Shown one piece after another: positions 1 through 64,000 of a stretch of DNA of 64,000 nt. Each line of letters opens with the position of its first letter. Position 1 is the stretch's first letter. Both the position numbers and the translations under genes were made by a program. The notes under the pieces are model-generated. The model did no database searches. It was not told the origin of the DNA and worked only from the letters and a program-made list of their open reading frames with translations. The stretch comes from Algoriphagus sp. GTDB lineage: Bacteria > Bacteroidota > Bacteroidia > Cytophagales > Cyclobacteriaceae. The stretch is taken from the NCBI RefSeq assembly GCF_024305035.1, contig NZ_JAMWZB010000009.1:1-64000 (forward strand), given 5' to 3'.

Positions 1-127
1 TTTTTAATTGACCTGGATTAATCCGTCTCGGATAGTCCAAGCTGTTTCTTTTTCCCTTAGCCAATAAATTCCGGCCTTTGTCAGCAACATCCTTGCTGTT
101 TTTGAGTTGACATAAAAAAGTCATACC

Positions 128-601
128 ATGAAAAAGATCAAACCTGAACTTATTGCTGCAATCGAGCGAACGGCAAAAAAACTAAAAGATGGAGCAGCTT
201 ATCAATGGGGACATATGGGCGCTTGCAACTGTGGGAATCTAGCCCAAGAATTAACTTACCTGAGTAAAGCAGAAATTCACCGCTATGCCATGGAGCGTTC
301 CGGGGACTGGAACGATCAGTTGTTGGAATTTTGTCCCAGTAGTGGATATCCCTTGGATTTAATCATTGAAAAAATGCTTGATTACGGGTTAAGCCTTGAT
401 GACCTCCGCCATCTAGAGCGTTTGTCTTCCCCGGAAGTTCTTCAAGCCATTCCATTTGAGCGGAGAAATTCGCTGAGCAAAAACAGCAAAGAAGACGTTA
501 TCCTTTACCTTCAAACTTGGGCTAAATTACTGACCAATCAATGGGCTACGGCACAACAAATTGAAGATTTGTCCTTGGCTGAAAAAAAATTAGCGGACTA
601 G
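128..601 (+). CDS. conserved hypothetical protein
   Basis: 157-aa ORF from ATG with non-repetitive, protein-like composition; family not recognised. Confidence 0.7.
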   Translation: MKKIKPELIAAIERTAKKLKDGAAYQWGHMGACNCGNLAQELTYLSKAEIHRYAMERSGDWNDQLLEFCPSSGYPLDLIIEKMLDYGLSLDDLRHLERLSSPEVLQAIPFERRNSLSKNSKEDVILYLQTWAKLLTNQWATAQQIEDLSLAEKKLAD

Positions 602-670
602 ATATTGCGCTAATTGATTTTTTAATTTATTTCGTGTTGTCAATACTAAATAACCGATTTAAAGACCACT

Positions 671-859
671 ATGGAGGATTTTGAAGAAGATTTCGACGAA
701 TTTGATGACTTCGAAGATGAGGACGATTTCGAGTCTGAATTTGAAGATGATTATGATTTGGACGAGGAAAACGAATTTGTGGATGACAACATCATGGATT
801 TTGATGAAGATGACGAATTCGAAGATGATTTGGAGGACGATTTCGAGGATGATTTGTAA
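671..859 (+). CDS. hyper-acidic low-complexity small protein (D/E/F-rich)
   Basis: 62-aa ORF; 24 D + 17 E + 10 F by manual count, no K/R/H; ATG preceded by a short AT-rich leader after the 128-601 gene. Confidence 0.55.
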   Translation: MEDFEEDFDEFDDFEDEDDFESEFEDDYDLDEENEFVDDNIMDFDEDDEFEDDLEDDFEDDL

Positions 860-948
860 TAATTTCAGAGTCGATGGGCCTGTGACTTGGTAAATTCCCG
901 CTTTGAATTTATCTTCGGGCACTCATTTAGACATTAAAAGATCAAATC

Positions 949-1098
949 ATGATTTTACTAGATATCTTCAGTTCACCCATCGCCTCAGGAGCTCAGTTAT
1001 TTATTTTAATAGTTTGTATCCTAATCGGTTTAGGAGCAGGACTTTCTGCAATAGATGCTCGGAGCACCTTTTCCAAGAGCAAGAAAAATAATCATTGA
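949..1098 (+). CDS. small single-pass membrane protein (49 aa, below ORF-track cutoff)
   Basis: ATG-TGA translation MILLDIFSSPIASGAQLFILIVCILIGLGAGLSAIDARSTFSKSKKNNH; hydrophobic segment with polar/basic tail; followed directly by a rho-independent terminator. Confidence 0.55.
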   Translation: MILLDIFSSPIASGAQLFILIVCILIGLGAGLSAIDARSTFSKSKKNNH

Positions 1099-1114
1099 TC
1101 AATTCAAAAAACTT

Positions 1115-1144
1115 AAAAAGGAGACTAAACAGTCTCCTTTTTTT
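1115..1144 (+). terminator. rho-independent terminator
   Basis: GGAGACT-aaac-AGTCTCC stem with flanking A-tract and T-tract. Confidence 0.8.
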
Positions 1145-1159
1145 ATATCCATCGTTTAA

Positions 1160-1591
1160 ATGAAAGCACAAAACTTCGAGAATCACGCGCGTTACTACCT
1201 CTTTCATCATTTTGTCCTAACTCCGCTCACGTTGATTTACTTGGGGTACACCCTGTATACCATCAACCAGCATGAGTCTGTAAGTGAGGCCATTCAGTCG
1301 CTTCTTTTGGCCGTAATCCTGTTACTTATACCCCTTCTTTCCAGAATTTATGCACTCAAAAACCAAAACCGGATCATCGTGATGGAAATGCGACAACGCT
1401 ACTTTGAATTGACCGGAAAGCGATTTGAGCCAAAGGAACAGAAGCTGAAAACGGGTCAAATCATCGCTTTACGTTTTGCCTCTGATGAAGAATTAATTCC
1501 ACTTATGGAACAGGCAATTCTGGAAAACTTGACGAACAAAGCGATCAAAAGAGCCATCAAAAACTGGAGACCTGACTACCGGAGAGTCTAA
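1160..1591 (+). CDS. DUF6526-like membrane protein
   Basis: 143 aa, two hydrophobic helices, ends NWRPDYRRV; matches remembered DUF6526 pattern. Confidence 0.65.
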   Translation: MKAQNFENHARYYLFHHFVLTPLTLIYLGYTLYTINQHESVSEAIQSLLLAVILLLIPLLSRIYALKNQNRIIVMEMRQRYFELTGKRFEPKEQKLKTGQIIALRFASDEELIPLMEQAILENLTNKAIKRAIKNWRPDYRRV

Positions 1592-2685
1592 ACTCGCCAC
1601 TCTTTTTCCAAAGCCTGAATCAACTTTTTTTTGGCAATTTCTTTCACATCAGGGTCAGAAAAATCTAATTCGGGAAGCCTAATCACCTGATCAAATCCGG
1701 CTGATAGCGCTTCGGCTCCCGAGCTAATCAGAGCGATTTTTTTTCGATGGGATTTCGCCATTTTCAAGAGCTCAAAACAGGCCTTTCCCCCACTCGACTG
1801 GGCATCATACTTTCCCTCTCCAGTGATGATCCAATCGGCTTGTTGAATTGCACTTTCTAATTGAGTCAACTCAAAGAAATAGTTGGATCCAAAATGAATT
1901 TGAACGGGGAAAAAGAAACTCAAACCCAACGCAATTCCTCCAGCTGCTCCAAATCCCTTTTGATCGATGAAATTCCTTTTGACTTTCTTTCTCATCAGAT
2001 CAATGTTGCTTTGGCATTGCCTTTCAAAGGCTTCCTCATCCTGCGGCTTCAATCCCTTTTGCGCCCCAAAAACAGAAATGGCACCCTGAGAACCTAAAAA
2101 GTAATTGTTCACGTCACAAAGGCAGGTGAACTTGATCGTTGGCTTGGTCGGAATCAGCTGAATAAAACGGGCATTTTTACCAAACTGACTGGTAAATGGA
2201 ATCAATTCTCTCCCCTTATCATCTAAAAAAATACAGCCCAAAGCATGTAACATACCCATCCCCAGGTCAATGGTGGCACTGCCTCCCAAACCCAATACAA
2301 GCTCCTTGGCACCTAATTCAGTGGCTTTTCGAATTAAAAGCCCCGTACCAAAGGTCGATGTAATCCAGGGGTCTTTTTCAAATTCTTTTAAAACACCAAT
2401 ACCCGAGGCTGAAGAAACATCCAAATAAGCCATTTTGGATTTAGGATCAACTCCGAGATTTGCACAGATCGGCCTTCCCAGTACATCCAAAGTCCAAATG
2501 GAATGACGTTCCAGCTTTAAATAGTGACTGATCAACTGGCATGTTCCGTCCCCACCATCCGCAATGGGATGCAATGAAACTTGGGCACTCGGGGCCTTTT
2601 TTAAAATCACCTGCTCGATGATACTCCCAGCTTCAGAGGCGCTCAGGGTACCTTTAAAAGCATTAGGAGCAATCAGAATTTTCAT
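1588..2685 (-). CDS. glycerate kinase (GK-I / GlxK-like family)
   Basis: MKILIAPNAFKGTLSASEAG start, IADGGDGT and LGLGGSATIDLGMGMLHALG motifs. Confidence 0.93.
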   Translation of the reverse strand: MKILIAPNAFKGTLSASEAGSIIEQVILKKAPSAQVSLHPIADGGDGTCQLISHYLKLERHSIWTLDVLGRPICANLGVDPKSKMAYLDVSSASGIGVLKEFEKDPWITSTFGTGLLIRKATELGAKELVLGLGGSATIDLGMGMLHALGCIFLDDKGRELIPFTSQFGKNARFIQLIPTKPTIKFTCLCDVNNYFLGSQGAISVFGAQKGLKPQDEEAFERQCQSNIDLMRKKVKRNFIDQKGFGAAGGIALGLSFFFPVQIHFGSNYFFELTQLESAIQQADWIITGEGKYDAQSSGGKACFELLKMAKSHRKKIALISSGAEALSAGFDQVIRLPELDFSDPDVKEIAKKKLIQALEKEWRV

Positions 2686-4034
2686 TTTTCCGCCTTCATC
2701 CGATTGAAATAATCATGGTAGGCCGCTTTTACTTTAGGAGCCAGATAAATGGTGGAAATCATTGTCGGAATGGCCATGATGGCATACATCCCATCGACCA
2801 AACTCACCACTACTTCCAAAGAGGCCACCGCACCGACCACAATGGTAATCAAGTAGAAGTAATTGTAATAATTTGCCTTTTCTGCACCAAATAAATAATT
2901 AAAACACTTATGCCCGTAGTAGGAATAGGTAAACATGGTGGATAAAGCAAAAATCAAAACGGCCAACATCAAAAGGTACTTACCGATTCCTGGAAGAGCG
3001 GTTTCAAAGGCATTCAGGGTCAATCGGACGCCATCTGCCTCGGTGCTTTGCCATACGCCTGTGAGCATAATTACTAAAGCGGTTAAGGTACAAACCACCA
3101 CGGTATCGATAAAGGGGCCCAACATGGCAATCAATCCCTCACGGATAGGTTCTCTATTTTTAGAAGCCCCATGAACCATGGGTGCAGTACCGATTCCAGC
3201 CTCATTGGAAAATGCAGCTCTTCGTGCTCCGGTAATAATCACGGCCCCTACCACACCTCCTGCGGCAGCCTCGCCGGTGAAGGCATCAGTAACGATCTTT
3301 AAAAGCATTTCAGGAACATCTCCCACATATTTGAATACAATGATGAGGACAGACACAAAATATAAGCCCACCATAAAAGGGACCAACTTAGAAGCGACAG
3401 TAGCAATTCGCTGAATACCTCCTAGAATGACAATGGCAACCAAAACCATCATGGTTATGCCGATGATCCATTTGGTTGTTTCCCCTGTAGAAATACCCGA
3501 AGGCTCAAGCATCACCGCCCGAAATACAGCCGATAGCTGATTGGCTTGAAATATCGCCAAAAGGCCTATCACCCCAGCCACGCAGAAAATCACCGAAAGG
3601 AATTTCCATTTTTTCCCCATTCCTTCTTCGATCACATACATGGGACCTCCTTGGACTACCCCGGCAGAATCTTTTCCCCGATACATAATCGAAAGACTAC
3701 AGCTGTAAAATTTGGTAGCCATCCCAACAAAAGCCGAAACCCACATCCAAAAAATGGCACCTGGACCTCCCATATTGATCGCAATGGCTACCCCACTGAT
3801 ATTACCCAAGCCTACCGTTGCGGCAATGGCAGCAGATAAGGCCTGAAAAGAGGTGATCTGACCCGGAGCCAAATCATCATCGTATTTTCCACTTAGCAAA
3901 CCAATGGCATGACCGATTTTTCGAAAAGGAACAAATCCAGAGTGAATTAAAAGAATCAATCCCCCACCCATTAGTAACAATAACATCGGTGTGCCCCAAA
4001 TCCAGTTGGCAAAATAAATTATAATGTCTCCCAT
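2682..4034 (-). CDS. sodium:alanine symporter family (AGCS) transporter
   Basis: multi-TM, GGPMYVIEEGMGKKW, FSNEAGIGTAPMVHGA motif; stop overlaps glycerate kinase start (TCAT on + strand). Confidence 0.93.
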   Translation of the reverse strand: MGDIIIYFANWIWGTPMLLLLMGGGLILLIHSGFVPFRKIGHAIGLLSGKYDDDLAPGQITSFQALSAAIAATVGLGNISGVAIAINMGGPGAIFWMWVSAFVGMATKFYSCSLSIMYRGKDSAGVVQGGPMYVIEEGMGKKWKFLSVIFCVAGVIGLLAIFQANQLSAVFRAVMLEPSGISTGETTKWIIGITMMVLVAIVILGGIQRIATVASKLVPFMVGLYFVSVLIIVFKYVGDVPEMLLKIVTDAFTGEAAAGGVVGAVIITGARRAAFSNEAGIGTAPMVHGASKNREPIREGLIAMLGPFIDTVVVCTLTALVIMLTGVWQSTEADGVRLTLNAFETALPGIGKYLLMLAVLIFALSTMFTYSYYGHKCFNYLFGAEKANYYNYFYLITIVVGAVASLEVVVSLVDGMYAIMAIPTMISTIYLAPKVKAAYHDYFNRMKAEK

Positions 4035-4181
4035 TGATCAGGTAATAGAATTAGCGTTTAATTTTCGATTTAACTTCCATATTACTGCATTTTTGACAAA
4101 AATCATCGAATTCAGGATACTTTGACCAATAAAAAAACCCGACAGACTCCTTGTCCATCGGGTGTATTTCTTCTAAGGCCT

Positions 4182-5795
4182 TTATTCCCAATCCACTAAA
4201 GGGGATTTATAAAACCCAATGCCTTGATTGTCCCAACGCTTGCCCATCACTCGGATCCGAGATTGAAAGCTTTCCCAATTCCGGGTTGAGGCAGGACTCC
4301 ATGCCACTTCGGCCGAGGCAGCTATCCGGGGAAAAACCAGGTATTCCATATCGGCTCTGTTTTCCACTGTTTCTGTCCAAAGTGGTGCTTCTACGCCTAG
4401 GATACTGGGTTTCGAAATTCCCGATACATACGTGGCCGGATCCCACAAATAGGCAGAGTCCAATTCAATATAAGCTGCCCAATGCAGGCCGATTCGGGTA
4501 GTGGAATCATATTGCATGTCCAGATAGGCCTTTTTGGCAGGAGACATAAGGACTTTATTGCCCTGGGCTACAGCTAGTTTGGCATTTTCCTCCAGCGCCC
4601 AAAATTGGGCAACGTTCCCTTCCAGCAGTTCACTTGTCGCCACTTCATCCCAGCCGATGCTAATTTTACCGTGTTCTTTGACAATTTGTTGGGCACGTTC
4701 AATGAAATACACGTAATCCTCCTTGGCAGTTACATGGGACTCATCCCCTCCAATGTGAAAATAAGGTCCGGGCGTAATTTGAGAAATCTCCCGAACCACA
4801 TCTTCAATAAACGCATAGGTCAAATCCAAGTCTGTATCCAATGTGCTAAAGCCTACTTCGGTTCCGGTGTAAAGCTCCGCAGCTTCCCGAGTAATATTGG
4901 AGCCTTTAAATTCATCTTCGGCTTTCTCCACTGTTTTGGTGACCGTCTCATAATCCCCATCAGGAAGATTGATTCCTGGATTTAGCTCCCCATAGGATGC
5001 TAAAATCGCATTGGTATGTCCGGGCATGTCTATTTCTGGCACGATGGTGATAAACCGCTCGGCTGCATAGCGGACAATTTCCTTGTAATCTTCTTGGGTA
5101 TAAAAACCACCTTCTCCGCCACCCACTTCGGTTTGAGCACCGATTTGGGTTAACTTGGGCCAAGACTTGATTTCAATTCGCCAGCCTTGATCATCGGAAA
5201 GGTGGAGATGCAGGTAATTGAGTTTCAAATTTGCCATTTGGTCCAAATAATGTTTGACGTCTTCGACTGAAAAAAAGTGTCGAGACACATCCAGCATTGA
5301 CCCCCGGTAAGCATAAGCGGGTTGATCTTGGATTTGACCGGCTGGAATCTCCACGGCATTCAAGCCGGTATTTTCTGCAAAAATTTCTACCGGCATGGCT
5401 TGGAGCAGCGTTTGTACACCATAGAAAATTCCCGAAGGAGAATTTGCAGAGATCAAAAGCTCATCTTCCTTAATAGTCAGCTCATACGATTCATCTGCTG
5501 AATCATTTCCATTGAGCTGAAATTTGATGGCTCCAGATTCGGTGCCCACTTCCAGTTTAAACCCTAATGACCTTGCAATTTGCTCATTAAAATAATCGGC
5601 GATCCCTGCTAGACGTTCGTCATTGGTTGAGAGTTGAATTCCCTGTTCGGCAGTTAACCTAAATGAGCCTGAACTAGAGGACACCTGTACTGGATGGGGA
5701 ACAAAACCGCGTTCGGAGAGCTCATTTTTCGATTTGTTGCAAGCAAACATCGATAAGGAAAAGCCTAGAGCAACCAGTGCGTATAAATTCTTCAT
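4182..5795 (-). CDS. GH20 beta-N-acetylhexosaminidase lipoprotein
   Basis: lipobox SMFAC; LDVSRHFFSVEDVKHYLDQMANLKLNYLHLHLSDDQGWRIEIKSWPKLT and HIGGDES motifs. Confidence 0.93.
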   Translation of the reverse strand: MKNLYALVALGFSLSMFACNKSKNELSERGFVPHPVQVSSSSGSFRLTAEQGIQLSTNDERLAGIADYFNEQIARSLGFKLEVGTESGAIKFQLNGNDSADESYELTIKEDELLISANSPSGIFYGVQTLLQAMPVEIFAENTGLNAVEIPAGQIQDQPAYAYRGSMLDVSRHFFSVEDVKHYLDQMANLKLNYLHLHLSDDQGWRIEIKSWPKLTQIGAQTEVGGGEGGFYTQEDYKEIVRYAAERFITIVPEIDMPGHTNAILASYGELNPGINLPDGDYETVTKTVEKAEDEFKGSNITREAAELYTGTEVGFSTLDTDLDLTYAFIEDVVREISQITPGPYFHIGGDESHVTAKEDYVYFIERAQQIVKEHGKISIGWDEVATSELLEGNVAQFWALEENAKLAVAQGNKVLMSPAKKAYLDMQYDSTTRIGLHWAAYIELDSAYLWDPATYVSGISKPSILGVEAPLWTETVENRADMEYLVFPRIAASAEVAWSPASTRNWESFQSRIRVMGKRWDNQGIGFYKSPLVDWE

Positions 5796-5860
5796 TTGTC
5801 TTTTGGGTGTTGGTAATTGGGTAAACTTAATTCAAATTTTTAAGAATCTTTTTTTTACTC

Positions 5861-6037
5861 CTAAAAATATTTAAAAAAGAAAGCCTTAAGCGCCCAAATG
5901 GTTTTTGGGTAGAAGTCCTTGGCAGCTACCCGAAAACCTTTGGTCACATTTTTCAACGAGTCCATCGGTAAATAAAAAGATTTTGATAATTTGAAACAGG
6001 AATTGTTCTCCGGATGAATCTTGGGAAAATCTAGCAT
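5861..6037 (-). CDS. unannotated small ORF (58 aa, below ORF-track cutoff)
   Basis: ATG preceded by AGAGGA; translates MLDFPKIHPENNSCFKLSKSFYLPMDSLKNVTKGFRVAAKDFYPKTIWALKAFFFKYF*; sits upstream of the GH20 gene on the same strand. Confidence 0.45.
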   Translation of the reverse strand: MLDFPKIHPENNSCFKLSKSFYLPMDSLKNVTKGFRVAAKDFYPKTIWALKAFFFKYF

Positions 6038-6201
6038 TCCTCTAACTCAACCCTTCCTTTGAAAATTTAACGACTAAAACCTAGGCTTACTTACCTGAAC
6101 CTTCCGAGCTGAATTTAGATCCGCTCGTTTCGCATGGGTCGAGCCAGGGATAATCCAAAACCGTAAACTTTATTCCAATCATTTTCAATACAGTAATTAA
6201 C

Positions 6202-7659
6202 ATGAAAGAACATCAACCCCAATCAGGAAACTCGCGAAGAAACTTTATCAAAGGCTCTACCTTGGCCTTGGCCGGCTTTTACATTGTTCCCAGACATGTT
6301 TTAGGTGGACCGGGCTTTATCGCTCCCAGTGACCGCTTGAGAGTGGCGGGAATCGGAATCGGCGGAATGGGCTACAATGACGTAAGTGGAGTTTACCGAA
6401 GTGGAAAAGTGGATATGGTTGCCTTGTGCGATGTGGATGACACCCGAGGCAAACGTGCCCGAGAGGACCATCCCAAAGCTCCCTATTACAAAGATTTTCG
6501 GGTAATGCTGGAAAAGGAAGAAAAAAACATCGATGCGGTGACCGTCTCCACTCCTGATCACATGCATGCCGTCCAGGCAATGATGGCCATGAAGATGGGC
6601 AAACACGTCTATGTGCAAAAACCACTTTCCCATGATATTTATGAGGCAAGAATGCTCACCGAGGCAGCGGATCAATATCAAGTCGTTACCCAGATGGGAA
6701 ATCAGGGATCTTCTGGAGAGGGCGTTCGCAAAATGGTGGAATGGTACAATGCCGGATTGATCGGAGAGGCTACCAAAGTTTACTCTTGGACCAATCGTCC
6801 GGTATGGCCACAAGGAATTCCTTGGCCCCAAAATCCGGTTAGTCCGCCGGCCGATTTGGATTGGGACCTTTGGCTAGGTACCGCCCCGTACAAAGATTAT
6901 GTAGGCAACTTGGTTCCTTTCAATTGGCGAGGTTGGTGGGATTATGGCACTGGAGCCTTGGGCGACATGGCCTGCCATATTATGGAGCCTCCCTTCCGTG
7001 TGTTGGGCTTGGGCTATCCTAAATCTGCCGAATGCTCAGTAGGATCTGTTTATGTGGGGGAATTCCAACGGGGATATTTCCCGGACAGCTGCCCTCCTTC
7101 CTCACACATTACCTTAAGATTTGATCGTCCGGGTAAGGATGATTTGGAGTTTCACTGGATGGATGGTGGAATCCAGCCAATGCGCCCCGAAGAACTTGGT
7201 CCCAACGAACAAATGGGTGATGGAGGAAATGGGGTCATCATCGAAGGCACAAAAGGAAAAATGATGTGCTCCACCTATGGTGCCGATCCTAAATTATTAC
7301 CCACTTCAAGAACAGAAGAAGTCTCAGTCCCGGAAACCGAATACCGAGTTCCTGATGGAGATAGGGGCCACTACAACAATTGGGTAGAAGCCTGCATCGG
7401 CGGATATGGATCAAAGCAATACGATCAATTGAGTTCGCCTTTCTCTGTAGCCGGACCCTTGACCGAGTCCGTTTTAATGGGCAACCTAGCCATCCGAAGC
7501 TATGATTACCGGGTTCCCCGAGATGGAAATCCCGATCAGTTTGACTATCCGGGACGAGGAATTAAACTTGTCTGGGACGGCCCAAATATGAAGGTGACTA
7601 ATTTTGAACCGGCCAACCAATTTGTAAAGCGGGTGTATCGGGGCGATTTTACACTCTAA
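6202..7659 (+). CDS. Gfo/Idh/MocA family oxidoreductase with Tat-type signal
   Basis: SRRNFIKGSTLALAG Tat motif, GIGIGGMGYNDV Rossmann, KHVYVQKPLSHD (EKP-like) motif. Confidence 0.92.
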   Translation: MKEHQPQSGNSRRNFIKGSTLALAGFYIVPRHVLGGPGFIAPSDRLRVAGIGIGGMGYNDVSGVYRSGKVDMVALCDVDDTRGKRAREDHPKAPYYKDFRVMLEKEEKNIDAVTVSTPDHMHAVQAMMAMKMGKHVYVQKPLSHDIYEARMLTEAADQYQVVTQMGNQGSSGEGVRKMVEWYNAGLIGEATKVYSWTNRPVWPQGIPWPQNPVSPPADLDWDLWLGTAPYKDYVGNLVPFNWRGWWDYGTGALGDMACHIMEPPFRVLGLGYPKSAECSVGSVYVGEFQRGYFPDSCPPSSHITLRFDRPGKDDLEFHWMDGGIQPMRPEELGPNEQMGDGGNGVIIEGTKGKMMCSTYGADPKLLPTSRTEEVSVPETEYRVPDGDRGHYNNWVEACIGGYGSKQYDQLSSPFSVAGPLTESVLMGNLAIRSYDYRVPRDGNPDQFDYPGRGIKLVWDGPNMKVTNFEPANQFVKRVYRGDFTL

Positions 7660-7669
7660 ATTACAGGAT

Positions 7670-7703
7670 CAACAAAAAGGGGGCAGATGTCCCCTTTTTG
7701 TTG
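7670..7703. terminator. bidirectional rho-independent terminator
   Basis: 13-bp perfect stem CAACAAAAAGGGG/CCCCTTTTTGTTG between convergent genes. Confidence 0.85.
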
Positions 7704-7733
7704 ACATTCATTTAACCTAACCAGGAGTAAAAA

Positions 7734-9353
7734 TTAATTTTCGATGGTCAATTCAACCCTCCGATTTTTTGCACGACCGGCTTCAGTGGCATTGGAAGCA
7801 AGCGGCCGAGTCCCTCCCCAGCCAGCAATTCGGAGCCGCTCAAAAGGCACCCCAAGCGCTACCAAAAAATCCCGTACCGCTTCAGCTCTTTCCAAGGAAA
7901 GCGCTTTATTTAATCCGGGATCTCCTGCTCCGTCGGTGTGTCCACTGATTCGGACTTTAAACCCCTCACTTTGGTTTAAAACTGCTGCCAAACCGGTCAA
8001 AAAGGTGAGCGTCTCCTCTCCTTCCAGCTCCGCAGTTCCTCTTCTGAATTTCACTGCATCCAATAGGATATTTGCTCCTGGTTCTAATTTAGTCAGGCCA
8101 ATGACCACCGGTGTGTCGGGACGGAGAAGTGATTTGGAAATTAATTTGGGAAAATAGCCTGCTGCTTCCACACGAATTTCAGCGGATAATTTTTCAAGAG
8201 TCAGGTTTTGAGCATCCAAATTCTCAACTCCGTCTTCGCTTTGTTGGAAAAGCCTGAAATCAGAGATTTCAGATTTGGATTTTTCATCGATCACCGACAG
8301 TGTGATAGGAGAAACAGCTTCGCTTTTTTCATCCGATGTGAGTTTAACCTCCGGTATACCGATACTTAGTTGAGGGTATATCGGAATCAGTTGAGTGTCA
8401 GTTCTCTCTGCTTTATTCCCCATCCCCTCACGTTGACGGGAAGTGGACTCAGGGATCTGAAAATCAGCGGGGATTTCAAGGGGAACAGGAGTGCTGAAGG
8501 TGAGCAGGTCTGCAAAACCGTCAGAATTTTGAGTACTCGTCCAGACTACCTCATGGGAAGAAATAAAGGTCACCGAACTTTCCGAACCAGGGGAACTCAA
8601 TTGCTCCCATTTAACAGGTTTGGACCAATTCTGAAACGAATTATCCAAGGCTTTGGCAATAAAAATATCTTTCCCTTTTGCACCCGGGTGCATATTGGAG
8701 GCAAAATAAAGTTGATGGGTTTGGATATCAAAAAAGGGACTGACGTCCTGTCCAGGCGTATTGATTACTTGGCCGAGATGCAGTGGTTTGGACCAATTAA
8801 CCGGGCCGATTTTTTTACTGACATACAAGTCATCATTACCCAAGCTGAGCGGTCCCATCCCGGAAAAAAAAATAGCTTTTCCGTCTTTGGTCACCCGACC
8901 TTTGAAATCCCCTTTGATCTGATCCAAACCTTCCAGTTCAATTTGGCGAAGAAAATTCCAATCTGTTCCGAATTTTGAATATTGATACACCCCATTTCGG
9001 TCTTGGGCACGATGATATACCAACAGGGTCAGTACATCCTCCAAGCCCAAAGGAATATCGTATCCCTCGGTGCTCAAGTCGGGTCGATGCATCGCCTCCC
9101 CCCATATCCCCCTATCATCCCGTTGGGTCATCCAAATATCCCCAGGGTCCTTTTTACCTCCCAGATTCTCGGGGTGGAAAGCTCTGGAAAACAACAAGGT
9201 ATTGGAGCCGATCCAAATGGGATTTTGATCGTCTTGTGGACTATTTGCACCCGATAAACTTTTGACTTCCTGTGCAAAAATCCAAACTGGAAATAAAAAA
9301 GCAAGCAGTAGAGTACTGCCTGCTTTTTGGAAAACGTTCGCTAGTTTACTCAT
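7734..9353 (-). CDS. OmpA family protein with PD40 beta-propeller repeats
   Basis: signal peptide; C-terminal RISGHTDGAGDPGLNKALSLERAEAVRDFLVALGV...NRRVELTIEN OmpA domain; PD40-like 'ASNMHPGAKGKDIFIA' repeats. Confidence 0.9.
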   Translation of the reverse strand: MSKLANVFQKAGSTLLLAFLFPVWIFAQEVKSLSGANSPQDDQNPIWIGSNTLLFSRAFHPENLGGKKDPGDIWMTQRDDRGIWGEAMHRPDLSTEGYDIPLGLEDVLTLLVYHRAQDRNGVYQYSKFGTDWNFLRQIELEGLDQIKGDFKGRVTKDGKAIFFSGMGPLSLGNDDLYVSKKIGPVNWSKPLHLGQVINTPGQDVSPFFDIQTHQLYFASNMHPGAKGKDIFIAKALDNSFQNWSKPVKWEQLSSPGSESSVTFISSHEVVWTSTQNSDGFADLLTFSTPVPLEIPADFQIPESTSRQREGMGNKAERTDTQLIPIYPQLSIGIPEVKLTSDEKSEAVSPITLSVIDEKSKSEISDFRLFQQSEDGVENLDAQNLTLEKLSAEIRVEAAGYFPKLISKSLLRPDTPVVIGLTKLEPGANILLDAVKFRRGTAELEGEETLTFLTGLAAVLNQSEGFKVRISGHTDGAGDPGLNKALSLERAEAVRDFLVALGVPFERLRIAGWGGTRPLASNATEAGRAKNRRVELTIEN

Positions 9354-9355
9354 CT

Positions 9356-10327
9356 TTATTGTCCCAAAACGATGGCAAATACCAAGGGGGCAACGATTGT
9401 AGCATCAGATTCAATGATATATTTAGGGGTATCCAATCCCAGTTTTCCCCAGGTAATTTTCTCATTGGGAACTGCCCCTGAATATGAGCCATAAGAAGTG
9501 GTCGAATCAGAAATCTGGCAGAAATAACCCCAAAGAGGTACATTATCGCGCTGAAGGTCCTGATGCAACATCGGTACCACACAGATTGGGAAATCACCTG
9601 CAATTCCCCCGCCAATTTGGAAAAATCCTACCTTACTTTCTTCTTTGGCGTTCTCGGTGTACCATTCTGCCAAAAACATCATGTACTCAATCCCACTTCT
9701 TACCGTGTGTACATTTTTGACATCTCCTGAAATGACGTGTCCAGCAAACATGTTTCCCAGGGTAGAATCCTCCCATCCGGGCACGATAATAGGCAAGTTC
9801 TTTTTAGCAGCTTCCAATAGCCAACTATCTTTGGGGTCAATCTGGAAAGAATCCTCGAGTTTGCCTGACAATAGAATTTTATAAAAAAACTCATGAGGAA
9901 AGTACGCTTCACCCGCCTGATCTGCTTTGACCCACTCTTCCAAAATCACATGTTCAATTCGTCTCATGGCCTCCATTTCAGGAATACAGGTATCGGTAAC
10001 CCGATTCATGTGACGGTCTAGCAAATCCTGTTCTTGCTCTGGAGATAAATCCCGATAGTTTGGAATTCGCTCGTAATAATTGTGGGCAACCAGATTGAAG
10101 ACATCCTCTTCCAAATTTGCTCCGGTACAAGTAATGATCTGGACTTTATCCTGACGAATCATCTCGGCCAAAGACAAGCCCAGCTCAGCAGTAGACATCG
10201 CCCCGGCCAAGGTGATCATCATTTTCCCGCCTTCATCCAGATGCGTTTTATAGCCTTCAGCGGCATCTATCAGCGCCGCAGCATTGAAATGTCTGTAGTG
10301 GTGTTTTAAAAATTCTGTAATTTTCAT
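9356..10327 (-). CDS. deoxyhypusine synthase-like family protein
   Basis: 323 aa with ITLAGAMSTAELG, ITCTGANLEEDVFN, PIIVPGWEDSTLGNMFA, GGGIAGDFPICVVPML, SYSGAVPNEKITWGKL motifs. Confidence 0.9.
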   Translation of the reverse strand: MKITEFLKHHYRHFNAAALIDAAEGYKTHLDEGGKMMITLAGAMSTAELGLSLAEMIRQDKVQIITCTGANLEEDVFNLVAHNYYERIPNYRDLSPEQEQDLLDRHMNRVTDTCIPEMEAMRRIEHVILEEWVKADQAGEAYFPHEFFYKILLSGKLEDSFQIDPKDSWLLEAAKKNLPIIVPGWEDSTLGNMFAGHVISGDVKNVHTVRSGIEYMMFLAEWYTENAKEESKVGFFQIGGGIAGDFPICVVPMLHQDLQRDNVPLWGYFCQISDSTTSYGSYSGAVPNEKITWGKLGLDTPKYIIESDATIVAPLVFAIVLGQ

Positions 10328-10375
10328 TTGCTTGATTTATTCTTTTCGATTCCAAAAATACTTTATTTTTCATTA

Positions 10376-10402
10376 AAAAAGCCCGAACAAGTCCGGGCTT
10401 TT
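10376..10402. terminator. rho-independent terminator
   Basis: AAAAAGCCCG-n8-CGGGCTTTT hairpin. Confidence 0.7.
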
Positions 10403-10427
10403 GGTATATGGACTGATCATCGGATCA

Positions 10428-11030
10428 TTACTTGGCAGAATCCGCAGCCGTTTGATTGTATTCCTGATTTAATCCTTCAATCACCGATTGGGTCACATCA
10501 AAAGACTCTTTGCCATACCAAATTGCGCCACCCCGGGTGTAGCTCAGAATAAGGTCCAGATTTTGTTCTTCGGCGTATTTCTTTAGGTATTGCTGTAATT
10601 TTTCAAAAACCTCGTTGTAAAGGTTGGTTTCATCCACAGAAAGTTCCTGCATTAAGTTATCTCTGTAGGTTACCAGGTTTTGCTCTTTTTTCATCAGCTC
10701 CTCTTGCTTGGCACGCTGCTGATTCAGGGTCATATTTCCACCACTTTGTTGGAAATTGGCCACCTCCTGCTCAAATCCCCGAGCCCTACTCTGTAGATCC
10801 CCCTCAAATTTTTTGCCCTTCTCGGTAATTTCTTCAGAACGTTTTTTAAAATATTCATACTGATTGATGACGCTGTCGGTGTAGACATAGGCTACTTTTA
10901 AATCAGAGGTAGCAGTAGAAGTCGAACCTTCATTGGAAGAGGAATTAGCGTCAGTAGCAGCAGGCTGACAGGCATACGAAAGAGCGGCAACCAAAGCAAG
11001 CACTCCGAATAATTTGAATCCTTTTTTCAC
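10428..11030 (-). CDS. OmpH/Skp-family lipoprotein (periplasmic chaperone-like)
   Basis: GTG start gives MKKGFKLFGVLALVAALSYAC lipobox; coiled-coil middle; 'AYVYTDSVINQYEYFKKRSEEI'; ORF track extends to 11054 via TTG. Confidence 0.85.
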   Translation of the reverse strand: MKKGFKLFGVLALVAALSYACQPAATDANSSSNEGSTSTATSDLKVAYVYTDSVINQYEYFKKRSEEITEKGKKFEGDLQSRARGFEQEVANFQQSGGNMTLNQQRAKQEELMKKEQNLVTYRDNLMQELSVDETNLYNEVFEKLQQYLKKYAEEQNLDLILSYTRGGAIWYGKESFDVTQSVIEGLNQEYNQTAADSAK

Positions 11031-11059
11031 TTTATATTTTGTTATTGATGACAAGGGCG

Positions 11060-11067
11060 CAAATATA
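11060..11067 (-). promoter_or_regulatory. candidate Bacteroidetes -7 box (TATATTTG)
   Basis: exact TAnnTTTG on minus strand, 30 nt upstream of the GTG start at 11030. Confidence 0.5.
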
Positions 11068-11119
11068 AAGAAAGTATTGATTTTCCAAGATTTTTACCCC
11101 CAAGGCAATCTTAAAATAT

Positions 11120-12022
11120 TTAAAAGTAAAGCGCTTGGGCTAGACGATAAACCTGTGCATGCGCCTCTAGGATGTGGGCTATTTTGTGGCTGTATCCCCC
11201 CCCCATGCAACACATGATCGGAATTTGATTTTGTTGAGCAAATTCCAATACTTTTCGGTCCCGTTCCCGAATCCCGTCAATACTCATCCCCAATCGCCCC
11301 AGTTTATCGGTTTTCAAAACATCCACTCCACACTGATACAGGATAAACTGCGGTTGGAATCGACGGGGCAATTCTTCCAAACAAGTGCTCAGAATGTCCA
11401 AATAGGACTGATCCTCTAATCCATCTTCCAGGGGAATATCCCAATCTGATTCCTCTTTTCGATGGGGATAATTTTTTGCTCCATGCATGCTAAAGGTAAA
11501 GACGGTCTCATCCTCCCGAAAAATAGCAGCCGTTCCGTTTCCTTGGTGTACGTCCAAATCGATAACCAAGATCCGCTCCATATTTTTATGACCTTGAAGA
11601 TACTTTGCCGCTAGAGCAAGGTCATTGAGCAGGCAAAAACCTTCGCCCCGATCAGCAAATGCATGATGGGTACCGCCGGCAATATTCATGGCAATTCCAT
11701 ATTCTAAGGCAAACTCAGCTGCCTGAACAGATCCTCCGGCAATCAGTACCTCCCGGTCGACCAACGCTTTGCTCAAAGGAAAACCCGTGGCGCGAATTTC
11801 TGATTTTGAAAGGGTCAACTTTTTGAGTTTTTCCCAATACACTTCCTTATGGGTTTGCAAAATCAAGTCTTCACTGACCGGTGTGGGCTTGAAAAAATTT
11901 TGAGAAGAAACGGTTCCTTCATAGCGCAATTGCTCGGGAAGCAGTTCGTATTTTTCCATCGGAAAACGATGTCCTGCAGGAAGAGGATGGCAATATTCGG
12001 GTGACCAGGCTATTTTGAGCAT
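11120..12022 (-). CDS. histone deacetylase superfamily protein (AcuC/HDAC-like)
   Basis: GGTHHAFADRGEGFCLLNDLALAA, DLDVHQGNGTA, FSMHGAKNYP, CGVDVLKTDKLGRL, MGGGYS motifs. Confidence 0.93.
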   Translation of the reverse strand: MLKIAWSPEYCHPLPAGHRFPMEKYELLPEQLRYEGTVSSQNFFKPTPVSEDLILQTHKEVYWEKLKKLTLSKSEIRATGFPLSKALVDREVLIAGGSVQAAEFALEYGIAMNIAGGTHHAFADRGEGFCLLNDLALAAKYLQGHKNMERILVIDLDVHQGNGTAAIFREDETVFTFSMHGAKNYPHRKEESDWDIPLEDGLEDQSYLDILSTCLEELPRRFQPQFILYQCGVDVLKTDKLGRLGMSIDGIRERDRKVLEFAQQNQIPIMCCMGGGYSHKIAHILEAHAQVYRLAQALYF

Positions 12023-12031
12023 AAAAAAAAA

Positions 12032-12053
12032 GCGCTGGTTTTAAAACTAGCGC
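12032..12053 (-). terminator. rho-independent terminator for the 12079-12627 gene
   Basis: GCGCTgGTTTTAAAACtAGCGC hairpin followed on minus strand by T-tract. Confidence 0.7.
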
Positions 12054-12078
12054 CCAAAGCTATTGTTTTCAAAAGGTA

Positions 12079-12627
12079 TTAAACATCTTCTTCTTCTGAC
12101 TGGAAGCTATACAGCGTATCATCGAGCTTGAGTGTATCATCGTTAAATTCCTGAATAAATTTACGAATGGTCTTCTCGTCGATATAATCCACATTCAAAG
12201 CCGCATCCAATCCAATTCCATAGTCATGATGGGTGTCTATATCCACAAACTCCTGTACTTTAACTGCTTCTTCTTCCTCCAGCTCCATGATGATTTCGGT
12301 AATAAACCAACCGACTTCTTCTTCCTCACTGCTTAACGGCAACAAATTTCCATTTTCATCTTCCTGATAAGAAATACCCGAAAAGTTGGGGAATTTTTTT
12401 GCAGCTTCATGTTCGGCCAATTCATATACCTCACTGGAGTGATGAAGCCGAAGTGTATACAGTGCGGTATCATAAATTACCTCTTTACCTTCATACATGC
12501 CGATGAAGTAAAAGTTTACGTATTCGTCTGAATTTTCCTCTTCAGGAATCAGTTTAAATGGTTGACCAAGGGTTTTCAATTCCTCTTTCAACGCTTTAAT
12601 AGTACTGGGATCAAAGCCTGGATTCAT
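12079..12627 (-). CDS. conserved hypothetical acidic protein
   Basis: 182-aa ORF from ATG, non-repetitive, terminator immediately downstream. Confidence 0.7.
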   Translation of the reverse strand: MNPGFDPSTIKALKEELKTLGQPFKLIPEEENSDEYVNFYFIGMYEGKEVIYDTALYTLRLHHSSEVYELAEHEAAKKFPNFSGISYQEDENGNLLPLSSEEEEVGWFITEIIMELEEEEAVKVQEFVDIDTHHDYGIGLDAALNVDYIDEKTIRKFIQEFNDDTLKLDDTLYSFQSEEEDV

Positions 12628-12731
12628 GTGTTATAAATAAAGTATCATTAATAAGCATCGGTAATGCTCGTAATATAATTGAGGAATACCAAGGTCCAAA
12701 GAAATCTAGAAGTTAAATTTTATCTGTAGAA

Positions 12732-13166
12732 ATGAATTTCACAAGTAATGAAGAAGATTTTGTCCATAAAATAACCAAATCAAAGGAAGGTATTAGCCTG
12801 GAATTCAAGCAGAAAGTAACTTCAGAGTCCAAAATAGCCAAAGCTATTGCTGCTATGGCCAACGCCAAAGGAGGGCTGATTATTGTGGGAATTTCAGACC
12901 AAAAACGAGTGATCGGGATTGATCCCGAGGAAGAAATCTTCATGGTCGAAAAAGCCAATAAGCAATTTTGTATTCCACCGGCCAGCTTATCTTATGAGGT
13001 CATCCAATGGAACGACCCAGCCCCCGCCCCGTATGAGCCATCCGAAAAATACATCCTCAAGGTGGAAGTTTTCCAAAACAGGGCTAGTCCCATCATTTAC
13101 CGGACTGAAGACGGTCAACGGAAAATTTATCGGAGATCAGGAGACCAAAGTAAATTAATCCCGTGA
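12732..13166 (+). CDS. AlbA_2 (Schlafen-type ATP-binding) domain protein, stand-alone
   Basis: EGISLEFKQKV...IAKAIAAMANAKGGLIIVGISDQKRVIGID; SPIIYRTEDGQRKIYRRSGDQ end typical of AlbA_2. Confidence 0.85.
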   Translation: MNFTSNEEDFVHKITKSKEGISLEFKQKVTSESKIAKAIAAMANAKGGLIIVGISDQKRVIGIDPEEEIFMVEKANKQFCIPPASLSYEVIQWNDPAPAPYEPSEKYILKVEVFQNRASPIIYRTEDGQRKIYRRSGDQSKLIP

Positions 13167-13523
13167 AGAATTGAGATTATTTCCGAACAAGGAATTGATA
13201 ATACTAGTTAGAATGGCAAAGATCAATGCCCACCAAAACCCGTCCACCTCAAATCCCGGAATAATTTCATCAGCCAAAAGAATCATCAAGGCATTTATGA
13301 CCAACAGAAATAACCCTAAGGTTAGGATAGTCAAGGGTAAGGTCAAAATAATCATGAGGGGTTTGATCGTTAAATTAATCAAAATCAAAACAGCGGCTAG
13401 TAAAATACCCGTAATCCAACCGTCGATTTGAATCCCGGGTAGAAAAAAAGCCGCAATCATCACCGCTATACTGCCCAGTAAAATTTTAATCAAAATTGTG
13501 CTTGCTAAGGATCGTTGTGCCAT
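13155..13523 (-). CDS. phage holin family protein (PF04020-like), 4-TM membrane protein
   Basis: ATG at 13523; GIQIDGWITGILLAAVLILINLTIKPLMIILTLPLTILTLGLFLLVINALMILLADEIIPGFEVDGFWWALIFAIL. Confidence 0.85.
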   Translation of the reverse strand: MAQRSLASTILIKILLGSIAVMIAAFFLPGIQIDGWITGILLAAVLILINLTIKPLMIILTLPLTILTLGLFLLVINALMILLADEIIPGFEVDGFWWALIFAILTSIINSLFGNNLNSSRD

Positions 13524-13708
13524 GGTTGTGCCGAATGGGGTCAATAAATAAGGTGAATAGTACGCGAAATTTAAGTCATTTTGAAAATAGGTAAAAACGT
13601 TCCCCTATTGCTAAAATACTTTCCTGAATTTAGGTAAAATTGACATATATCATGCAAAATCCCAAAAAAGCTATCGGTCCAATATCTGGAAGTTAAGCAT
13701 CCAAGACG

Positions 13709-13716
13709 TATATTTG
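13709..13716 (+). promoter_or_regulatory. candidate -7 box (TATATTTG) for the desaturase
   Basis: TAnnTTTG match 27 nt upstream of GTG at 13743; no clear -33 found. Confidence 0.4.
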
Positions 13717-13742
13717 TTCCATCAATTCAAACCAAATTTCGA

Positions 13743-14492
13743 GTGATTCTAATTATCTTCTTCCTATTGCACTGGTATTTCTCTTTATTTTGCCAAAGTT
13801 TCTTTCTTCATCGTTACGCTGCTCATCAAATGTTTGTCATGTCCAAATGGTGGGAACGCTTTTTTTATATTTTCACCTGGATGTGGCAGGGGAGCTCCTA
13901 CCTTTCACCACGAGCCTATGCGATTCTTCACCGGATGCACCACGCCTATTCCGATACCCCAAAAGATCCCCACAGTCCTCATCATACCGAAAATCTGTTT
14001 ACCATGATGTGGAAAACAAAAAATATTTACAATGATTATTTTTCGTTCAAACTAAAGCCTGAGGAGCGTTTTTCAAAAGACATTCCGGATTGGTATTCTT
14101 TTGACAAATTAGCCGACAATATGCTCGTTAGAGTATCGTGGCTTTTGGTTTATGTGGCCATTTATGTATTGAGTATTTCGGTCTTTGAGTTACCTGGAAC
14201 CCATTGGTGGATGTACTTTCTCCTACCTATCCATTTTTTGATGGGTCCAGTCCATGGGGCAATTGTCAACTGGAGTGGACACAAATATGGTTACGCCAAT
14301 TTTGACAATAACGACAAATCCAAAAATAGCTTGTTGCTGGATGTATTGATGCTAGGTGAGCTTTTCCAGAATAATCACCACAAGCTTCCAAACCGACCCA
14401 ATTTTGCGGTCAAATGGTTTGAGTTTGACCCCACCTACCCTATCGTCCGATTACTCCATGCAAGTGGAATCATAAAATTAAGGACAGCTTAA
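13743..14492 (+). CDS. fatty acid (acyl-CoA) desaturase
   Basis: SFFLHRYAAH, LHRMHHAYSDTPKDPHSPHH, FQNNHHKLP histidine boxes; GTG start. Confidence 0.92.
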   Translation: MILIIFFLLHWYFSLFCQSFFLHRYAAHQMFVMSKWWERFFYIFTWMWQGSSYLSPRAYAILHRMHHAYSDTPKDPHSPHHTENLFTMMWKTKNIYNDYFSFKLKPEERFSKDIPDWYSFDKLADNMLVRVSWLLVYVAIYVLSISVFELPGTHWWMYFLLPIHFLMGPVHGAIVNWSGHKYGYANFDNNDKSKNSLLLDVLMLGELFQNNHHKLPNRPNFAVKWFEFDPTYPIVRLLHASGIIKLRTA

Positions 14493-14493
14493 A

Positions 14494-14524
14494 AAAATGG
14501 TCTCCTCGGAGACTATTTTTTTTA
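14494..14524 (+). terminator. rho-independent terminator
   Basis: TGGTCTCC-tc-GGAGACTA plus T-tract. Confidence 0.75.
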
Positions 14525-14640
14525 CCTAATAATCAGATAGTTAGATGTTTTTCAAACTAATTTTAAAACTCTTTGTCTAATTTCTTTGGATTTCCGAAAC
14601 TAAACTGATAATTTTCTATCGATTTAAAACTTAACACCTT

Positions 14641-14970
14641 ATGAAACCATTAACTAGAGCAGAAGAGGAAATCATGCAGATCCTCTGGGATATCGAGCGA
14701 GGATTCGTCAAAGATATCCTAGTCCCTATGCCAGAGCCAAAACCCGCTTACAACACCGTATCCACGATTGTAAGAATTCTGGAAAGAAAGGGGTTTGTTA
14801 GTCACAAATCTTATGGCAAAAGCCATGAGTACTTTCCTATCGTATCCAAAGATGAATACCGTACATTCATCATCAAAAGGATGTTGGAAGGGTATTTTGA
14901 CAGTTCATTTGCCAAGCTTCAGTCTTTCTTTAAGAATGATGATGCTTTGAACAACAAAACCTACCAATAA
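14641..14970 (+). CDS. BlaI/MecI/CopY family transcriptional regulator
   Basis: LTRAEEEIMQILWDIERGFVKDI...YNTVSTIVRILERKGFVSHKSYGKSHEYFPIVSKDEY. Confidence 0.92.
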   Translation: MKPLTRAEEEIMQILWDIERGFVKDILVPMPEPKPAYNTVSTIVRILERKGFVSHKSYGKSHEYFPIVSKDEYRTFIIKRMLEGYFDSSFAKLQSFFKNDDALNNKTYQ

Positions 14971-15006
14971 AATAGGATACGTAATTTTTGAATAAGCACT
15001 AGATAA

Positions 15007-15039
15007 TAAAAATGCCGGGTAACTAACCCGGCATTTTTA
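15007..15039. terminator. bidirectional terminator
   Basis: 14-bp perfect stem TAAAAATGCCGGGT-aacta-ACCCGGCATTTTTA between convergent genes. Confidence 0.85.
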
Positions 15040-15058
15040 TTTTAGTTTCCATCAAACA

Positions 15059-18000
15059 CTAATCCACTTGCTTTAAAAGTTCCTGGATCGCTCGGTCCAA
15101 CTGCTGATCGATTCCCTGGTCAATTTTTCCCGGCATATTTTTCACCTCGATCTGGGGTCTGGTTTCATTATTTTCCAGCCATTCCCCTGCTTTGTTTTTA
15201 GCAGAAATCGGTACTGCTCCCCAGCGCACCCCATTGGGCAAACTCTCCCAACCGGCAAAAGAACAGGTACCCGGCGTTGGCATTCCGACAGTGATTCCAA
15301 TATTTAAGTCAGTATAACCGCAAGCAAAACAATGTCCATCTGAATAGTTTGCTTCATTAAACATCGCCAAGGTGGGCTTGGTCCAACGAGCCGTAGGTTC
15401 ATATCCAACGACTTTATCAGCCGTTGCATAGGTTAAAAACCGATCACCGGTAAAAAACATAGCCAAATCGGCAACCAAATCTCCTCCGCCATTAAAACGG
15501 GTATCCACAATCACCGCATCGGTATCATGGTATTTGCCCATCATTTCTTCATACACATTTCGGTAAGGTCCATCGCTCATACCGGGTATATGTACATAGC
15601 CCAATTTTCCACCACTTTTCTCGGCCACTTCCTGTTGGTTGGCTTTTACCCATCTTTTGTAAAGCAATCGGTTCTCCTCTCCCAGAGAAATGGGCTTAAC
15701 GGTCAATTGTTGTGGATTTTGGCCCTTGGCATCGGTGATTTCGATCAAGGTAAACTTATCGGCTTTTCGGTTAAGGAGCTGAGCAAAATCCAGGGTAGGC
15801 TCAAGGGTCACTCCATCGATCTTTTGAATGATCATGCCTTCAGACAACTCAAAATCAGCTTTATCCAAAGGACCTCCTGAAATAATTTCAGTGATTTTTA
15901 TTCCATTTCCTTGATGCCCATAATCCCAAAATACGCCTAAAGAAGCGGTGGCATCTGCCAATGGAATACTTCTGGAATAACGAGCCCCAGCATGCGATAC
16001 ATTTAGTTCACCGATCATTTCTGAGATCATTTCTGCAAACTCGTAATTGTTGCCGATGTGCGGAAGATATTTCTGATAATCCACCTTGGATTGTTCCCAA
16101 TCCACCCCATGCATATCAGGGGTATAAAATATTCCTTTGGTTCGGAGCCAAATATGCTCAAATAAGAAGGCTAGCTCCGCTTCTCGATCGTAAGTCATTT
16201 CTCCGCTGATTTTAATTGGTTCTCGCTTCATGGATTCCGGGTTGATCTTGGAAATGGACCCATCACTGAGTAAATACAGGTTCTTCATTTCCTGATCCCA
16301 TCGTAGGCTTCCATAGCCCGCATTAAGACTCAATTCCTGCTTGGTTTCTTTGGTTCTCAGATGAGTACTCCAAAGATTCATCCCCTTTTCGAATCGGGCC
16401 AAGTAGAAAAGCTTCTCCCCATCCTTACTTAAAACCGCATCCCCCAAATTACTGGAATGAATGGTCAAGCGAGATTTTCGTTCTTCTATTCCTTCCCAAT
16501 CAAAGGTTAATGGCGCAACCTCCTTTTTTTCCCCCTCCTCTGATTGGGATGATTCTTTATTCTCTTCCTCTTTTTTACTTTTCTTGATCTCTTTCATCAA
16601 GTCATATTCCTCCTTGGAAAGGTTAAACGAATCCCAAGCTTCTTGATCAAAAAACAGCATGTAAACATCATCCTCGCTCCTACCGCTTGTGGCATAGCTT
16701 CGGAGTCCATCCCGGTTGGAAAACCAAAGCATCTGCTTGCCTTCGTTTACCCAGGTTGCTCGATCATCGGAATACCCGCTTTGAGTGATTTTACGAATTT
16801 CTTCTTTTCCAGAGGCATCCAACAAAACCACCTCCGAATTGACCATCGTCGGTCTGTAGGTCGCCAATAACCACTTACTGTCTGGGCTCCAGGTATAGTA
16901 TTGATCTCCGTCCCGCATGTGAAAAAGCTGCTCGGGAGTCATCAAGGTCACTTTTTCTTGTGTGGCCAGATCCAGCACTTTTATACTGCGCCTATCCTCG
17001 ACATAGGCTAATTTCTTTCCATCCGGAGAAAGCTTAGGCAAATAGGCATCCCCTTCAAAATCCAACACCAATTCCTCTTTCAGGAGTGTCGAAGCAAAAA
17101 AGAAAGGTTCTTCTGGCCTTACTTTGGTGGATTTGAAAATCTGCCAATGCCCCTCCCGTTCACTAGAATAAAGGATTGACTTTCCATCGGGCGCAAATTC
17201 AACAAATTTTTCCTCCTCCGGAGTAGTGGTGATTCTTTTGGTCAAGGAACCGTCAACTGAAGTCACAAATACCTCTCCGCGGGCTATAAAAGCAATTTCT
17301 TTTCCGTCGGGAGAAAGGCTCATTTCCCGAACTCCTCCATTGATGGAGATGTAATTATCGGGATTTGAAATTGCCTGGGTCTTCAAAGAAACGGGTACTT
17401 TCTTGGGGGATTCTCCTTTTTTGAGTGTATAAAGTTCCCCATCATAACTAAACGACATCAGTCCCTGATCGGAACTACTCAAGAATCGAACTGGATATTT
17501 TTCAAGTCGGGTTAAGGCCTCAGTTTGGGAAGGATTGGAAAGATTCATGGCAAATACATTAAAATTGCCCTCCGCTTCACTGAGGTAATAAATCTCTGAC
17601 TCATCAGGAGAGAAAACAGGATTTCTGTCTTCTCCATAAAAAGTGGTAAGCATTTGATGAGAGTTACCTTCGGCGTCAAAGACCCAAATGTCACGTGCTA
17701 TGCCGGACTGATGATGCTTTCTCCATTCATTTTCCCCTCCTTTTTTATCATGGTAAATGATTTTGCTTCCATCTTGACTTACTTGCGCATATTCTGCAGG
17801 CAAAGTCCAAATCTGATCTACTCTTCCTCCCTTGGTTGGCACCTGATACAATTCAGGTTGGGAACCGGTAGGATATTGCCGGTGGCTGGCAATGTCCATT
17901 CGGTTTGCCCCAAAGATTACTTGGGTGTCATCTGCTGAAAAATCATAGGGCAACTCGTCATTGGAATGAAAAGTCAATCGTTCTGCCGGTCCTCCGGCTG

Positions 18001-18286
18001 CCTCCATGATAAACACATCAAAATTTCCGTAGCGATCCGAAGCAAAGGCAATTTTATCCCCCTTTTGATTCCAAACCGGCTTAAAATCATGGCCTTCATG
18101 AAAGGTGATTTGTTTGGCTTCCCCTCCGGAACTTGAAACGGTATATAAATCCCCTTTGTACGTAAAAGCGATCGTATTCCCATCGGGTGAAATCGCCGGA
18201 TACCGCATCCATTGTGGATTATTTTGGGAAAATGCACTCATTCCTGAAATGAGTAAAACCCCCAAAAATGTCAAAGCATTCTTCAT
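15059..18286 (-). CDS. tricorn-like S41 peptidase (beta-propeller + PDZ + S41)
   Basis: signal peptide, PD40/TolB repeats, PDZ 'GGPLDKADFELSEGMIIQKIDGV', S41 'AVIVDTRFNGGGDLVADLAMFFTG'. Confidence 0.92.
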   Translation of the reverse strand: MKNALTFLGVLLISGMSAFSQNNPQWMRYPAISPDGNTIAFTYKGDLYTVSSSGGEAKQITFHEGHDFKPVWNQKGDKIAFASDRYGNFDVFIMEAAGGPAERLTFHSNDELPYDFSADDTQVIFGANRMDIASHRQYPTGSQPELYQVPTKGGRVDQIWTLPAEYAQVSQDGSKIIYHDKKGGENEWRKHHQSGIARDIWVFDAEGNSHQMLTTFYGEDRNPVFSPDESEIYYLSEAEGNFNVFAMNLSNPSQTEALTRLEKYPVRFLSSSDQGLMSFSYDGELYTLKKGESPKKVPVSLKTQAISNPDNYISINGGVREMSLSPDGKEIAFIARGEVFVTSVDGSLTKRITTTPEEEKFVEFAPDGKSILYSSEREGHWQIFKSTKVRPEEPFFFASTLLKEELVLDFEGDAYLPKLSPDGKKLAYVEDRRSIKVLDLATQEKVTLMTPEQLFHMRDGDQYYTWSPDSKWLLATYRPTMVNSEVVLLDASGKEEIRKITQSGYSDDRATWVNEGKQMLWFSNRDGLRSYATSGRSEDDVYMLFFDQEAWDSFNLSKEEYDLMKEIKKSKKEEENKESSQSEEGEKKEVAPLTFDWEGIEERKSRLTIHSSNLGDAVLSKDGEKLFYLARFEKGMNLWSTHLRTKETKQELSLNAGYGSLRWDQEMKNLYLLSDGSISKINPESMKREPIKISGEMTYDREAELAFLFEHIWLRTKGIFYTPDMHGVDWEQSKVDYQKYLPHIGNNYEFAEMISEMIGELNVSHAGARYSRSIPLADATASLGVFWDYGHQGNGIKITEIISGGPLDKADFELSEGMIIQKIDGVTLEPTLDFAQLLNRKADKFTLIEITDAKGQNPQQLTVKPISLGEENRLLYKRWVKANQQEVAEKSGGKLGYVHIPGMSDGPYRNVYEEMMGKYHDTDAVIVDTRFNGGGDLVADLAMFFTGDRFLTYATADKVVGYEPTARWTKPTLAMFNEANYSDGHCFACGYTDLNIGITVGMPTPGTCSFAGWESLPNGVRWGAVPISAKNKAGEWLENNETRPQIEVKNMPGKIDQGIDQQLDRAIQELLKQVD

Positions 18287-18430
18287 AGATTAATTTTTTT
18301 TTACGACCTGAAAATACATAAAATAACAAGCAAGAAATTTTCAATTTGAATAAATCGGGGATTTTCTCCTTCAAATGGTCAATTCCATGGATTCCTTTGG
18401 GTATTCCTTCCTTACTTGAGTAGCCCCGCT

Positions 18431-18438
18431 TATATTTG
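18431..18438 (+). promoter_or_regulatory. candidate -7 box (TATATTTG) for tyrS
   Basis: TAnnTTTG match 23 nt upstream of the ATG at 18461. Confidence 0.45.
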
Positions 18439-18460
18439 CGCCTGCAATCCAAACGAAAAA

Positions 18461-19753
18461 ATGAATTCATTTATAGAAGAACTACGCTGGAGAGGAATGC
18501 TCCAAGACATGACCCCGGAACTAAGCGAACACCTGGAAAAAGGGATGGCTTCTGCTTATCTGGGATTTGATCCGACCGCAGACTCCCTTCATATCGGACA
18601 TTTAGTCGGGGTAATGACCCTGGTGCATTTTCAGCGAGCCGGTCACAAACCTTTTGCTTTGGTGGGCGGTGCCACCGGCATGATCGGAGACCCTTCTTTT
18701 AAATCTGCCGAACGGAATCTTCTGGATAAAGCCACACTGGACCATAATGTGGCTTGTATCCAAGAGCAATTGGCCAAGTTTCTTGATTTTTCGGGTGAAT
18801 CTAAAAACAAAGCCGAATTGGTCAATAACTACGACTGGATGTCTCAATTTTCATTTTTGGAATTTATCCGGGATGTGGGAAAGCACATTACAGTAAACTA
18901 CATGATGGCTAAAGACAGCGTTAAGCGTCGATTGGAAGATGGAAGTGGACTTTCCTTTACCGAATTTTCCTACCAGCTCATTCAGGGCTATGATTTTTAT
19001 CACCTGTGGAAAAATGAGAATTGCACCATTCAACTCGGCGGTTCTGATCAATGGGGAAATATTGTCACCGGAACAGAGCTTATTCGAAGAATGGGGGGCG
19101 GAAGTGCTTATGCCTTAACTGTCCCGTTGATCACCAAAGCCGACGGCAGCAAATTTGGAAAGACCGAAGGGGGTTCGGTTTGGCTGGATCCAGAGAAAAC
19201 CTCTCCCTATGCCTTTTATCAATTCTGGCTGAATGTATCCGATGCCGATGCTTCCAAATACATTCGGATTTTCACCACTTTGGACAAACAGACCATTGAA
19301 CAGTTGGAACAAGAGCACCAGGAAGCACCACATTTGCGACTACTCCAAAAGGAAATCGCCAAACAAGTGACTATTTTGGTTCACAGTGAAGCCGACTATC
19401 AAATGGCGGTCAAGGCTTCTGAAATCCTTTTTGGAAAATCATCTACTGAAGACTTGGCCACCTTGGATGAACGGACCTTCCTGCAGGTTTTTGAGGGAGT
19501 ACCTCAGGTGAAAGTGCCCCAGTCAGCATATCAGCAATTGGAATCTGTTTTGGATCTTTTTGGGGAAATCACCCAAGGAATAATTTTCAATTCCAAGGGA
19601 GAAGCCAGAAAAATGATTCAGGGAGGTGGATTAAGCATCAATAAGGAAAAGGTGACGGACTTCAATGCTCCTGTGTCCCAAAACTTACTCCAAGAGAAAT
19701 ACCTTTTGGTGCAAAAGGGAAAGAAAAATTATTTCATCGTCGAGGTGATATAA
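18461..19753 (+). CDS. tyrS: tyrosyl-tRNA synthetase
   Basis: [46 protein letters not shown]-terminal S4 domain; ATG start at 18461 preferred over track start 18416. Confidence 0.96.
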
Positions 19754-19770
19754 TTTCTTCTGTATCCATA

Positions 19771-19805
19771 AAAAAGGCTCTGAAATTAATTTTAGAGCCT
19801 TTTTT
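19771..19805. terminator. terminator after tyrS
   Basis: AAAAAGGCTCTgAAAT/ATTTtAGAGCCTTTTT hairpin. Confidence 0.8.
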
Positions 19806-19860
19806 AGCGCCATCACCGATTTTGAATTGAGTTTAAGTCTTATTTTTGACCCGAGTTTAA

Positions 19861-19868
19861 TATCTTTG
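19861..19868 (+). promoter_or_regulatory. candidate -7 box (TATCTTTG) for the TetR gene
   Basis: TAnnTTTG 22 nt before ATG; immediately preceded by the second copy of a GAGTTTAA direct repeat (19829-19836, 19853-19860). Confidence 0.45.
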
Positions 19869-19890
19869 AATCGAAAGAGACAGACAGCAA

Positions 19891-20586
19891 ATGGCAGGCG
19901 ATAAAAATAAAGAAAAATTAATCCTCGAGGCAGCAATTTCCACTTTTACCAGCAAAGGATATCAATCTACGCGAATGGAAGACATTGCCAAAACTGCCAA
20001 AATCAGTAAGGGGCTCACCTATTTTTATTACAAAAACAAGGAAGATGTTTTCATGGCCCTGACCCGAAAAGCTTTTGAGCAGTTTAAGGAGGACTTTCGA
20101 GAAGTTTACCGAAATAAAGGGAGATCCGGACTGGAAATGATTGTGGAATTGGTAGAACGGATTATCGATTTTGCCGAAAAAAATCAGGTGTTATACGATT
20201 CCATTATCAATTTTTTGGATTTGATGAAACGCTACAATTCCGAGGAAGGAAAATCAACTATTAGCCCCTTGATTTTGGAAAGTCCACATTTTCAAAAATT
20301 GCTTGAAATCCAACATGACCCGGCAAAAATTGGGGTCATGATTGTCAGTTTGGGAATCAAGGACGGAAGCATTCGCCCTGAACTGCAACCCGAAATTACG
20401 TTTTATACGATTTGGAGCATGATTATAGGCTATGAAAAAATGCGTGGCCCGATCGAATACGAAGCCAAAGAGACTAAAATCAGACCTGAAAACTGGAAAC
20501 CTGGTTTCATCAAACTCATCAAAGAAATGCTGAGGGGAACCATCCAAGCGAGCAGACCTACTACCGTTCAAACGAGCTTGTTTTAA
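19891..20586 (+). CDS. TetR/AcrR family transcriptional regulator
   Basis: KEKLILEAAISTFTSKGYQSTRMEDIAKTAKISKGLTYFYYKNKEDVF HTH. Confidence 0.93.
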   Translation: MAGDKNKEKLILEAAISTFTSKGYQSTRMEDIAKTAKISKGLTYFYYKNKEDVFMALTRKAFEQFKEDFREVYRNKGRSGLEMIVELVERIIDFAEKNQVLYDSIINFLDLMKRYNSEEGKSTISPLILESPHFQKLLEIQHDPAKIGVMIVSLGIKDGSIRPELQPEITFYTIWSMIIGYEKMRGPIEYEAKETKIRPENWKPGFIKLIKEMLRGTIQASRPTTVQTSLF

Positions 20587-20599
20587 GCGAACTTCGAAT

Positions 20600-20634
20600 A
20601 AAACAAGGCTGATCAGATTGATCAGCCTTGTTTT
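20600..20634. terminator. bidirectional terminator
   Basis: 16-bp perfect stem AAAACAAGGCTGATCA-gat-TGATCAGCCTTGTTTT between convergent genes. Confidence 0.85.
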
Positions 20635-20642
20635 AGGTTTAA

Positions 20643-22199
20643 TTAATGCACATTCCCCATCATTTTTCGAATCACCGGTTTGAGCAAGAATAATAAAATG
20701 GCCGATCCGATCACCGTATAAACAATCAATAAGTATTGATCCGGCATTCTCAACAAGGCTTCTTCGGTTCCCCCACTGGCTTCGCCAGCAATCAATCCGG
20801 CAAACAAATTACCCAAAGAGACTGAAAGGAACCAGATCCCCATCATTTGTCCGGCATAGCCTTTGGGTGCCAGTTTAGTCACCAAAGAAAGTCCCACCGG
20901 AGACAAACTCAACTCACCAAAGGTGTGGAACATGTAAGTCATCAATAACCAGGTTGGAGCAGCCATTTGGCCGGAAGCAGCAATTTTTGCAGCGAAATAC
21001 ATCACAAAGAATCCCAGACCGAGCAACAATAAACCAAATGTAAATTTGAGCGGAGAACTCGGCTCTAAATTCTTCCTTCCCAACCAAACCCACATTCCGC
21101 CAAAAATGGGGGCAAAAATTATGATAAACATGGAGTTGATCGATTGAAAATAGCCGGTCGGAATTTCGATTCCCAATACCCGCTTATCGGTAAAGCGTTC
21201 TGCAAACAGATTCAAGGTAGAACCGGCTTGCTCAAAGCCAGACCAAAACATAGCCGAAAACAAAAATAGGATCGCGATCACCCCAACTTTATTCCGATCA
21301 GATTTATTCAGCCCTCCAAATAGAATCACATAGCCCAAATAACCAATTGCCACCAATGCAATAATGGTCCCTGAAGCTCCTGCTATCGCCGAGACATCAA
21401 TAGGAATGATCCCGGTAAAAAGGACTCCAATTATCAACGCAGTACCCAAACCAATCCAAGTGACCATGGAGCGAAGTTTGTTTTGCTTGACCCGTTCGGT
21501 TTCCTCCAAAACAATCGGTGCATCCCCATATCCATGAAGCGAGCTTCCCGTTAATTTATATTGGATTAGCCCCAGCACCATGCCCATTCCTGCCAAGCCA
21601 AAACCCAAATGCCAATCGTATTCGGCCAAAGTACTACAAGCGATTGGAGCGATCAATGCCCCTAGATTGATTCCCATGTAGAAAATAGAAAAGCCTGCAT
21701 CTCGTTTAGAGCTTCCTTCCGGGTACAGCTGCCCCACTATGGAGCTGATATTGGGTTTAAGTAATCCTGTGCCCAGCACAATCAAAATTAAGCCCAGGAA
21801 AAAGGAATTGGTATCCAAAGAAGTTAAAGCCGTCTTACTGGCATAATCCCCACCTCCCACTAAGCCAGGCAGGGCCATCGTAAAATGTCCCATGGCGATG
21901 ATGATCCCACCATACCAAACCGATTTTTTCAAACCAAACAACCGATCCGCCAGCCAGCCACCGGGAAGCGCCAAAAGATAAACGCCCATGGTATACAATC
22001 CATAGATAGCCCCGGAAGTCTTGTCATCAAAGCCCATTCCTCCTTCGGTAATGGCTGCTGTCATAAATAGGATCAGCAAAGCGCGCATCCCATAATAACT
22101 AAATCGCTCCCACATTTCTGTGAAAAACAGCGTCATCAGACCTTTTGGGTGGCCAAAAATAGTTGGCCCTTCAAATTCGGGATTGTTAGGAGTTTCCAA
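20643..22199 (-). CDS. POT/PTR2 family peptide MFS transporter
   Basis: HPKGLMTLFFTEMWERFSYYGMRALLILFMT, GGWLADRLFGLKKSVWYGG, FSIFYMGINLGALIAP; no ATG before residue 22, TTG start assumed. Confidence 0.93.
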   Translation of the reverse strand: METPNNPEFEGPTIFGHPKGLMTLFFTEMWERFSYYGMRALLILFMTAAITEGGMGFDDKTSGAIYGLYTMGVYLLALPGGWLADRLFGLKKSVWYGGIIIAMGHFTMALPGLVGGGDYASKTALTSLDTNSFFLGLILIVLGTGLLKPNISSIVGQLYPEGSSKRDAGFSIFYMGINLGALIAPIACSTLAEYDWHLGFGLAGMGMVLGLIQYKLTGSSLHGYGDAPIVLEETERVKQNKLRSMVTWIGLGTALIIGVLFTGIIPIDVSAIAGASGTIIALVAIGYLGYVILFGGLNKSDRNKVGVIAILFLFSAMFWSGFEQAGSTLNLFAERFTDKRVLGIEIPTGYFQSINSMFIIIFAPIFGGMWVWLGRKNLEPSSPLKFTFGLLLLGLGFFVMYFAAKIAASGQMAAPTWLLMTYMFHTFGELSLSPVGLSLVTKLAPKGYAGQMMGIWFLSVSLGNLFAGLIAGEASGGTEEALLRMPDQYLLIVYTVIGSAILLFLLKPVIRKMMGNVH

Positions 22200-22481
22200 A
22201 GATTCGTCGATTTAGATTTTGATAAGTTTTACAATGATAAAAGAAATTGTGAATTGTTTCCAAGAGAATTTATGCTGTGGTGCTGAATTAAATCTCACTA
22301 AAACCGAAAAAACAATCGAACGAGTTGCCAAAATACAAATGGAATTTGGACAAACCGAAGAATAGTTTGTTTTTCCTTCGAAATCGATTGAACGCTCAAA
22401 TTTTAGCCTTTTTTTGTTTTGAATTCAATCCAATTATCTAATTTTGGGGGATTAATTTTCAGTATGTAAACCCAAAATTTT

Positions 22482-24083
22482 ATGCAGGATTTAGCTCTGG
22501 CTCCCCAGAACTCACCTTTGGACTTTCTCGGCTTTGAGTCGAACCAAAAAGTCCATTATAATCTTAGTGAAGCCGAACTCATTGAACTTTCACTGGGAAG
22601 AAAAGAAGCGCTCCTTACTTCCACCGGAGCTTTGATGGCCGACACGGGAAAATTCACCGGAAGGTCTCCCAAAGATCGCTTTATCGTCAAAGATGAAAAA
22701 ACGGAAGAATCGGTTTGGTGGGGTGATATCAATATTCCTTTTGAAGAGGAAAAATTCGATCGTCTGCTGGAAAAAATGAAAGCATTTCTAGCGGATAAAG
22801 AACTTTTTGTCCGTGATGCCTTTGCTGGAGCAGATTCCGAATATCGTCTCAATATCCGGGTAATTAATACCCTAGCCTGGCACAATCTTTTTTGCCATAA
22901 CATGTTTTTGCGTCCAACGGCCGAAGAGCTCTCCCATTTCAAGCATGATTTTACCATCATTTGTGCACCCGAGTTTGAAGCAGACCCCGAAACAGACGGC
23001 ACCAAGAACCCAAATTTTGCGATCATCAACCTGAGCAAACGCATGATTTTGATCGGAGGCACCGGGTATGCTGGAGAAATGAAAAAGGGGATATTTTCGG
23101 TATTGAATTATATTCTGCCCTATGAAAAGAATACACTTTCCATGCATTGCTCAGCAAATGTGGGCAAAAATGGAGATACTGCCGTGTTTTTTGGATTATC
23201 CGGAACCGGAAAAACCACCCTTTCGGCCGATCCAAACCGAGCGCTGATTGGAGATGATGAACATGGCTGGACCCAAAAAGGTGTGTTTAATTTCGAAGGG
23301 GGCTGCTATGCAAAAGTCATCGACCTCAGCCGAGAGAAAGAACCCGAAATCTGGGATGCCATCAAATTTGGAGCAATCGTTGAAAACACTCGATTTAAGC
23401 CGCATAGCAGGGAGGTGGATTATGGGAATAAATCCGTCACAGAAAATACACGGACGGCCTATCCGATCCATTTTATTCCCAATGCCCTGGTGCCGTCTAT
23501 GGCAGGAATTCCAAAGAATATATTTTTCTTGACAGCCGATGCTTTTGGGGTAATTCCTCCAATTTCCAGGTTGAATAAAAGTCAAGCCATGTATCACTTT
23601 ATCTCCGGTTACACCGCAAAAGTAGCAGGCACCGAAATGGGGATCACCGAACCCAAGCTAACGTTCTCTGCTTGTTTTGGAGCGGCATTTCTACCGCTTC
23701 ACCCGACCTATTATGCTACGCTTTTTGGCGATGCGATGGAAAAAAACGACACCAAAGTATGGCTGGTCAACACCGGTTGGACCGGTGGACCCTATGGAGT
23801 GGGATCTCGAATGAAATTGGCTTATACCCGAGCTATGATCGCTGCTGCCCTAGAGGGAAAATTAGATCAGGTTGACTACAAAACCCATCGTTTCTTTGGA
23901 TTTCAAGTTCCCCAAACCTGCCCAAATATCCCCGATGAGGTGCTCAATCCGCGCAACACCTGGCAAAATCCAGAAGACTACGATAACCAAGCTTCTTCTC
24001 TTGCCAAGGCTTTCATTCAAAATTTTAGCCAATTTGAAAATTTTGCCAACCCAACACTACGCAGTGGGGCTCCCCGGCCCTAA
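22482..24083 (+). CDS. pckA: phosphoenolpyruvate carboxykinase (ATP)
   Basis: TGRSPKDRFIVKD, MHCSANVGKNGDTAVFFGLSGTGKTTLSADPNRALIGDDEHGW, NTGWTGGPYGVGSRMKL. Confidence 0.97.
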   Translation: MQDLALAPQNSPLDFLGFESNQKVHYNLSEAELIELSLGRKEALLTSTGALMADTGKFTGRSPKDRFIVKDEKTEESVWWGDINIPFEEEKFDRLLEKMKAFLADKELFVRDAFAGADSEYRLNIRVINTLAWHNLFCHNMFLRPTAEELSHFKHDFTIICAPEFEADPETDGTKNPNFAIINLSKRMILIGGTGYAGEMKKGIFSVLNYILPYEKNTLSMHCSANVGKNGDTAVFFGLSGTGKTTLSADPNRALIGDDEHGWTQKGVFNFEGGCYAKVIDLSREKEPEIWDAIKFGAIVENTRFKPHSREVDYGNKSVTENTRTAYPIHFIPNALVPSMAGIPKNIFFLTADAFGVIPPISRLNKSQAMYHFISGYTAKVAGTEMGITEPKLTFSACFGAAFLPLHPTYYATLFGDAMEKNDTKVWLVNTGWTGGPYGVGSRMKLAYTRAMIAAALEGKLDQVDYKTHRFFGFQVPQTCPNIPDEVLNPRNTWQNPEDYDNQASSLAKAFIQNFSQFENFANPTLRSGAPRP

Positions 24084-24107
24084 ACCCATTAACCCAAATG
24101 TAACCCT

Positions 24108-24137
24108 AGACCTACTCGATTGGAGTAGGTCTTTTTT
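24108..24137 (+). terminator. pckA terminator
   Basis: AGACCTACTC-gattg-GAGTAGGTCT plus T-tract. Confidence 0.8.
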
Positions 24138-24201
24138 GGTTTAGGGATCCAAAAAAGTACAATAAAATCCTAAAGGAATGCATATAATTAAAATCATCTC
24201 T

Positions 24202-24209
24202 TATTTTTG
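24202..24209 (+). promoter_or_regulatory. candidate -7 box (TATTTTTG)
   Basis: TAnnTTTG match 33 nt upstream of the PPIase ATG. Confidence 0.4.
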
Positions 24210-24241
24210 GCTTCTTTAAAATTTAACTCGAAAAACAAAAA

Positions 24242-24679
24242 ATGAAAACTGCTGAAATCATTACCGAAAAGGGAATTATGAAGTTGGAATTCTTTGAAAA
24301 GGATGCGCCAAATACCGTGAAAAACTTCGTCGATTTGTCCCAAAAGGGATTTTACGATGGTCTTACTTTTCATCGAGTCATTCCAAATTTTGTTATCCAA
24401 GGCGGATGTCCCAAAGGTGATGGGACAGGCGGACCTGGGTATAAAATTGATTGTGAATTGACAGGAGACAATCAGTATCATGATCGTGGTGTGATCTCTA
24501 TGGCCCATGCAGGAAGAAATACCGGGGGGTCACAATTTTTTATCTGTCATAGTCGAGACAATACCAAACACTTGGATCGAAACCATACCGTTTTTGGAAA
24601 AGTCGTTGAAGGATTAGAGGTAATCGATCAAATCAGAGCTGGCGATAAGATCGAAAAAATCACCATTTTAGAAAACTAA
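24242..24679 (+). CDS. cyclophilin-type peptidyl-prolyl cis-trans isomerase
   Basis: [54 protein letters not shown]. Confidence 0.95.
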
Positions 24680-24692
24680 ACTTGGCTGAATT

Positions 24693-24725
24693 AAAAAAGC
24701 GGAGGTCTGAGATTTCCGCTTTTTT
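24693..24725 (+). terminator. rho-independent terminator
   Basis: AAAAAAGCGGA-n11-TCCGCTTTTTT. Confidence 0.7.
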
Positions 24726-24802
24726 CCATTTTTAGGCTTTGGGTTTAAGTTTTTGCTGCTTTGGAATAGTTATTGAAAGCCTTGAAAGTCAATTATATTT
24801 CT

Positions 24803-25402
24803 ATGCAAAGATTATTTTACGCTTTCCTTCTTATTTTAATCACCCAGGGAGCAATTGCCCAGCATTATGGAAATGCCTTGGGTTTACGATTGGGCAACAG
24901 TAATTTCAACCGAACTGTAGGAATGAGTTACCAGCATCGAGTTCAAAAAAACCTAACCTTAGAGGGAATCCTTCAGTCTGATTTTTCCAGAAATACCACT
25001 GTCCACCTGTTGGTAGAACGCCACAGACCTATTTTGTCCAAACGACTCAATTATTATTACGGTACCGGATTAGCATTAGGAAGAGAGGAAAGCTTCTTTA
25101 AAAATGAACAAGACAAAACCATTACGCATACCTACGGCAACGGGACTTTCGGGGTAGATTTTATTTTGGGATTGGAATTCACAGTAGTTAAAACAGTCCT
25201 TTCGCTGGATTACAAACCAAATGTAAATTTGATGGGTAGATCCGAATTTTTCAGGGGGCAGACAGGGTTTACCGCCCGAATGGTCCTGACCAAAAGCAAA
25301 GAACAGAAACGTAAGCAACGTCAAAAAGCAAAGGCCAGAAGAAAAGCCTCCGGAGAATCGTTTTCTGACCGCTTCAATTCCCTGTTCAACACAAAAAACT
25401 AA
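24803..25402 (+). CDS. hypothetical outer-membrane beta-barrel-like protein with basic C-terminal tail
   Basis: ATG at 24803 gives signal peptide MQRLFYAFLLILITQGAIAQ; barrel-like alternation; tail TKSKEQKRKQRQKAKARRKASGES. Confidence 0.7.
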   Translation: MQRLFYAFLLILITQGAIAQHYGNALGLRLGNSNFNRTVGMSYQHRVQKNLTLEGILQSDFSRNTTVHLLVERHRPILSKRLNYYYGTGLALGREESFFKNEQDKTITHTYGNGTFGVDFILGLEFTVVKTVLSLDYKPNVNLMGRSEFFRGQTGFTARMVLTKSKEQKRKQRQKAKARRKASGESFSDRFNSLFNTKN

Positions 25403-26097
25403 AGCAAATTCTTTTCTCGGAATAATCGCTCGTGAACTTCAGAATTTTTTACTACCTGTCGATACCAAATCATCCGTAATTCATGTTTCTCTGCTTCAGT
25501 CAAAAAAAAGTCGGGATGAAGTTCGGGCTTGGCTTTCTTCATTAATTCAAATAGAAAAATGGAGGCAGAAACTGATATATTAAAACTTTCAGTAAAACCC
25601 AGCATCGGAATGTGCACCAATCCATCACTTTGACTTTTAACCTCTTCACTCACTCCTTCGTGTTCATTTCCAAAAACCAAAGCAATTTTTTGAGATGCGT
25701 CTAAGTCTAAAATGGAGGTTGAGTTTTTGTCAGGGCTGGTGGCTAAAATCCGATATCCCTGCTCACGAAGTTTTGAAAAGCATGGCTTCACTCCGGAGCC
25801 TGTTGGTTCAAAATACTTATGAATGGTCACCCAATCGGAAGCCCCACGCGTCACATAAGGATTGATTTTATACTGATTAGTCTTTTCAATAATGTGTATA
25901 TCCTGAATCCCAAAGCAATCGCAAGTCCTTAAAACAGCACTGGCATTATGAGGCTTATAAATATCCTCCAGTACTACGGTGAAAAACCGAGTTCGCTGGT
26001 TCAATACTTTTTCCATCAACTCCCTTTTATGTGGAGTAATGAATTGACTGAAATAGTCCAACAAACTCAGTTCGAACTTTTTATCGGTTGGCGACAT
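25399..26097 (-). CDS. TrmH-like SpoU family tRNA 2'-O-methyltransferase
   Basis: VLEDIYKPHNASAVLRTCDCFGIQDIHIIE, LVFGNEHEGVSEEV, IPMLGFTESFNISVSASI. Confidence 0.93.
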   Translation of the reverse strand: MSPTDKKFELSLLDYFSQFITPHKRELMEKVLNQRTRFFTVVLEDIYKPHNASAVLRTCDCFGIQDIHIIEKTNQYKINPYVTRGASDWVTIHKYFEPTGSGVKPCFSKLREQGYRILATSPDKNSTSILDLDASQKIALVFGNEHEGVSEEVKSQSDGLVHIPMLGFTESFNISVSASIFLFELMKKAKPELHPDFFLTEAEKHELRMIWYRQVVKNSEVHERLFREKNLL

Positions 26098-26114
26098 GCT
26101 CGGATGGGTCAAAT

Positions 26115-28727
26115 TTAAAATAACCCAAGCTGTTCCTCATCATCTTTTTTGGGCGAAAGATCAAGGGTACTTCCCACTTCGAAATCATCGGCTGAGTCCG
26201 GGGAATTGTCAGCCTGCTCGGCAGGTTTAGCTGCTGCTTTGGGAGCAATCAGGGACAATTCATTGACCTGATGGGTACTGAGCTTATTCCCCATGGCTTT
26301 CCAGCCTTTGATATCAATCAACATATCCAAATCATAATCGACCGTTTCGGTTTCCTTGCCTTTTTGAATCTGAGCCGAAACTTGAGGCTGCTTGTCTGTG
26401 GAGACAATTTTTAGATAGGAAGATTTGTGATCAGAAATAAAGTTAAACTTCTTGTTAACCGTGGTCGTTTCGATCTGGAAACGCTTGACATAAAAGGTTT
26501 TACTGGCTCCGTCAAAATAAACAGCCGAAACTACTTTTTCCGGATCAAATTTCTCGATCAAAAGCACCTCAGCGGGTTCATAACGGTTGGTCAATTCGAA
26601 ATTGGTCAGTTCATAATCTCCTGATTTGTAGCAGACCAGGATTTTATCCTCACCTAGAAAATTACCGATGAGTTTCCCGCGTTCATCGGTATTGATTCGT
26701 CCCACCACCGCATCGTAATAGATATCCAATCCACCTAAAGTAGACACCCCTTCCATTTTGAGTTGAATCTTGCGAACAGGATATTTGGTTAAAATATTTC
26801 CGCCGGCGCCCCGTCCCTTGATTTCAATGGTGGAAAAATCAAAATCAAATACCTTCACTCTGGCCTTTGCTCCTTGAGTCAGGTAAACGGTAACAATCTC
26901 TGCCTCTCCATTTGGGTTGGCTGTGAGGTAAAGCGTTTTGGAGCCTTTGGTCCCTTTGGTTAAATCATACTCCTTATCTCGGGTGACCCCTCCGGGCTGA
27001 AAACGCTTCACCATCGCCCGACCCGAAGTACCATCAAGGTAAATCAGGTTGAAGGTCAGACGATCGTCATTCTTTCGATAAATCCCCACATGAAGGATAT
27101 CCTTCCCCATGAAGTTTTTCTCTTGAATTTTGGAGACCATCATTTTTCCATCCTTTCGAATGACGATGATATCGTCCAAATCTGAGCAATCACTCACAAA
27201 TTCATCCTTTTTCAGCCCCATTCCGACAAATCCATCGGCACGATTTACGTAGAGTTTGGCATTATTGGCAGCAACCACACTGGCCTGAATGGTGTCAAAG
27301 GCACGGATTTCAGTCTTACGCTCCCGCCCTTTGCCGTATTTTTCAAGCAGGTTTTGATAGTAATTAATGGAATACTCGGTTAGGTGCTTGAGGTTGTAAT
27401 TGACTTCCTTCAACTCATCCTGAAGTCGCCTCATGAGTTCATCAGCCTTGAAGGTATCAAACTTGGAAATCCGTTTGATTTTGATTTCAGTCAATCGAAT
27501 CAAATCCTCTTGGGTAATGGTACGATAAAAATCAGGCTTATAGGGTTCAAGCCCCTGATCAATGGCCTCCAAAACCGCATCCCATGTAGTACACTCTTCG
27601 ATGTCTCGATAGATCTTGTTCTCAATGAAGATTTTCTCCAGGGAGGAAAAGAGTAATTTCTCCATTAATTCACCCTTCCGGATTTCAAGCTCCCTTTTGA
27701 GTAAATTTTTGGTCTGTTTGGTGTTGTATTCCAGGATTTGGTTGACCGTCAAAAAGACGGGTTTATCCTCGATAATGACGCAGGCATTCGGTGATATGGA
27801 AATCTCACAATCGGTAAAGGCATAAAGCGCATCAATGGTTACATCAGGCGATACCCCTGGGGCCAAATGAATCTGAATCTCTACATCTTTGGCGGTATTA
27901 TCCACCACTTTCTTGATTTTGATTTTCCCTTTATCATTGGCTTTCAAAATCGAATCAATCAAAGAATCCGTGGTTACCCCATAAGGTATTTCTTTGATTA
28001 ATAATATTTTAGAATCTTGCTCTTCAATTCTAGCTCTAACCTTTACTTTCCCTCCTCTTAAGCCCTCATTGTACTCGCTAAAGTCGGCCATCCCTCCGAG
28101 CATAAAGTCGGGAAGCACATTGGTTTTATTTCCTTTCAGGATCTCAATGGAAGCTTCGATCAGCTCACAGAAGTTGTGCGGAAGGATTTTGGTCGACAGT
28201 CCCACCGCGATTCCTTCTACTCCCTGCGCCAATAAAAGCGGAAACTTGACCGGAAGCGTGACCGGTTCCCTTTTCCGTCCATCATAGGAAAGTTGCCATT
28301 CGGTCGTCTGGGGATTGAAGACTACCTCGAGAGCAAATTTGGAAAGGCGCGCTTCAATGTACCGAGCAGCAGCAGCTGAATCTCCGGTTCGCACATCCCC
28401 CCAGTTTCCCTGGGTCTCGATGAGCAGTTCCTTTTGACCCAAATTGACAATTGCATCTCCAATGGATTGATCTCCATGAGGGTGATATTGCATGGATTGC
28501 CCGATGATATTGGCCACCTTGTTAAATCTCCCATCATCCATTTCTTTCATGGCATGGAGAATCCGGCGCTGAACGGGTTTTAATCCATCCTCGATAGCGG
28601 GAACAGCCCGCTCCAAAATCACATAGGAGGCATAATCCAAAAACCAATCTTTATACATGCCCGTCACCGGAACCGAATCGTGTAGGCTTTCGTCTGAATC
28701 TCCAGGTTTATTAAGTTCTTCGCTCAT
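26115..28727 (-). CDS. parC: DNA topoisomerase IV subunit A (gyrase/topo IV A family)
   Basis: DYASYVILERAVPAIEDGLKPVQRRILHAM, YHPHGDQSIGDAIVNLGQ, AAAARYIEARLSKFA; next to parE on the same strand; start trimmed to MSEELN. Confidence 0.92.
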   Translation of the reverse strand: MSEELNKPGDSDESLHDSVPVTGMYKDWFLDYASYVILERAVPAIEDGLKPVQRRILHAMKEMDDGRFNKVANIIGQSMQYHPHGDQSIGDAIVNLGQKELLIETQGNWGDVRTGDSAAAARYIEARLSKFALEVVFNPQTTEWQLSYDGRKREPVTLPVKFPLLLAQGVEGIAVGLSTKILPHNFCELIEASIEILKGNKTNVLPDFMLGGMADFSEYNEGLRGGKVKVRARIEEQDSKILLIKEIPYGVTTDSLIDSILKANDKGKIKIKKVVDNTAKDVEIQIHLAPGVSPDVTIDALYAFTDCEISISPNACVIIEDKPVFLTVNQILEYNTKQTKNLLKRELEIRKGELMEKLLFSSLEKIFIENKIYRDIEECTTWDAVLEAIDQGLEPYKPDFYRTITQEDLIRLTEIKIKRISKFDTFKADELMRRLQDELKEVNYNLKHLTEYSINYYQNLLEKYGKGRERKTEIRAFDTIQASVVAANNAKLYVNRADGFVGMGLKKDEFVSDCSDLDDIIVIRKDGKMMVSKIQEKNFMGKDILHVGIYRKNDDRLTFNLIYLDGTSGRAMVKRFQPGGVTRDKEYDLTKGTKGSKTLYLTANPNGEAEIVTVYLTQGAKARVKVFDFDFSTIEIKGRGAGGNILTKYPVRKIQLKMEGVSTLGGLDIYYDAVVGRINTDERGKLIGNFLGEDKILVCYKSGDYELTNFELTNRYEPAEVLLIEKFDPEKVVSAVYFDGASKTFYVKRFQIETTTVNKKFNFISDHKSSYLKIVSTDKQPQVSAQIQKGKETETVDYDLDMLIDIKGWKAMGNKLSTHQVNELSLIAPKAAAKPAEQADNSPDSADDFEVGSTLDLSPKKDDEEQLGLF

Positions 28728-29333
28728 TTCATTAAATCCGATTTTGATACCGATTGACCACCAAAAGGACAATCCCGACTGAAATCATGTTTCCGATTAG
28801 AAAGTAATCGTTTGATCGTTTATTTCTCTCAATTTTTTTTTGCTGTTCCAACGGTTAAAGCTCCGGATAAGTCCAATTCATGATCAATCCCGCTCAACAA
28901 ACAGCGCTCTAAAAAAGGAGGTAGATGATCCCATTCCACCTGGGCAGTTTCCGAATGGATGGAAGTATCCATCGTACACCAAACAGTAGCCTAAGGTAAC
29001 TAGACCGATTCAATTCCTTTTCTACTTTTCCCCTTTCCTTCAGCGTTCCACTGAAGTTGTTAAGCTTTTGACCACAGATGAATCTTATTTCCCCGGAGGA
29101 TAGGCTAAGATGAAAGCAAATCCTCAATTAAATCCTGATGGATCTGAAATCAACTTTGCAAATTCTTGCTTAAGCAGAACCCCTTCCTCCTGAGTACTGT
29201 CCAGTATATCCCCCTTTAAAATCCAATTCAGCATCATTTTCCTGTTGTTTTGAATGCTAATTCATTGCCTATTTTCACCCTTTCACTATTTTTTGATTGG
29301 GTTATCCAATTCCTCGAAATGGATCATTCAGGC

Positions 29334-31235
29334 TTAGGCGGCCTCTTCTTCCTCTTCCTTTACTTCTTGGTTCCGAGGATCATCCAAAGCCAAATCCTTT
29401 TCAATTTTCAAATTATCAATAATGAAGTTTTGACGATCCGGGGTGTTTTTTCCCATGTAGAAGGTCAGTAGATCCACAATTTTGGTTTCCTTATTCAATA
29501 TGATGGGTTCGAGCCGAATATCCTCTCCGATAAAGTTCCCGAATTCTTCGGGCGATATTTCACCTAAGCCTTTGAACCGGGTGATTTCAGGTTTATTGCC
29601 CAGTTTATGAATGGCCCGCTGACGCTCTTCATCCGAGTAGCAGTAAATGGTTTCCTTTTTATTTCTCACTCGAAAGAGCGGGGTATCCAGGATGAACAGG
29701 TGACCATTTTTGACTAAATCCGGAAAAAACTGCAAGAAGTAGGTCATAATCAACAGACGGATATGCATGCCATCCACATCTGCATCGGTGGCAATCACGA
29801 TTTTCCGATAGCGCAGATTTTCGATGCCGTCCTCGATATTGAGGGCATGCTGCAGCAAGTTAAACTCCTCGTTTTCGTACACCACCTTTTTGGTCATTCC
29901 GAAACAGTTCAAGGGTTTTCCTCGAAGGGAAAATACCGCCTGTGTCTGTACATCCCGGGATTTGGTGATCGATCCGGAAGCTGAATCCCCCTCGGTAATG
30001 AAGAGCATCGTATTATTTTTTTGATCCTCATTGGCTTTGGGATCATCGTAATGTACCCGACAGTCTCTGAGCTTTTTATTGTGAAGATTGGCTTTTTTTG
30101 CCCGCTCGTTTGCCAGTTTTTTAATGCCCGAAATTTCCTTTCGCTCCCGCTCAGATTGTAAAATCCGCTTGAGTAAGGCATCTGCAACAGCCGGATTTTT
30201 ATGCAGGTAATTATCCAGTTCAGTTTTGATAAAATCATTGACAAAAGTCCGTAGGGTAGGCCCTTCGGGTCCGACAGACTGGGAGCCCAATTTGGTTTTG
30301 GTTTGCGATTCAAAAACCGGCTCTTGGACCCGAACAGCAATGGCAGCCACTACACTTTGCCGGATATCAGAGGCATCGTAATCTTTTTTATAAAATTCCC
30401 GAACCGTTTTCACAATTGCCTCCCGGAAAGCTGCCAAGTGTGTCCCCCCTTGGGTGGTGTATTGCCCATTGACAAACGAATAATACTCTTCTCCGTATTG
30501 ATTGGAGTGGGTTATGGCCACTTCAATATCATTCCCTTTGAGGTGAATAATGGGATATCGGGCACTTTCTTCGTCCACCTTATTGGAAAGCAAATCATAC
30601 AATCCCCGGTCGGAGAAAAATTTCTTTCCATTAAAATTAATGGTCAGCCCGGCATTCAAATAGGCATAATTCCAAATTTGATTTTCGAGGTATTCAGGGA
30701 TAAAATGGTAATTTTTGAAAATACTGGCATCTGGGGTGAAAATCACTTTGGTGCCGTTTCGATCAGAACTTTTTTCAATTTTTCGATCTTCGATCAAAAT
30801 TCCCTTTTCAAATTCCGCCACTTTAGTTTCTCCATCCCGGTAGGACTGCACTTTGAAATAATCCGATAGTGCATTGACCGCTTTGGTACCTACGCCATTC
30901 AAGCCAACAGATTTCTGAAAAGCACCGGAATCGTATTTCCCCCCAGTATTGATTTTGGAAACACAGTCGATCACTTTTCCCAAAGGAATGCCACGTCCGT
31001 AGTCTCGGATTTCTACCCGATGTTCGGAAATCTTGACTTCAATCGTCCGCCCATACCCCATCATATGCTCATCGATGGAATTGTCCAGGACTTCTTTAAC
31101 CAACACGTAAATCCCATCATCCTGTGCACTTCCATCGCCAAGTTTGCCGATATACATGCCGGGACGCAATCGGATATGTTCTCTCCAATCCAGGGATTTA
31201 ATACTGTCTTCGTTATATTTTACCGCTTCTGCCAT
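29334..31235 (-). CDS. parE: DNA topoisomerase IV subunit B
   Basis: [71 protein letters not shown]. Confidence 0.95.
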
Positions 31236-31251
31236 AGTCTTAGATTCTACC

Positions 31252-31740
31252 TTAAGCTTTCAATTGTTTGGCTTTTCCCACAAACAGCGCCACTAAACCG
31301 ATGATCCAGACCACCAATAGAACTGGAATCAAGTAAAAGAAAACGTTGAAATAATCCGAACTGATTCCTTCCTGATTGTTGATCGCATGAAAATAAAAGG
31401 TCATAATGCCCAAGCTTACATTGAGCACTCCTCCAAAGGAATAAAACCAGGTTAACATGTAATCCCGATAAGGATCACCCAGTGGGAAAATCCGATGCAT
31501 TTTCTGATGGGTTTTGGTTTCCAGCATTTTTGCTGGAAAAATCGCAATCACATTGAACAGGATGAACGCACCAATCAAGCCATAGAATAAGGAATCCTTC
31601 CCTATTCGTCCCCCACCGGATTCACTTTCTCCTAGGTTATAAATCACCTGTTCACTCATGGCTGAATAGAAATACAGCAATAAAAACAGGAAAATGAAAA
31701 TACTAAAATAATAGAAGGCTTTGCCAAATCGGTGATACAT
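31252..31740 (-). CDS. hypothetical four-TM membrane protein upstream of parE
   Basis: 162-aa ORF with about four hydrophobic segments, 16 nt upstream of parE. Confidence 0.7.
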
Positions 31741-32019
31741 AGGATTGCTTCAATTGAATGCGCTAATATAACCGATTTGGGCAAACAGCAGCCGCTATTT
31801 TCGGTTTGGTAATCAGACAATATTTGTCGGAAAAAATTAAGGGAATGATTTCCAAGGCTTAAGCCATGGCTTGTTTTGACTTGGGAAGGGAACAAAAAAT
31901 ACGGGGCCAGTAATCTAAACTAAAACCCTTTCAAAAGAAGCAAAACAAGTAGGTGGCTATCCATTTCTGAAAAATTCACCAAAATCAAATTACATAACAC
32001 TTGGCAACCTTGCCCTGCG

Positions 32020-32027
32020 TACCTTTG
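32020..32027 (+). promoter_or_regulatory. candidate -7 box (TACCTTTG)
   Basis: TAnnTTTG 19 nt upstream of the ATG at 32047; a TTG lies upstream at 32001 (short spacing). Confidence 0.45.
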
Positions 32028-32046
32028 ACCGTTAAAATTGAAATTT

Positions 32047-32430
32047 ATGAAATTTTCTATTGCCCTTTTGGCTGCTGTACTGTTGAGCCTGGCCGGATGC
32101 TCTTCCAAATTGGAAACCGGAACCCTCAATATGGAAAACTGGAAAAATGACCGTTACGGCTGTAAAGGTCTTCGCATCCAGGATTTAGAAGAATTGCAGC
32201 GAATTAAAAATTCATTTTTGGGAGCAGATAATCAGGCCTTAATCAAAACCTTTGGAAGGCCGGACCGAGTGGAGCTCGTGGATAAAAGCCAAAGTTTTTT
32301 CTTTTACTTTCTGGAGCCCAGTGAAAATTGTGCTGGGGTAGAAAGCGAAAAAGAACCCCTGAAGGTCCTTTTTCGAATGAATGCAATCAGCAAAGTTTCA
32401 GAAGTTACGATTACAACCCTGAACCCATAA
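32047..32430 (+). CDS. hypothetical lipoprotein
   Basis: MKFSIALLAAVLLSLAGCSS lipobox; NDRYGCKGLR...LIKTFGRPDRVEL. Confidence 0.75.
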   Translation: MKFSIALLAAVLLSLAGCSSKLETGTLNMENWKNDRYGCKGLRIQDLEELQRIKNSFLGADNQALIKTFGRPDRVELVDKSQSFFFYFLEPSENCAGVESEKEPLKVLFRMNAISKVSEVTITTLNP

Positions 32431-33346
32431 AACAGAGTGCCGCTGCCCCCAGGGTACCGGCATTGTTTTCCAAGGTCGCTTTTTTCAATACCAGGTTTTT
32501 ATTGTAATACGGGGTCAGATATTGGCGGATGGTACGCTCCAAGGCTGGCATCATAAACTCCAATCCGGCAGAAATCCCCCCTCCAAAATGAACTTCTGTT
32601 ACATCAAGAATACGAACAGCCGATACAATAGCCGAGCCTAAAATCACGCCCACCTCTTCAAAAACCATCAAGGCTACTTCGTTTCCTTCTCGTGCGGTGG
32701 CTACCAATAGGTGAATTCCCAGTTCATTATCCTTTAATCTTCCTGCTTTATCCGGGTAGGCCGCGATCAATCGCTCCATGATGTCCAGGATTCCTTTTCT
32801 TCCTACGAGCGTTTCGAGTCTTGCATTTCCGGTAGAGAGCATGTGCCCCATCTCCAGGGCATTTCCTCGAGAGCCTTTGAAAATCTGTCCATCCAAGACC
32901 AAAGCACTTCCGATACCGGTTCCCATGGTGATGAACAAAAAATTAGCTGAGGCATCGTCTTTGCCAAAATAAAACTCACCGATAGCCGCCGCCGCGGCAT
33001 CATTTTCAAGAAAGAACTCGATGTTGGGATACTTTTTTTCCAATCCTTCCTTGAGTTTAAAATTGTTCAAACTCGGAATGGCCGGGATTTCCAAAGGCGT
33101 GGTTCGGTCTTTACTGATCAAACCCGGCAGTCCTATCCCCACTTTTTCCACTTGTGGATATTTTCTCAAATATTTCTCCAAACCTTCAATAAAAGCCACT
33201 CCAAATCCTTCAGGGTGATCCCTAAAAGGAGTAGTTTCTTCTTTTTCAAAATCCACGATGGTCCCGTTTTTATCGACGAGTCCGATTTTTAAGTGGGTGC
33301 CCCCCACATCAACGCCTAAAAAGTGCGTCTCCTTAATTTCAGTCAT
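32411..33346 (-). CDS. ROK family sugar kinase
   Basis: LGVDVGGTHLKIGLVD, GIGLPGLI, ENDAAAAAIGEFYFG, TMGTGIGSALVLDGQIFKGSRGNALEMGHM. Confidence 0.93.
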   Translation of the reverse strand: MTEIKETHFLGVDVGGTHLKIGLVDKNGTIVDFEKEETTPFRDHPEGFGVAFIEGLEKYLRKYPQVEKVGIGLPGLISKDRTTPLEIPAIPSLNNFKLKEGLEKKYPNIEFFLENDAAAAAIGEFYFGKDDASANFLFITMGTGIGSALVLDGQIFKGSRGNALEMGHMLSTGNARLETLVGRKGILDIMERLIAAYPDKAGRLKDNELGIHLLVATAREGNEVALMVFEEVGVILGSAIVSAVRILDVTEVHFGGGISAGLEFMMPALERTIRQYLTPYYNKNLVLKKATLENNAGTLGAAALCFMGSGL

Positions 33347-33388
33347 ATCATTGATAGGTTTGATATTCAAAAAAGCCAAAAAAAAGTT

Positions 33389-33904
33389 TTACTTCCTATA
33401 ATCTTTGCCAATCTGCTGGAAAATTTTGTAAACCGCAGGGCAAACCAAGGTGTTTTTGAGGGTTAAACCCAAAATTCCATGCATATTCTTTCGGTTGGTG
33501 TGTGGATACTCCCGGCAGGCCTTCGGACGATCCTGGTACACCAGGCACTTATTATCTTCCCCCAAAAAGGGACATGGTGAACTGTTCAACACAAAATCCC
33601 CTTCCTCATCACGGTGAAGGTAGGTGTCCAAAAATTCAGCCGTTTTCATCCGAAACACTTTTGCCAAACGATCCACATCGGTTTGTAAAAAAATCGGGCT
33701 GGTCGTTTTGCAACAATTGGCACAATCCAGACAATCCATTTCTTCAAATACAGCATCATGAAGCACTTCAAACGCTTCATCCAGTTCTTTGGATTTGACT
33801 CGCCTGAGTCGGTCTTTGAGTTTTTTATTGGCAGAAAAATCCGAACTACTTTCGGTTTTAAACTGCTCCAAATCTAGCTCAGTCTGATCCTTCCTCTTAG
33901 CCAT
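33389..33904 (-). CDS. YkgJ-type cysteine cluster protein
   Basis: CLDCANCCKTTSP...CPFLGEDNKCLVYQDRPKACREYPH. Confidence 0.9.
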   Translation of the reverse strand: MAKRKDQTELDLEQFKTESSSDFSANKKLKDRLRRVKSKELDEAFEVLHDAVFEEMDCLDCANCCKTTSPIFLQTDVDRLAKVFRMKTAEFLDTYLHRDEEGDFVLNSSPCPFLGEDNKCLVYQDRPKACREYPHTNRKNMHGILGLTLKNTLVCPAVYKIFQQIGKDYRK

Positions 33905-33906
33905 GG

Positions 33907-34737
33907 CTAGTCTATCAAGGTAATTCCTCCATCCACCAGCTTGATTTCACGGGCTTTATACAATTGCCCGATGCATTGCTTAAAATGCTTTTTACTCATA
34001 CCCAGTTGAGACTTAATTTCTTCCGGGTCAGACTTATCGTGTAAGTTTAAAAATCCTTTCTCCTTCAAAATACTCAATATCTTCTCGGCCCCTTCCTCGT
34101 ATTTTTCTCGCCCCACAGGCAAAAGCTGCAGATCAATCTTTCCATCATCTCTACGTTTTTTGACGTATAATTTCCGACTAGTACCGATTGGAAGCGATTC
34201 GAACACCTCATTGGCGTAGATTAATCCCTCATATCGATCTTCCAGTAAGACTTTATAGCCTAAATCGGTTTTGTCAAAAATCAATCCTTCCACTTCATTT
34301 CCCGGCTCGTAGTCTTTGGGAGCGGGATAAATAAAATCCCGATACTTGGTACTCCCTATGAGTCGATTCGTTTTAAAATCCACACAGACTCTCACTAGGT
34401 ATTTCCCCCCTATTTCCATTTGCTTACCCATTTCAGCGTTGGGAACCAACAGGTCCTTGAGCAAGCCCCAATCCATAAAGGCACCAAAAGGGGTGATTTC
34501 TTTGGCCTCCATGACTGCCCATTCATCCAGCAGTGCCTTGGGCCTGTCCTTCACTGCGACGGGACGATCTTCACTATCGGTATAGACAAAGACCTCGACC
34601 CAGTCGCCTTCTCGCTCATCCCCGGTAAGATAGCCCTGAGGCAATAAGAGCTCCCCCCCATCCTCCAAAGCCAAATAGGCACCAAAATCGGTGAATCGAT
34701 TGATTTGTAATTTACTGATTAAGCCAAGTTCTTTCAT
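33907..34737 (-). CDS. CvfB-like S1 RNA-binding protein
   Basis: FTDFGAYLALEDGGELLLPQGYL, repeated S1-like modules, C-terminal winged-helix (SQLGMSKKHFKQCIGQLYKAREI); ATG at 34737. Confidence 0.88.
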   Translation of the reverse strand: MKELGLISKLQINRFTDFGAYLALEDGGELLLPQGYLTGDEREGDWVEVFVYTDSEDRPVAVKDRPKALLDEWAVMEAKEITPFGAFMDWGLLKDLLVPNAEMGKQMEIGGKYLVRVCVDFKTNRLIGSTKYRDFIYPAPKDYEPGNEVEGLIFDKTDLGYKVLLEDRYEGLIYANEVFESLPIGTSRKLYVKKRRDDGKIDLQLLPVGREKYEEGAEKILSILKEKGFLNLHDKSDPEEIKSQLGMSKKHFKQCIGQLYKAREIKLVDGGITLID

Positions 34738-34917
34738 GCAGTAAAGGTAGGTATAAATCCAAAACTCAGGGGATGAAAATCGGACAAACAATGACTGGAA
34801 TCAGCAGGTTAAAAATTGGAATTACCTCTTAGGAGAAGTAGTTTTGACCAGACGAACCGTTCGGTTGGTTTATCGAAAACCCAAATACTAACGTTTTTAT
34901 CTACTAACTCACTAAAA

Positions 34918-35808
34918 ATGAAAAATATAACCGTAATTGGATCCGGGACGATGGGAAATGGTATCGCCCACGTTTTTGCACAAAATGGATTTGAAGTTTC
35001 CCTTGTCGATTTGAACGAAGAGTTTTTGACAAAAGCCCTAGCCACCATCAGCAAAAATTTGGATCGGCAGGTAGCCAAAGGAATTTTAACCGCGGAAGAA
35101 AAAGATAACACGCTCGGAAGGATCCATACACTCACCCAGCTGGAGGAAGGTGTAAAATCTGCTGACCTCGTGGTCGAAGCTGCCACAGAAAACATGGGGG
35201 TCAAACTAGATCTGTTTAAAAATATCGATGCACTGGCACCAAAATCGGCCATTTTGGCCTCCAATACCTCCTCCATTTCCATCACCAAAATCGCTGCAGC
35301 CACTCAGCGTCCGGCTCAAGTTATTGGGATGCACTTTATGAATCCCGTGCCTGTAATGAAATTAGTGGAAGTAATCCGAGGATATGCCACCACCGATGAG
35401 GTTACCCAAAAGATCATGAAGCTTTCCGAAGGCTTGGGTAAAGTGCCTGTGGAAGTCAACGATTATCCAGGATTTGTAGCCAATCGCATCCTGATGCCCA
35501 TGATCAATGAGGCAATTTATACCCTTTTTGAAGGAGTAGCCGGAGTAGAAGAAATTGATACGGTCATGAAACTGGGAATGGCCCATCCCATGGGACCTTT
35601 ACAATTAGCCGATTTCATCGGCCTGGATGTGTGTTTATCTATCCTTCGAGTCCTACACGATGGCTTTGGCAATCCAAAATACGCCTCTTGCCCGCTTTTA
35701 GTCAATATGGTGGAAGCCGGATACAAAGGAGCCAAAACAGGTGAAGGATTTTATCATTATACACCGGGAAGCAAGGAGCTGGAAGTCGCTGCTCGATTCA
35801 AAAAATAA
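34918..35808 (+). CDS. 3-hydroxybutyryl-CoA dehydrogenase family
   Basis: ITVIGSGTMGNGIAHVFAQNGFEVSLVD, LASNTSSISIT, GMHFMNPVPVMKLVEVI, GEGFYHY. Confidence 0.94.
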   Translation: MKNITVIGSGTMGNGIAHVFAQNGFEVSLVDLNEEFLTKALATISKNLDRQVAKGILTAEEKDNTLGRIHTLTQLEEGVKSADLVVEAATENMGVKLDLFKNIDALAPKSAILASNTSSISITKIAAATQRPAQVIGMHFMNPVPVMKLVEVIRGYATTDEVTQKIMKLSEGLGKVPVEVNDYPGFVANRILMPMINEAIYTLFEGVAGVEEIDTVMKLGMAHPMGPLQLADFIGLDVCLSILRVLHDGFGNPKYASCPLLVNMVEAGYKGAKTGEGFYHYTPGSKELEVAARFKK

Positions 35809-35835
35809 GTTACTCTTTCTAAACCTATCCTATCC

Positions 35836-36453
35836 ATGCACCTAGCAGTATCCGGAAATATCGGAAGCGGAAAAACTACGCTTACCGAAAAACTAGCCAA
35901 GCATTATGGCTGGAAAGCTGAATTTGAGGCAGTAGACAATAATCCCTATTTGCCGGATTTTTATGAAGACATGAAGCGATGGGCGTTTCACCTGCAGGTT
36001 TATTTTCTAAACTCCCGCTACAATCAAATTCGGAAAATCCAGGATGAAAATCAAAACACGATTCAGGACCGTACGATTTACGAGGATGCCTACATATTTG
36101 CAGCCAATCTGTATAAAAGTAAGTTGCTGACTGAGCGGGATTATTGGAATTACCGGAGTTTGTTTGACTCGATGATCCGTCACGTCAAAGCTCCCGATTT
36201 ACTGATCTATCTCAAGGCAGATATTCCCAAACTCGTCGGGCAAATCGAAAAGCGCGGTCGAAGCTATGAAACCACCATGCGGATAGACTATCTCAAAAAT
36301 CTAAATCAGCATTACGAAGATTGGATCGCTGGGTACAAGGAAGGGAAATTGCTGATCGTTGATGTCAATGAGCTGGATTTTGTAGAGCGATCAGAAGACT
36401 TTTCCTTTATCGTGGAAAAAATCGAACGGGAGATTTTTGGATTATTTGCCTAA
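35836..36453 (+). CDS. deoxynucleoside kinase
   Basis: LAVSGNIGSGKTTLTEKLAKHY, FQ-binding 'FHLQVYFLNSRYNQI', QDRTIYEDAYIFA. Confidence 0.93.
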   Translation: MHLAVSGNIGSGKTTLTEKLAKHYGWKAEFEAVDNNPYLPDFYEDMKRWAFHLQVYFLNSRYNQIRKIQDENQNTIQDRTIYEDAYIFAANLYKSKLLTERDYWNYRSLFDSMIRHVKAPDLLIYLKADIPKLVGQIEKRGRSYETTMRIDYLKNLNQHYEDWIAGYKEGKLLIVDVNELDFVERSEDFSFIVEKIEREIFGLFA

Positions 36454-36474
36454 TTCTTCTTTCAATTTATTGGC

Positions 36475-36502
36475 AAAACCAGTTCTTTTTAGGACTGGTT
36501 TT
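36475..36502. terminator. rho-independent terminator
   Basis: AAAACCAGT-n10-ACTGGTTTT. Confidence 0.6.
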
Positions 36503-37163
36503 TCTTTTCTGCCTCGATTTCCAATTTGCGAAGCAACCAACTGGAAACCACCTTTTGCTGCTCCTCTTTTGGATTCATCAGCAATTGATCCAAACGACGC
36601 AGGGCACCACCGGTCATCAGCGTTTCAAAAGGAGAAATTCGAATCAGTTTAAAGCCATGAATTCGGGACAGCAAATCGATTTGAGCGTCGTTATAGGCAC
36701 GCAGTTTCCAGCCGGCAGATCCATTTCCCGAAAAGTCCCCGATTTCTTCGGAGTCCCCAAACCATTGTCTTGCAACCGGAGGACCATTCCAATGACGCCC
36801 CTGAAACCCAGCCTTCATGCATTCTTTTTCAAAAGTTCGGCAAAGGCGTTTGTGAGCCTCCACAAATGGAAATTGAAAATTATCATAAAGCTCTGATCTA
36901 AAAGTTTTTAACCGGTATCTATTGAAGTTCAATTCAAAATCAACCAGGATAACCATCCGATTAATTTTGGCATCAAATTTCACTTTTTCGAGTTGCGGAA
37001 AAGGTCCTTTACCACCTAACTCTTCAAAAATTTCTTGAAGCCAAGTTTTCCCTTTTTCATCCAGAAATTTGGGATTGACTTCCATGGCAATGTTTTGCTC
37101 TACTCCATCCAACTCTTCGTTGAGAATAGCCAATAAGTTCTGGGCAAAAATACTAGACATCAT
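36489..37163 (-). CDS. DUF7255-like hypothetical protein
   Basis: RHWNGPPVARQWFGDSEEIGDFSG; ATG at 37163 lies 1 nt after the DUF2452 stop. Confidence 0.65.
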   Translation of the reverse strand: MMSSIFAQNLLAILNEELDGVEQNIAMEVNPKFLDEKGKTWLQEIFEELGGKGPFPQLEKVKFDAKINRMVILVDFELNFNRYRLKTFRSELYDNFQFPFVEAHKRLCRTFEKECMKAGFQGRHWNGPPVARQWFGDSEEIGDFSGNGSAGWKLRAYNDAQIDLLSRIHGFKLIRISPFETLMTGGALRRLDQLLMNPKEEQQKVVSSWLLRKLEIEAEKKNQS

Positions 37164-37164
37164 T

Positions 37165-37623
37165 TTAGGTATTTTCCCGGAGAATTTCCCAGGTATGATC
37201 GGCAAGCAATTTTACTTCGGCTACAAAGCTGGCAAAATTCTTCTTTCTTCCCCACTCTTCGGGCGCAATCATGCTTAGAAAGTCCACGCCATCTTCTTTT
37301 TGGTAAAGGAAATAGTGGTGATTGATTAAGGGTTCAAAAGGGATAGAGGCTTGGTAAATCCGCTCAGAAACTTCTACTCTAGCTTTGATTTTTTTTGCCT
37401 GATCGGCCAGCAGCTGCATTTGATCATAAATCTGAGCCATCTGCATCTCAGTTTGGGATTGCATGGCAGCTACTGCCCGCCCCGTGATTTTACCCTTGTC
37501 TTCGGGTTTGATCAGTGCACTACCCGAATGATGCGCATAGGGCAAGGTCCCCGGCGTATCGGTGGTTTTATCCTTCATGCGCTCCAGATCGAGCCGATCG
37601 ATATCTATTTTTTTTCCCGTCAT
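37165..37623 (-). CDS. DUF2452-like protein
   Basis: GTLPYAHHSGSALIKPEDKGKITGRAVAAMQSQTEMQM and C-terminal YFLYQKEDGVDFLSMIAPEEWG. Confidence 0.8.
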   Translation of the reverse strand: MTGKKIDIDRLDLERMKDKTTDTPGTLPYAHHSGSALIKPEDKGKITGRAVAAMQSQTEMQMAQIYDQMQLLADQAKKIKARVEVSERIYQASIPFEPLINHHYFLYQKEDGVDFLSMIAPEEWGRKKNFASFVAEVKLLADHTWEILRENT

Positions 37624-37769
37624 TAGTCTTGTCCAGTACTGATTCGTTCTTTCAAATTCCCCTTTGCTCCCGGAAATGTCGTCCGCTGGGAGATGTCATA
37701 CCCAATCCAAAGCATGAGCAACATGAATAGGACAAATAGCAAGAGAAATAGTTTTTTGTTCTTTTGCAT
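37623..37769 (-). CDS. small single-pass membrane protein (48 aa, below ORF-track cutoff)
   Basis: ATG at 37769; MQKNKKLFLLLFVLFMLLMLWIGYDISQRTTFPGAKGNLKERISTGQD*; stop overlaps the DUF2452 ATG (TAATG). Confidence 0.65.
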   Translation of the reverse strand: MQKNKKLFLLLFVLFMLLMLWIGYDISQRTTFPGAKGNLKERISTGQD

Positions 37770-37944
37770 AAATCGGTTTATTTCATAGAAACCAAAGAGA
37801 TCAGCAAAATTAATTAGATGCCTTAAACCTCCCTAATTTTGGTTGAATTCTTAAATCTCAAAGGTAGAAATAATGTGATTTGAAAAATGTTTTTAATTTT
37901 AGAGAATGGAGACTCAAAATTTTTAACCCCCCAAGAAAACAACT

Positions 37945-38280
37945 ATGTATAAAATCATCAGTGAGCAAGCCATATACCAATATTTCGGTGATGACGACCC
38001 GGATATGATTCGGGAAATGATTCAGATAATTTTAGATACCAATATTGCAGATTTGAAAGAACTGGATACTTTTTACGCTATACATGATTTTAAAACCATT
38101 AAAAAAAGATGTCACAAGGCCAAACCCAGCATGAGCTATATTGGAGCCTTAAAAACAAGGAAAATTCTGGAAGACATCGAGGCAAATTTAGAGGGTTCGG
38201 AGAAGCTAAATAAACAACTCCAAGAAGAAATCCGAACGATCGAAACCGAACTGGCACAATTTCTCGGTGCGCTTGCTTAA
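37945..38280 (+). CDS. stand-alone Hpt (histidine phosphotransfer) domain protein
   Basis: helical 111 aa with FKTIKKRCHKAKPSMSYIGA (HxxKxxxxxxG). Confidence 0.8.
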   Translation: MYKIISEQAIYQYFGDDDPDMIREMIQIILDTNIADLKELDTFYAIHDFKTIKKRCHKAKPSMSYIGALKTRKILEDIEANLEGSEKLNKQLQEEIRTIETELAQFLGALA

Positions 38281-38300
38281 TCGCATCTAAAAACCAATCC

Positions 38301-40673
38301 ATGAGAATTAAGTACACCTTACTGGCCTTTCTGCTGATTTGGTCAGTAGAATCCATTGCCCAATCTGCACTCTCGGTAGACTACATCATGCGTGACCCTA
38401 AGTGGATGGGTACTTTTCCCTCCTCGGTACGATGGAGTGATGACAGCCAAACGATTTATTTTGAATACAACTTGGAATCCGACCCCTCAGACTCCTTATA
38501 CAAAATCCATCTTGATCAACCTGATCAAATACAAAAAGTCCCTTTAAGGGAAGAAAAAGCGCTCAGAAAAAGTCAGCTGCGGATTAATTCAAATAGAGAG
38601 TTAAGACTTTATGTGGAAAATAACCAAAAAATCTGGCTGGAAGATCTCTCAAAAGGAAAGACAGAGCTCATCTTGGATTGGCCCAATCGACTGAGCAATC
38701 CTAACTTTTTGGCAGATGAAAATTTTATCTCATTTGTCAGTGAGCAAAATCTCTTTGTATTGGATCGAAAAACGGGAACAGTGAGCAAAAAAACAGCGAT
38801 TTCTACCGGAAACCCTCCAAACGAGGACTCAAAAAAATCCGATGAAGCCGACAAAAGTTTTGTGGAGGTTGAAAATCTCAATTTACTGGAGGTTATTAGG
38901 CGACGGCAGGAAACCCAGGAGCTTAGCCGAGCCTACAGAGAAGCGACCCAAAGCGAAACCAAGGAATTTATTTATTACACTTCAGGAAAAAATCCTTCCA
39001 ATCTACAAGTATCACCCGATGCTCGATTTGCAAGTTTTACGTTTTACAGTTCTGCGAGCAATAAAAATACGAAAGTGCCAGACTATGTGGCTGCTTCCGG
39101 GTACACCGAGGACCTCAATTCCCGGCCAAAAGTGGGGACCAATCCTACCAAATCAGAAATCGGGATTTATGATTTGACTCGGGATACGGTGTATTTTGTT
39201 TCCACCAAAAATCTTCCCGGCCTGAAGGATCAGCCGGATTATCTGGCAGATTATCCCGATCGAAAACTAGAGGAGAAAGATCGAGAAGTAGCTTTGTTTG
39301 GTCCGGTGTATTCTCCTGACGGATCCAAAGCGATTATTCAGGCCCGATCCTTTGACAATAAAGACAGATGGATCGCCGAACTTGATTTACTGACAGGAGA
39401 ATTGATTCCCTTGGACCGACAGCGGGATGAAGCTTGGATCGGTGGACCGGGGATTGGCTGGACTTTCTCAGGAGGGACCTTGGGTTGGCTTCCGGACAAC
39501 GCACATATTTATTTTCAATCTGAGGAAAGTGGGTACTCCCATTTGTATGTATTGAATGTCGAATCCAAAGAAAAAACTGCCCTGACCCAAGGGGAATTCG
39601 AGGTTTTTGACCCTTTTATTTCCAAGGATCAAAAGTCTTGGTACCTGACAACTTCCCAAGTAGATCCAGGAGAGCGCCATTTTTACAAAATGCCTCTGAT
39701 GGGTGGAAAATTGGAAAAATTGACCTCCATGTCCGGAAATAATGAGGTAAAGCTTTCCCCGGATGAGAAAAAATTAGCTATTCTTCATTCTTACAGCAAC
39801 CGGCCTACCGAGCTTTTTATCAAAGCCAATAAAGTAAAAGCGGAAGAAAAGCAGTTGACCTTCGGTCAAAGCGAGGAGTTTAAATCCTACCCCTGGCGGG
39901 ATCCTGAAATTATCCGGTTTGAAGCACGGGATGGAGCTAAGGTTCCTGCTCGCATTTATCAACCCGATCCCGACAAAAAGAACGGTGCGGCAGTCATCTT
40001 TGTCCACGGAGCCGGCTATCTCCAAAACGCCCACAAATGGTGGAGCAGCTATTTTAGAGAGTACATGTTTCACAATTTATTAGCTGATTTGGGTTACACA
40101 GTTTTGGATATTGACTACCGAGCCTCTGCGGGTTACGGTCGGGATTGGCGAACTGGGATTTACCGACACATGGGCGGAAAAGACCTGTCTGATCAGACAG
40201 ACGGAGCCAAACACCTCATTGAAAACTATGGGGTAGACGCAGATAAAATTGGAATTTATGGCGGTAGCTATGGAGGCTTTATCACTCTAATGGCCTTATT
40301 TACAGAGCCAGAAACATTCAAATCTGGAGCAGCCCTACGATCGGTTACCGATTGGGCGCATTATAACCACGGTTACACTTCCAATATTCTCAATACACCC
40401 GAAGAAGATCCGATTGCTTACCGCCGCTCCTCTCCTATTTATTATGCGGAAGGACTTCAAGGAAACTTGTTGATCGCCCATGGGATGGTCGATGTGAATG
40501 TGCATTTTCAGGATGTCGTCCGGCTTTCTCAGCGCCTGATTGAACTTGGAAAAGACAATTGGGAAATGGCCATTTATCCGGTAGAAGATCATGGATTTGT
40601 AGAGCCCAGTTCCTGGACAGATGAATACAAGCGAATAGTAAAGCTGTTTAACACTACCCTATTAGATGAATAG
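38301..40673 (+). CDS. S9 family prolyl oligopeptidase / DPP-IV-like peptidase
   Basis: signal peptide, propeller, DIDYRASAGYGRDWRTGIYRHMGGKDL, GIYGGSYGGFITLMAL, LIAHGMVDVNVHFQD, EDHGF. Confidence 0.94.
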   Translation: MRIKYTLLAFLLIWSVESIAQSALSVDYIMRDPKWMGTFPSSVRWSDDSQTIYFEYNLESDPSDSLYKIHLDQPDQIQKVPLREEKALRKSQLRINSNRELRLYVENNQKIWLEDLSKGKTELILDWPNRLSNPNFLADENFISFVSEQNLFVLDRKTGTVSKKTAISTGNPPNEDSKKSDEADKSFVEVENLNLLEVIRRRQETQELSRAYREATQSETKEFIYYTSGKNPSNLQVSPDARFASFTFYSSASNKNTKVPDYVAASGYTEDLNSRPKVGTNPTKSEIGIYDLTRDTVYFVSTKNLPGLKDQPDYLADYPDRKLEEKDREVALFGPVYSPDGSKAIIQARSFDNKDRWIAELDLLTGELIPLDRQRDEAWIGGPGIGWTFSGGTLGWLPDNAHIYFQSEESGYSHLYVLNVESKEKTALTQGEFEVFDPFISKDQKSWYLTTSQVDPGERHFYKMPLMGGKLEKLTSMSGNNEVKLSPDEKKLAILHSYSNRPTELFIKANKVKAEEKQLTFGQSEEFKSYPWRDPEIIRFEARDGAKVPARIYQPDPDKKNGAAVIFVHGAGYLQNAHKWWSSYFREYMFHNLLADLGYTVLDIDYRASAGYGRDWRTGIYRHMGGKDLSDQTDGAKHLIENYGVDADKIGIYGGSYGGFITLMALFTEPETFKSGAALRSVTDWAHYNHGYTSNILNTPEEDPIAYRRSSPIYYAEGLQGNLLIAHGMVDVNVHFQDVVRLSQRLIELGKDNWEMAIYPVEDHGFVEPSSWTDEYKRIVKLFNTTLLDE

Positions 40674-42378
40674 AATCGTATCCACCCGAGGAATCGCACT
40701 ACTGACCAGTGTTCAACTCCTCCTCTTTTCCTGTTCCCGGCCGGCAGAGGAACCCAACCACAAAAGCGGGCTGATCACTGAAAATGCCATGGTCGTTTCT
40801 GCCCGAGGTGAAGCATCTCGAATTGGCGTAGAAATCTTGAAGAAGGGAGGAAATGCCTTTGATGCGATGATGGCTACTGAGATGGCTTTGGCGGTCACCT
40901 TTCCCTTTGCTGGAAATTTGGGCGGTGGCGGTTTTGCGGTGTATCGGATGGCTGACGGGGAGATTGGCTCTTTAGATTACCGAGAGAAAGCACCCATGGC
41001 TGCCAGTAGAGATATGTACCTGGATGAAAATGGAGAAGTGATTCCCGGATTAAGTACACAGGGAGCCCTGGCTTCGGGAGTTCCCGGAACGATAGCCGGG
41101 ATTTTTACTGCACAGGCAAAGTTCGGAAAACTCAGTCCTGCCGAGATTTTACAACCCGTCATTGACTTGGCACGAAATGGCTTTGTGGTCAGCCAACAAC
41201 AAGAATCGAGATTGAGAGGAATCTTAGAAGTAGTCAGAGAAGTCAATGGAGAGGATACTTTTTATGGAAAAGAAAGAAGTGCTGGAGATACAATAAAAAA
41301 TTTAGCTTTGGCACAGACGCTTGAGCGCATTGCACAAAACGGAAGAGATGAGTTTTATAAAGGCGAGACGGCAAAAATCCTGGTTGATCACCTCCAAAGC
41401 CTGGGTGGAATCATCACTTTGGAGGATTTGGAATCTTATCAGGCCGTTTGGAGAGAACCTGTAGTTTTTGATTATAAAGAATTACGCATCATTTCTATGG
41501 CCCCACCGAGTTCTGGAGGAATAACGATCGGACAAATCCTTAAAATGGTCGAGCCTTTTGACTTGAAAAAAATGGGGCACAATTCCTCGGAATACATCCA
41601 AGTCTTAACAGAGGCCATGCGTAGGGCTTATGCCGATCGAAATTTTTATTTGGGTGATCCTGATTTTGTTGCCATCCCAGTTCCAGAGTTACTCGACGAT
41701 GAATACTTAAAATCACGCATGGAAAATTACGATCCGAATTTGGCCACCAAATCAGAGGATCTCGCCGAAGGAAAGGTTCAATTTGCAGAAAGCATGGAAA
41801 CTACCCATTATTCCATCATGGACGCAGAAGGAAATGCCTTGGCGGTGACGACCACCTTAAATGGGGCCTACGGATCAAAAGTTTACTTGGATGAGTTGGG
41901 CTTTTTCATGAACAATGAAATGGATGACTTCAGCAGCAAAGCTGGCGTTCCGAATATGTTTGGCCTAATTGGTGCCGATGCCAATAGCATTGCCCCGGGA
42001 AAACGAATGTTGAGCTCCATGACCCCTACATTGGTGGAGCGGGATGGAGAGCTTTGGATGATTTTGGGTACTCCGGGTGGCTCAACCATTATCACCGCAG
42101 TGGCTCAGACCATTCTCAATGCCTACGAATTTGACATGACCATGCAGGAGGCGGTTGAGGCTCCGAGATTTCATCATCAGTGGCTCCCTGATCAGATTTT
42201 GTTTGAGGAGAAAAGTCTTGACAGTTCGGTATACCGGAGTTTAAGTTCCAAAAATTACCGAATCCATGAAGGCAGAACTCCAATCATAGGTTCAGTAGAC
42301 GCAATAATGCGCTTACCTGATGGAAAACTCGAAGGCGGAGCTGATCCCCGAAGGGAAAATGAGGCAGCTGGATATTAA
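40666..42378 (+). CDS. ggt: gamma-glutamyltransferase
   Basis: GGNAFDAMMATEMALAVTFPFAGNLGGGGFAVYR, ETTHYSIMDAEGNALAVTTTLNGAYGSKV, GKRMLSSMTPTLV, LGTPGGSTIITAV. Confidence 0.95.
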   Translation: MNRIVSTRGIALLTSVQLLLFSCSRPAEEPNHKSGLITENAMVVSARGEASRIGVEILKKGGNAFDAMMATEMALAVTFPFAGNLGGGGFAVYRMADGEIGSLDYREKAPMAASRDMYLDENGEVIPGLSTQGALASGVPGTIAGIFTAQAKFGKLSPAEILQPVIDLARNGFVVSQQQESRLRGILEVVREVNGEDTFYGKERSAGDTIKNLALAQTLERIAQNGRDEFYKGETAKILVDHLQSLGGIITLEDLESYQAVWREPVVFDYKELRIISMAPPSSGGITIGQILKMVEPFDLKKMGHNSSEYIQVLTEAMRRAYADRNFYLGDPDFVAIPVPELLDDEYLKSRMENYDPNLATKSEDLAEGKVQFAESMETTHYSIMDAEGNALAVTTTLNGAYGSKVYLDELGFFMNNEMDDFSSKAGVPNMFGLIGADANSIAPGKRMLSSMTPTLVERDGELWMILGTPGGSTIITAVAQTILNAYEFDMTMQEAVEAPRFHHQWLPDQILFEEKSLDSSVYRSLSSKNYRIHEGRTPIIGSVDAIMRLPDGKLEGGADPRRENEAAGY

Positions 42379-42383
42379 AAACA

Positions 42384-42410
42384 AGGCCTTGAATCCCCTA
42401 TTCAAGGCCT
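42384..42410. terminator. bidirectional terminator
   Basis: AGGCCTTGAAT-cccct-ATTCAAGGCCT between convergent genes. Confidence 0.8.
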
Positions 42411-42417
42411 ATGTTTT

Positions 42418-43914
42418 TTAGAACTTTACTTGCTTAGAAAATACCCGACCAAATCGGTCTTTGGCTTCGAAGACCAAATTCTCGGTTTGATCTGGTTTGA
42501 AGAAAAACATGTGATCATTGAGTTGGGGTTCTACCCATTGTCTGCGGGCGGGCAATTCCGGGCCGGTGTGCAACTCCATACTCCAAGGATCCAAAGCCCG
42601 TATTTTTTCCGGTGAACCCACTTTGATCCCATTTTCATACCAGCTGAGTTCCCATGCCGGATCATAATTCCAGCAGTTGACTGAGACATAATCCTTAAAA
42701 TTAGGATGATACCCTTTGTGATAAACCCTAAATTGTTCCTGTTCACTCAAGTCTGTTCCCTTGTAGGTCCATTTCAGTTCCGAACCCCTTGCTTCATAGA
42801 TTGCATAGCCGCTCGGGGTCCCGTCATAGCAAATTGGCCCTGACCACCAGGCTCCACAAACGGTTCCGTGACAATGCTCGTAAACATGCCCCATGATCAT
42901 ATTGTCATTGAAATGGGTGTGCCCCGATAAGAGGTGGGCTTGGTATCCTTCCAACAGTCGGTAAAGATGTTCCCGATTGCTCACCGTTCCACCCAAAGTA
43001 TCCCGATCAGGATAACGCTCAACGGCTCCGGTATAACTGGGAATATGCAAAGAAACCACCACGGTTTTCCCTTTTTCAACCCAAGCCAAATCCTGCTCTA
43101 GCCAAGCCAATTGTTCTTCAGAGATATAGCCAATGTATTTGGTTCCTACTCCGAGATAAAAAACATCGTCCAAGACCACATGATGAACTTCTCCACGGTT
43201 CCAGGAATAGTAGGTTGGGCCAAAATGACCGCTAAACGTTTGGGCTGTTCCCGCATCAGAGCGAACGCCAAAATCCATGTCATGATTTCCAAGAACCTGA
43301 AAAAAAGGAATTCCTGTTGCGGCAATCCCTTGATTATACTCCTTAAATAGTTCCAAACGGTCAAAAACCAGATCCCCACAGCCAATCCCAAACATATTGG
43401 GGTCATTGATTTTGGCGATGGTCTGTTGTACATCCGGAATACTGGTACTTAACAGTTGTTCGGCTTCGTAGGCGTCCTGGATCTGAGTATCGGAAAGCAG
43501 TAAGAAATGATGGTTTTCATCCGATTGGATGGTTTTGGTTAGTTCAAAGGAAATCTGCTGCTCCTCCTGGTCGGCCTGTAATCGTTCATAAAACCGGCCA
43601 GAACCATTTTGTTGACGTTGGATTTGATATCCTGAAGGAAGGGAAACAAATACAAATTGCCGATCCGAGGAGCTGAGAAGGGTGTATTCTCCATTTTGAT
43701 CGGTCTGCACAACTGACCTTCCATCCGAGATGGCAACCCCAGATATACCTTTTCCTGCAGCACTTACTTTCCCCCGAACACGAATCGGTGAAAACCGGGA
43801 TACCATTGCTTGCTTTTGGAAGGTAGGGTTTTCTGCTAATACAGCGCCTCCCATACCCCAAAACATCGCCGAACTGGCCCCCAATGATTTGATAAATTCT
43901 CTCCGTTTAACCAT
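42418..43914 (-). CDS. calcineurin-like phosphoesterase, Tat-exported
   Basis: MVKRREFIKSLGASSAMF; LLLSDTQIQDAYEAEQL, VLGNHDMDFGV, LLSGHTHFND; C-terminal MetallophosC-like region. Confidence 0.9.
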   Translation of the reverse strand: MVKRREFIKSLGASSAMFWGMGGAVLAENPTFQKQAMVSRFSPIRVRGKVSAAGKGISGVAISDGRSVVQTDQNGEYTLLSSSDRQFVFVSLPSGYQIQRQQNGSGRFYERLQADQEEQQISFELTKTIQSDENHHFLLLSDTQIQDAYEAEQLLSTSIPDVQQTIAKINDPNMFGIGCGDLVFDRLELFKEYNQGIAATGIPFFQVLGNHDMDFGVRSDAGTAQTFSGHFGPTYYSWNRGEVHHVVLDDVFYLGVGTKYIGYISEEQLAWLEQDLAWVEKGKTVVVSLHIPSYTGAVERYPDRDTLGGTVSNREHLYRLLEGYQAHLLSGHTHFNDNMIMGHVYEHCHGTVCGAWWSGPICYDGTPSGYAIYEARGSELKWTYKGTDLSEQEQFRVYHKGYHPNFKDYVSVNCWNYDPAWELSWYENGIKVGSPEKIRALDPWSMELHTGPELPARRQWVEPQLNDHMFFFKPDQTENLVFEAKDRFGRVFSKQVKF

Positions 43915-43925
43915 AGTTTATGCGT

Positions 43926-44972
43926 TTATTGATTAGAAAATGGAACCCTGAGACTGGCATAAGTTTCCGCTTCCAGCCCCTTGATATGAAAGTCAACCGA
44001 ACGATTCTGCCAATCAATTTCGGCTAATCCATAATTTAGTTTTGCGATCAATTCACCGATCCGAAATCGGTTCTCTTCCTCCCCTGCCTTACTCCAAGTA
44101 TGGGTCAATCCACTTGAGGTAATTTCATAGAGGCCTTCTGGAAAGCGTTCATCTTCCAATTTCATCAATTCAGCAATATGTCGATCCCCACTGAGCAGAA
44201 TAGGTGTTTTTACAGCTGATGAAGCGATCAAGTCCAAGAGCCGTTCCCGTTCTTTGGGGAAATTAGCCCATTTTTCATACACATGGTCCACTGGTAAAAA
44301 TTGAATTCCGGACACAATTAAATTGACCTGAGCCTGGCTGGTGTTTAATTCATTTTCCAACCATTTCCATTGCGCTTCTCCTAAAATCTGTCCCTGCTCA
44401 TTGGGAAGGTAATTTCGATTTTCACGCATCAGCGTATCGCGGTGATAGCGCGCATCAAGGAGAATTACCTTCACTTGTTTATCCCCTGAACCAAACATAT
44501 AAGCGGCATAAGCTCCTTCCCGCTTTCGCTCGGGGGCACTTTTGGGTACATCCAAAAAATCCATCATCAACTGTTGAGATTCTTTCTTTTTCGCATAATA
44601 TTTTCCCCCATCATTGATCCCATAATCGTGATCATCCCAGATGCCAATGATGGCGGTGGAATTTCTTAATTCCTGGTATTTAGGTTGGGCTTTTTGCCGG
44701 GCATATTTTTCCCGAAGCGTATCCATAGAATGAGTATCCCCATAGATGTTATCCCCCATCCAAATCCATAGGTCGGAATTCTCCGCTAAAATCGGATCCC
44801 ATAGTGGCTGGGGATCATCTTGTCTATTGCATGAACCAAAAGTGATGGTGGTGATGGATTCCCCTTTGGTGACGGATTTTTTGGAATCGCAGGAAGCCAG
44901 GCCAAGCAGGGCGACAAAAACGAAGGTGATGTTTAGCAGTTTCATGATGGGTAGTGATTTATAAGGATTCAA
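43926..44972 (-). CDS. PhoD-like alkaline phosphatase family lipoprotein
   Basis: FGSCNRQDDPQPLWDPILAENSDLWIWMGDNIYGD, GIWDDHDYGINDGGKYY, LLSGDRHIAEL. Confidence 0.92.
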   Translation of the reverse strand: MNPYKSLPIMKLLNITFVFVALLGLASCDSKKSVTKGESITTITFGSCNRQDDPQPLWDPILAENSDLWIWMGDNIYGDTHSMDTLREKYARQKAQPKYQELRNSTAIIGIWDDHDYGINDGGKYYAKKKESQQLMMDFLDVPKSAPERKREGAYAAYMFGSGDKQVKVILLDARYHRDTLMRENRNYLPNEQGQILGEAQWKWLENELNTSQAQVNLIVSGIQFLPVDHVYEKWANFPKERERLLDLIASSAVKTPILLSGDRHIAELMKLEDERFPEGLYEITSSGLTHTWSKAGEEENRFRIGELIAKLNYGLAEIDWQNRSVDFHIKGLEAETYASLRVPFSNQ

Positions 44973-45183
44973 AAATGCACAGGGATCCTCAAATCTTCTA
45001 GACCGTGGAAAAACTTAAAGAAGAAATAACCTAAAAATCACATGGAAAAGATCGAACAAGTAATTGTGATTCAAAAGATTATTTGCAAAATTTAAGGTGT
45101 TCATGCTTAATGAAAAGCAATCGGGTTCCTACAAAGATTTTAGTGGGTGTTTTTAAGTGTTTCAACTCTTTTACTCTATTCCT

Positions 45184-46245
45184 ATGGTCACACATTATCT
45201 CATTACCAATCGGGAAGTTACCTCCCGCAACAGCAAAAACTACATCGCAGTTAATGATCGTGAATACATGCGAAAAGATGGGGATGAGGAAGCCAGACAT
45301 AACTTGCGTTATGGAACCGTTCGCTTCGATCCCAACAAAGCAAAAAAGCTAAAGGATTTTGACATCAAAATCCTTCCAGAGGTGAACGAAGATTTGCTTG
45401 CCAAATACGCAGACGATAAGGAGGTCAACAAATCGGTTTTTCCCTCCTCTCAGGTTTTTAATGAGCTCTATGAAGCCGGAGTTGCTGCTGGAGAAAAAGC
45501 CAAGGGCATGCCAATTCAGGAAGATATTCTGGTTTTTGTTCATGGGTTCAAATCCGATTTGGAAACAGCCATGCAAACCCTGGCCGAGCTGCACCGAAAA
45601 TACGTAGAACCTGAAAACTCCCCTATCAAGCATCTGGTCCTGTTCACCTGGCCGGCAAAGAAAAAACTGTTGAAATACCGTTCCGACGCCTACGATGCCA
45701 TGCAGTCTGGGTTTGCCTTGGCTCGTTCCATGGCTTCGCTCAGAGAGTTTTTCAAAAAGAAATTTGTGGAGGAGCGGAAGCCTCTATGCCAACAAAAAAT
45801 TCATTTGATGTGCCATAGCATGGGGAATCGAGTCTTGGAAAATATGGTAAGAGGTGTGGTCGACATCGGCATGGAAATCAATTCCCTTTTCGCAGAAATC
45901 ATCCTAGTGGGAGCAGATATCGATTATTATGCGCTGGAGCAACCCCATCCCCTCTATCGTTTGATTGATTTTGGAGAGCGGGTTCATGTGTATTATCACA
46001 ACAAAGATCAAGCTTTGGGTGTTTCCGAGCTAACCAAAAATGCCTTCAATCGACTCGGAAGATGGGGAGCCAAAAATTCCATCAATCTTCCCGATGATAT
46101 TTACCAATGCGATGTCACCCCCATCCAAGATGACAAAGGGTTGCTCCACGACACGGTTCACCATTGGTATTATACCAATTCCCCTTCAGTAGTCGAAGAT
46201 ATCATCCACGTGATCCAGGGTGAAGGTTCCATTTTTAGCTCATAA
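45184..46245 (+). CDS. DUF900-type alpha/beta hydrolase
   Basis: DILVFVHGFKSDLETAM, LMCHSMGNRVLENM nucleophile elbow, EIILVGADIDY; ATG at 45184. Confidence 0.85.
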   Translation: MVTHYLITNREVTSRNSKNYIAVNDREYMRKDGDEEARHNLRYGTVRFDPNKAKKLKDFDIKILPEVNEDLLAKYADDKEVNKSVFPSSQVFNELYEAGVAAGEKAKGMPIQEDILVFVHGFKSDLETAMQTLAELHRKYVEPENSPIKHLVLFTWPAKKKLLKYRSDAYDAMQSGFALARSMASLREFFKKKFVEERKPLCQQKIHLMCHSMGNRVLENMVRGVVDIGMEINSLFAEIILVGADIDYYALEQPHPLYRLIDFGERVHVYYHNKDQALGVSELTKNAFNRLGRWGAKNSINLPDDIYQCDVTPIQDDKGLLHDTVHHWYYTNSPSVVEDIIHVIQGEGSIFSS

Positions 46246-46248
46246 GCC

Positions 46249-47853
46249 ATGCGAAGAAAATTTTCAGATTTACATTGCCACAATCACATGCGGGCCCATT
46301 TTCAGATGCAGGAGAAGGAGCGGAAATTTCGGCGCAGTGATAAGTTCAGTCCTTGGACAGTAATCGCTTCCAATCGAAGAAACTACCAAGCCGGAAAAAT
46401 GGGGGCCTCCTATTCTCAAATGGATCTGGTCAAATGCTGGAATTCGAATTTGAGACTGACCTTTAATTCCCTCTACCCGCTTGAGCGGGAATTTGTCAAA
46501 GGAATGAAGCCGCAATTCGGAGAGGATAAATGGTATAAGTTTCTGATCGCATTTGCTACCTCACATAAGCTTCCATTACGGGATTTTATCCAAGTGGCTT
46601 ATATGCGGATTCCGGATGCAGCAGTCGATTTTTTTCAATCTCCAGCATATGATTATTGGGAATCGCTAAACCGGGAATTGGAGTTTGTGAGCATGGATTC
46701 GGGGAAAGTAATCCACAAGAATGAAATTCATATTCCCGGGAAATTTATCGGCCGGAAAAAAGCTGAAATGCGAAGAATGCAGCAGTTTCCCAAGTCTTAC
46801 CTTGCTAAAAAAGCAGCTTACAAAATTCCCGCTGATCGAAGGGAATTGGAAGCTTCGCTACTTGATGATCAGGAGATCACCATGATTTTGACCATAGAAG
46901 GTGCCCATGCTTTGGGTACGGACAGGGTAGGATCCATCGAAGAAATCTCCGATCGGATTCACTTCATCAAGACGGTCTGGAAATTTCCTGTTTTCTTTAT
47001 CACGTTTGCCCATCATTTTGATAATCATCTTTGCGGCCATGCACATTCCATTCCGGATATGGGGAAAATGCTTTTGAACCAGCGAAAACGAATGAACGGG
47101 GGGTTCAACAATGATGGAAGACGTGTGATCAAAGCGCTCCTGAGTATTGACTCGAACTTTGAACGGGATTCAAGCCTAGGCTACCGAATTCTTATCGACG
47201 TCAAGCACATGAGTGCACGCTCACGCAAAGAGTTTTACAGTTTGGTCAATAAATGCCATCAAAAAGGAGATCGAATCCCCGTGATCGCTTCTCACTGTGC
47301 CTATTCGGGGATTTCCACTCTGGACAAGCATATCGAACGGGAAGATCAGGAACAAGACGACTACACCGATCCCAGCGGAAAATTCAATGCCTGGAATATC
47401 AATATGTGCGATGAGGATATCGAAATGATTGTGAAAACCAAAGGGCTTTTCGGCCTTTCTTTTGATCAGCGGATATTGGGAATCACTAAAAAAGACCTGA
47501 AAGAAAACCCAAATCGAAACGGGATTCAGCTTATTTGGGAAAACCTAGAAGCCATTATCCAAAGTCCCTATACCAATCCGAATCTCAACAACCAAGAAAA
47601 GGAACAAGTCTGGAAATGCATCACGATTGGAACGGACTTCGAAGGTCTGATCGATCCCGTGGACCCTTATCCCAGCGCTCTGGAGTTTGAATTGATGGCC
47701 AATAATTTGGTTTTCACCATCGATCAAGCACGAAAATCAGGAAACAAAAAGTACCTCAACCACCTCCAATCGCGGGAAGATGTAGCCGCGGCTGTGAATG
47801 ATTTTTGTTTTGGGAATGCGGAGCGGTTTGTAATGGAAAACTACCCCAGATAA
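46249..47853 (+). CDS. divergent membrane-dipeptidase (M19)-like metallohydrolase
   Basis: FSDLHCHNH, LTIEGAHALG, ILIDVKHMSA, PVIASHCAYSG, ITIGTDFEGLIDP in M19 order. Confidence 0.7.
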   Translation: MRRKFSDLHCHNHMRAHFQMQEKERKFRRSDKFSPWTVIASNRRNYQAGKMGASYSQMDLVKCWNSNLRLTFNSLYPLEREFVKGMKPQFGEDKWYKFLIAFATSHKLPLRDFIQVAYMRIPDAAVDFFQSPAYDYWESLNRELEFVSMDSGKVIHKNEIHIPGKFIGRKKAEMRRMQQFPKSYLAKKAAYKIPADRRELEASLLDDQEITMILTIEGAHALGTDRVGSIEEISDRIHFIKTVWKFPVFFITFAHHFDNHLCGHAHSIPDMGKMLLNQRKRMNGGFNNDGRRVIKALLSIDSNFERDSSLGYRILIDVKHMSARSRKEFYSLVNKCHQKGDRIPVIASHCAYSGISTLDKHIEREDQEQDDYTDPSGKFNAWNINMCDEDIEMIVKTKGLFGLSFDQRILGITKKDLKENPNRNGIQLIWENLEAIIQSPYTNPNLNNQEKEQVWKCITIGTDFEGLIDPVDPYPSALEFELMANNLVFTIDQARKSGNKKYLNHLQSREDVAAAVNDFCFGNAERFVMENYPR

Positions 47854-47866
47854 TCGAAAGTAGAAA

Positions 47867-48826
47867 TTAATCTTCCCCGAAAATCTCTTTCACTACCCAG
47901 CCCTTTCCCCACTCTTCGATTTCCTTTTCGGTCCAGAGTTCAGGGAAAAAGATCACTTTTTGAAAACGCGGAGGAAGGTATTTCTGCCAGTTAGTGCCTC
48001 CGGTAGCAGCAATATCCACCGGATCGCGCTGCAGGTAGCGAACCGCCGACTTGTAATGTGCCAATGGCCAAAACACATTGGCTTTCAAATCCAACTGCTT
48101 CATGAGCTCAGTCAACTCTTCATCCGGCTGATTGATTTCCAGGTAGCGCTGCCAGAGATTTTTTCTTCGGTAGTTTTCGATCAATTCTTTGAGCTTTTTC
48201 CCATACTTGAGCTCAAAATTTTTCAGCGTCAATGTCTTTTCTCCCGTTGCCAACTCAATGGCTCCCTGCTGCCAATACAAATGCTCAAAAAGATCATCCG
48301 AAGGAGAATGGTAGTCAAATTCGTCTCTTCGATTCAATGTGACTAAATGAAAAGCATCCGTTGCCATCAGTTCGATTTCCCGGTATTGGGCACTTTGAAA
48401 ACCCGAAGACGGAAGAAGCGACATGCGAAATTTCAAGAATTGTTCTCGCTCCATGCCCTTCCACATCATGGCAAAGGAAGAAATCAAATGGTCCAGGTAC
48501 ATCAGAATTCGCTCCAAGCGTTGCTTGAAAAATTCTTGGGAAAGCGGCTTATGATCAGCGATTTGTTCCATTTCAGAAATAATCAGCTTGAAATACAGTT
48601 CGGTAATCTGATGATAAATAATAAAAATCTTTTCATCCTTGAAGCTGGTTTTGGGTTGCTGAAGGGAGAGCAACACATCCAAATTGATATATTCCCAATA
48701 GGTTAAATAATCTGCATAAAGCAAGCCCTCCAAATAGGAAAGCATATCTTGTCCGGAGGCTTTGAATTTCTCCTCGAGCAAATGGATTTTATCTAAAATC
48801 TGAGGATCAAATTGGTTTTCGTGCAT
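47867..48826 (-). CDS. tryptophan 2,3-dioxygenase family protein (divergent)
   Basis: IIYHQITELYFKLIISEM, FRMSLLPSSGFQSAQYREIEL, ATGGTNWQKYLPP. Confidence 0.85.
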   Translation of the reverse strand: MHENQFDPQILDKIHLLEEKFKASGQDMLSYLEGLLYADYLTYWEYINLDVLLSLQQPKTSFKDEKIFIIYHQITELYFKLIISEMEQIADHKPLSQEFFKQRLERILMYLDHLISSFAMMWKGMEREQFLKFRMSLLPSSGFQSAQYREIELMATDAFHLVTLNRRDEFDYHSPSDDLFEHLYWQQGAIELATGEKTLTLKNFELKYGKKLKELIENYRRKNLWQRYLEINQPDEELTELMKQLDLKANVFWPLAHYKSAVRYLQRDPVDIAATGGTNWQKYLPPRFQKVIFFPELWTEKEIEEWGKGWVVKEIFGED

Positions 48827-48946
48827 GGGGCAACTTTTAGGAAAAAAGATAGTTTTTTAAGAAGCGATCTATTTATTTCGGGTCTAGGCGGGAAGCTTTT
48901 CTTCCCGGTAAAATTGTCTGATAGAATTCAATAAACCAAATCAACT

Positions 48947-50152
48947 ATGGGGGCCGAGGGAATCCAAAAATCACAAAAGCAGGATACATTTGAAGGGGTG
49001 GATTTTTTAGATCTGGACGATCTTTTAACAGAGGAGCATAAATTGATCCGAACCTCGATCCGGGACTTTGTCAAGCGGGAGATTTCTCCCTACATCGAAG
49101 ACTGGGCACAAAAAGCCCATTTTCCTTCCGAGATTGTCAAAAAATTCGGAGATGTGGGAGCCTTTGGTCCGCAGATCCCAGAAGAATACGGCGGAGGTGG
49201 CCTGGACTATATTGCCTATGGGTTGATTATGCAGGAGATCGAGCGGGGGGATTCCGGGATGCGATCCACGGCCTCGGTGCAAGGCTCGCTGGTGATGTAT
49301 CCCATCTATAAATTCGGCTCTGAAGAGCAGCGAAAAAAATACCTTCCCAAATTGGCTTCCGGAGAAATGCTGGGCTGTTTTGGCCTAACCGAACCAGATC
49401 ATGGCTCCAATCCCAGCGGGATGACCACCCATTTCAAGGACATGGGAGACCATTATTTGCTCAATGGCGCTAAAATGTGGATTTCCAATTCACCTAAAGC
49501 AGATATCGCCGTGGTTTGGGCAAAAAATGAAGCGGGCAGAATTCACGGATTGATTGTGGAACGTGGAATGGAAGGGTTTTCGACTCCAGAAACGCACAGT
49601 AAATGGTCACTTCGTGCCTCTTGCACCGGAGAATTGGTATTCGATAACGTGAAGGTTCCCAAAGAAAATCTATTGCCTGGCAAATCCGGACTCGGCGCAC
49701 CCATGATGTGCTTGGATTCGGCACGTTTTGGGATTGCTTGGGGAGCAATCGGAGCGGCAATGGACTGCTATGAATCTGCCCGAAAATATGCTGCGGAGCG
49801 CATTCAATTCGACAAGCCAATCGGTGCTTTCCAGCTTACCCAGAAAAAACTGGCCGAAATGCTGACCGAAATCACCAAAGCCCAGCTTTTGGCTTGGAAA
49901 GTAGGCAAGATGATGAATGAGGGAAAAGCCAAAACCGTTCATATTTCAATGGCCAAGCGAAACAATGTAGAAATGGCTCTTACTATTGCAAGAGAAGCGA
50001 GACAAATTCATGGCGGTATGGGAATTACCGGGGAATACCCGATGATGCGACACATGATGAATTTGGAATCTGTGATCACCTATGAGGGTACGCACGATAT
50101 TCATCTGCTGATTCTAGGAAATGAAATAACAGGGATTCCGGCTTTTAAATAA
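48947..50152 (+). CDS. acyl-CoA dehydrogenase, glutaryl-CoA dehydrogenase-like
   Basis: GCFGLTEPDHGSNPSGMTT, RIQFDKPIGAFQLTQKKLAEM, GGMGITGEYPMMRHMMNLESVITYEGTHDIH. Confidence 0.93.
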   Translation: MGAEGIQKSQKQDTFEGVDFLDLDDLLTEEHKLIRTSIRDFVKREISPYIEDWAQKAHFPSEIVKKFGDVGAFGPQIPEEYGGGGLDYIAYGLIMQEIERGDSGMRSTASVQGSLVMYPIYKFGSEEQRKKYLPKLASGEMLGCFGLTEPDHGSNPSGMTTHFKDMGDHYLLNGAKMWISNSPKADIAVVWAKNEAGRIHGLIVERGMEGFSTPETHSKWSLRASCTGELVFDNVKVPKENLLPGKSGLGAPMMCLDSARFGIAWGAIGAAMDCYESARKYAAERIQFDKPIGAFQLTQKKLAEMLTEITKAQLLAWKVGKMMNEGKAKTVHISMAKRNNVEMALTIAREARQIHGGMGITGEYPMMRHMMNLESVITYEGTHDIHLLILGNEITGIPAFK

Positions 50153-50175
50153 CCGCATGCCTGAATATCAAACAA

Positions 50176-50203
50176 AATGCTCAGAAAATCCAACTGGGCA
50201 TTT
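50176..50203 (+). terminator. rho-independent terminator
   Basis: ATGCTCAG-n9-CTGGGCAT plus T-tract. Confidence 0.65.
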
Positions 50204-50398
50204 TTTATACGCTCACCGGACCAGGTCTACAGAATACAAAAGGTTGATTTACCTAATTTCAATTTCATTCCAGGCCTTTTCTTCTACCCCTCCTTGGCAT
50301 GGGTGGAGAATATCCGCTTGCTCAGGTATTAGATTTTAGCGCCAACTTTTTCACTTTTACTTCGTAAACCGATTAATTGATTAAAAAAAATTCAGTTC

Positions 50399-53300
50399 TC
50401 ACTCTACTTTACTGAACCGACCCAAATAAGCAGTACCCTTTTCATCCAGCACCCAGATCAAATATACCCCCGAACTTAAGGTTTCTACCTCTATTTCAAG
50501 CACAGCATCACCCATCGCTCTGGTAAAAAGTGATTCGGTCACCCGTTTTCCATTCATTTCAAAGACGTCAAAATAGGCAATTTTTAAGCCTAAATCGCGG
50601 GGAAGTTTCACCTTAATTTGATGATTTGCCGGATTGGGATACAGGGTCAATTCCATGACATCCAACCGGGAGATTAAGCCTGAAATGCTCACTTCAATGG
50701 CACTTAACCTTTTTTTGCAACCCACCTCATTTTCCAGTTCTACCTCATAGCTACCCATTTGATTCAATTCGAGCATTCGTTCATTTTCTCCTTCCAACAA
50801 TTCCCCATTCCGATACCATTGATAGCCTTTTACCCCTTCAGGGGCAACTAATTTAGATCCATCTTGGATAATGGCACCTTCTGGAAATTGGGCAAGTTCA
50901 ACTTCAAAATCATTGGATTCGCTCAAACAAGCACCCGCATAGCGAATCAAGGCTTGATAAACTCCGGGTTCCTTGGTTTCCAAAACTTTAGTGTGCTGTC
51001 CCGAAATCTTTTGCCCGTTTCTACGCCACTCGACTACTTCAAAATCTTTTTCTGAACTTACTTCAAGTCTTGCCTCATCCCCCTCACAAATCAAAGACTC
51101 CCCTTGAATTTGGATCGGATCGGATTCAAAACGCGTAACGGTGACCACTGCGGTCTTTTCGGTTCGATTGCCTGAAAAATCCTCAGCCACAACCCGGATG
51201 TCCACTTTCTTCCCAATATCGGCGCAAGTCAATTCGGTTTGGCTCAATCCAAATTCCAACTCCCCGCAATTATCCGAAAATTCCTCAATCAACAGTTCTT
51301 CTGTTAGTTCCACCTTTCCGATGCTGACATCAAAATGGACTTCCAGATTGTTGACTACCAAATTCGGGGCAAGTTTGTCTGCTATCCTCAATCCCAAGTT
51401 CCTGGTCCAGATTGCTCCGCTTTCATCCGTGAGGGTTACCTCAATGGTCTTTTCTCCTAAATCTGAACAATCAAATTGCTGCTGACTCAAAGAGACCGTC
51501 CAGTTGGGATCTTCCAATGGCCAACGCAAAAAGACCGATTCCGGAGCCAAATCCACCTTGCCATTTGAACCCAGTTCCAATAAAATCTCGGCTTTTAACT
51601 CCGGAAAATCAAATGAACTTTGCTCCACATTCAAACGCTCAGATTTCACTTGACAGCCATTACTCAATTGAATCTCGGCATAATACAATCCCTGTTGCTG
51701 GACTAAAATCGAATTCCCTTTTTCTCCCTCTATCAATTGATCATTCCGATACCAGGACAAAACCTCATACTCGAGTTCTTCTCCTAGTCTGAGCTCTACC
51801 TCTCCGCCTTCATAGAGCTCATTGAGGGCAGAAAGTGAGACTTTCTTCGACTCAAAGACATTCAGTTCAACCATTCGCTTCTTAGTGGTTGAATTTCCGG
51901 ATTGATCTGTAAGCGTGATTTCTACGGTAATCGGCTCGTAGGTTCCATCGGGATTCAGGTCCGAACAGGTAATTTCAGTTTTACTCAGGTCTATACGGAC
52001 CGGTGCAGTCGCCAAACAATTCTCATAAATGAATTCGGTCCGGATATAAAAATCATCAGGGGATAAGGTCGCTTTTCCGATCGTTTGATCAAAGGGAAGA
52101 TTTGCATTTGTAGCTTCAAAATCCGGAGGAAGGGTGTCCAGCACCTCTACCAGCACCACTTTGGTCCAGGTATTTCCTTTTGAATCTGTGATTTTCAATT
52201 CATTTTCAGTACCCGAAAGGTCTGCACAGGTATAGGTTTCGGATCGGGAAAAAATCACTTCCCAGTCCGATTGAACCTCATTTTCCAGATAATCCTGAAG
52301 ACTGGTCTCCGCCATTCCATTTTCATTCAATTCCACGCGAATGGAAGATTTGAAGAGGGGCTCGAGGGTGGTTTCTGCTCCGGTCAATTCAACCAGCACA
52401 CTGACTTCATCAGGATACACCCTTCGTTCGACCGATTGAAGTTCATAGGCCTCATTCATCTGAGGAAAGACATAAACCGGAGTAAAATCCACCTTAGCAA
52501 AGGTTTTGGCTCCATCCTTTACCTTGCTTACATTGACTTCCAAATGTCCATAATGCTTTCCCCCGTCTGTAATTACCGGATTGGCACCTGCAGAATTCCA
52601 GATTTCCTCCGAATTTTCATCCGCGGTCCAAACTTTAAACGGATTATAATCCACCTTGGGAAAAGGAATAGCGCTGTAATCGCGTTTCACCCCAAAAATC
52701 CCATCGCCTGCCACGCCCACATCATAGTACAAAACTCCCTTGCCATCGCCATTTTCATCGACCACACTTCGCTCAAATAGCTCATCATGCCCACTCAAAA
52801 CTGCAATCACTCCATATTCTTCCAAAAGGGGGTGAAGAACCCGCATGGGAAGTCCTGTTTGGCCTACTGACAATTCATGATTGAGCGGTACCCCATGCTC
52901 ACCGGAACTATAGGCAATGTGATGATATTGGACAAAAATCAGCTGACCCGCTTCTGAAGCCGCTTTGAGGTTGGATTCCAGCCATCGATATTGGTCACTC
53001 CCCGGATGAAATCCTGACAAGTCTGTCCCTCCATTACTCGCGTATTCTGCCGCTGTATAATTTTCTTGTGTATCGGTACCCAATTCGGTCAATTCCTTAC
53101 CGGAAACTTTCTCCTCGTCTGAAAAATCAGAGGCCAACTGATCCGGAGTACCATTACTGGAATCCAGGGTCAGAATCGTCACCGGCCCATAGTCCACGCG
53201 ATAATAACTCTGACGATGTTTTTTGAGTGGATCTTCTTCAGGGGTTTCAAAATAAGCATGAAAGCGCATGCGCCCCACTTTGGGAGCAAACTCCCCTCGA

Positions 53301-54148
53301 TCATTGTATCGATAGCCGCCGCTGATTCCGCCATAATTCTCCCAGTTACCCAAAGCCGGTATCAAAGGTAAACTGGTCAGCACCTGATCAAATTCTCCGG
53401 CATTGTGCCTGAAAAATTCATCCCAGGCAGGTTGATACCCCCCACCTTGAACCAAGTCGCCGGGCATGAGGATGAAGTCGGGTTTCCGGGATTTGATGAT
53501 GTTTAGGTTTTCTGCATAACCTTGAGTTTCACTAAGCAAATAGTGGGGAATCTCAATTCCACTTTGGGTAGTAAATCCAAATTTCTCTTTCCATAGCGAA
53601 GGAACCGTCAACCCAAAAGGTCGAAGCAAGGGTGTGCCGGGGGCCCAAGGCCGATGCCGATCTCTACCCCGAGGTTCGGTCTCACTATCCGAAAACGCAA
53701 TAAATCGTAAACTCTCCCAATCTTGATCAGGTTTGGTTTTAAAACTGGCGCTAAACTTCTCTGAACCAAGGGTAACCTCATAGCTGTAGCTTTGGCCAGC
53801 TGGCAGATCCACAAGAGCCACCCGGTAGCGATGGGTTTGCTCAGCAAAAAGCCAGGAACCTTGAGGCAAATCGGAAATCATTTGGGCTTTTTCCTGTGCG
53901 GTATAATAAATCTCAGGAATGAATTCCCCTGTCACTCCAGATTCCCAAACGACGCTTCCTTCTGCATTTTTAACTAAAATTTCACTTGGTAGATTCTGAT
54001 CTGAAAACCAAGTAATCTGAATATTTCCCTGCCCATACAGCTGCAAATACGGTTTTACTCGAAAAAGACTTTCTTCTGGTACGGAATTCAGGCTCATTCC
54101 AAAAAGGAGCGGGAGGAAAATCAAAAAAAATAAATGTCTAGTGTTCAT
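50399..54148 (-). CDS. large secreted metallophosphatase with Ig/HYR-like repeats and T9SS type-A sorting domain
   Basis: purple-acid-phosphatase-like N-terminus (FSDSETEPRGRDRH, MPGDLVQGGG, LGNWENYG, LSGHDELFERSV); repeats 'DKLAPNLVVNNLEVHFD.SIGK..L'; C-terminus LTLYPNPANHQIKVKL...LSSGVYLIWV. Confidence 0.88.
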   Translation of the reverse strand: MNTRHLFFLIFLPLLFGMSLNSVPEESLFRVKPYLQLYGQGNIQITWFSDQNLPSEILVKNAEGSVVWESGVTGEFIPEIYYTAQEKAQMISDLPQGSWLFAEQTHRYRVALVDLPAGQSYSYEVTLGSEKFSASFKTKPDQDWESLRFIAFSDSETEPRGRDRHRPWAPGTPLLRPFGLTVPSLWKEKFGFTTQSGIEIPHYLLSETQGYAENLNIIKSRKPDFILMPGDLVQGGGYQPAWDEFFRHNAGEFDQVLTSLPLIPALGNWENYGGISGGYRYNDRGEFAPKVGRMRFHAYFETPEEDPLKKHRQSYYRVDYGPVTILTLDSSNGTPDQLASDFSDEEKVSGKELTELGTDTQENYTAAEYASNGGTDLSGFHPGSDQYRWLESNLKAASEAGQLIFVQYHHIAYSSGEHGVPLNHELSVGQTGLPMRVLHPLLEEYGVIAVLSGHDELFERSVVDENGDGKGVLYYDVGVAGDGIFGVKRDYSAIPFPKVDYNPFKVWTADENSEEIWNSAGANPVITDGGKHYGHLEVNVSKVKDGAKTFAKVDFTPVYVFPQMNEAYELQSVERRVYPDEVSVLVELTGAETTLEPLFKSSIRVELNENGMAETSLQDYLENEVQSDWEVIFSRSETYTCADLSGTENELKITDSKGNTWTKVVLVEVLDTLPPDFEATNANLPFDQTIGKATLSPDDFYIRTEFIYENCLATAPVRIDLSKTEITCSDLNPDGTYEPITVEITLTDQSGNSTTKKRMVELNVFESKKVSLSALNELYEGGEVELRLGEELEYEVLSWYRNDQLIEGEKGNSILVQQQGLYYAEIQLSNGCQVKSERLNVEQSSFDFPELKAEILLELGSNGKVDLAPESVFLRWPLEDPNWTVSLSQQQFDCSDLGEKTIEVTLTDESGAIWTRNLGLRIADKLAPNLVVNNLEVHFDVSIGKVELTEELLIEEFSDNCGELEFGLSQTELTCADIGKKVDIRVVAEDFSGNRTEKTAVVTVTRFESDPIQIQGESLICEGDEARLEVSSEKDFEVVEWRRNGQKISGQHTKVLETKEPGVYQALIRYAGACLSESNDFEVELAQFPEGAIIQDGSKLVAPEGVKGYQWYRNGELLEGENERMLELNQMGSYEVELENEVGCKKRLSAIEVSISGLISRLDVMELTLYPNPANHQIKVKLPRDLGLKIAYFDVFEMNGKRVTESLFTRAMGDAVLEIEVETLSSGVYLIWVLDEKGTAYLGRFSKVE

Positions 54149-54173
54149 GAATGGAGCTTGAATTAACCCTAAT

Positions 54174-55265
54174 TTACTTGATTCGAGACTTGATTACCAA
54201 GGATTGAACGGGATTTAAAGGATCATTGCTGAAAATAAAAATATTCCGCTGATCGATTCCCTTTCTTCCCTTGGGATCAAAGGTAATTTCTAAATTCATC
54301 TGCTCGCCAGGAGCCAATTCCTGTTTAGGTATCACTAAAGTTAGACATTCACAGTTTCCCTGTATTTTTTTGATTTCCAAGGTTTTCTGGCCATTATTCA
54401 TCAGCGTTACCCATTCATTTTGAATTTCATTAGCCGAAATTTCTCTTAAATCAAGCTCTGGCTCACTAATTTTCAAATTGGGAATGACGCGAAGGTCACT
54501 TTTTGCAAACGGCGGGTAATATTCAAAAACATTGGCCAAGACGGCAATTTGCTGGGGAATCGAATCGCCAAAAGTCAAGGAAATCCCTTCCTCAAAGAAA
54601 CCCAAGTCGCCTTTTTCAGCTCCATTGTACGAAAATTGAAGCAAGCCCCGGGAATGTTGGGGAACCGAATCCTGCACTAGTCGTAGATCGATGTAATCTG
54701 GAGCATAAAACCTCAGGCTGTCTTGAATTAGGGGATCCTCACCGAAATTGAAAAATTCCACCTCCTTGATTTTGGGTTCATGAGTAAACACTTCCCCCAT
54801 ATTGACCTTTTCCAACCTAAAACCTAAATCCCCCTTTCGCACCGGATAATCCAAGTCCGGATTTTGGGGAGTAGGGATGGAAACCCCTTCGATGTAGAGC
54901 GTATCTTGGGTGCCTTGCAGGTTCCCTTTAACCACCACCAGTTTGGAGAAATAACCCGCCGTCGTACTGGGGTTAAATGACACGGAAACCGTTCCTTCTT
55001 CTCCTACATTTACGCTGTCCTGGGTGTAGTCCACCGTGGTGCAACCGCAATCAGTCCAAACTCGCTCTAGGACAAAGACCGAATCCTGGGTGTGGGTAAA
55101 TCGAAAGGTAGCTACCTGAGGACCGTTTTCTTCAAATACAGTTCCCAGATTCACTTTATTGACTTCCCAAACCAACTTGGAGACCGGAAGCTCCTGGGCA
55201 CTAATGACTTGGGAGAAGAAACAACCTAGAATTAAGAAGAAGAATGATTGGGTGCGGGTATTCAT
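54174..55265 (-). CDS. DUF1573 domain protein (ASPM/SPD-2-like repeats), secreted
   Basis: signal peptide; ATFRFTHTQDSVFVLERVWTDCGCTTVDYTQDSVNVGEEGTVSVSFNPSTTAGYFSKLVVVKGN and C-terminal repeat with GNCECL. Confidence 0.88.
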   Translation of the reverse strand: MNTRTQSFFFLILGCFFSQVISAQELPVSKLVWEVNKVNLGTVFEENGPQVATFRFTHTQDSVFVLERVWTDCGCTTVDYTQDSVNVGEEGTVSVSFNPSTTAGYFSKLVVVKGNLQGTQDTLYIEGVSIPTPQNPDLDYPVRKGDLGFRLEKVNMGEVFTHEPKIKEVEFFNFGEDPLIQDSLRFYAPDYIDLRLVQDSVPQHSRGLLQFSYNGAEKGDLGFFEEGISLTFGDSIPQQIAVLANVFEYYPPFAKSDLRVIPNLKISEPELDLREISANEIQNEWVTLMNNGQKTLEIKKIQGNCECLTLVIPKQELAPGEQMNLEITFDPKGRKGIDQRNIFIFSNDPLNPVQSLVIKSRIK

Positions 55266-55334
55266 ACTGCAAATAACGGATAAATCCAGACGAATTATAG
55301 GCTGATTTACTTAATTTGCGCCAAAATTAGAGCA

Positions 55335-56309
55335 ATGGCAAGAGTACTTACAGGTATCCAAAGTAGTGGAAGACCCCATTTGGGAAATATCCTCGGAGCG
55401 ATCGTCCCTGCTATCCAACTGGCTAAAGAAAATACCGAAGAATCCTATATTTTTATTGCGGATTTTCATTCGCTTACCAGTTCCAAGGACGGAGTTTTGC
55501 GCAAAGAAAACACCCTTGCGGTAGCCGCGGCTTGGTTGGCTTTTGGACTGGATATCGAAAAAACAGTTTTTTACCGCCAATCCCGAAGGCCAGAGGTCGC
55601 GGAATTGACCTGGTATTTGAACTGCTTTACGCCATTTCCCATGCTGGCCAATGCCCATAGTTTCAAAGATAAGTCCGAACGATTAGCCGATGTGAATGCA
55701 GGCCTTTTTACCTATCCTGTCCTGATGGCTGCGGATATTTTGTTGTATTCGGCAGACTTGGTTCCTGTAGGAAAAGATCAAATGCAGCACCTGGAAATGA
55801 CCCGGGATATTGCAACTGCTTTTAACCGAATCGTGGAAGAGGAAATTTTGACAATTCCTGAGGCCAGAATTTCCGAGTCGGTAAAAACCATTCCCGGAAC
55901 GGATGGTCAGAAAATGAGTAAATCCTATGGAAACTACATTGATATTTTCCTGCCGGAGAAGCAACTCAAAAAAAACATCAACCGCATCATCACCGATAGC
56001 ACCGCATTGGAGGATCCCAAAGACCCAGACACCTGTAATGTATTCAAGCTTTATAGCCTAATCGCTGAAGAAAGCCAAACGGCCCAACTCCGGGAAAAAT
56101 ACTTGGGTGGAAATTACGGGTATGGTCATGCCAAAAAGGAATTTTATGAATTGATTTTAGACAAGTATGCCCAAGAGCGGAAAGCCTTTGATTTTTACAT
56201 GGCTCATCCGGATGAAATTGAGGTAAAGTTGGCTGCGGGAGAAGAAAAGGCCAAAACCGAAGGCGAGAAAATTTTGAATCGGGTGAGGGAAAAGTTGGGG
56301 TTTCGATAA
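55335..56309 (+). CDS. trpS: tryptophanyl-tRNA synthetase
   Basis: VLTGIQSSGRPHLGNILGAIVPAI, MAADILLYSADLVPVGKDQMQHLEMTRDIA, KMSKSYGN. Confidence 0.97.
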   Translation: MARVLTGIQSSGRPHLGNILGAIVPAIQLAKENTEESYIFIADFHSLTSSKDGVLRKENTLAVAAAWLAFGLDIEKTVFYRQSRRPEVAELTWYLNCFTPFPMLANAHSFKDKSERLADVNAGLFTYPVLMAADILLYSADLVPVGKDQMQHLEMTRDIATAFNRIVEEEILTIPEARISESVKTIPGTDGQKMSKSYGNYIDIFLPEKQLKKNINRIITDSTALEDPKDPDTCNVFKLYSLIAEESQTAQLREKYLGGNYGYGHAKKEFYELILDKYAQERKAFDFYMAHPDEIEVKLAAGEEKAKTEGEKILNRVREKLGFR

Positions 56310-56365
56310 GGGTAAATTTCTTATTCGGTTACCTTCTGAAAGTATCTTAATATCCGCATTAAGAA

Positions 56366-56518
56366 TTATCCCTTTTCAACTTCATCAAGAAACCAATTCG
56401 GTGGAGTGTTTGACCACCAAAATGTACTGAAGGCACGAAACAAATAATCGCTTCGAAAAACCCCACGTTTCTTAGATGCAAACCGTGAGATAGTCTTTAA
56501 ATGCTCAGGTTCCTCATA
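56366..56518 (-). pseudogene. orphan 50-codon open stretch without start codon (gene fragment)
   Basis: minus strand, directly after an in-frame TGA: YEEPEHLKTISRFASKKRGVFRSDYLFRAFSTFWWSNTPPNWFLDEVEKG*; protein-like but no ATG/GTG/TTG at its head. Confidence 0.4.
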
Positions 56519-56546
56519 TCAGGGTAATACCTCAACCTTGCCAACC

Positions 56547-57716
56547 ATGAAAAAAATCCTGCATCTTTCAATCTTTCTACTTTCATTGCGAGCCTTCGCT
56601 TGCGATTGTAACCCGCCGGATATCACCGAAAAATTCATTCGATCTGATTTCGTTGCCAATGTGACAATCCTCAAAATTTATCCCAACAAAGGAAATGAGG
56701 CAGGATATAAAGCTGATATTCAAATTAATGAATTATTCAAAGGAGAAAACCTAAAGTCAATTTATATTTATGGAAGAAGTGATAACGGAATTGGAAGTTC
56801 TTGTGATATGTATATTCCAGCAAATACCAAACTTATCGCCTATGCGATTAAAAATAGGGATGGAAATTTTGGAATAGGAATGTGCTCTGGAATAATGTAT
56901 CTAGATTATTCCGGATATTATAAAAAGAAAACGTTAAAGACCGAAAGTGAGCTGAAAAAACAAAAAAGGGAATTAGAAATTCTACAAACTTTTAAGTCAA
57001 AGAATATAAACCATACTGACAGAATAATTTACAGAGAGAAAACAAACTTAACTAATGAATTACAACAATTTAAAGGGATTCAACTTGAAAAAAAATTCGG
57101 AATCTATGAAATAACGGGAGTATCTTCTGTTTATCAGGAATATCAGTGTGATTCCTCCTTTGGAATTTTTGGTATTTATTTTTATCCTTATGCCCTCCCC
57201 TTTCTGTTTAATATACCTTCTTTGGCCTTAAGTGATCAAATGCTGGATCTTCAATCTTTTCTAGGAAAAGAGGGTCGGATGTTGGAGGAGCGGATTTTGG
57301 GAGCGGTGTCTAATGAAGAAAGAATGAAAATAATGACTGATTTTCTTCGAAGAAGGCTAAGAGATACACTCCCAAACGAACTGAAATTCCAACAAGTCAT
57401 ACAATCTCTTGTGAATTACCAACAAGAATTCACTATTGAAAAACTGGCAGCAGACTGTAATTTATCCAGAAGGCAATTTGAGCGCCAATTCTTGAATTAT
57501 GCCGGTTTGAGTCCCCAAAAATACTACCGAATTCTTCGGTTCCAACACGCAACTGAGTTCTATAAAAACAAGGATCTTAACCTAGCCCATCTAGCCTTAG
57601 ACTGCGGTTATTATGACCAGGCACACTTTATCCATGAGTTTACCAAGTTTTCCGGTTATCAACCCAAAGCCTACTTTTCCGGAAAGGTAACGGGTGTGGA
57701 ATGGCGGGATTGTTGA
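56547..57716 (+). CDS. chimeric ORF: secreted NTR/TIMP-like N-terminus fused to C-terminal part of a DUF6597-AraC regulator
   Basis: N-term MKKILHLSIFLLSLRAFACDCNPPDITEKFIRSDFVANVTI (signal peptide + CxC); C-term FGIFGIYFYPYALPFLFNIP...LAADCNLSRRQFERQFLNYAGLSPQKYYRILRFQHA...CGYYDQAHFIHEF HTH. Confidence 0.75.
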   Translation: MKKILHLSIFLLSLRAFACDCNPPDITEKFIRSDFVANVTILKIYPNKGNEAGYKADIQINELFKGENLKSIYIYGRSDNGIGSSCDMYIPANTKLIAYAIKNRDGNFGIGMCSGIMYLDYSGYYKKKTLKTESELKKQKRELEILQTFKSKNINHTDRIIYREKTNLTNELQQFKGIQLEKKFGIYEITGVSSVYQEYQCDSSFGIFGIYFYPYALPFLFNIPSLALSDQMLDLQSFLGKEGRMLEERILGAVSNEERMKIMTDFLRRRLRDTLPNELKFQQVIQSLVNYQQEFTIEKLAADCNLSRRQFERQFLNYAGLSPQKYYRILRFQHATEFYKNKDLNLAHLALDCGYYDQAHFIHEFTKFSGYQPKAYFSGKVTGVEWRDC

Positions 57717-57769
57717 CTTTCTGGTTACCCAATCACTGGACCAAGTACAATACCTGTTGCCAGGTAAGA

Positions 57770-57937
57770 AGTTTTTTTTGGGCAAACCGCCAGGTAATGG
57801 TGAACCGGCATGCTTGTGAGTATTTCGAACCCATAGGAAATGGTAAACTACAATTGATAGTGCAGCCCGAATTGGCTAACAGGATTATCATCAGCCAGAA
57901 GCGGGCAAAAGGATTTAAGGAATGGGCGGAGAGTTAA
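57770..57937 (+). pseudogene. truncated LytTR DNA-binding domain (C-terminal half only)
   Basis: FFWANRQVMVNRHACEYFEPIGNGKLQLIVQPELANRIIISQKRAKGFKEWAES* matches the 'FFRANRQFIV...GKL.L.......IIVSR.RA.EFK.W' end of LytTR. Confidence 0.65.
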
Positions 57938-59374
57938 TTAATCGAGTTTCTCCCTGACTTCTAATAAATAAGTTAGATCAAGAGGGTGACAGGAATAATC
58001 GTCCAGGTGCATTCTGAAATTGTATTTTTTCGTTATCGGGTCTTTATCTGTTTCCCTGATTTTTATCAAAAGTTCCTTTAGGGTTACTTGTTTGCTCTTT
58101 AAAAGGTGAACCAAATAATCCCAGGTACGCAAATCCATGATAAAGAGATTTTCAACTGGTAGGAGGCTAATGTTTTCCTCGTTTAGTCCAATCTTCTCAG
58201 CTTCTTCTTTCAAAAACTGGTCCCATAAATCTGTGGCATTCCCAAGCATTAAATCTCGATAAGTAATAATGATTCCAAAATATTCAGTTCCGTGTGAAGC
58301 TATTGATGAAACCACAGAAATCATTTGAGTACAATATGCCTTAACTATATTCTGCCTGAATTCATTTGCAAGAATTTCATCAGTAGGATTCGCTGCTGTG
58401 AAGGGCTTAACTTCAATGCCTTTTACTTCAACAACAATATGATCTTCCAAAAGAAAATCTACAAGGGTGTGGTGTTTTCCTAACCTGGACTTTAGCTCAT
58501 TTTCATTTTTAAAATCTATCCCCGATTCATGAAGACCCATTTCAACATATTTTTCCATCCGGCGTCCTAGCTCCGGAGAGAAGTCAGGGTCCTTATGTTT
58601 CATAAATTCATAGATGAAGTGATTGATGGTCACGTTCAATATGTCTCTATGGGGAATGATTACGCGATTATCGAAGAGAAACATAGGCCTCCGGGTGAAT
58701 ATCGATGGTTCAAAAATCTGGAGGTTGTAATTTCGAATCTGACGAGTATCCATATTTATCGCCACATCTATGGACTCTCGCGATATGGTCCATAGTTTAA
58801 ACAATTGATTACTGAGTTTCGACCCAAATTGTATTTCAACTAATTCAGGGAACCTATCAATTGAGATTCCTTTAATTATTTTTTCTGAAGCGGTGTCATT
58901 TAAAAGTAGAAGAAGTTTAAAATGAAGAACTTTTAAAAAATCTGTTATTGAAATTCCGGTCAATTTTTCAAAACTGCCTGCGATATCATACTTGTGCTTT
59001 ATTTGATTGAATAACAGATATTGTCTTGCCGTACAATCCCAAAAGGCCTTTTCCTGGTAAACCATTTGCTGCAGTGAAAGAATAATGAAGGTCTTTTTGA
59101 GATTGCCGCCGTTTCTTCCGGGATAGAAGATGTTGTGTGCGTTTTCTAGTTTTTCGATTTGTTGATACAGACTAATGATATCTTTGCGAGAAGCTTCCTT
59201 CAATGGATAATTTCGACCTCCAAATTCAATTGCCCACCTGAGCAGAAGTAAGCCTTGCCAAAAAGCCTGGGGGCGGGATGATTTTTCCTGGTTTTTAAGT
59301 ATAGATAGCAACTCCCGAACCAAGGAGTTGTAGGTAAATCTACCCAGCTTATTCTGAATAGGCTTATAATTCAT
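57938..59374 (-). CDS. putative PD-(D/E)XK nuclease-like protein, downstream partner of AlbA_2
   Basis: 478 aa from ATG 59374; GRRMEKYVEMGLHESGIDF...HHTLVDFLLEDHIVVEVKG fits E...D-x(n)-ExK; start lies inside the upstream gene (11-nt overlap). Confidence 0.6.
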   Translation of the reverse strand: MNYKPIQNKLGRFTYNSLVRELLSILKNQEKSSRPQAFWQGLLLLRWAIEFGGRNYPLKEASRKDIISLYQQIEKLENAHNIFYPGRNGGNLKKTFIILSLQQMVYQEKAFWDCTARQYLLFNQIKHKYDIAGSFEKLTGISITDFLKVLHFKLLLLLNDTASEKIIKGISIDRFPELVEIQFGSKLSNQLFKLWTISRESIDVAINMDTRQIRNYNLQIFEPSIFTRRPMFLFDNRVIIPHRDILNVTINHFIYEFMKHKDPDFSPELGRRMEKYVEMGLHESGIDFKNENELKSRLGKHHTLVDFLLEDHIVVEVKGIEVKPFTAANPTDEILANEFRQNIVKAYCTQMISVVSSIASHGTEYFGIIITYRDLMLGNATDLWDQFLKEEAEKIGLNEENISLLPVENLFIMDLRTWDYLVHLLKSKQVTLKELLIKIRETDKDPITKKYNFRMHLDDYSCHPLDLTYLLEVREKLD

Positions 59375-60509
59375 CTGCTCTGGCATTCGACTTCCATCTG
59401 TTAAAAAGTTGATATACTTTATCCGCGAAAGCTGGGTCAACACCAAATTCTTTCCCTACCCTCTTGATGTTTCTTGAGGCAAATTCTCCGGCAAATCCAA
59501 CAGCTGTTTGTTCAAGAAGGGGTTGGTTGTCAGTTAAAAAATCTTCGAAATGCTGCTTTTCTGCCTCATCCCTGAAGATGATAAAGGGTGCGGACATTCC
59601 TCGCGACTCCAGGGAAAGCTCACCCTTCGTCAAAAGATATAAAAACAGCCCATTCAGGGAATCCAATAGGTAGTGATAGTACCATTGGTCTCCCATCTCT
59701 AAATCAAGGTAGCCGGTTTTTGGCACAGGAAGCATGATCCGCATTTCATCGCAATACATATATTCCAATTCCGCAATAGGTGTGGTATGGTACATGAATT
59801 TGGCTGTTCCCAGAAATGAGGATTCATTGGTGTAGAAGTAGCTATAGGGCTCATAAAACCTTTCCGGTTCGCTCAGGATGATGGAGTATTCAGGATATAT
59901 CAGGTGGTAAAAATGATTACTATTGCCAATGTCCATAGACCAGTTTCCAGGCTCTTTGAGCAAGGCCTTCAACCTGTCAAGCGAGGTAAGGTCAATTCCG
60001 AACCTTTCCCGCCACATTTTCTCCACAATCCAAAAGTCTGTGGAGGCGTTAAGCGGGGTATTGGTATCATTTATTCTGGAATAGATATGATGGGCTTTGA
60101 CTGTTGTTCCTCTGTCCTTGTAATCCTCAGTCAGTGTATAGGGCTTAAATGGCCGGTCAAGAATTATCAGTACATCGATTTCGTTGTCTTCAATTTTGAG
60201 TGTCTGTAGTTCAATCTCAGGCCGTTTGCCTCCCGAAAAACTTTTGCTTCTAAGGAAATCAATGTAATTGGATTGCTTTTTCCGGTTGGGCTGATTTTGG
60301 GCCAATCCTTTTACCCAGGTTCCTTCTTGGCTTTCCTCTATACCGATGATGAGGTATTTGTCTCCTTTATGTAGCGAATTAGCCAGGCAAAGGATGTCAT
60401 GGAGGAGGGAAGCATTATTGTCGTGCGGTTCAGATTTAAAGTCCCAGAAACTCCCTTCCCTGTTTTTGCTGATCAATTCCCTGATGATAAATTCAAGCTG
60501 TTGAGCCAT
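59364..60509 (-). CDS. AlbA_2 (Schlafen-type ATP-binding) domain protein with novel C-terminal region
   Basis: REGSFWDFKSEPHDNNASLLHDILCLANSLHKGDKYLIIGIEESQEGTWVKGL; C-terminal about 200 aa not recognised. Confidence 0.85.
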   Translation of the reverse strand: MAQQLEFIIRELISKNREGSFWDFKSEPHDNNASLLHDILCLANSLHKGDKYLIIGIEESQEGTWVKGLAQNQPNRKKQSNYIDFLRSKSFSGGKRPEIELQTLKIEDNEIDVLIILDRPFKPYTLTEDYKDRGTTVKAHHIYSRINDTNTPLNASTDFWIVEKMWRERFGIDLTSLDRLKALLKEPGNWSMDIGNSNHFYHLIYPEYSIILSEPERFYEPYSYFYTNESSFLGTAKFMYHTTPIAELEYMYCDEMRIMLPVPKTGYLDLEMGDQWYYHYLLDSLNGLFLYLLTKGELSLESRGMSAPFIIFRDEAEKQHFEDFLTDNQPLLEQTAVGFAGEFASRNIKRVGKEFGVDPAFADKVYQLFNRWKSNARADEL

Positions 60510-60550
60510 ATGTTGTTTTTATTGGCAATTACTGCGGTCGGGTATAAAGC

Positions 60551-61606
60551 CTAACCCCAAACTTTTACCGTTTTAGCGTCGAAATACCGGACATAACACT
60601 TAAACTTACTTTCAATAGTTTTCAGGTGTTTCAAGTCTGAATCGGAATAAACTCCGATGTATATGCTATTCAACATATGCCATTTACCATCACCTTCTTT
60701 CTTTTTCTTTGCCGCTTTATTGATAGCGGCGATGATGTGTTCATCATAGGGGCCAAAACCAAAGCCAAAGCATATCAGGGAGCCTTCAAGATTTGAGAGC
60801 GTGTCGTAGCAGAAAGACAGGTACCTGTTATGCCGGATATGACTTAGTTTTTCTTCTCCGTTCCCGGCCGTTACAAAGATGGGGTATTCCTTTCTTGCCA
60901 TTCTGGCTTTGACATTTTCCAATAAAACATGTTCGTTGCTGTATTCCTCCTTAACGATATCTATCCCGGCATCGAAAATATGGAGTGCTCCGTGAACGTA
61001 AAAAATTGATTGTGTATCCTTGTTTTTGCCCCACCGCAGTTCAGACCACATGCTGTCTTCAGGAGCTATGAATTCGTCAGTCTCGTCGGTTTCTCTTCCA
61101 AAACCGTCTCCAATCCGATCGAGCTGGTTTCTCATTAAAACCCAATAGAGCAACAAATCATAATTGGTAGTAAAAATATTGCCCTCTTGAGAAAGATACT
61201 CATTAAGAAAATCCGCGCAAGCCTGGCTTTTCTCTTCTGAAATGGAAAAGACATGTTCAGGATGGAGTTCTTTGATGGCTTCAATCAAGCTTTCTTTTAA
61301 GGTTGTGGTAGCCTGGTGAATCTTGTCGACTACTCCTTTTTCAGCGCCAAAAACTCCGGCAATTTTAGCAACATTTTCGAGCTGCTCCATCAGCAACTCA
61401 AAATTACTGGTCTTAATTATTCCGAAAAGCTTTTGAAGAGTATCGTTCTCTATATTCTCCAAAAACTTACTTAGGGCATTATACGAAAATATCCCGGAAT
61501 CATAGGACATGCTAAAGCCATTGCCCAGCAATAAATGTTTCTTCCGGTTTTTTTTTCTGAGCGAGGCAATAACTTCCTCGTAGGTCAATAAGTCAGTGTC
61601 TCCCAC
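60551..61606 (-). CDS. DUF4917 SIR2-like protein
   Basis: HLLLGNGFSMSYDSGIFSY, NIFTTNYDLLLYW, FYVHGALHIFD, CFGFGFGPYDEHI; GTG start with in-frame TAA just upstream. Confidence 0.85.
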   Translation of the reverse strand: MGDTDLLTYEEVIASLRKKNRKKHLLLGNGFSMSYDSGIFSYNALSKFLENIENDTLQKLFGIIKTSNFELLMEQLENVAKIAGVFGAEKGVVDKIHQATTTLKESLIEAIKELHPEHVFSISEEKSQACADFLNEYLSQEGNIFTTNYDLLLYWVLMRNQLDRIGDGFGRETDETDEFIAPEDSMWSELRWGKNKDTQSIFYVHGALHIFDAGIDIVKEEYSNEHVLLENVKARMARKEYPIFVTAGNGEEKLSHIRHNRYLSFCYDTLSNLEGSLICFGFGFGPYDEHIIAAINKAAKKKKEGDGKWHMLNSIYIGVYSDSDLKHLKTIESKFKCYVRYFDAKTVKVWG

Positions 61607-61693
61607 AAAGCTTTAATTGAGTCAAAGAATTCCAATTTTTGCATGTCAAAATAGTTACATTATGCTTATTCATCTCTATTGTGTCTACTCCAC

Positions 61694-62806
61694 TTAAGGA
61701 TTGTTTTTTGAACCAGTAAGCAGCCTGATTGTATGGTACCAGTAATAGAAAGAGGATTTGTCAGGCTGACGTTTAAGACGATTTAAGAAATTCCAATCAG
61801 GGTCTTCAATAGTCAGTTTACTTACATCTTGCCCGTTATAATAATCAATTGGGGAAAGGTCATTAACCTTTAGTTTAGCAGCGAGGTAAGCAATCCTTGC
61901 TGATGCGGGAATGGCATCGTCAATACGGAATGTTCCTGACATTAAGAATCCTGTGCCAAAGGCCCGGATTCCTCTTTGTAATTCAGCAAATTTTTCCTGC
62001 TCCCCAGTTGAACCTGTTCCACGCTTTGCCAGGATCAGGCAGGTATCCAGCGTGTCTTGTAATATGTCTCCCGGAGTCAAGTCAAATTGTTCCTGGCCAT
62101 TTTTTCGATAGGCTATTTCCTGTCCCGAAAAAGCTTTGAAACTTGCAGCCACCGTCTCCATGTTCCGGATTTGCTCAAATAATCTACTCAAGTCAAAGAG
62201 CTGTTTGCATATTTCCATGGAAAATGGCTGGCGGTCCCTGCCTTTAAAATAGGGAATGCCGATTGTATTTGGCGCAAATGCAGTGAGTTTATCGCCTGTT
62301 ATAGAGTCAACCGATGGCAGTGTGACAGAATGTTCATCTTCTACTTCTATCCATTTTGTATTTATAGGTTTTTCAATGAGTTCCGGATAGAGTTGTTTTT
62401 CAAAGAGGATGTCTAATAGAATTGTGCCTGAACCCTGGAGATTAGTTTCAAATGAAAATTTATAATGTGCTTTGGGTACACCGGGTAAGTAACTTCGGTG
62501 TGTATCTATTTCAAAGCCGGTAAACCTGGATACCTCTACAATTTTTCCGAATATGGACTCCAATTCTTCCCTGCCTGCTGTGCAGATGATATCTATGTCA
62601 ATAGAAAAACGATTGTCCTGTTCCAATAACAGGACCAGGCTGGTGCCTCCCTTAAAAACGAATTCAAGCCCACGGGCCCGAAGCTCCTCCAGCAGGTGGA
62701 GCGCATAAATCATTTTTTCAAGAATGATTTTGTCAATGCGGCTGTGATTTTTTTGCTTCCGGAAGGCCTCAAGCCATTCTTCAGTGAAACAGTGGTCCTT
62801 GATCAT
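61694..62806 (-). CDS. AbiEii/AbiGii-like nucleotidyltransferase toxin
   Basis: LEFVFKGGTSLVLLLEQDNRFSIDIDIIC nucleotidyltransferase motif; ATGA overlap with upstream gene. Confidence 0.88.
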   Translation of the reverse strand: MIKDHCFTEEWLEAFRKQKNHSRIDKIILEKMIYALHLLEELRARGLEFVFKGGTSLVLLLEQDNRFSIDIDIICTAGREELESIFGKIVEVSRFTGFEIDTHRSYLPGVPKAHYKFSFETNLQGSGTILLDILFEKQLYPELIEKPINTKWIEVEDEHSVTLPSVDSITGDKLTAFAPNTIGIPYFKGRDRQPFSMEICKQLFDLSRLFEQIRNMETVAASFKAFSGQEIAYRKNGQEQFDLTPGDILQDTLDTCLILAKRGTGSTGEQEKFAELQRGIRAFGTGFLMSGTFRIDDAIPASARIAYLAAKLKVNDLSPIDYYNGQDVSKLTIEDPDWNFLNRLKRQPDKSSFYYWYHTIRLLTGSKNNP

Positions 62807-63567
62807 TCTATGATTTCATTTACAAGGTGAGACATGTGGTTAATCATAAACTGCTTTATTTCTGGTTCTTTGTCCCTTCGCTTGGCATAACTGAAGAGTT
62901 TTGTGAAATTGATGGTGTAGTGGTTTATTGCATGCTCATAAATATGCGTTAGTTCAGCTCCCTGGAGATGGTAAAAGATTTTATCGTCAGCAAACAAGTC
63001 CACTAGAATTTTTTCAAGGAGGGGGGTGTAAAGTTTTACTTTTTCCTTTGTCCTGGTGGTAATAGGAGAGCGGCTGGTAAGCTTCTTTATGACAACCGGA
63101 TAATTACTTTCAGCAATATAAAAGTCAATAGTATTGCTGTCAGGGTTTAAAAATATCTCCCGTTTTGAGGAGGTTTTCAACTCGAAATAGAGTGATTCCG
63201 TAAAGTCCTTCTCTATTTCAACCAGGATCATTCGTTTGCCTGATTGGTGTTGGGAAAATTCATTGAGCCATCCTGTTTCCCAAATACAATACCTAATCTC
63301 TTTAAATACATCGTTGATTCGATGTGCAATTTTTAATAGGTCACGGGAAAGTTCAGGTTTATAGGGAGGCTTATATGAAATAACATACAATCCTCTTTTA
63401 AGTGGCTTGATAATGTTTTTGTTTTTCAGGTCATAGATTCGCCAACCTAGTGTTCCTTCCTTTAGGTCAGGTTCGAATGAGCGGTAGAAATCGAAAAGTT
63501 CCTCGCGGCTGAAGGACTCTTTGTTCTTAAACTCTTCTATAAGCTTATTATCTATGATTTTAGGCAT
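62803..63567 (-). CDS. AbiEi-like / DUF6577-type antitoxin-regulator
   Basis: winged-helix-like N-term GTLGWRIYDLKNKNIIKPLKRGLYVIS; C-term SPITTRTKEKVKLYTPLLEKILVDLFAD; immediately upstream of AbiEii; ATG at 63567. Confidence 0.75.
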   Translation of the reverse strand: MPKIIDNKLIEEFKNKESFSREELFDFYRSFEPDLKEGTLGWRIYDLKNKNIIKPLKRGLYVISYKPPYKPELSRDLLKIAHRINDVFKEIRYCIWETGWLNEFSQHQSGKRMILVEIEKDFTESLYFELKTSSKREIFLNPDSNTIDFYIAESNYPVVIKKLTSRSPITTRTKEKVKLYTPLLEKILVDLFADDKIFYHLQGAELTHIYEHAINHYTINFTKLFSYAKRRDKEPEIKQFMINHMSHLVNEIIE

Positions 63568-63626
63568 TTTATCCAATTTTTACCAAAGTTAAGAAAATAT
63601 GGTGAATATTAGAAATCAAATAAATG

Positions 63627-63646
63627 CCAGTAATTTCAAAAACTGG
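63627..63646. promoter_or_regulatory. candidate operator inverted repeat upstream of the AbiE-like operon
   Basis: CCAGT-aatttcaaaa-ACTGG; flanking TGGTAAA mirrors TTTTTACCA at 63577-63585. Confidence 0.35.
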
Positions 63647-63861
63647 TAAATATTGGATTCAAAGAATTTGTCTTTTTTTGGGTAGATGAGCTTAGGTGAT
63701 TACGAGTAAATTGTTGATAATAAATAATTTGACAAGTAATTGGGATGATTGTCAAGGCATTTTATATCCTAATTGAAAATCAAATGATAAAAACTTGAAA
63801 TCAGATTGGCCGTTCCTGTGGCCGGGCTTTTCACTTCAATCTCCTTCAGAGGATTTTCGTT

Positions 63862-63880
63862 TCAAACCCTAAGGGGTTGA
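63862..63880. repeat. inverted repeat/hairpin
   Basis: TCAAACCC-taa-GGGGTTGA, 7 of 8 pairs. Confidence 0.5.
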
Positions 63881-63921
63881 TCCAACCTGCAGAAAGAGGA
63901 CTTTTTTTACCTGGACGAATA

Positions 63922-63942
63922 CCTGATGATTCAATCATCAGG
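63922..63942. repeat. perfect 10-bp-arm inverted repeat
   Basis: CCTGATGATT-c-AATCATCAGG. Confidence 0.7.
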
Positions 63943-64000
63943 AGGGAGACATTGTGCTTAATTTGATATTGATGTCAAGGCGCCTGTGAATCAATGAAAT

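Follow-up and report, generated by a model that had tools for sequence, protein, structure and literature searches.

A probable horizontally acquired defence island of four independent anti-phage modules in Algoriphagus

The window, i.e. the whole 64,000-nt stretch of Algoriphagus DNA that was analysed, lies at one end of a contig of 150,833 bases and contains five intact ORFs between positions 57938 and 63567, all on the minus strand. Their coordinates and spacings, originally proposed from the letters alone, matched exactly upon re-checking. In the direction of transcription, the genes encode an AbiEi protein of the DUF6577 type, the putative antitoxin/regulator of an AbiE pair (62803-63567), an AbiEii nucleotidyltransferase-like putative toxin (61694-62806), a DUF4917 SIR2-like protein with a GTG start that is a putative NAD-consuming effector (60551-61606), an SLFN_AlbA_2 protein that is a putative Schlafen-like RNase (59364-60509), and a GapS1-like protein with a PD-(D/E)XK-like signature (57938-59374). 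The genes are closely packed, with a 4-nt overlap between AbiEi and AbiEii (62803-62806), gaps of 87 and 41 nt, and an 11-nt overlap between AlbA_2 and GapS1 (59364-59374). A Bacteroidota -7 motif (TANNTTTG) is found at 63584-63591, just before AbiEi. In our promoter scans, the total count of this motif was not above chance and sigma-70-like sites were mildly enriched; the scans neither separated nor joined the island genes.

AbiE, consisting of AbiEi and AbiEii, is a described type IV toxin-antitoxin and abortive infection system. In the island, the two genes are adjacent and both are recognized by PADLOC models with E-values <1e-89, i.e. PDLC02235 for AbiEi (E 1.9e-90), which also matches Pfam DUF6577 (E 2e-73), and PDLC02299 for AbiEii (E 4e-126). 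The nucleotidyltransferase motifs of AbiEii, GGTSL and SIDIDI (DxD), are invariant in three homologues.

The third protein scores 154.9 bits against Pfam DUF4917 (cut-off 28, E 4e-45), with a weaker match to SIR2_2 (E 2e-4), and has a full-length match (E 8e-111) to PDC-S21, a single-gene candidate in PADLOC. The SIR2 NAD-site motifs GNGFS, NYD, and HG, previously noted as GxGxS, TTNYD, and HG, are kept in its homologues. One homologue (L042:9511-10563) is the last gene of a type III restriction operon and another (L124:9536-10564) has an overlap with a type I restriction gene, which hints at a back-up effector that recurs next to restriction-modification (R-M) operons.

The fourth protein matches SLFN_AlbA_2 (41.1 bits versus a cut-off of 25.3, E 3e-10) and the PADLOC candidate PDC-S50 (E 9e-108). 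Its predicted model has a pLDDT of 80 and its top Foldseek match, with a probability of 1.00 and an E-value of 4e-3, is DIP2311, which we take to be a protein of the AlbA_2/Schlafen fold family. Glu18 and Asp23 are conserved in every homologue covering them, and position 59 is acidic in all but one. The spacing of these residues matches that of the E205/E210/D248 triad in the active site of SLFN13 (PMC5862951). Prokaryotic Schlafen-linked RNases are described as anti-phage backup effectors in PMC12839542, which cites a preprint for bacterial Schlafen defence. Our literature search yielded almost no literature on either PDC-S50 Schlafen-like or PDC-S21 SIR2-like genes. Among phage GenBank records, neither the AlbA_2 nor the DUF4917 protein had a match.

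The fifth protein matches all 455 positions (1-455) of NCBIfam NF047931 (antiphage_GapS1) with an E-value of 2.7e-73. Because its score of 247.4 bits is below the curated cut-off of 320, we name it GapS1-like rather than GapS1. Its identity to the aligned GapS1-like homologues is 20-31%, and the predicted E...D...ExK signature (E274, D306, [D/E]316, and K318) is conserved in all five proteins compared. The structural model is of low confidence (pLDDT 60), with a best Foldseek match to XPF that is not significant (E 1.2), and a single-protein search found no GapS1 relatives in viral sequences. According to a meeting report, GAPS1 protects Klebsiella pneumoniae against many phages (PMC12908700), and it serves as a reference defence protein in PMC12774648. 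Sequence searches of the PDB returned no significant match for AbiEii or for the DUF4917, AlbA_2, and GapS1-like proteins.

As assessed by PADLOC and Pfam, the families originally assigned to the first four genes (AbiEi, AbiEii, DUF4917/SIR2-like, and AlbA_2) are confirmed, and all five genes match known or candidate anti-phage families. The combination of AlbA_2, PD-(D/E)XK-like, and DUF4917 genes was originally said to match no recognised named system. Taken singly, the PD-(D/E)XK-like gene matches GapS1, and DUF4917 and AlbA_2 are the PADLOC candidates PDC-S21 and PDC-S50, so that every module is, by its profile matches, already a catalogued or candidate single defence family.

Both flanks of the island carry gene remnants. 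On the GapS1-like side lies a LytTR regulator remnant on the plus strand (57718-57937), which is 5' truncated and frameshifted in a T run, and whose stop abuts that of the GapS1-like gene. It shares 89% identity with an intact LytTR gene that adjoins the same island in two other loci (L010 and L039). Beside this remnant, the plus-strand ORF at 56538-57716 combines a secreted, TIMP-like N-terminal region with a C-terminal AraC-type HTH and may be a recombination product. On the AbiE side, a minus-strand C-terminal fragment of a PD-Lambda-3_B gene (Hypoth_Ymh, Pfam PF09509) occupies 63938-64000, with an ORF extending to contig position 64414. It matches positions 119-266 of 270 in the PADLOC profile PDLC03987 (E 1.4e-44) and, as judged from its sequence, is a decayed defence gene.

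We then compared the island to its closest counterparts. Over 4,487 nt (59392-63878), the block comprising AbiE, DUF4917, and AlbA_2 is 97% identical to sequences in two other Algoriphagus genomes, A. algorifonticola G299 (L010/L045) and G336, themselves 99.87% identical to each other over 25.3 kb. In these genomes the core gene trpS is only 72-73% identical to that of the window and is located elsewhere, which argues for a recent transfer of the block. dN/dS is ∼0.03-0.22 by gene in the four shared genes; on these ratios, the block is under purifying selection since the transfer. The place of the GapS1-like gene is taken in G299 and G336 by a DUF6904 gene and a 200-aa ORF, which lie between AlbA_2 and the intact LytTR gene, and the breakpoints of this slot are the 3' end of AlbA_2 and the LytTR stop. 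Beyond the other end of the block, each island continues differently, with the PD-Lambda-3_B fragment in the window, a DpdF-like helicase in G299, and a MADS-like operon in G336. Read from these alignments, the differences between the three islands are module exchanges at gene edges. The operon in G336 (L131:1105-17050) contains matches to mad2, mad5, mad6, mad7, and mad8 together with a PP2C phosphatase, and an orphan AbiEi-like gene lies at its start.

At the outer edge of the shared block, homology among the three islands ends at a Flavo-1-like RNA motif (RF01705; 63816-63881, minus strand), identified by cmscan with 34.7 bits (E 2e-4), below the gathering score of 42. Flavo-1, a candidate RNA of Bacteroidetes (PMC2864571), has matches that were reported to lie sense or antisense to transcribed regions indifferently (PMC9723704). 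An initial comparison, in which homology frequently broke off at Flavo-1, made the motif a candidate for a general recombination site or breakpoint. Upstream of ileS, which served as a control, the neighbouring ORF was shared in 20 of 78 pairs with detected Flavo-1 and in 10 of 136 pairs without it; because these neighbours vary with or without the motif, the ileS copies give the idea no support, and we did not retain it. The neighbours of trpS, also used as a control, were conserved in all 435 pairs. The motif was also located at L043:7270-7343 and L044:7719-7788. In several Algoriphagus genomes, copies border conserved radC/ArdC-like segments resembling conjugative elements.

Are these five genes one system or separate modules? 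The original prediction took them as the best candidate in the window for an undescribed defence system, and that prediction itself named a lack of co-occurrence elsewhere as evidence against it. Each module was followed separately, by profile searches of loci in plasmids, whole genomes, and viral contigs; most flanks spanned 1.5 to 10 kb, and a partner farther away may have escaped detection. No second island member was found in these flanks near GapS1-like genes (four loci, in G049, G183, G191, and a Pantoea plasmid), AlbA_2 (eight plasmid loci, one genome fragment, and 13 viral contigs), DUF4917 (four genomes of other genera, Algoriphagus G321, and 22 viral contigs), or AbiE of the DUF6577 type (Algoriphagus G301, G306, and G350). 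The plasmid copies of AlbA_2 have unrelated surroundings, e.g. a Qat system in L013 and a umuD gene in L011 and L012. Apart from the one recent transfer, the survey found no co-occurrence of members in independent lineages. The idea of a single five-gene system owes its appeal to the shared strand and the tight packing, including the 11-nt AlbA_2/GapS1 overlap, yet that overlap coincides with the breakpoint that separates the shared block from the variable slot. Moreover, the island's best match elsewhere, from two Algoriphagus genomes, contains four of the genes and carries others in the place of the PD-(D/E)XK one, and GapS1-like stands alone at all four of its other loci. We reject this system on the co-occurrence data from these loci and give it almost no credence. 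The other part of the prediction, that the locus is a defence-like island, stands, as every gene matches an anti-phage family and other defence genes occupy the same junction in relatives.

A composite of AbiEi, AbiEii, DUF4917, and AlbA_2, in which AbiE would control the SIR2-like and Schlafen-like effectors and GapS1 would be a separate neighbour, is unlikely, even though its gene order, strand, and spacing are the same in the three genomes that share it at 97% identity, its junctions are short, and all its genes appear to be under purifying selection. The three copies reflect a single recent transfer and are thus not independent evidence, three other Algoriphagus genomes have AbiE by itself, and at all their other loci DUF4917 and AlbA_2 are each unaccompanied by the other members. 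Conserved order and spacing together with close packing make co-transcription and some cooperation possible, but the more specific version, in which these genes would be a recently assembled, co-transferred, and co-regulated Algoriphagus system with AbiE guarding two further effectors, is very unlikely. A relic island, in decay and retaining little defence function, is highly improbable. Truncation of the adjoining LytTR and PD-Lambda-3_B genes and an in-frame stop in one DUF4917 homologue would fit such decay, but none of the five island ORFs is disrupted, and dN/dS has been <0.25 in the four shared genes since the transfer.

We therefore favour, with a probability of about 0.85, a horizontally acquired defence island of four independent modules (AbiE, DUF4917 SIR2-like, AlbA_2/Schlafen-like, and GapS1-like) over one new five-gene system. 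In this island, whose modules would act independently by suicide or as nucleases, the first would be the AbiEi/AbiEii toxin-antitoxin pair, whose nucleotidyltransferase AbiEii is predicted from its family to be toxic if unrestrained. The second, which has the motifs of a SIR2-like protein, would probably be an NAD-depleting effector, and the third would probably be an endoribonuclease cleaving tRNA or rRNA. These three modules were recently transferred together, and the fourth, a PD-(D/E)XK-type protein that is probably a nuclease, occupies a slot filled by other genes in relatives. Triggering by phages and independent action of the modules are likewise expected from their families. It is established that defence islands are put together from distinct systems, and here a comparison of neighbourhoods breaks down what looked, from gene packing alone, like a plausible new system into known modules. 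The locus provides a clean natural example of module swapping: three genomes share one four-gene defence block at 97% identity and differ in the cargo on either side of it.

Compared to known systems, the island AbiE pair shares the gene order, the 4-nt overlap, the PADLOC AbiEi and AbiEii models, and the nucleotidyltransferase motifs, whereas its AbiEi is of the DUF6577 type, and toxicity and autoregulation are putative here. The GapS1-like protein resembles GapS1 (NF047931) in its full-length match and in the stand-alone occurrence of its family in other genomes, but differs by its score of 247 bits, under the cut-off, and by its low identity to homologues. The AlbA_2 protein is akin to bacterial Schlafen-like proteins (PDC-S50/SLFN_AlbA_2) in its PDC-S50 match, SLFN13-like acidic spacing, and fold match to DIP2311; the second acidic residue, E210 in SLFN13, is an Asp in the island protein, and RNase activity is putative for its branch. 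Finally, the DUF4917 protein shares with PDC-S21 a full-length match and conserved SIR2-type motifs, but whereas the other homologues in our survey adjoin R-M genes or stand alone, the island copy adjoins AbiE and AlbA_2.
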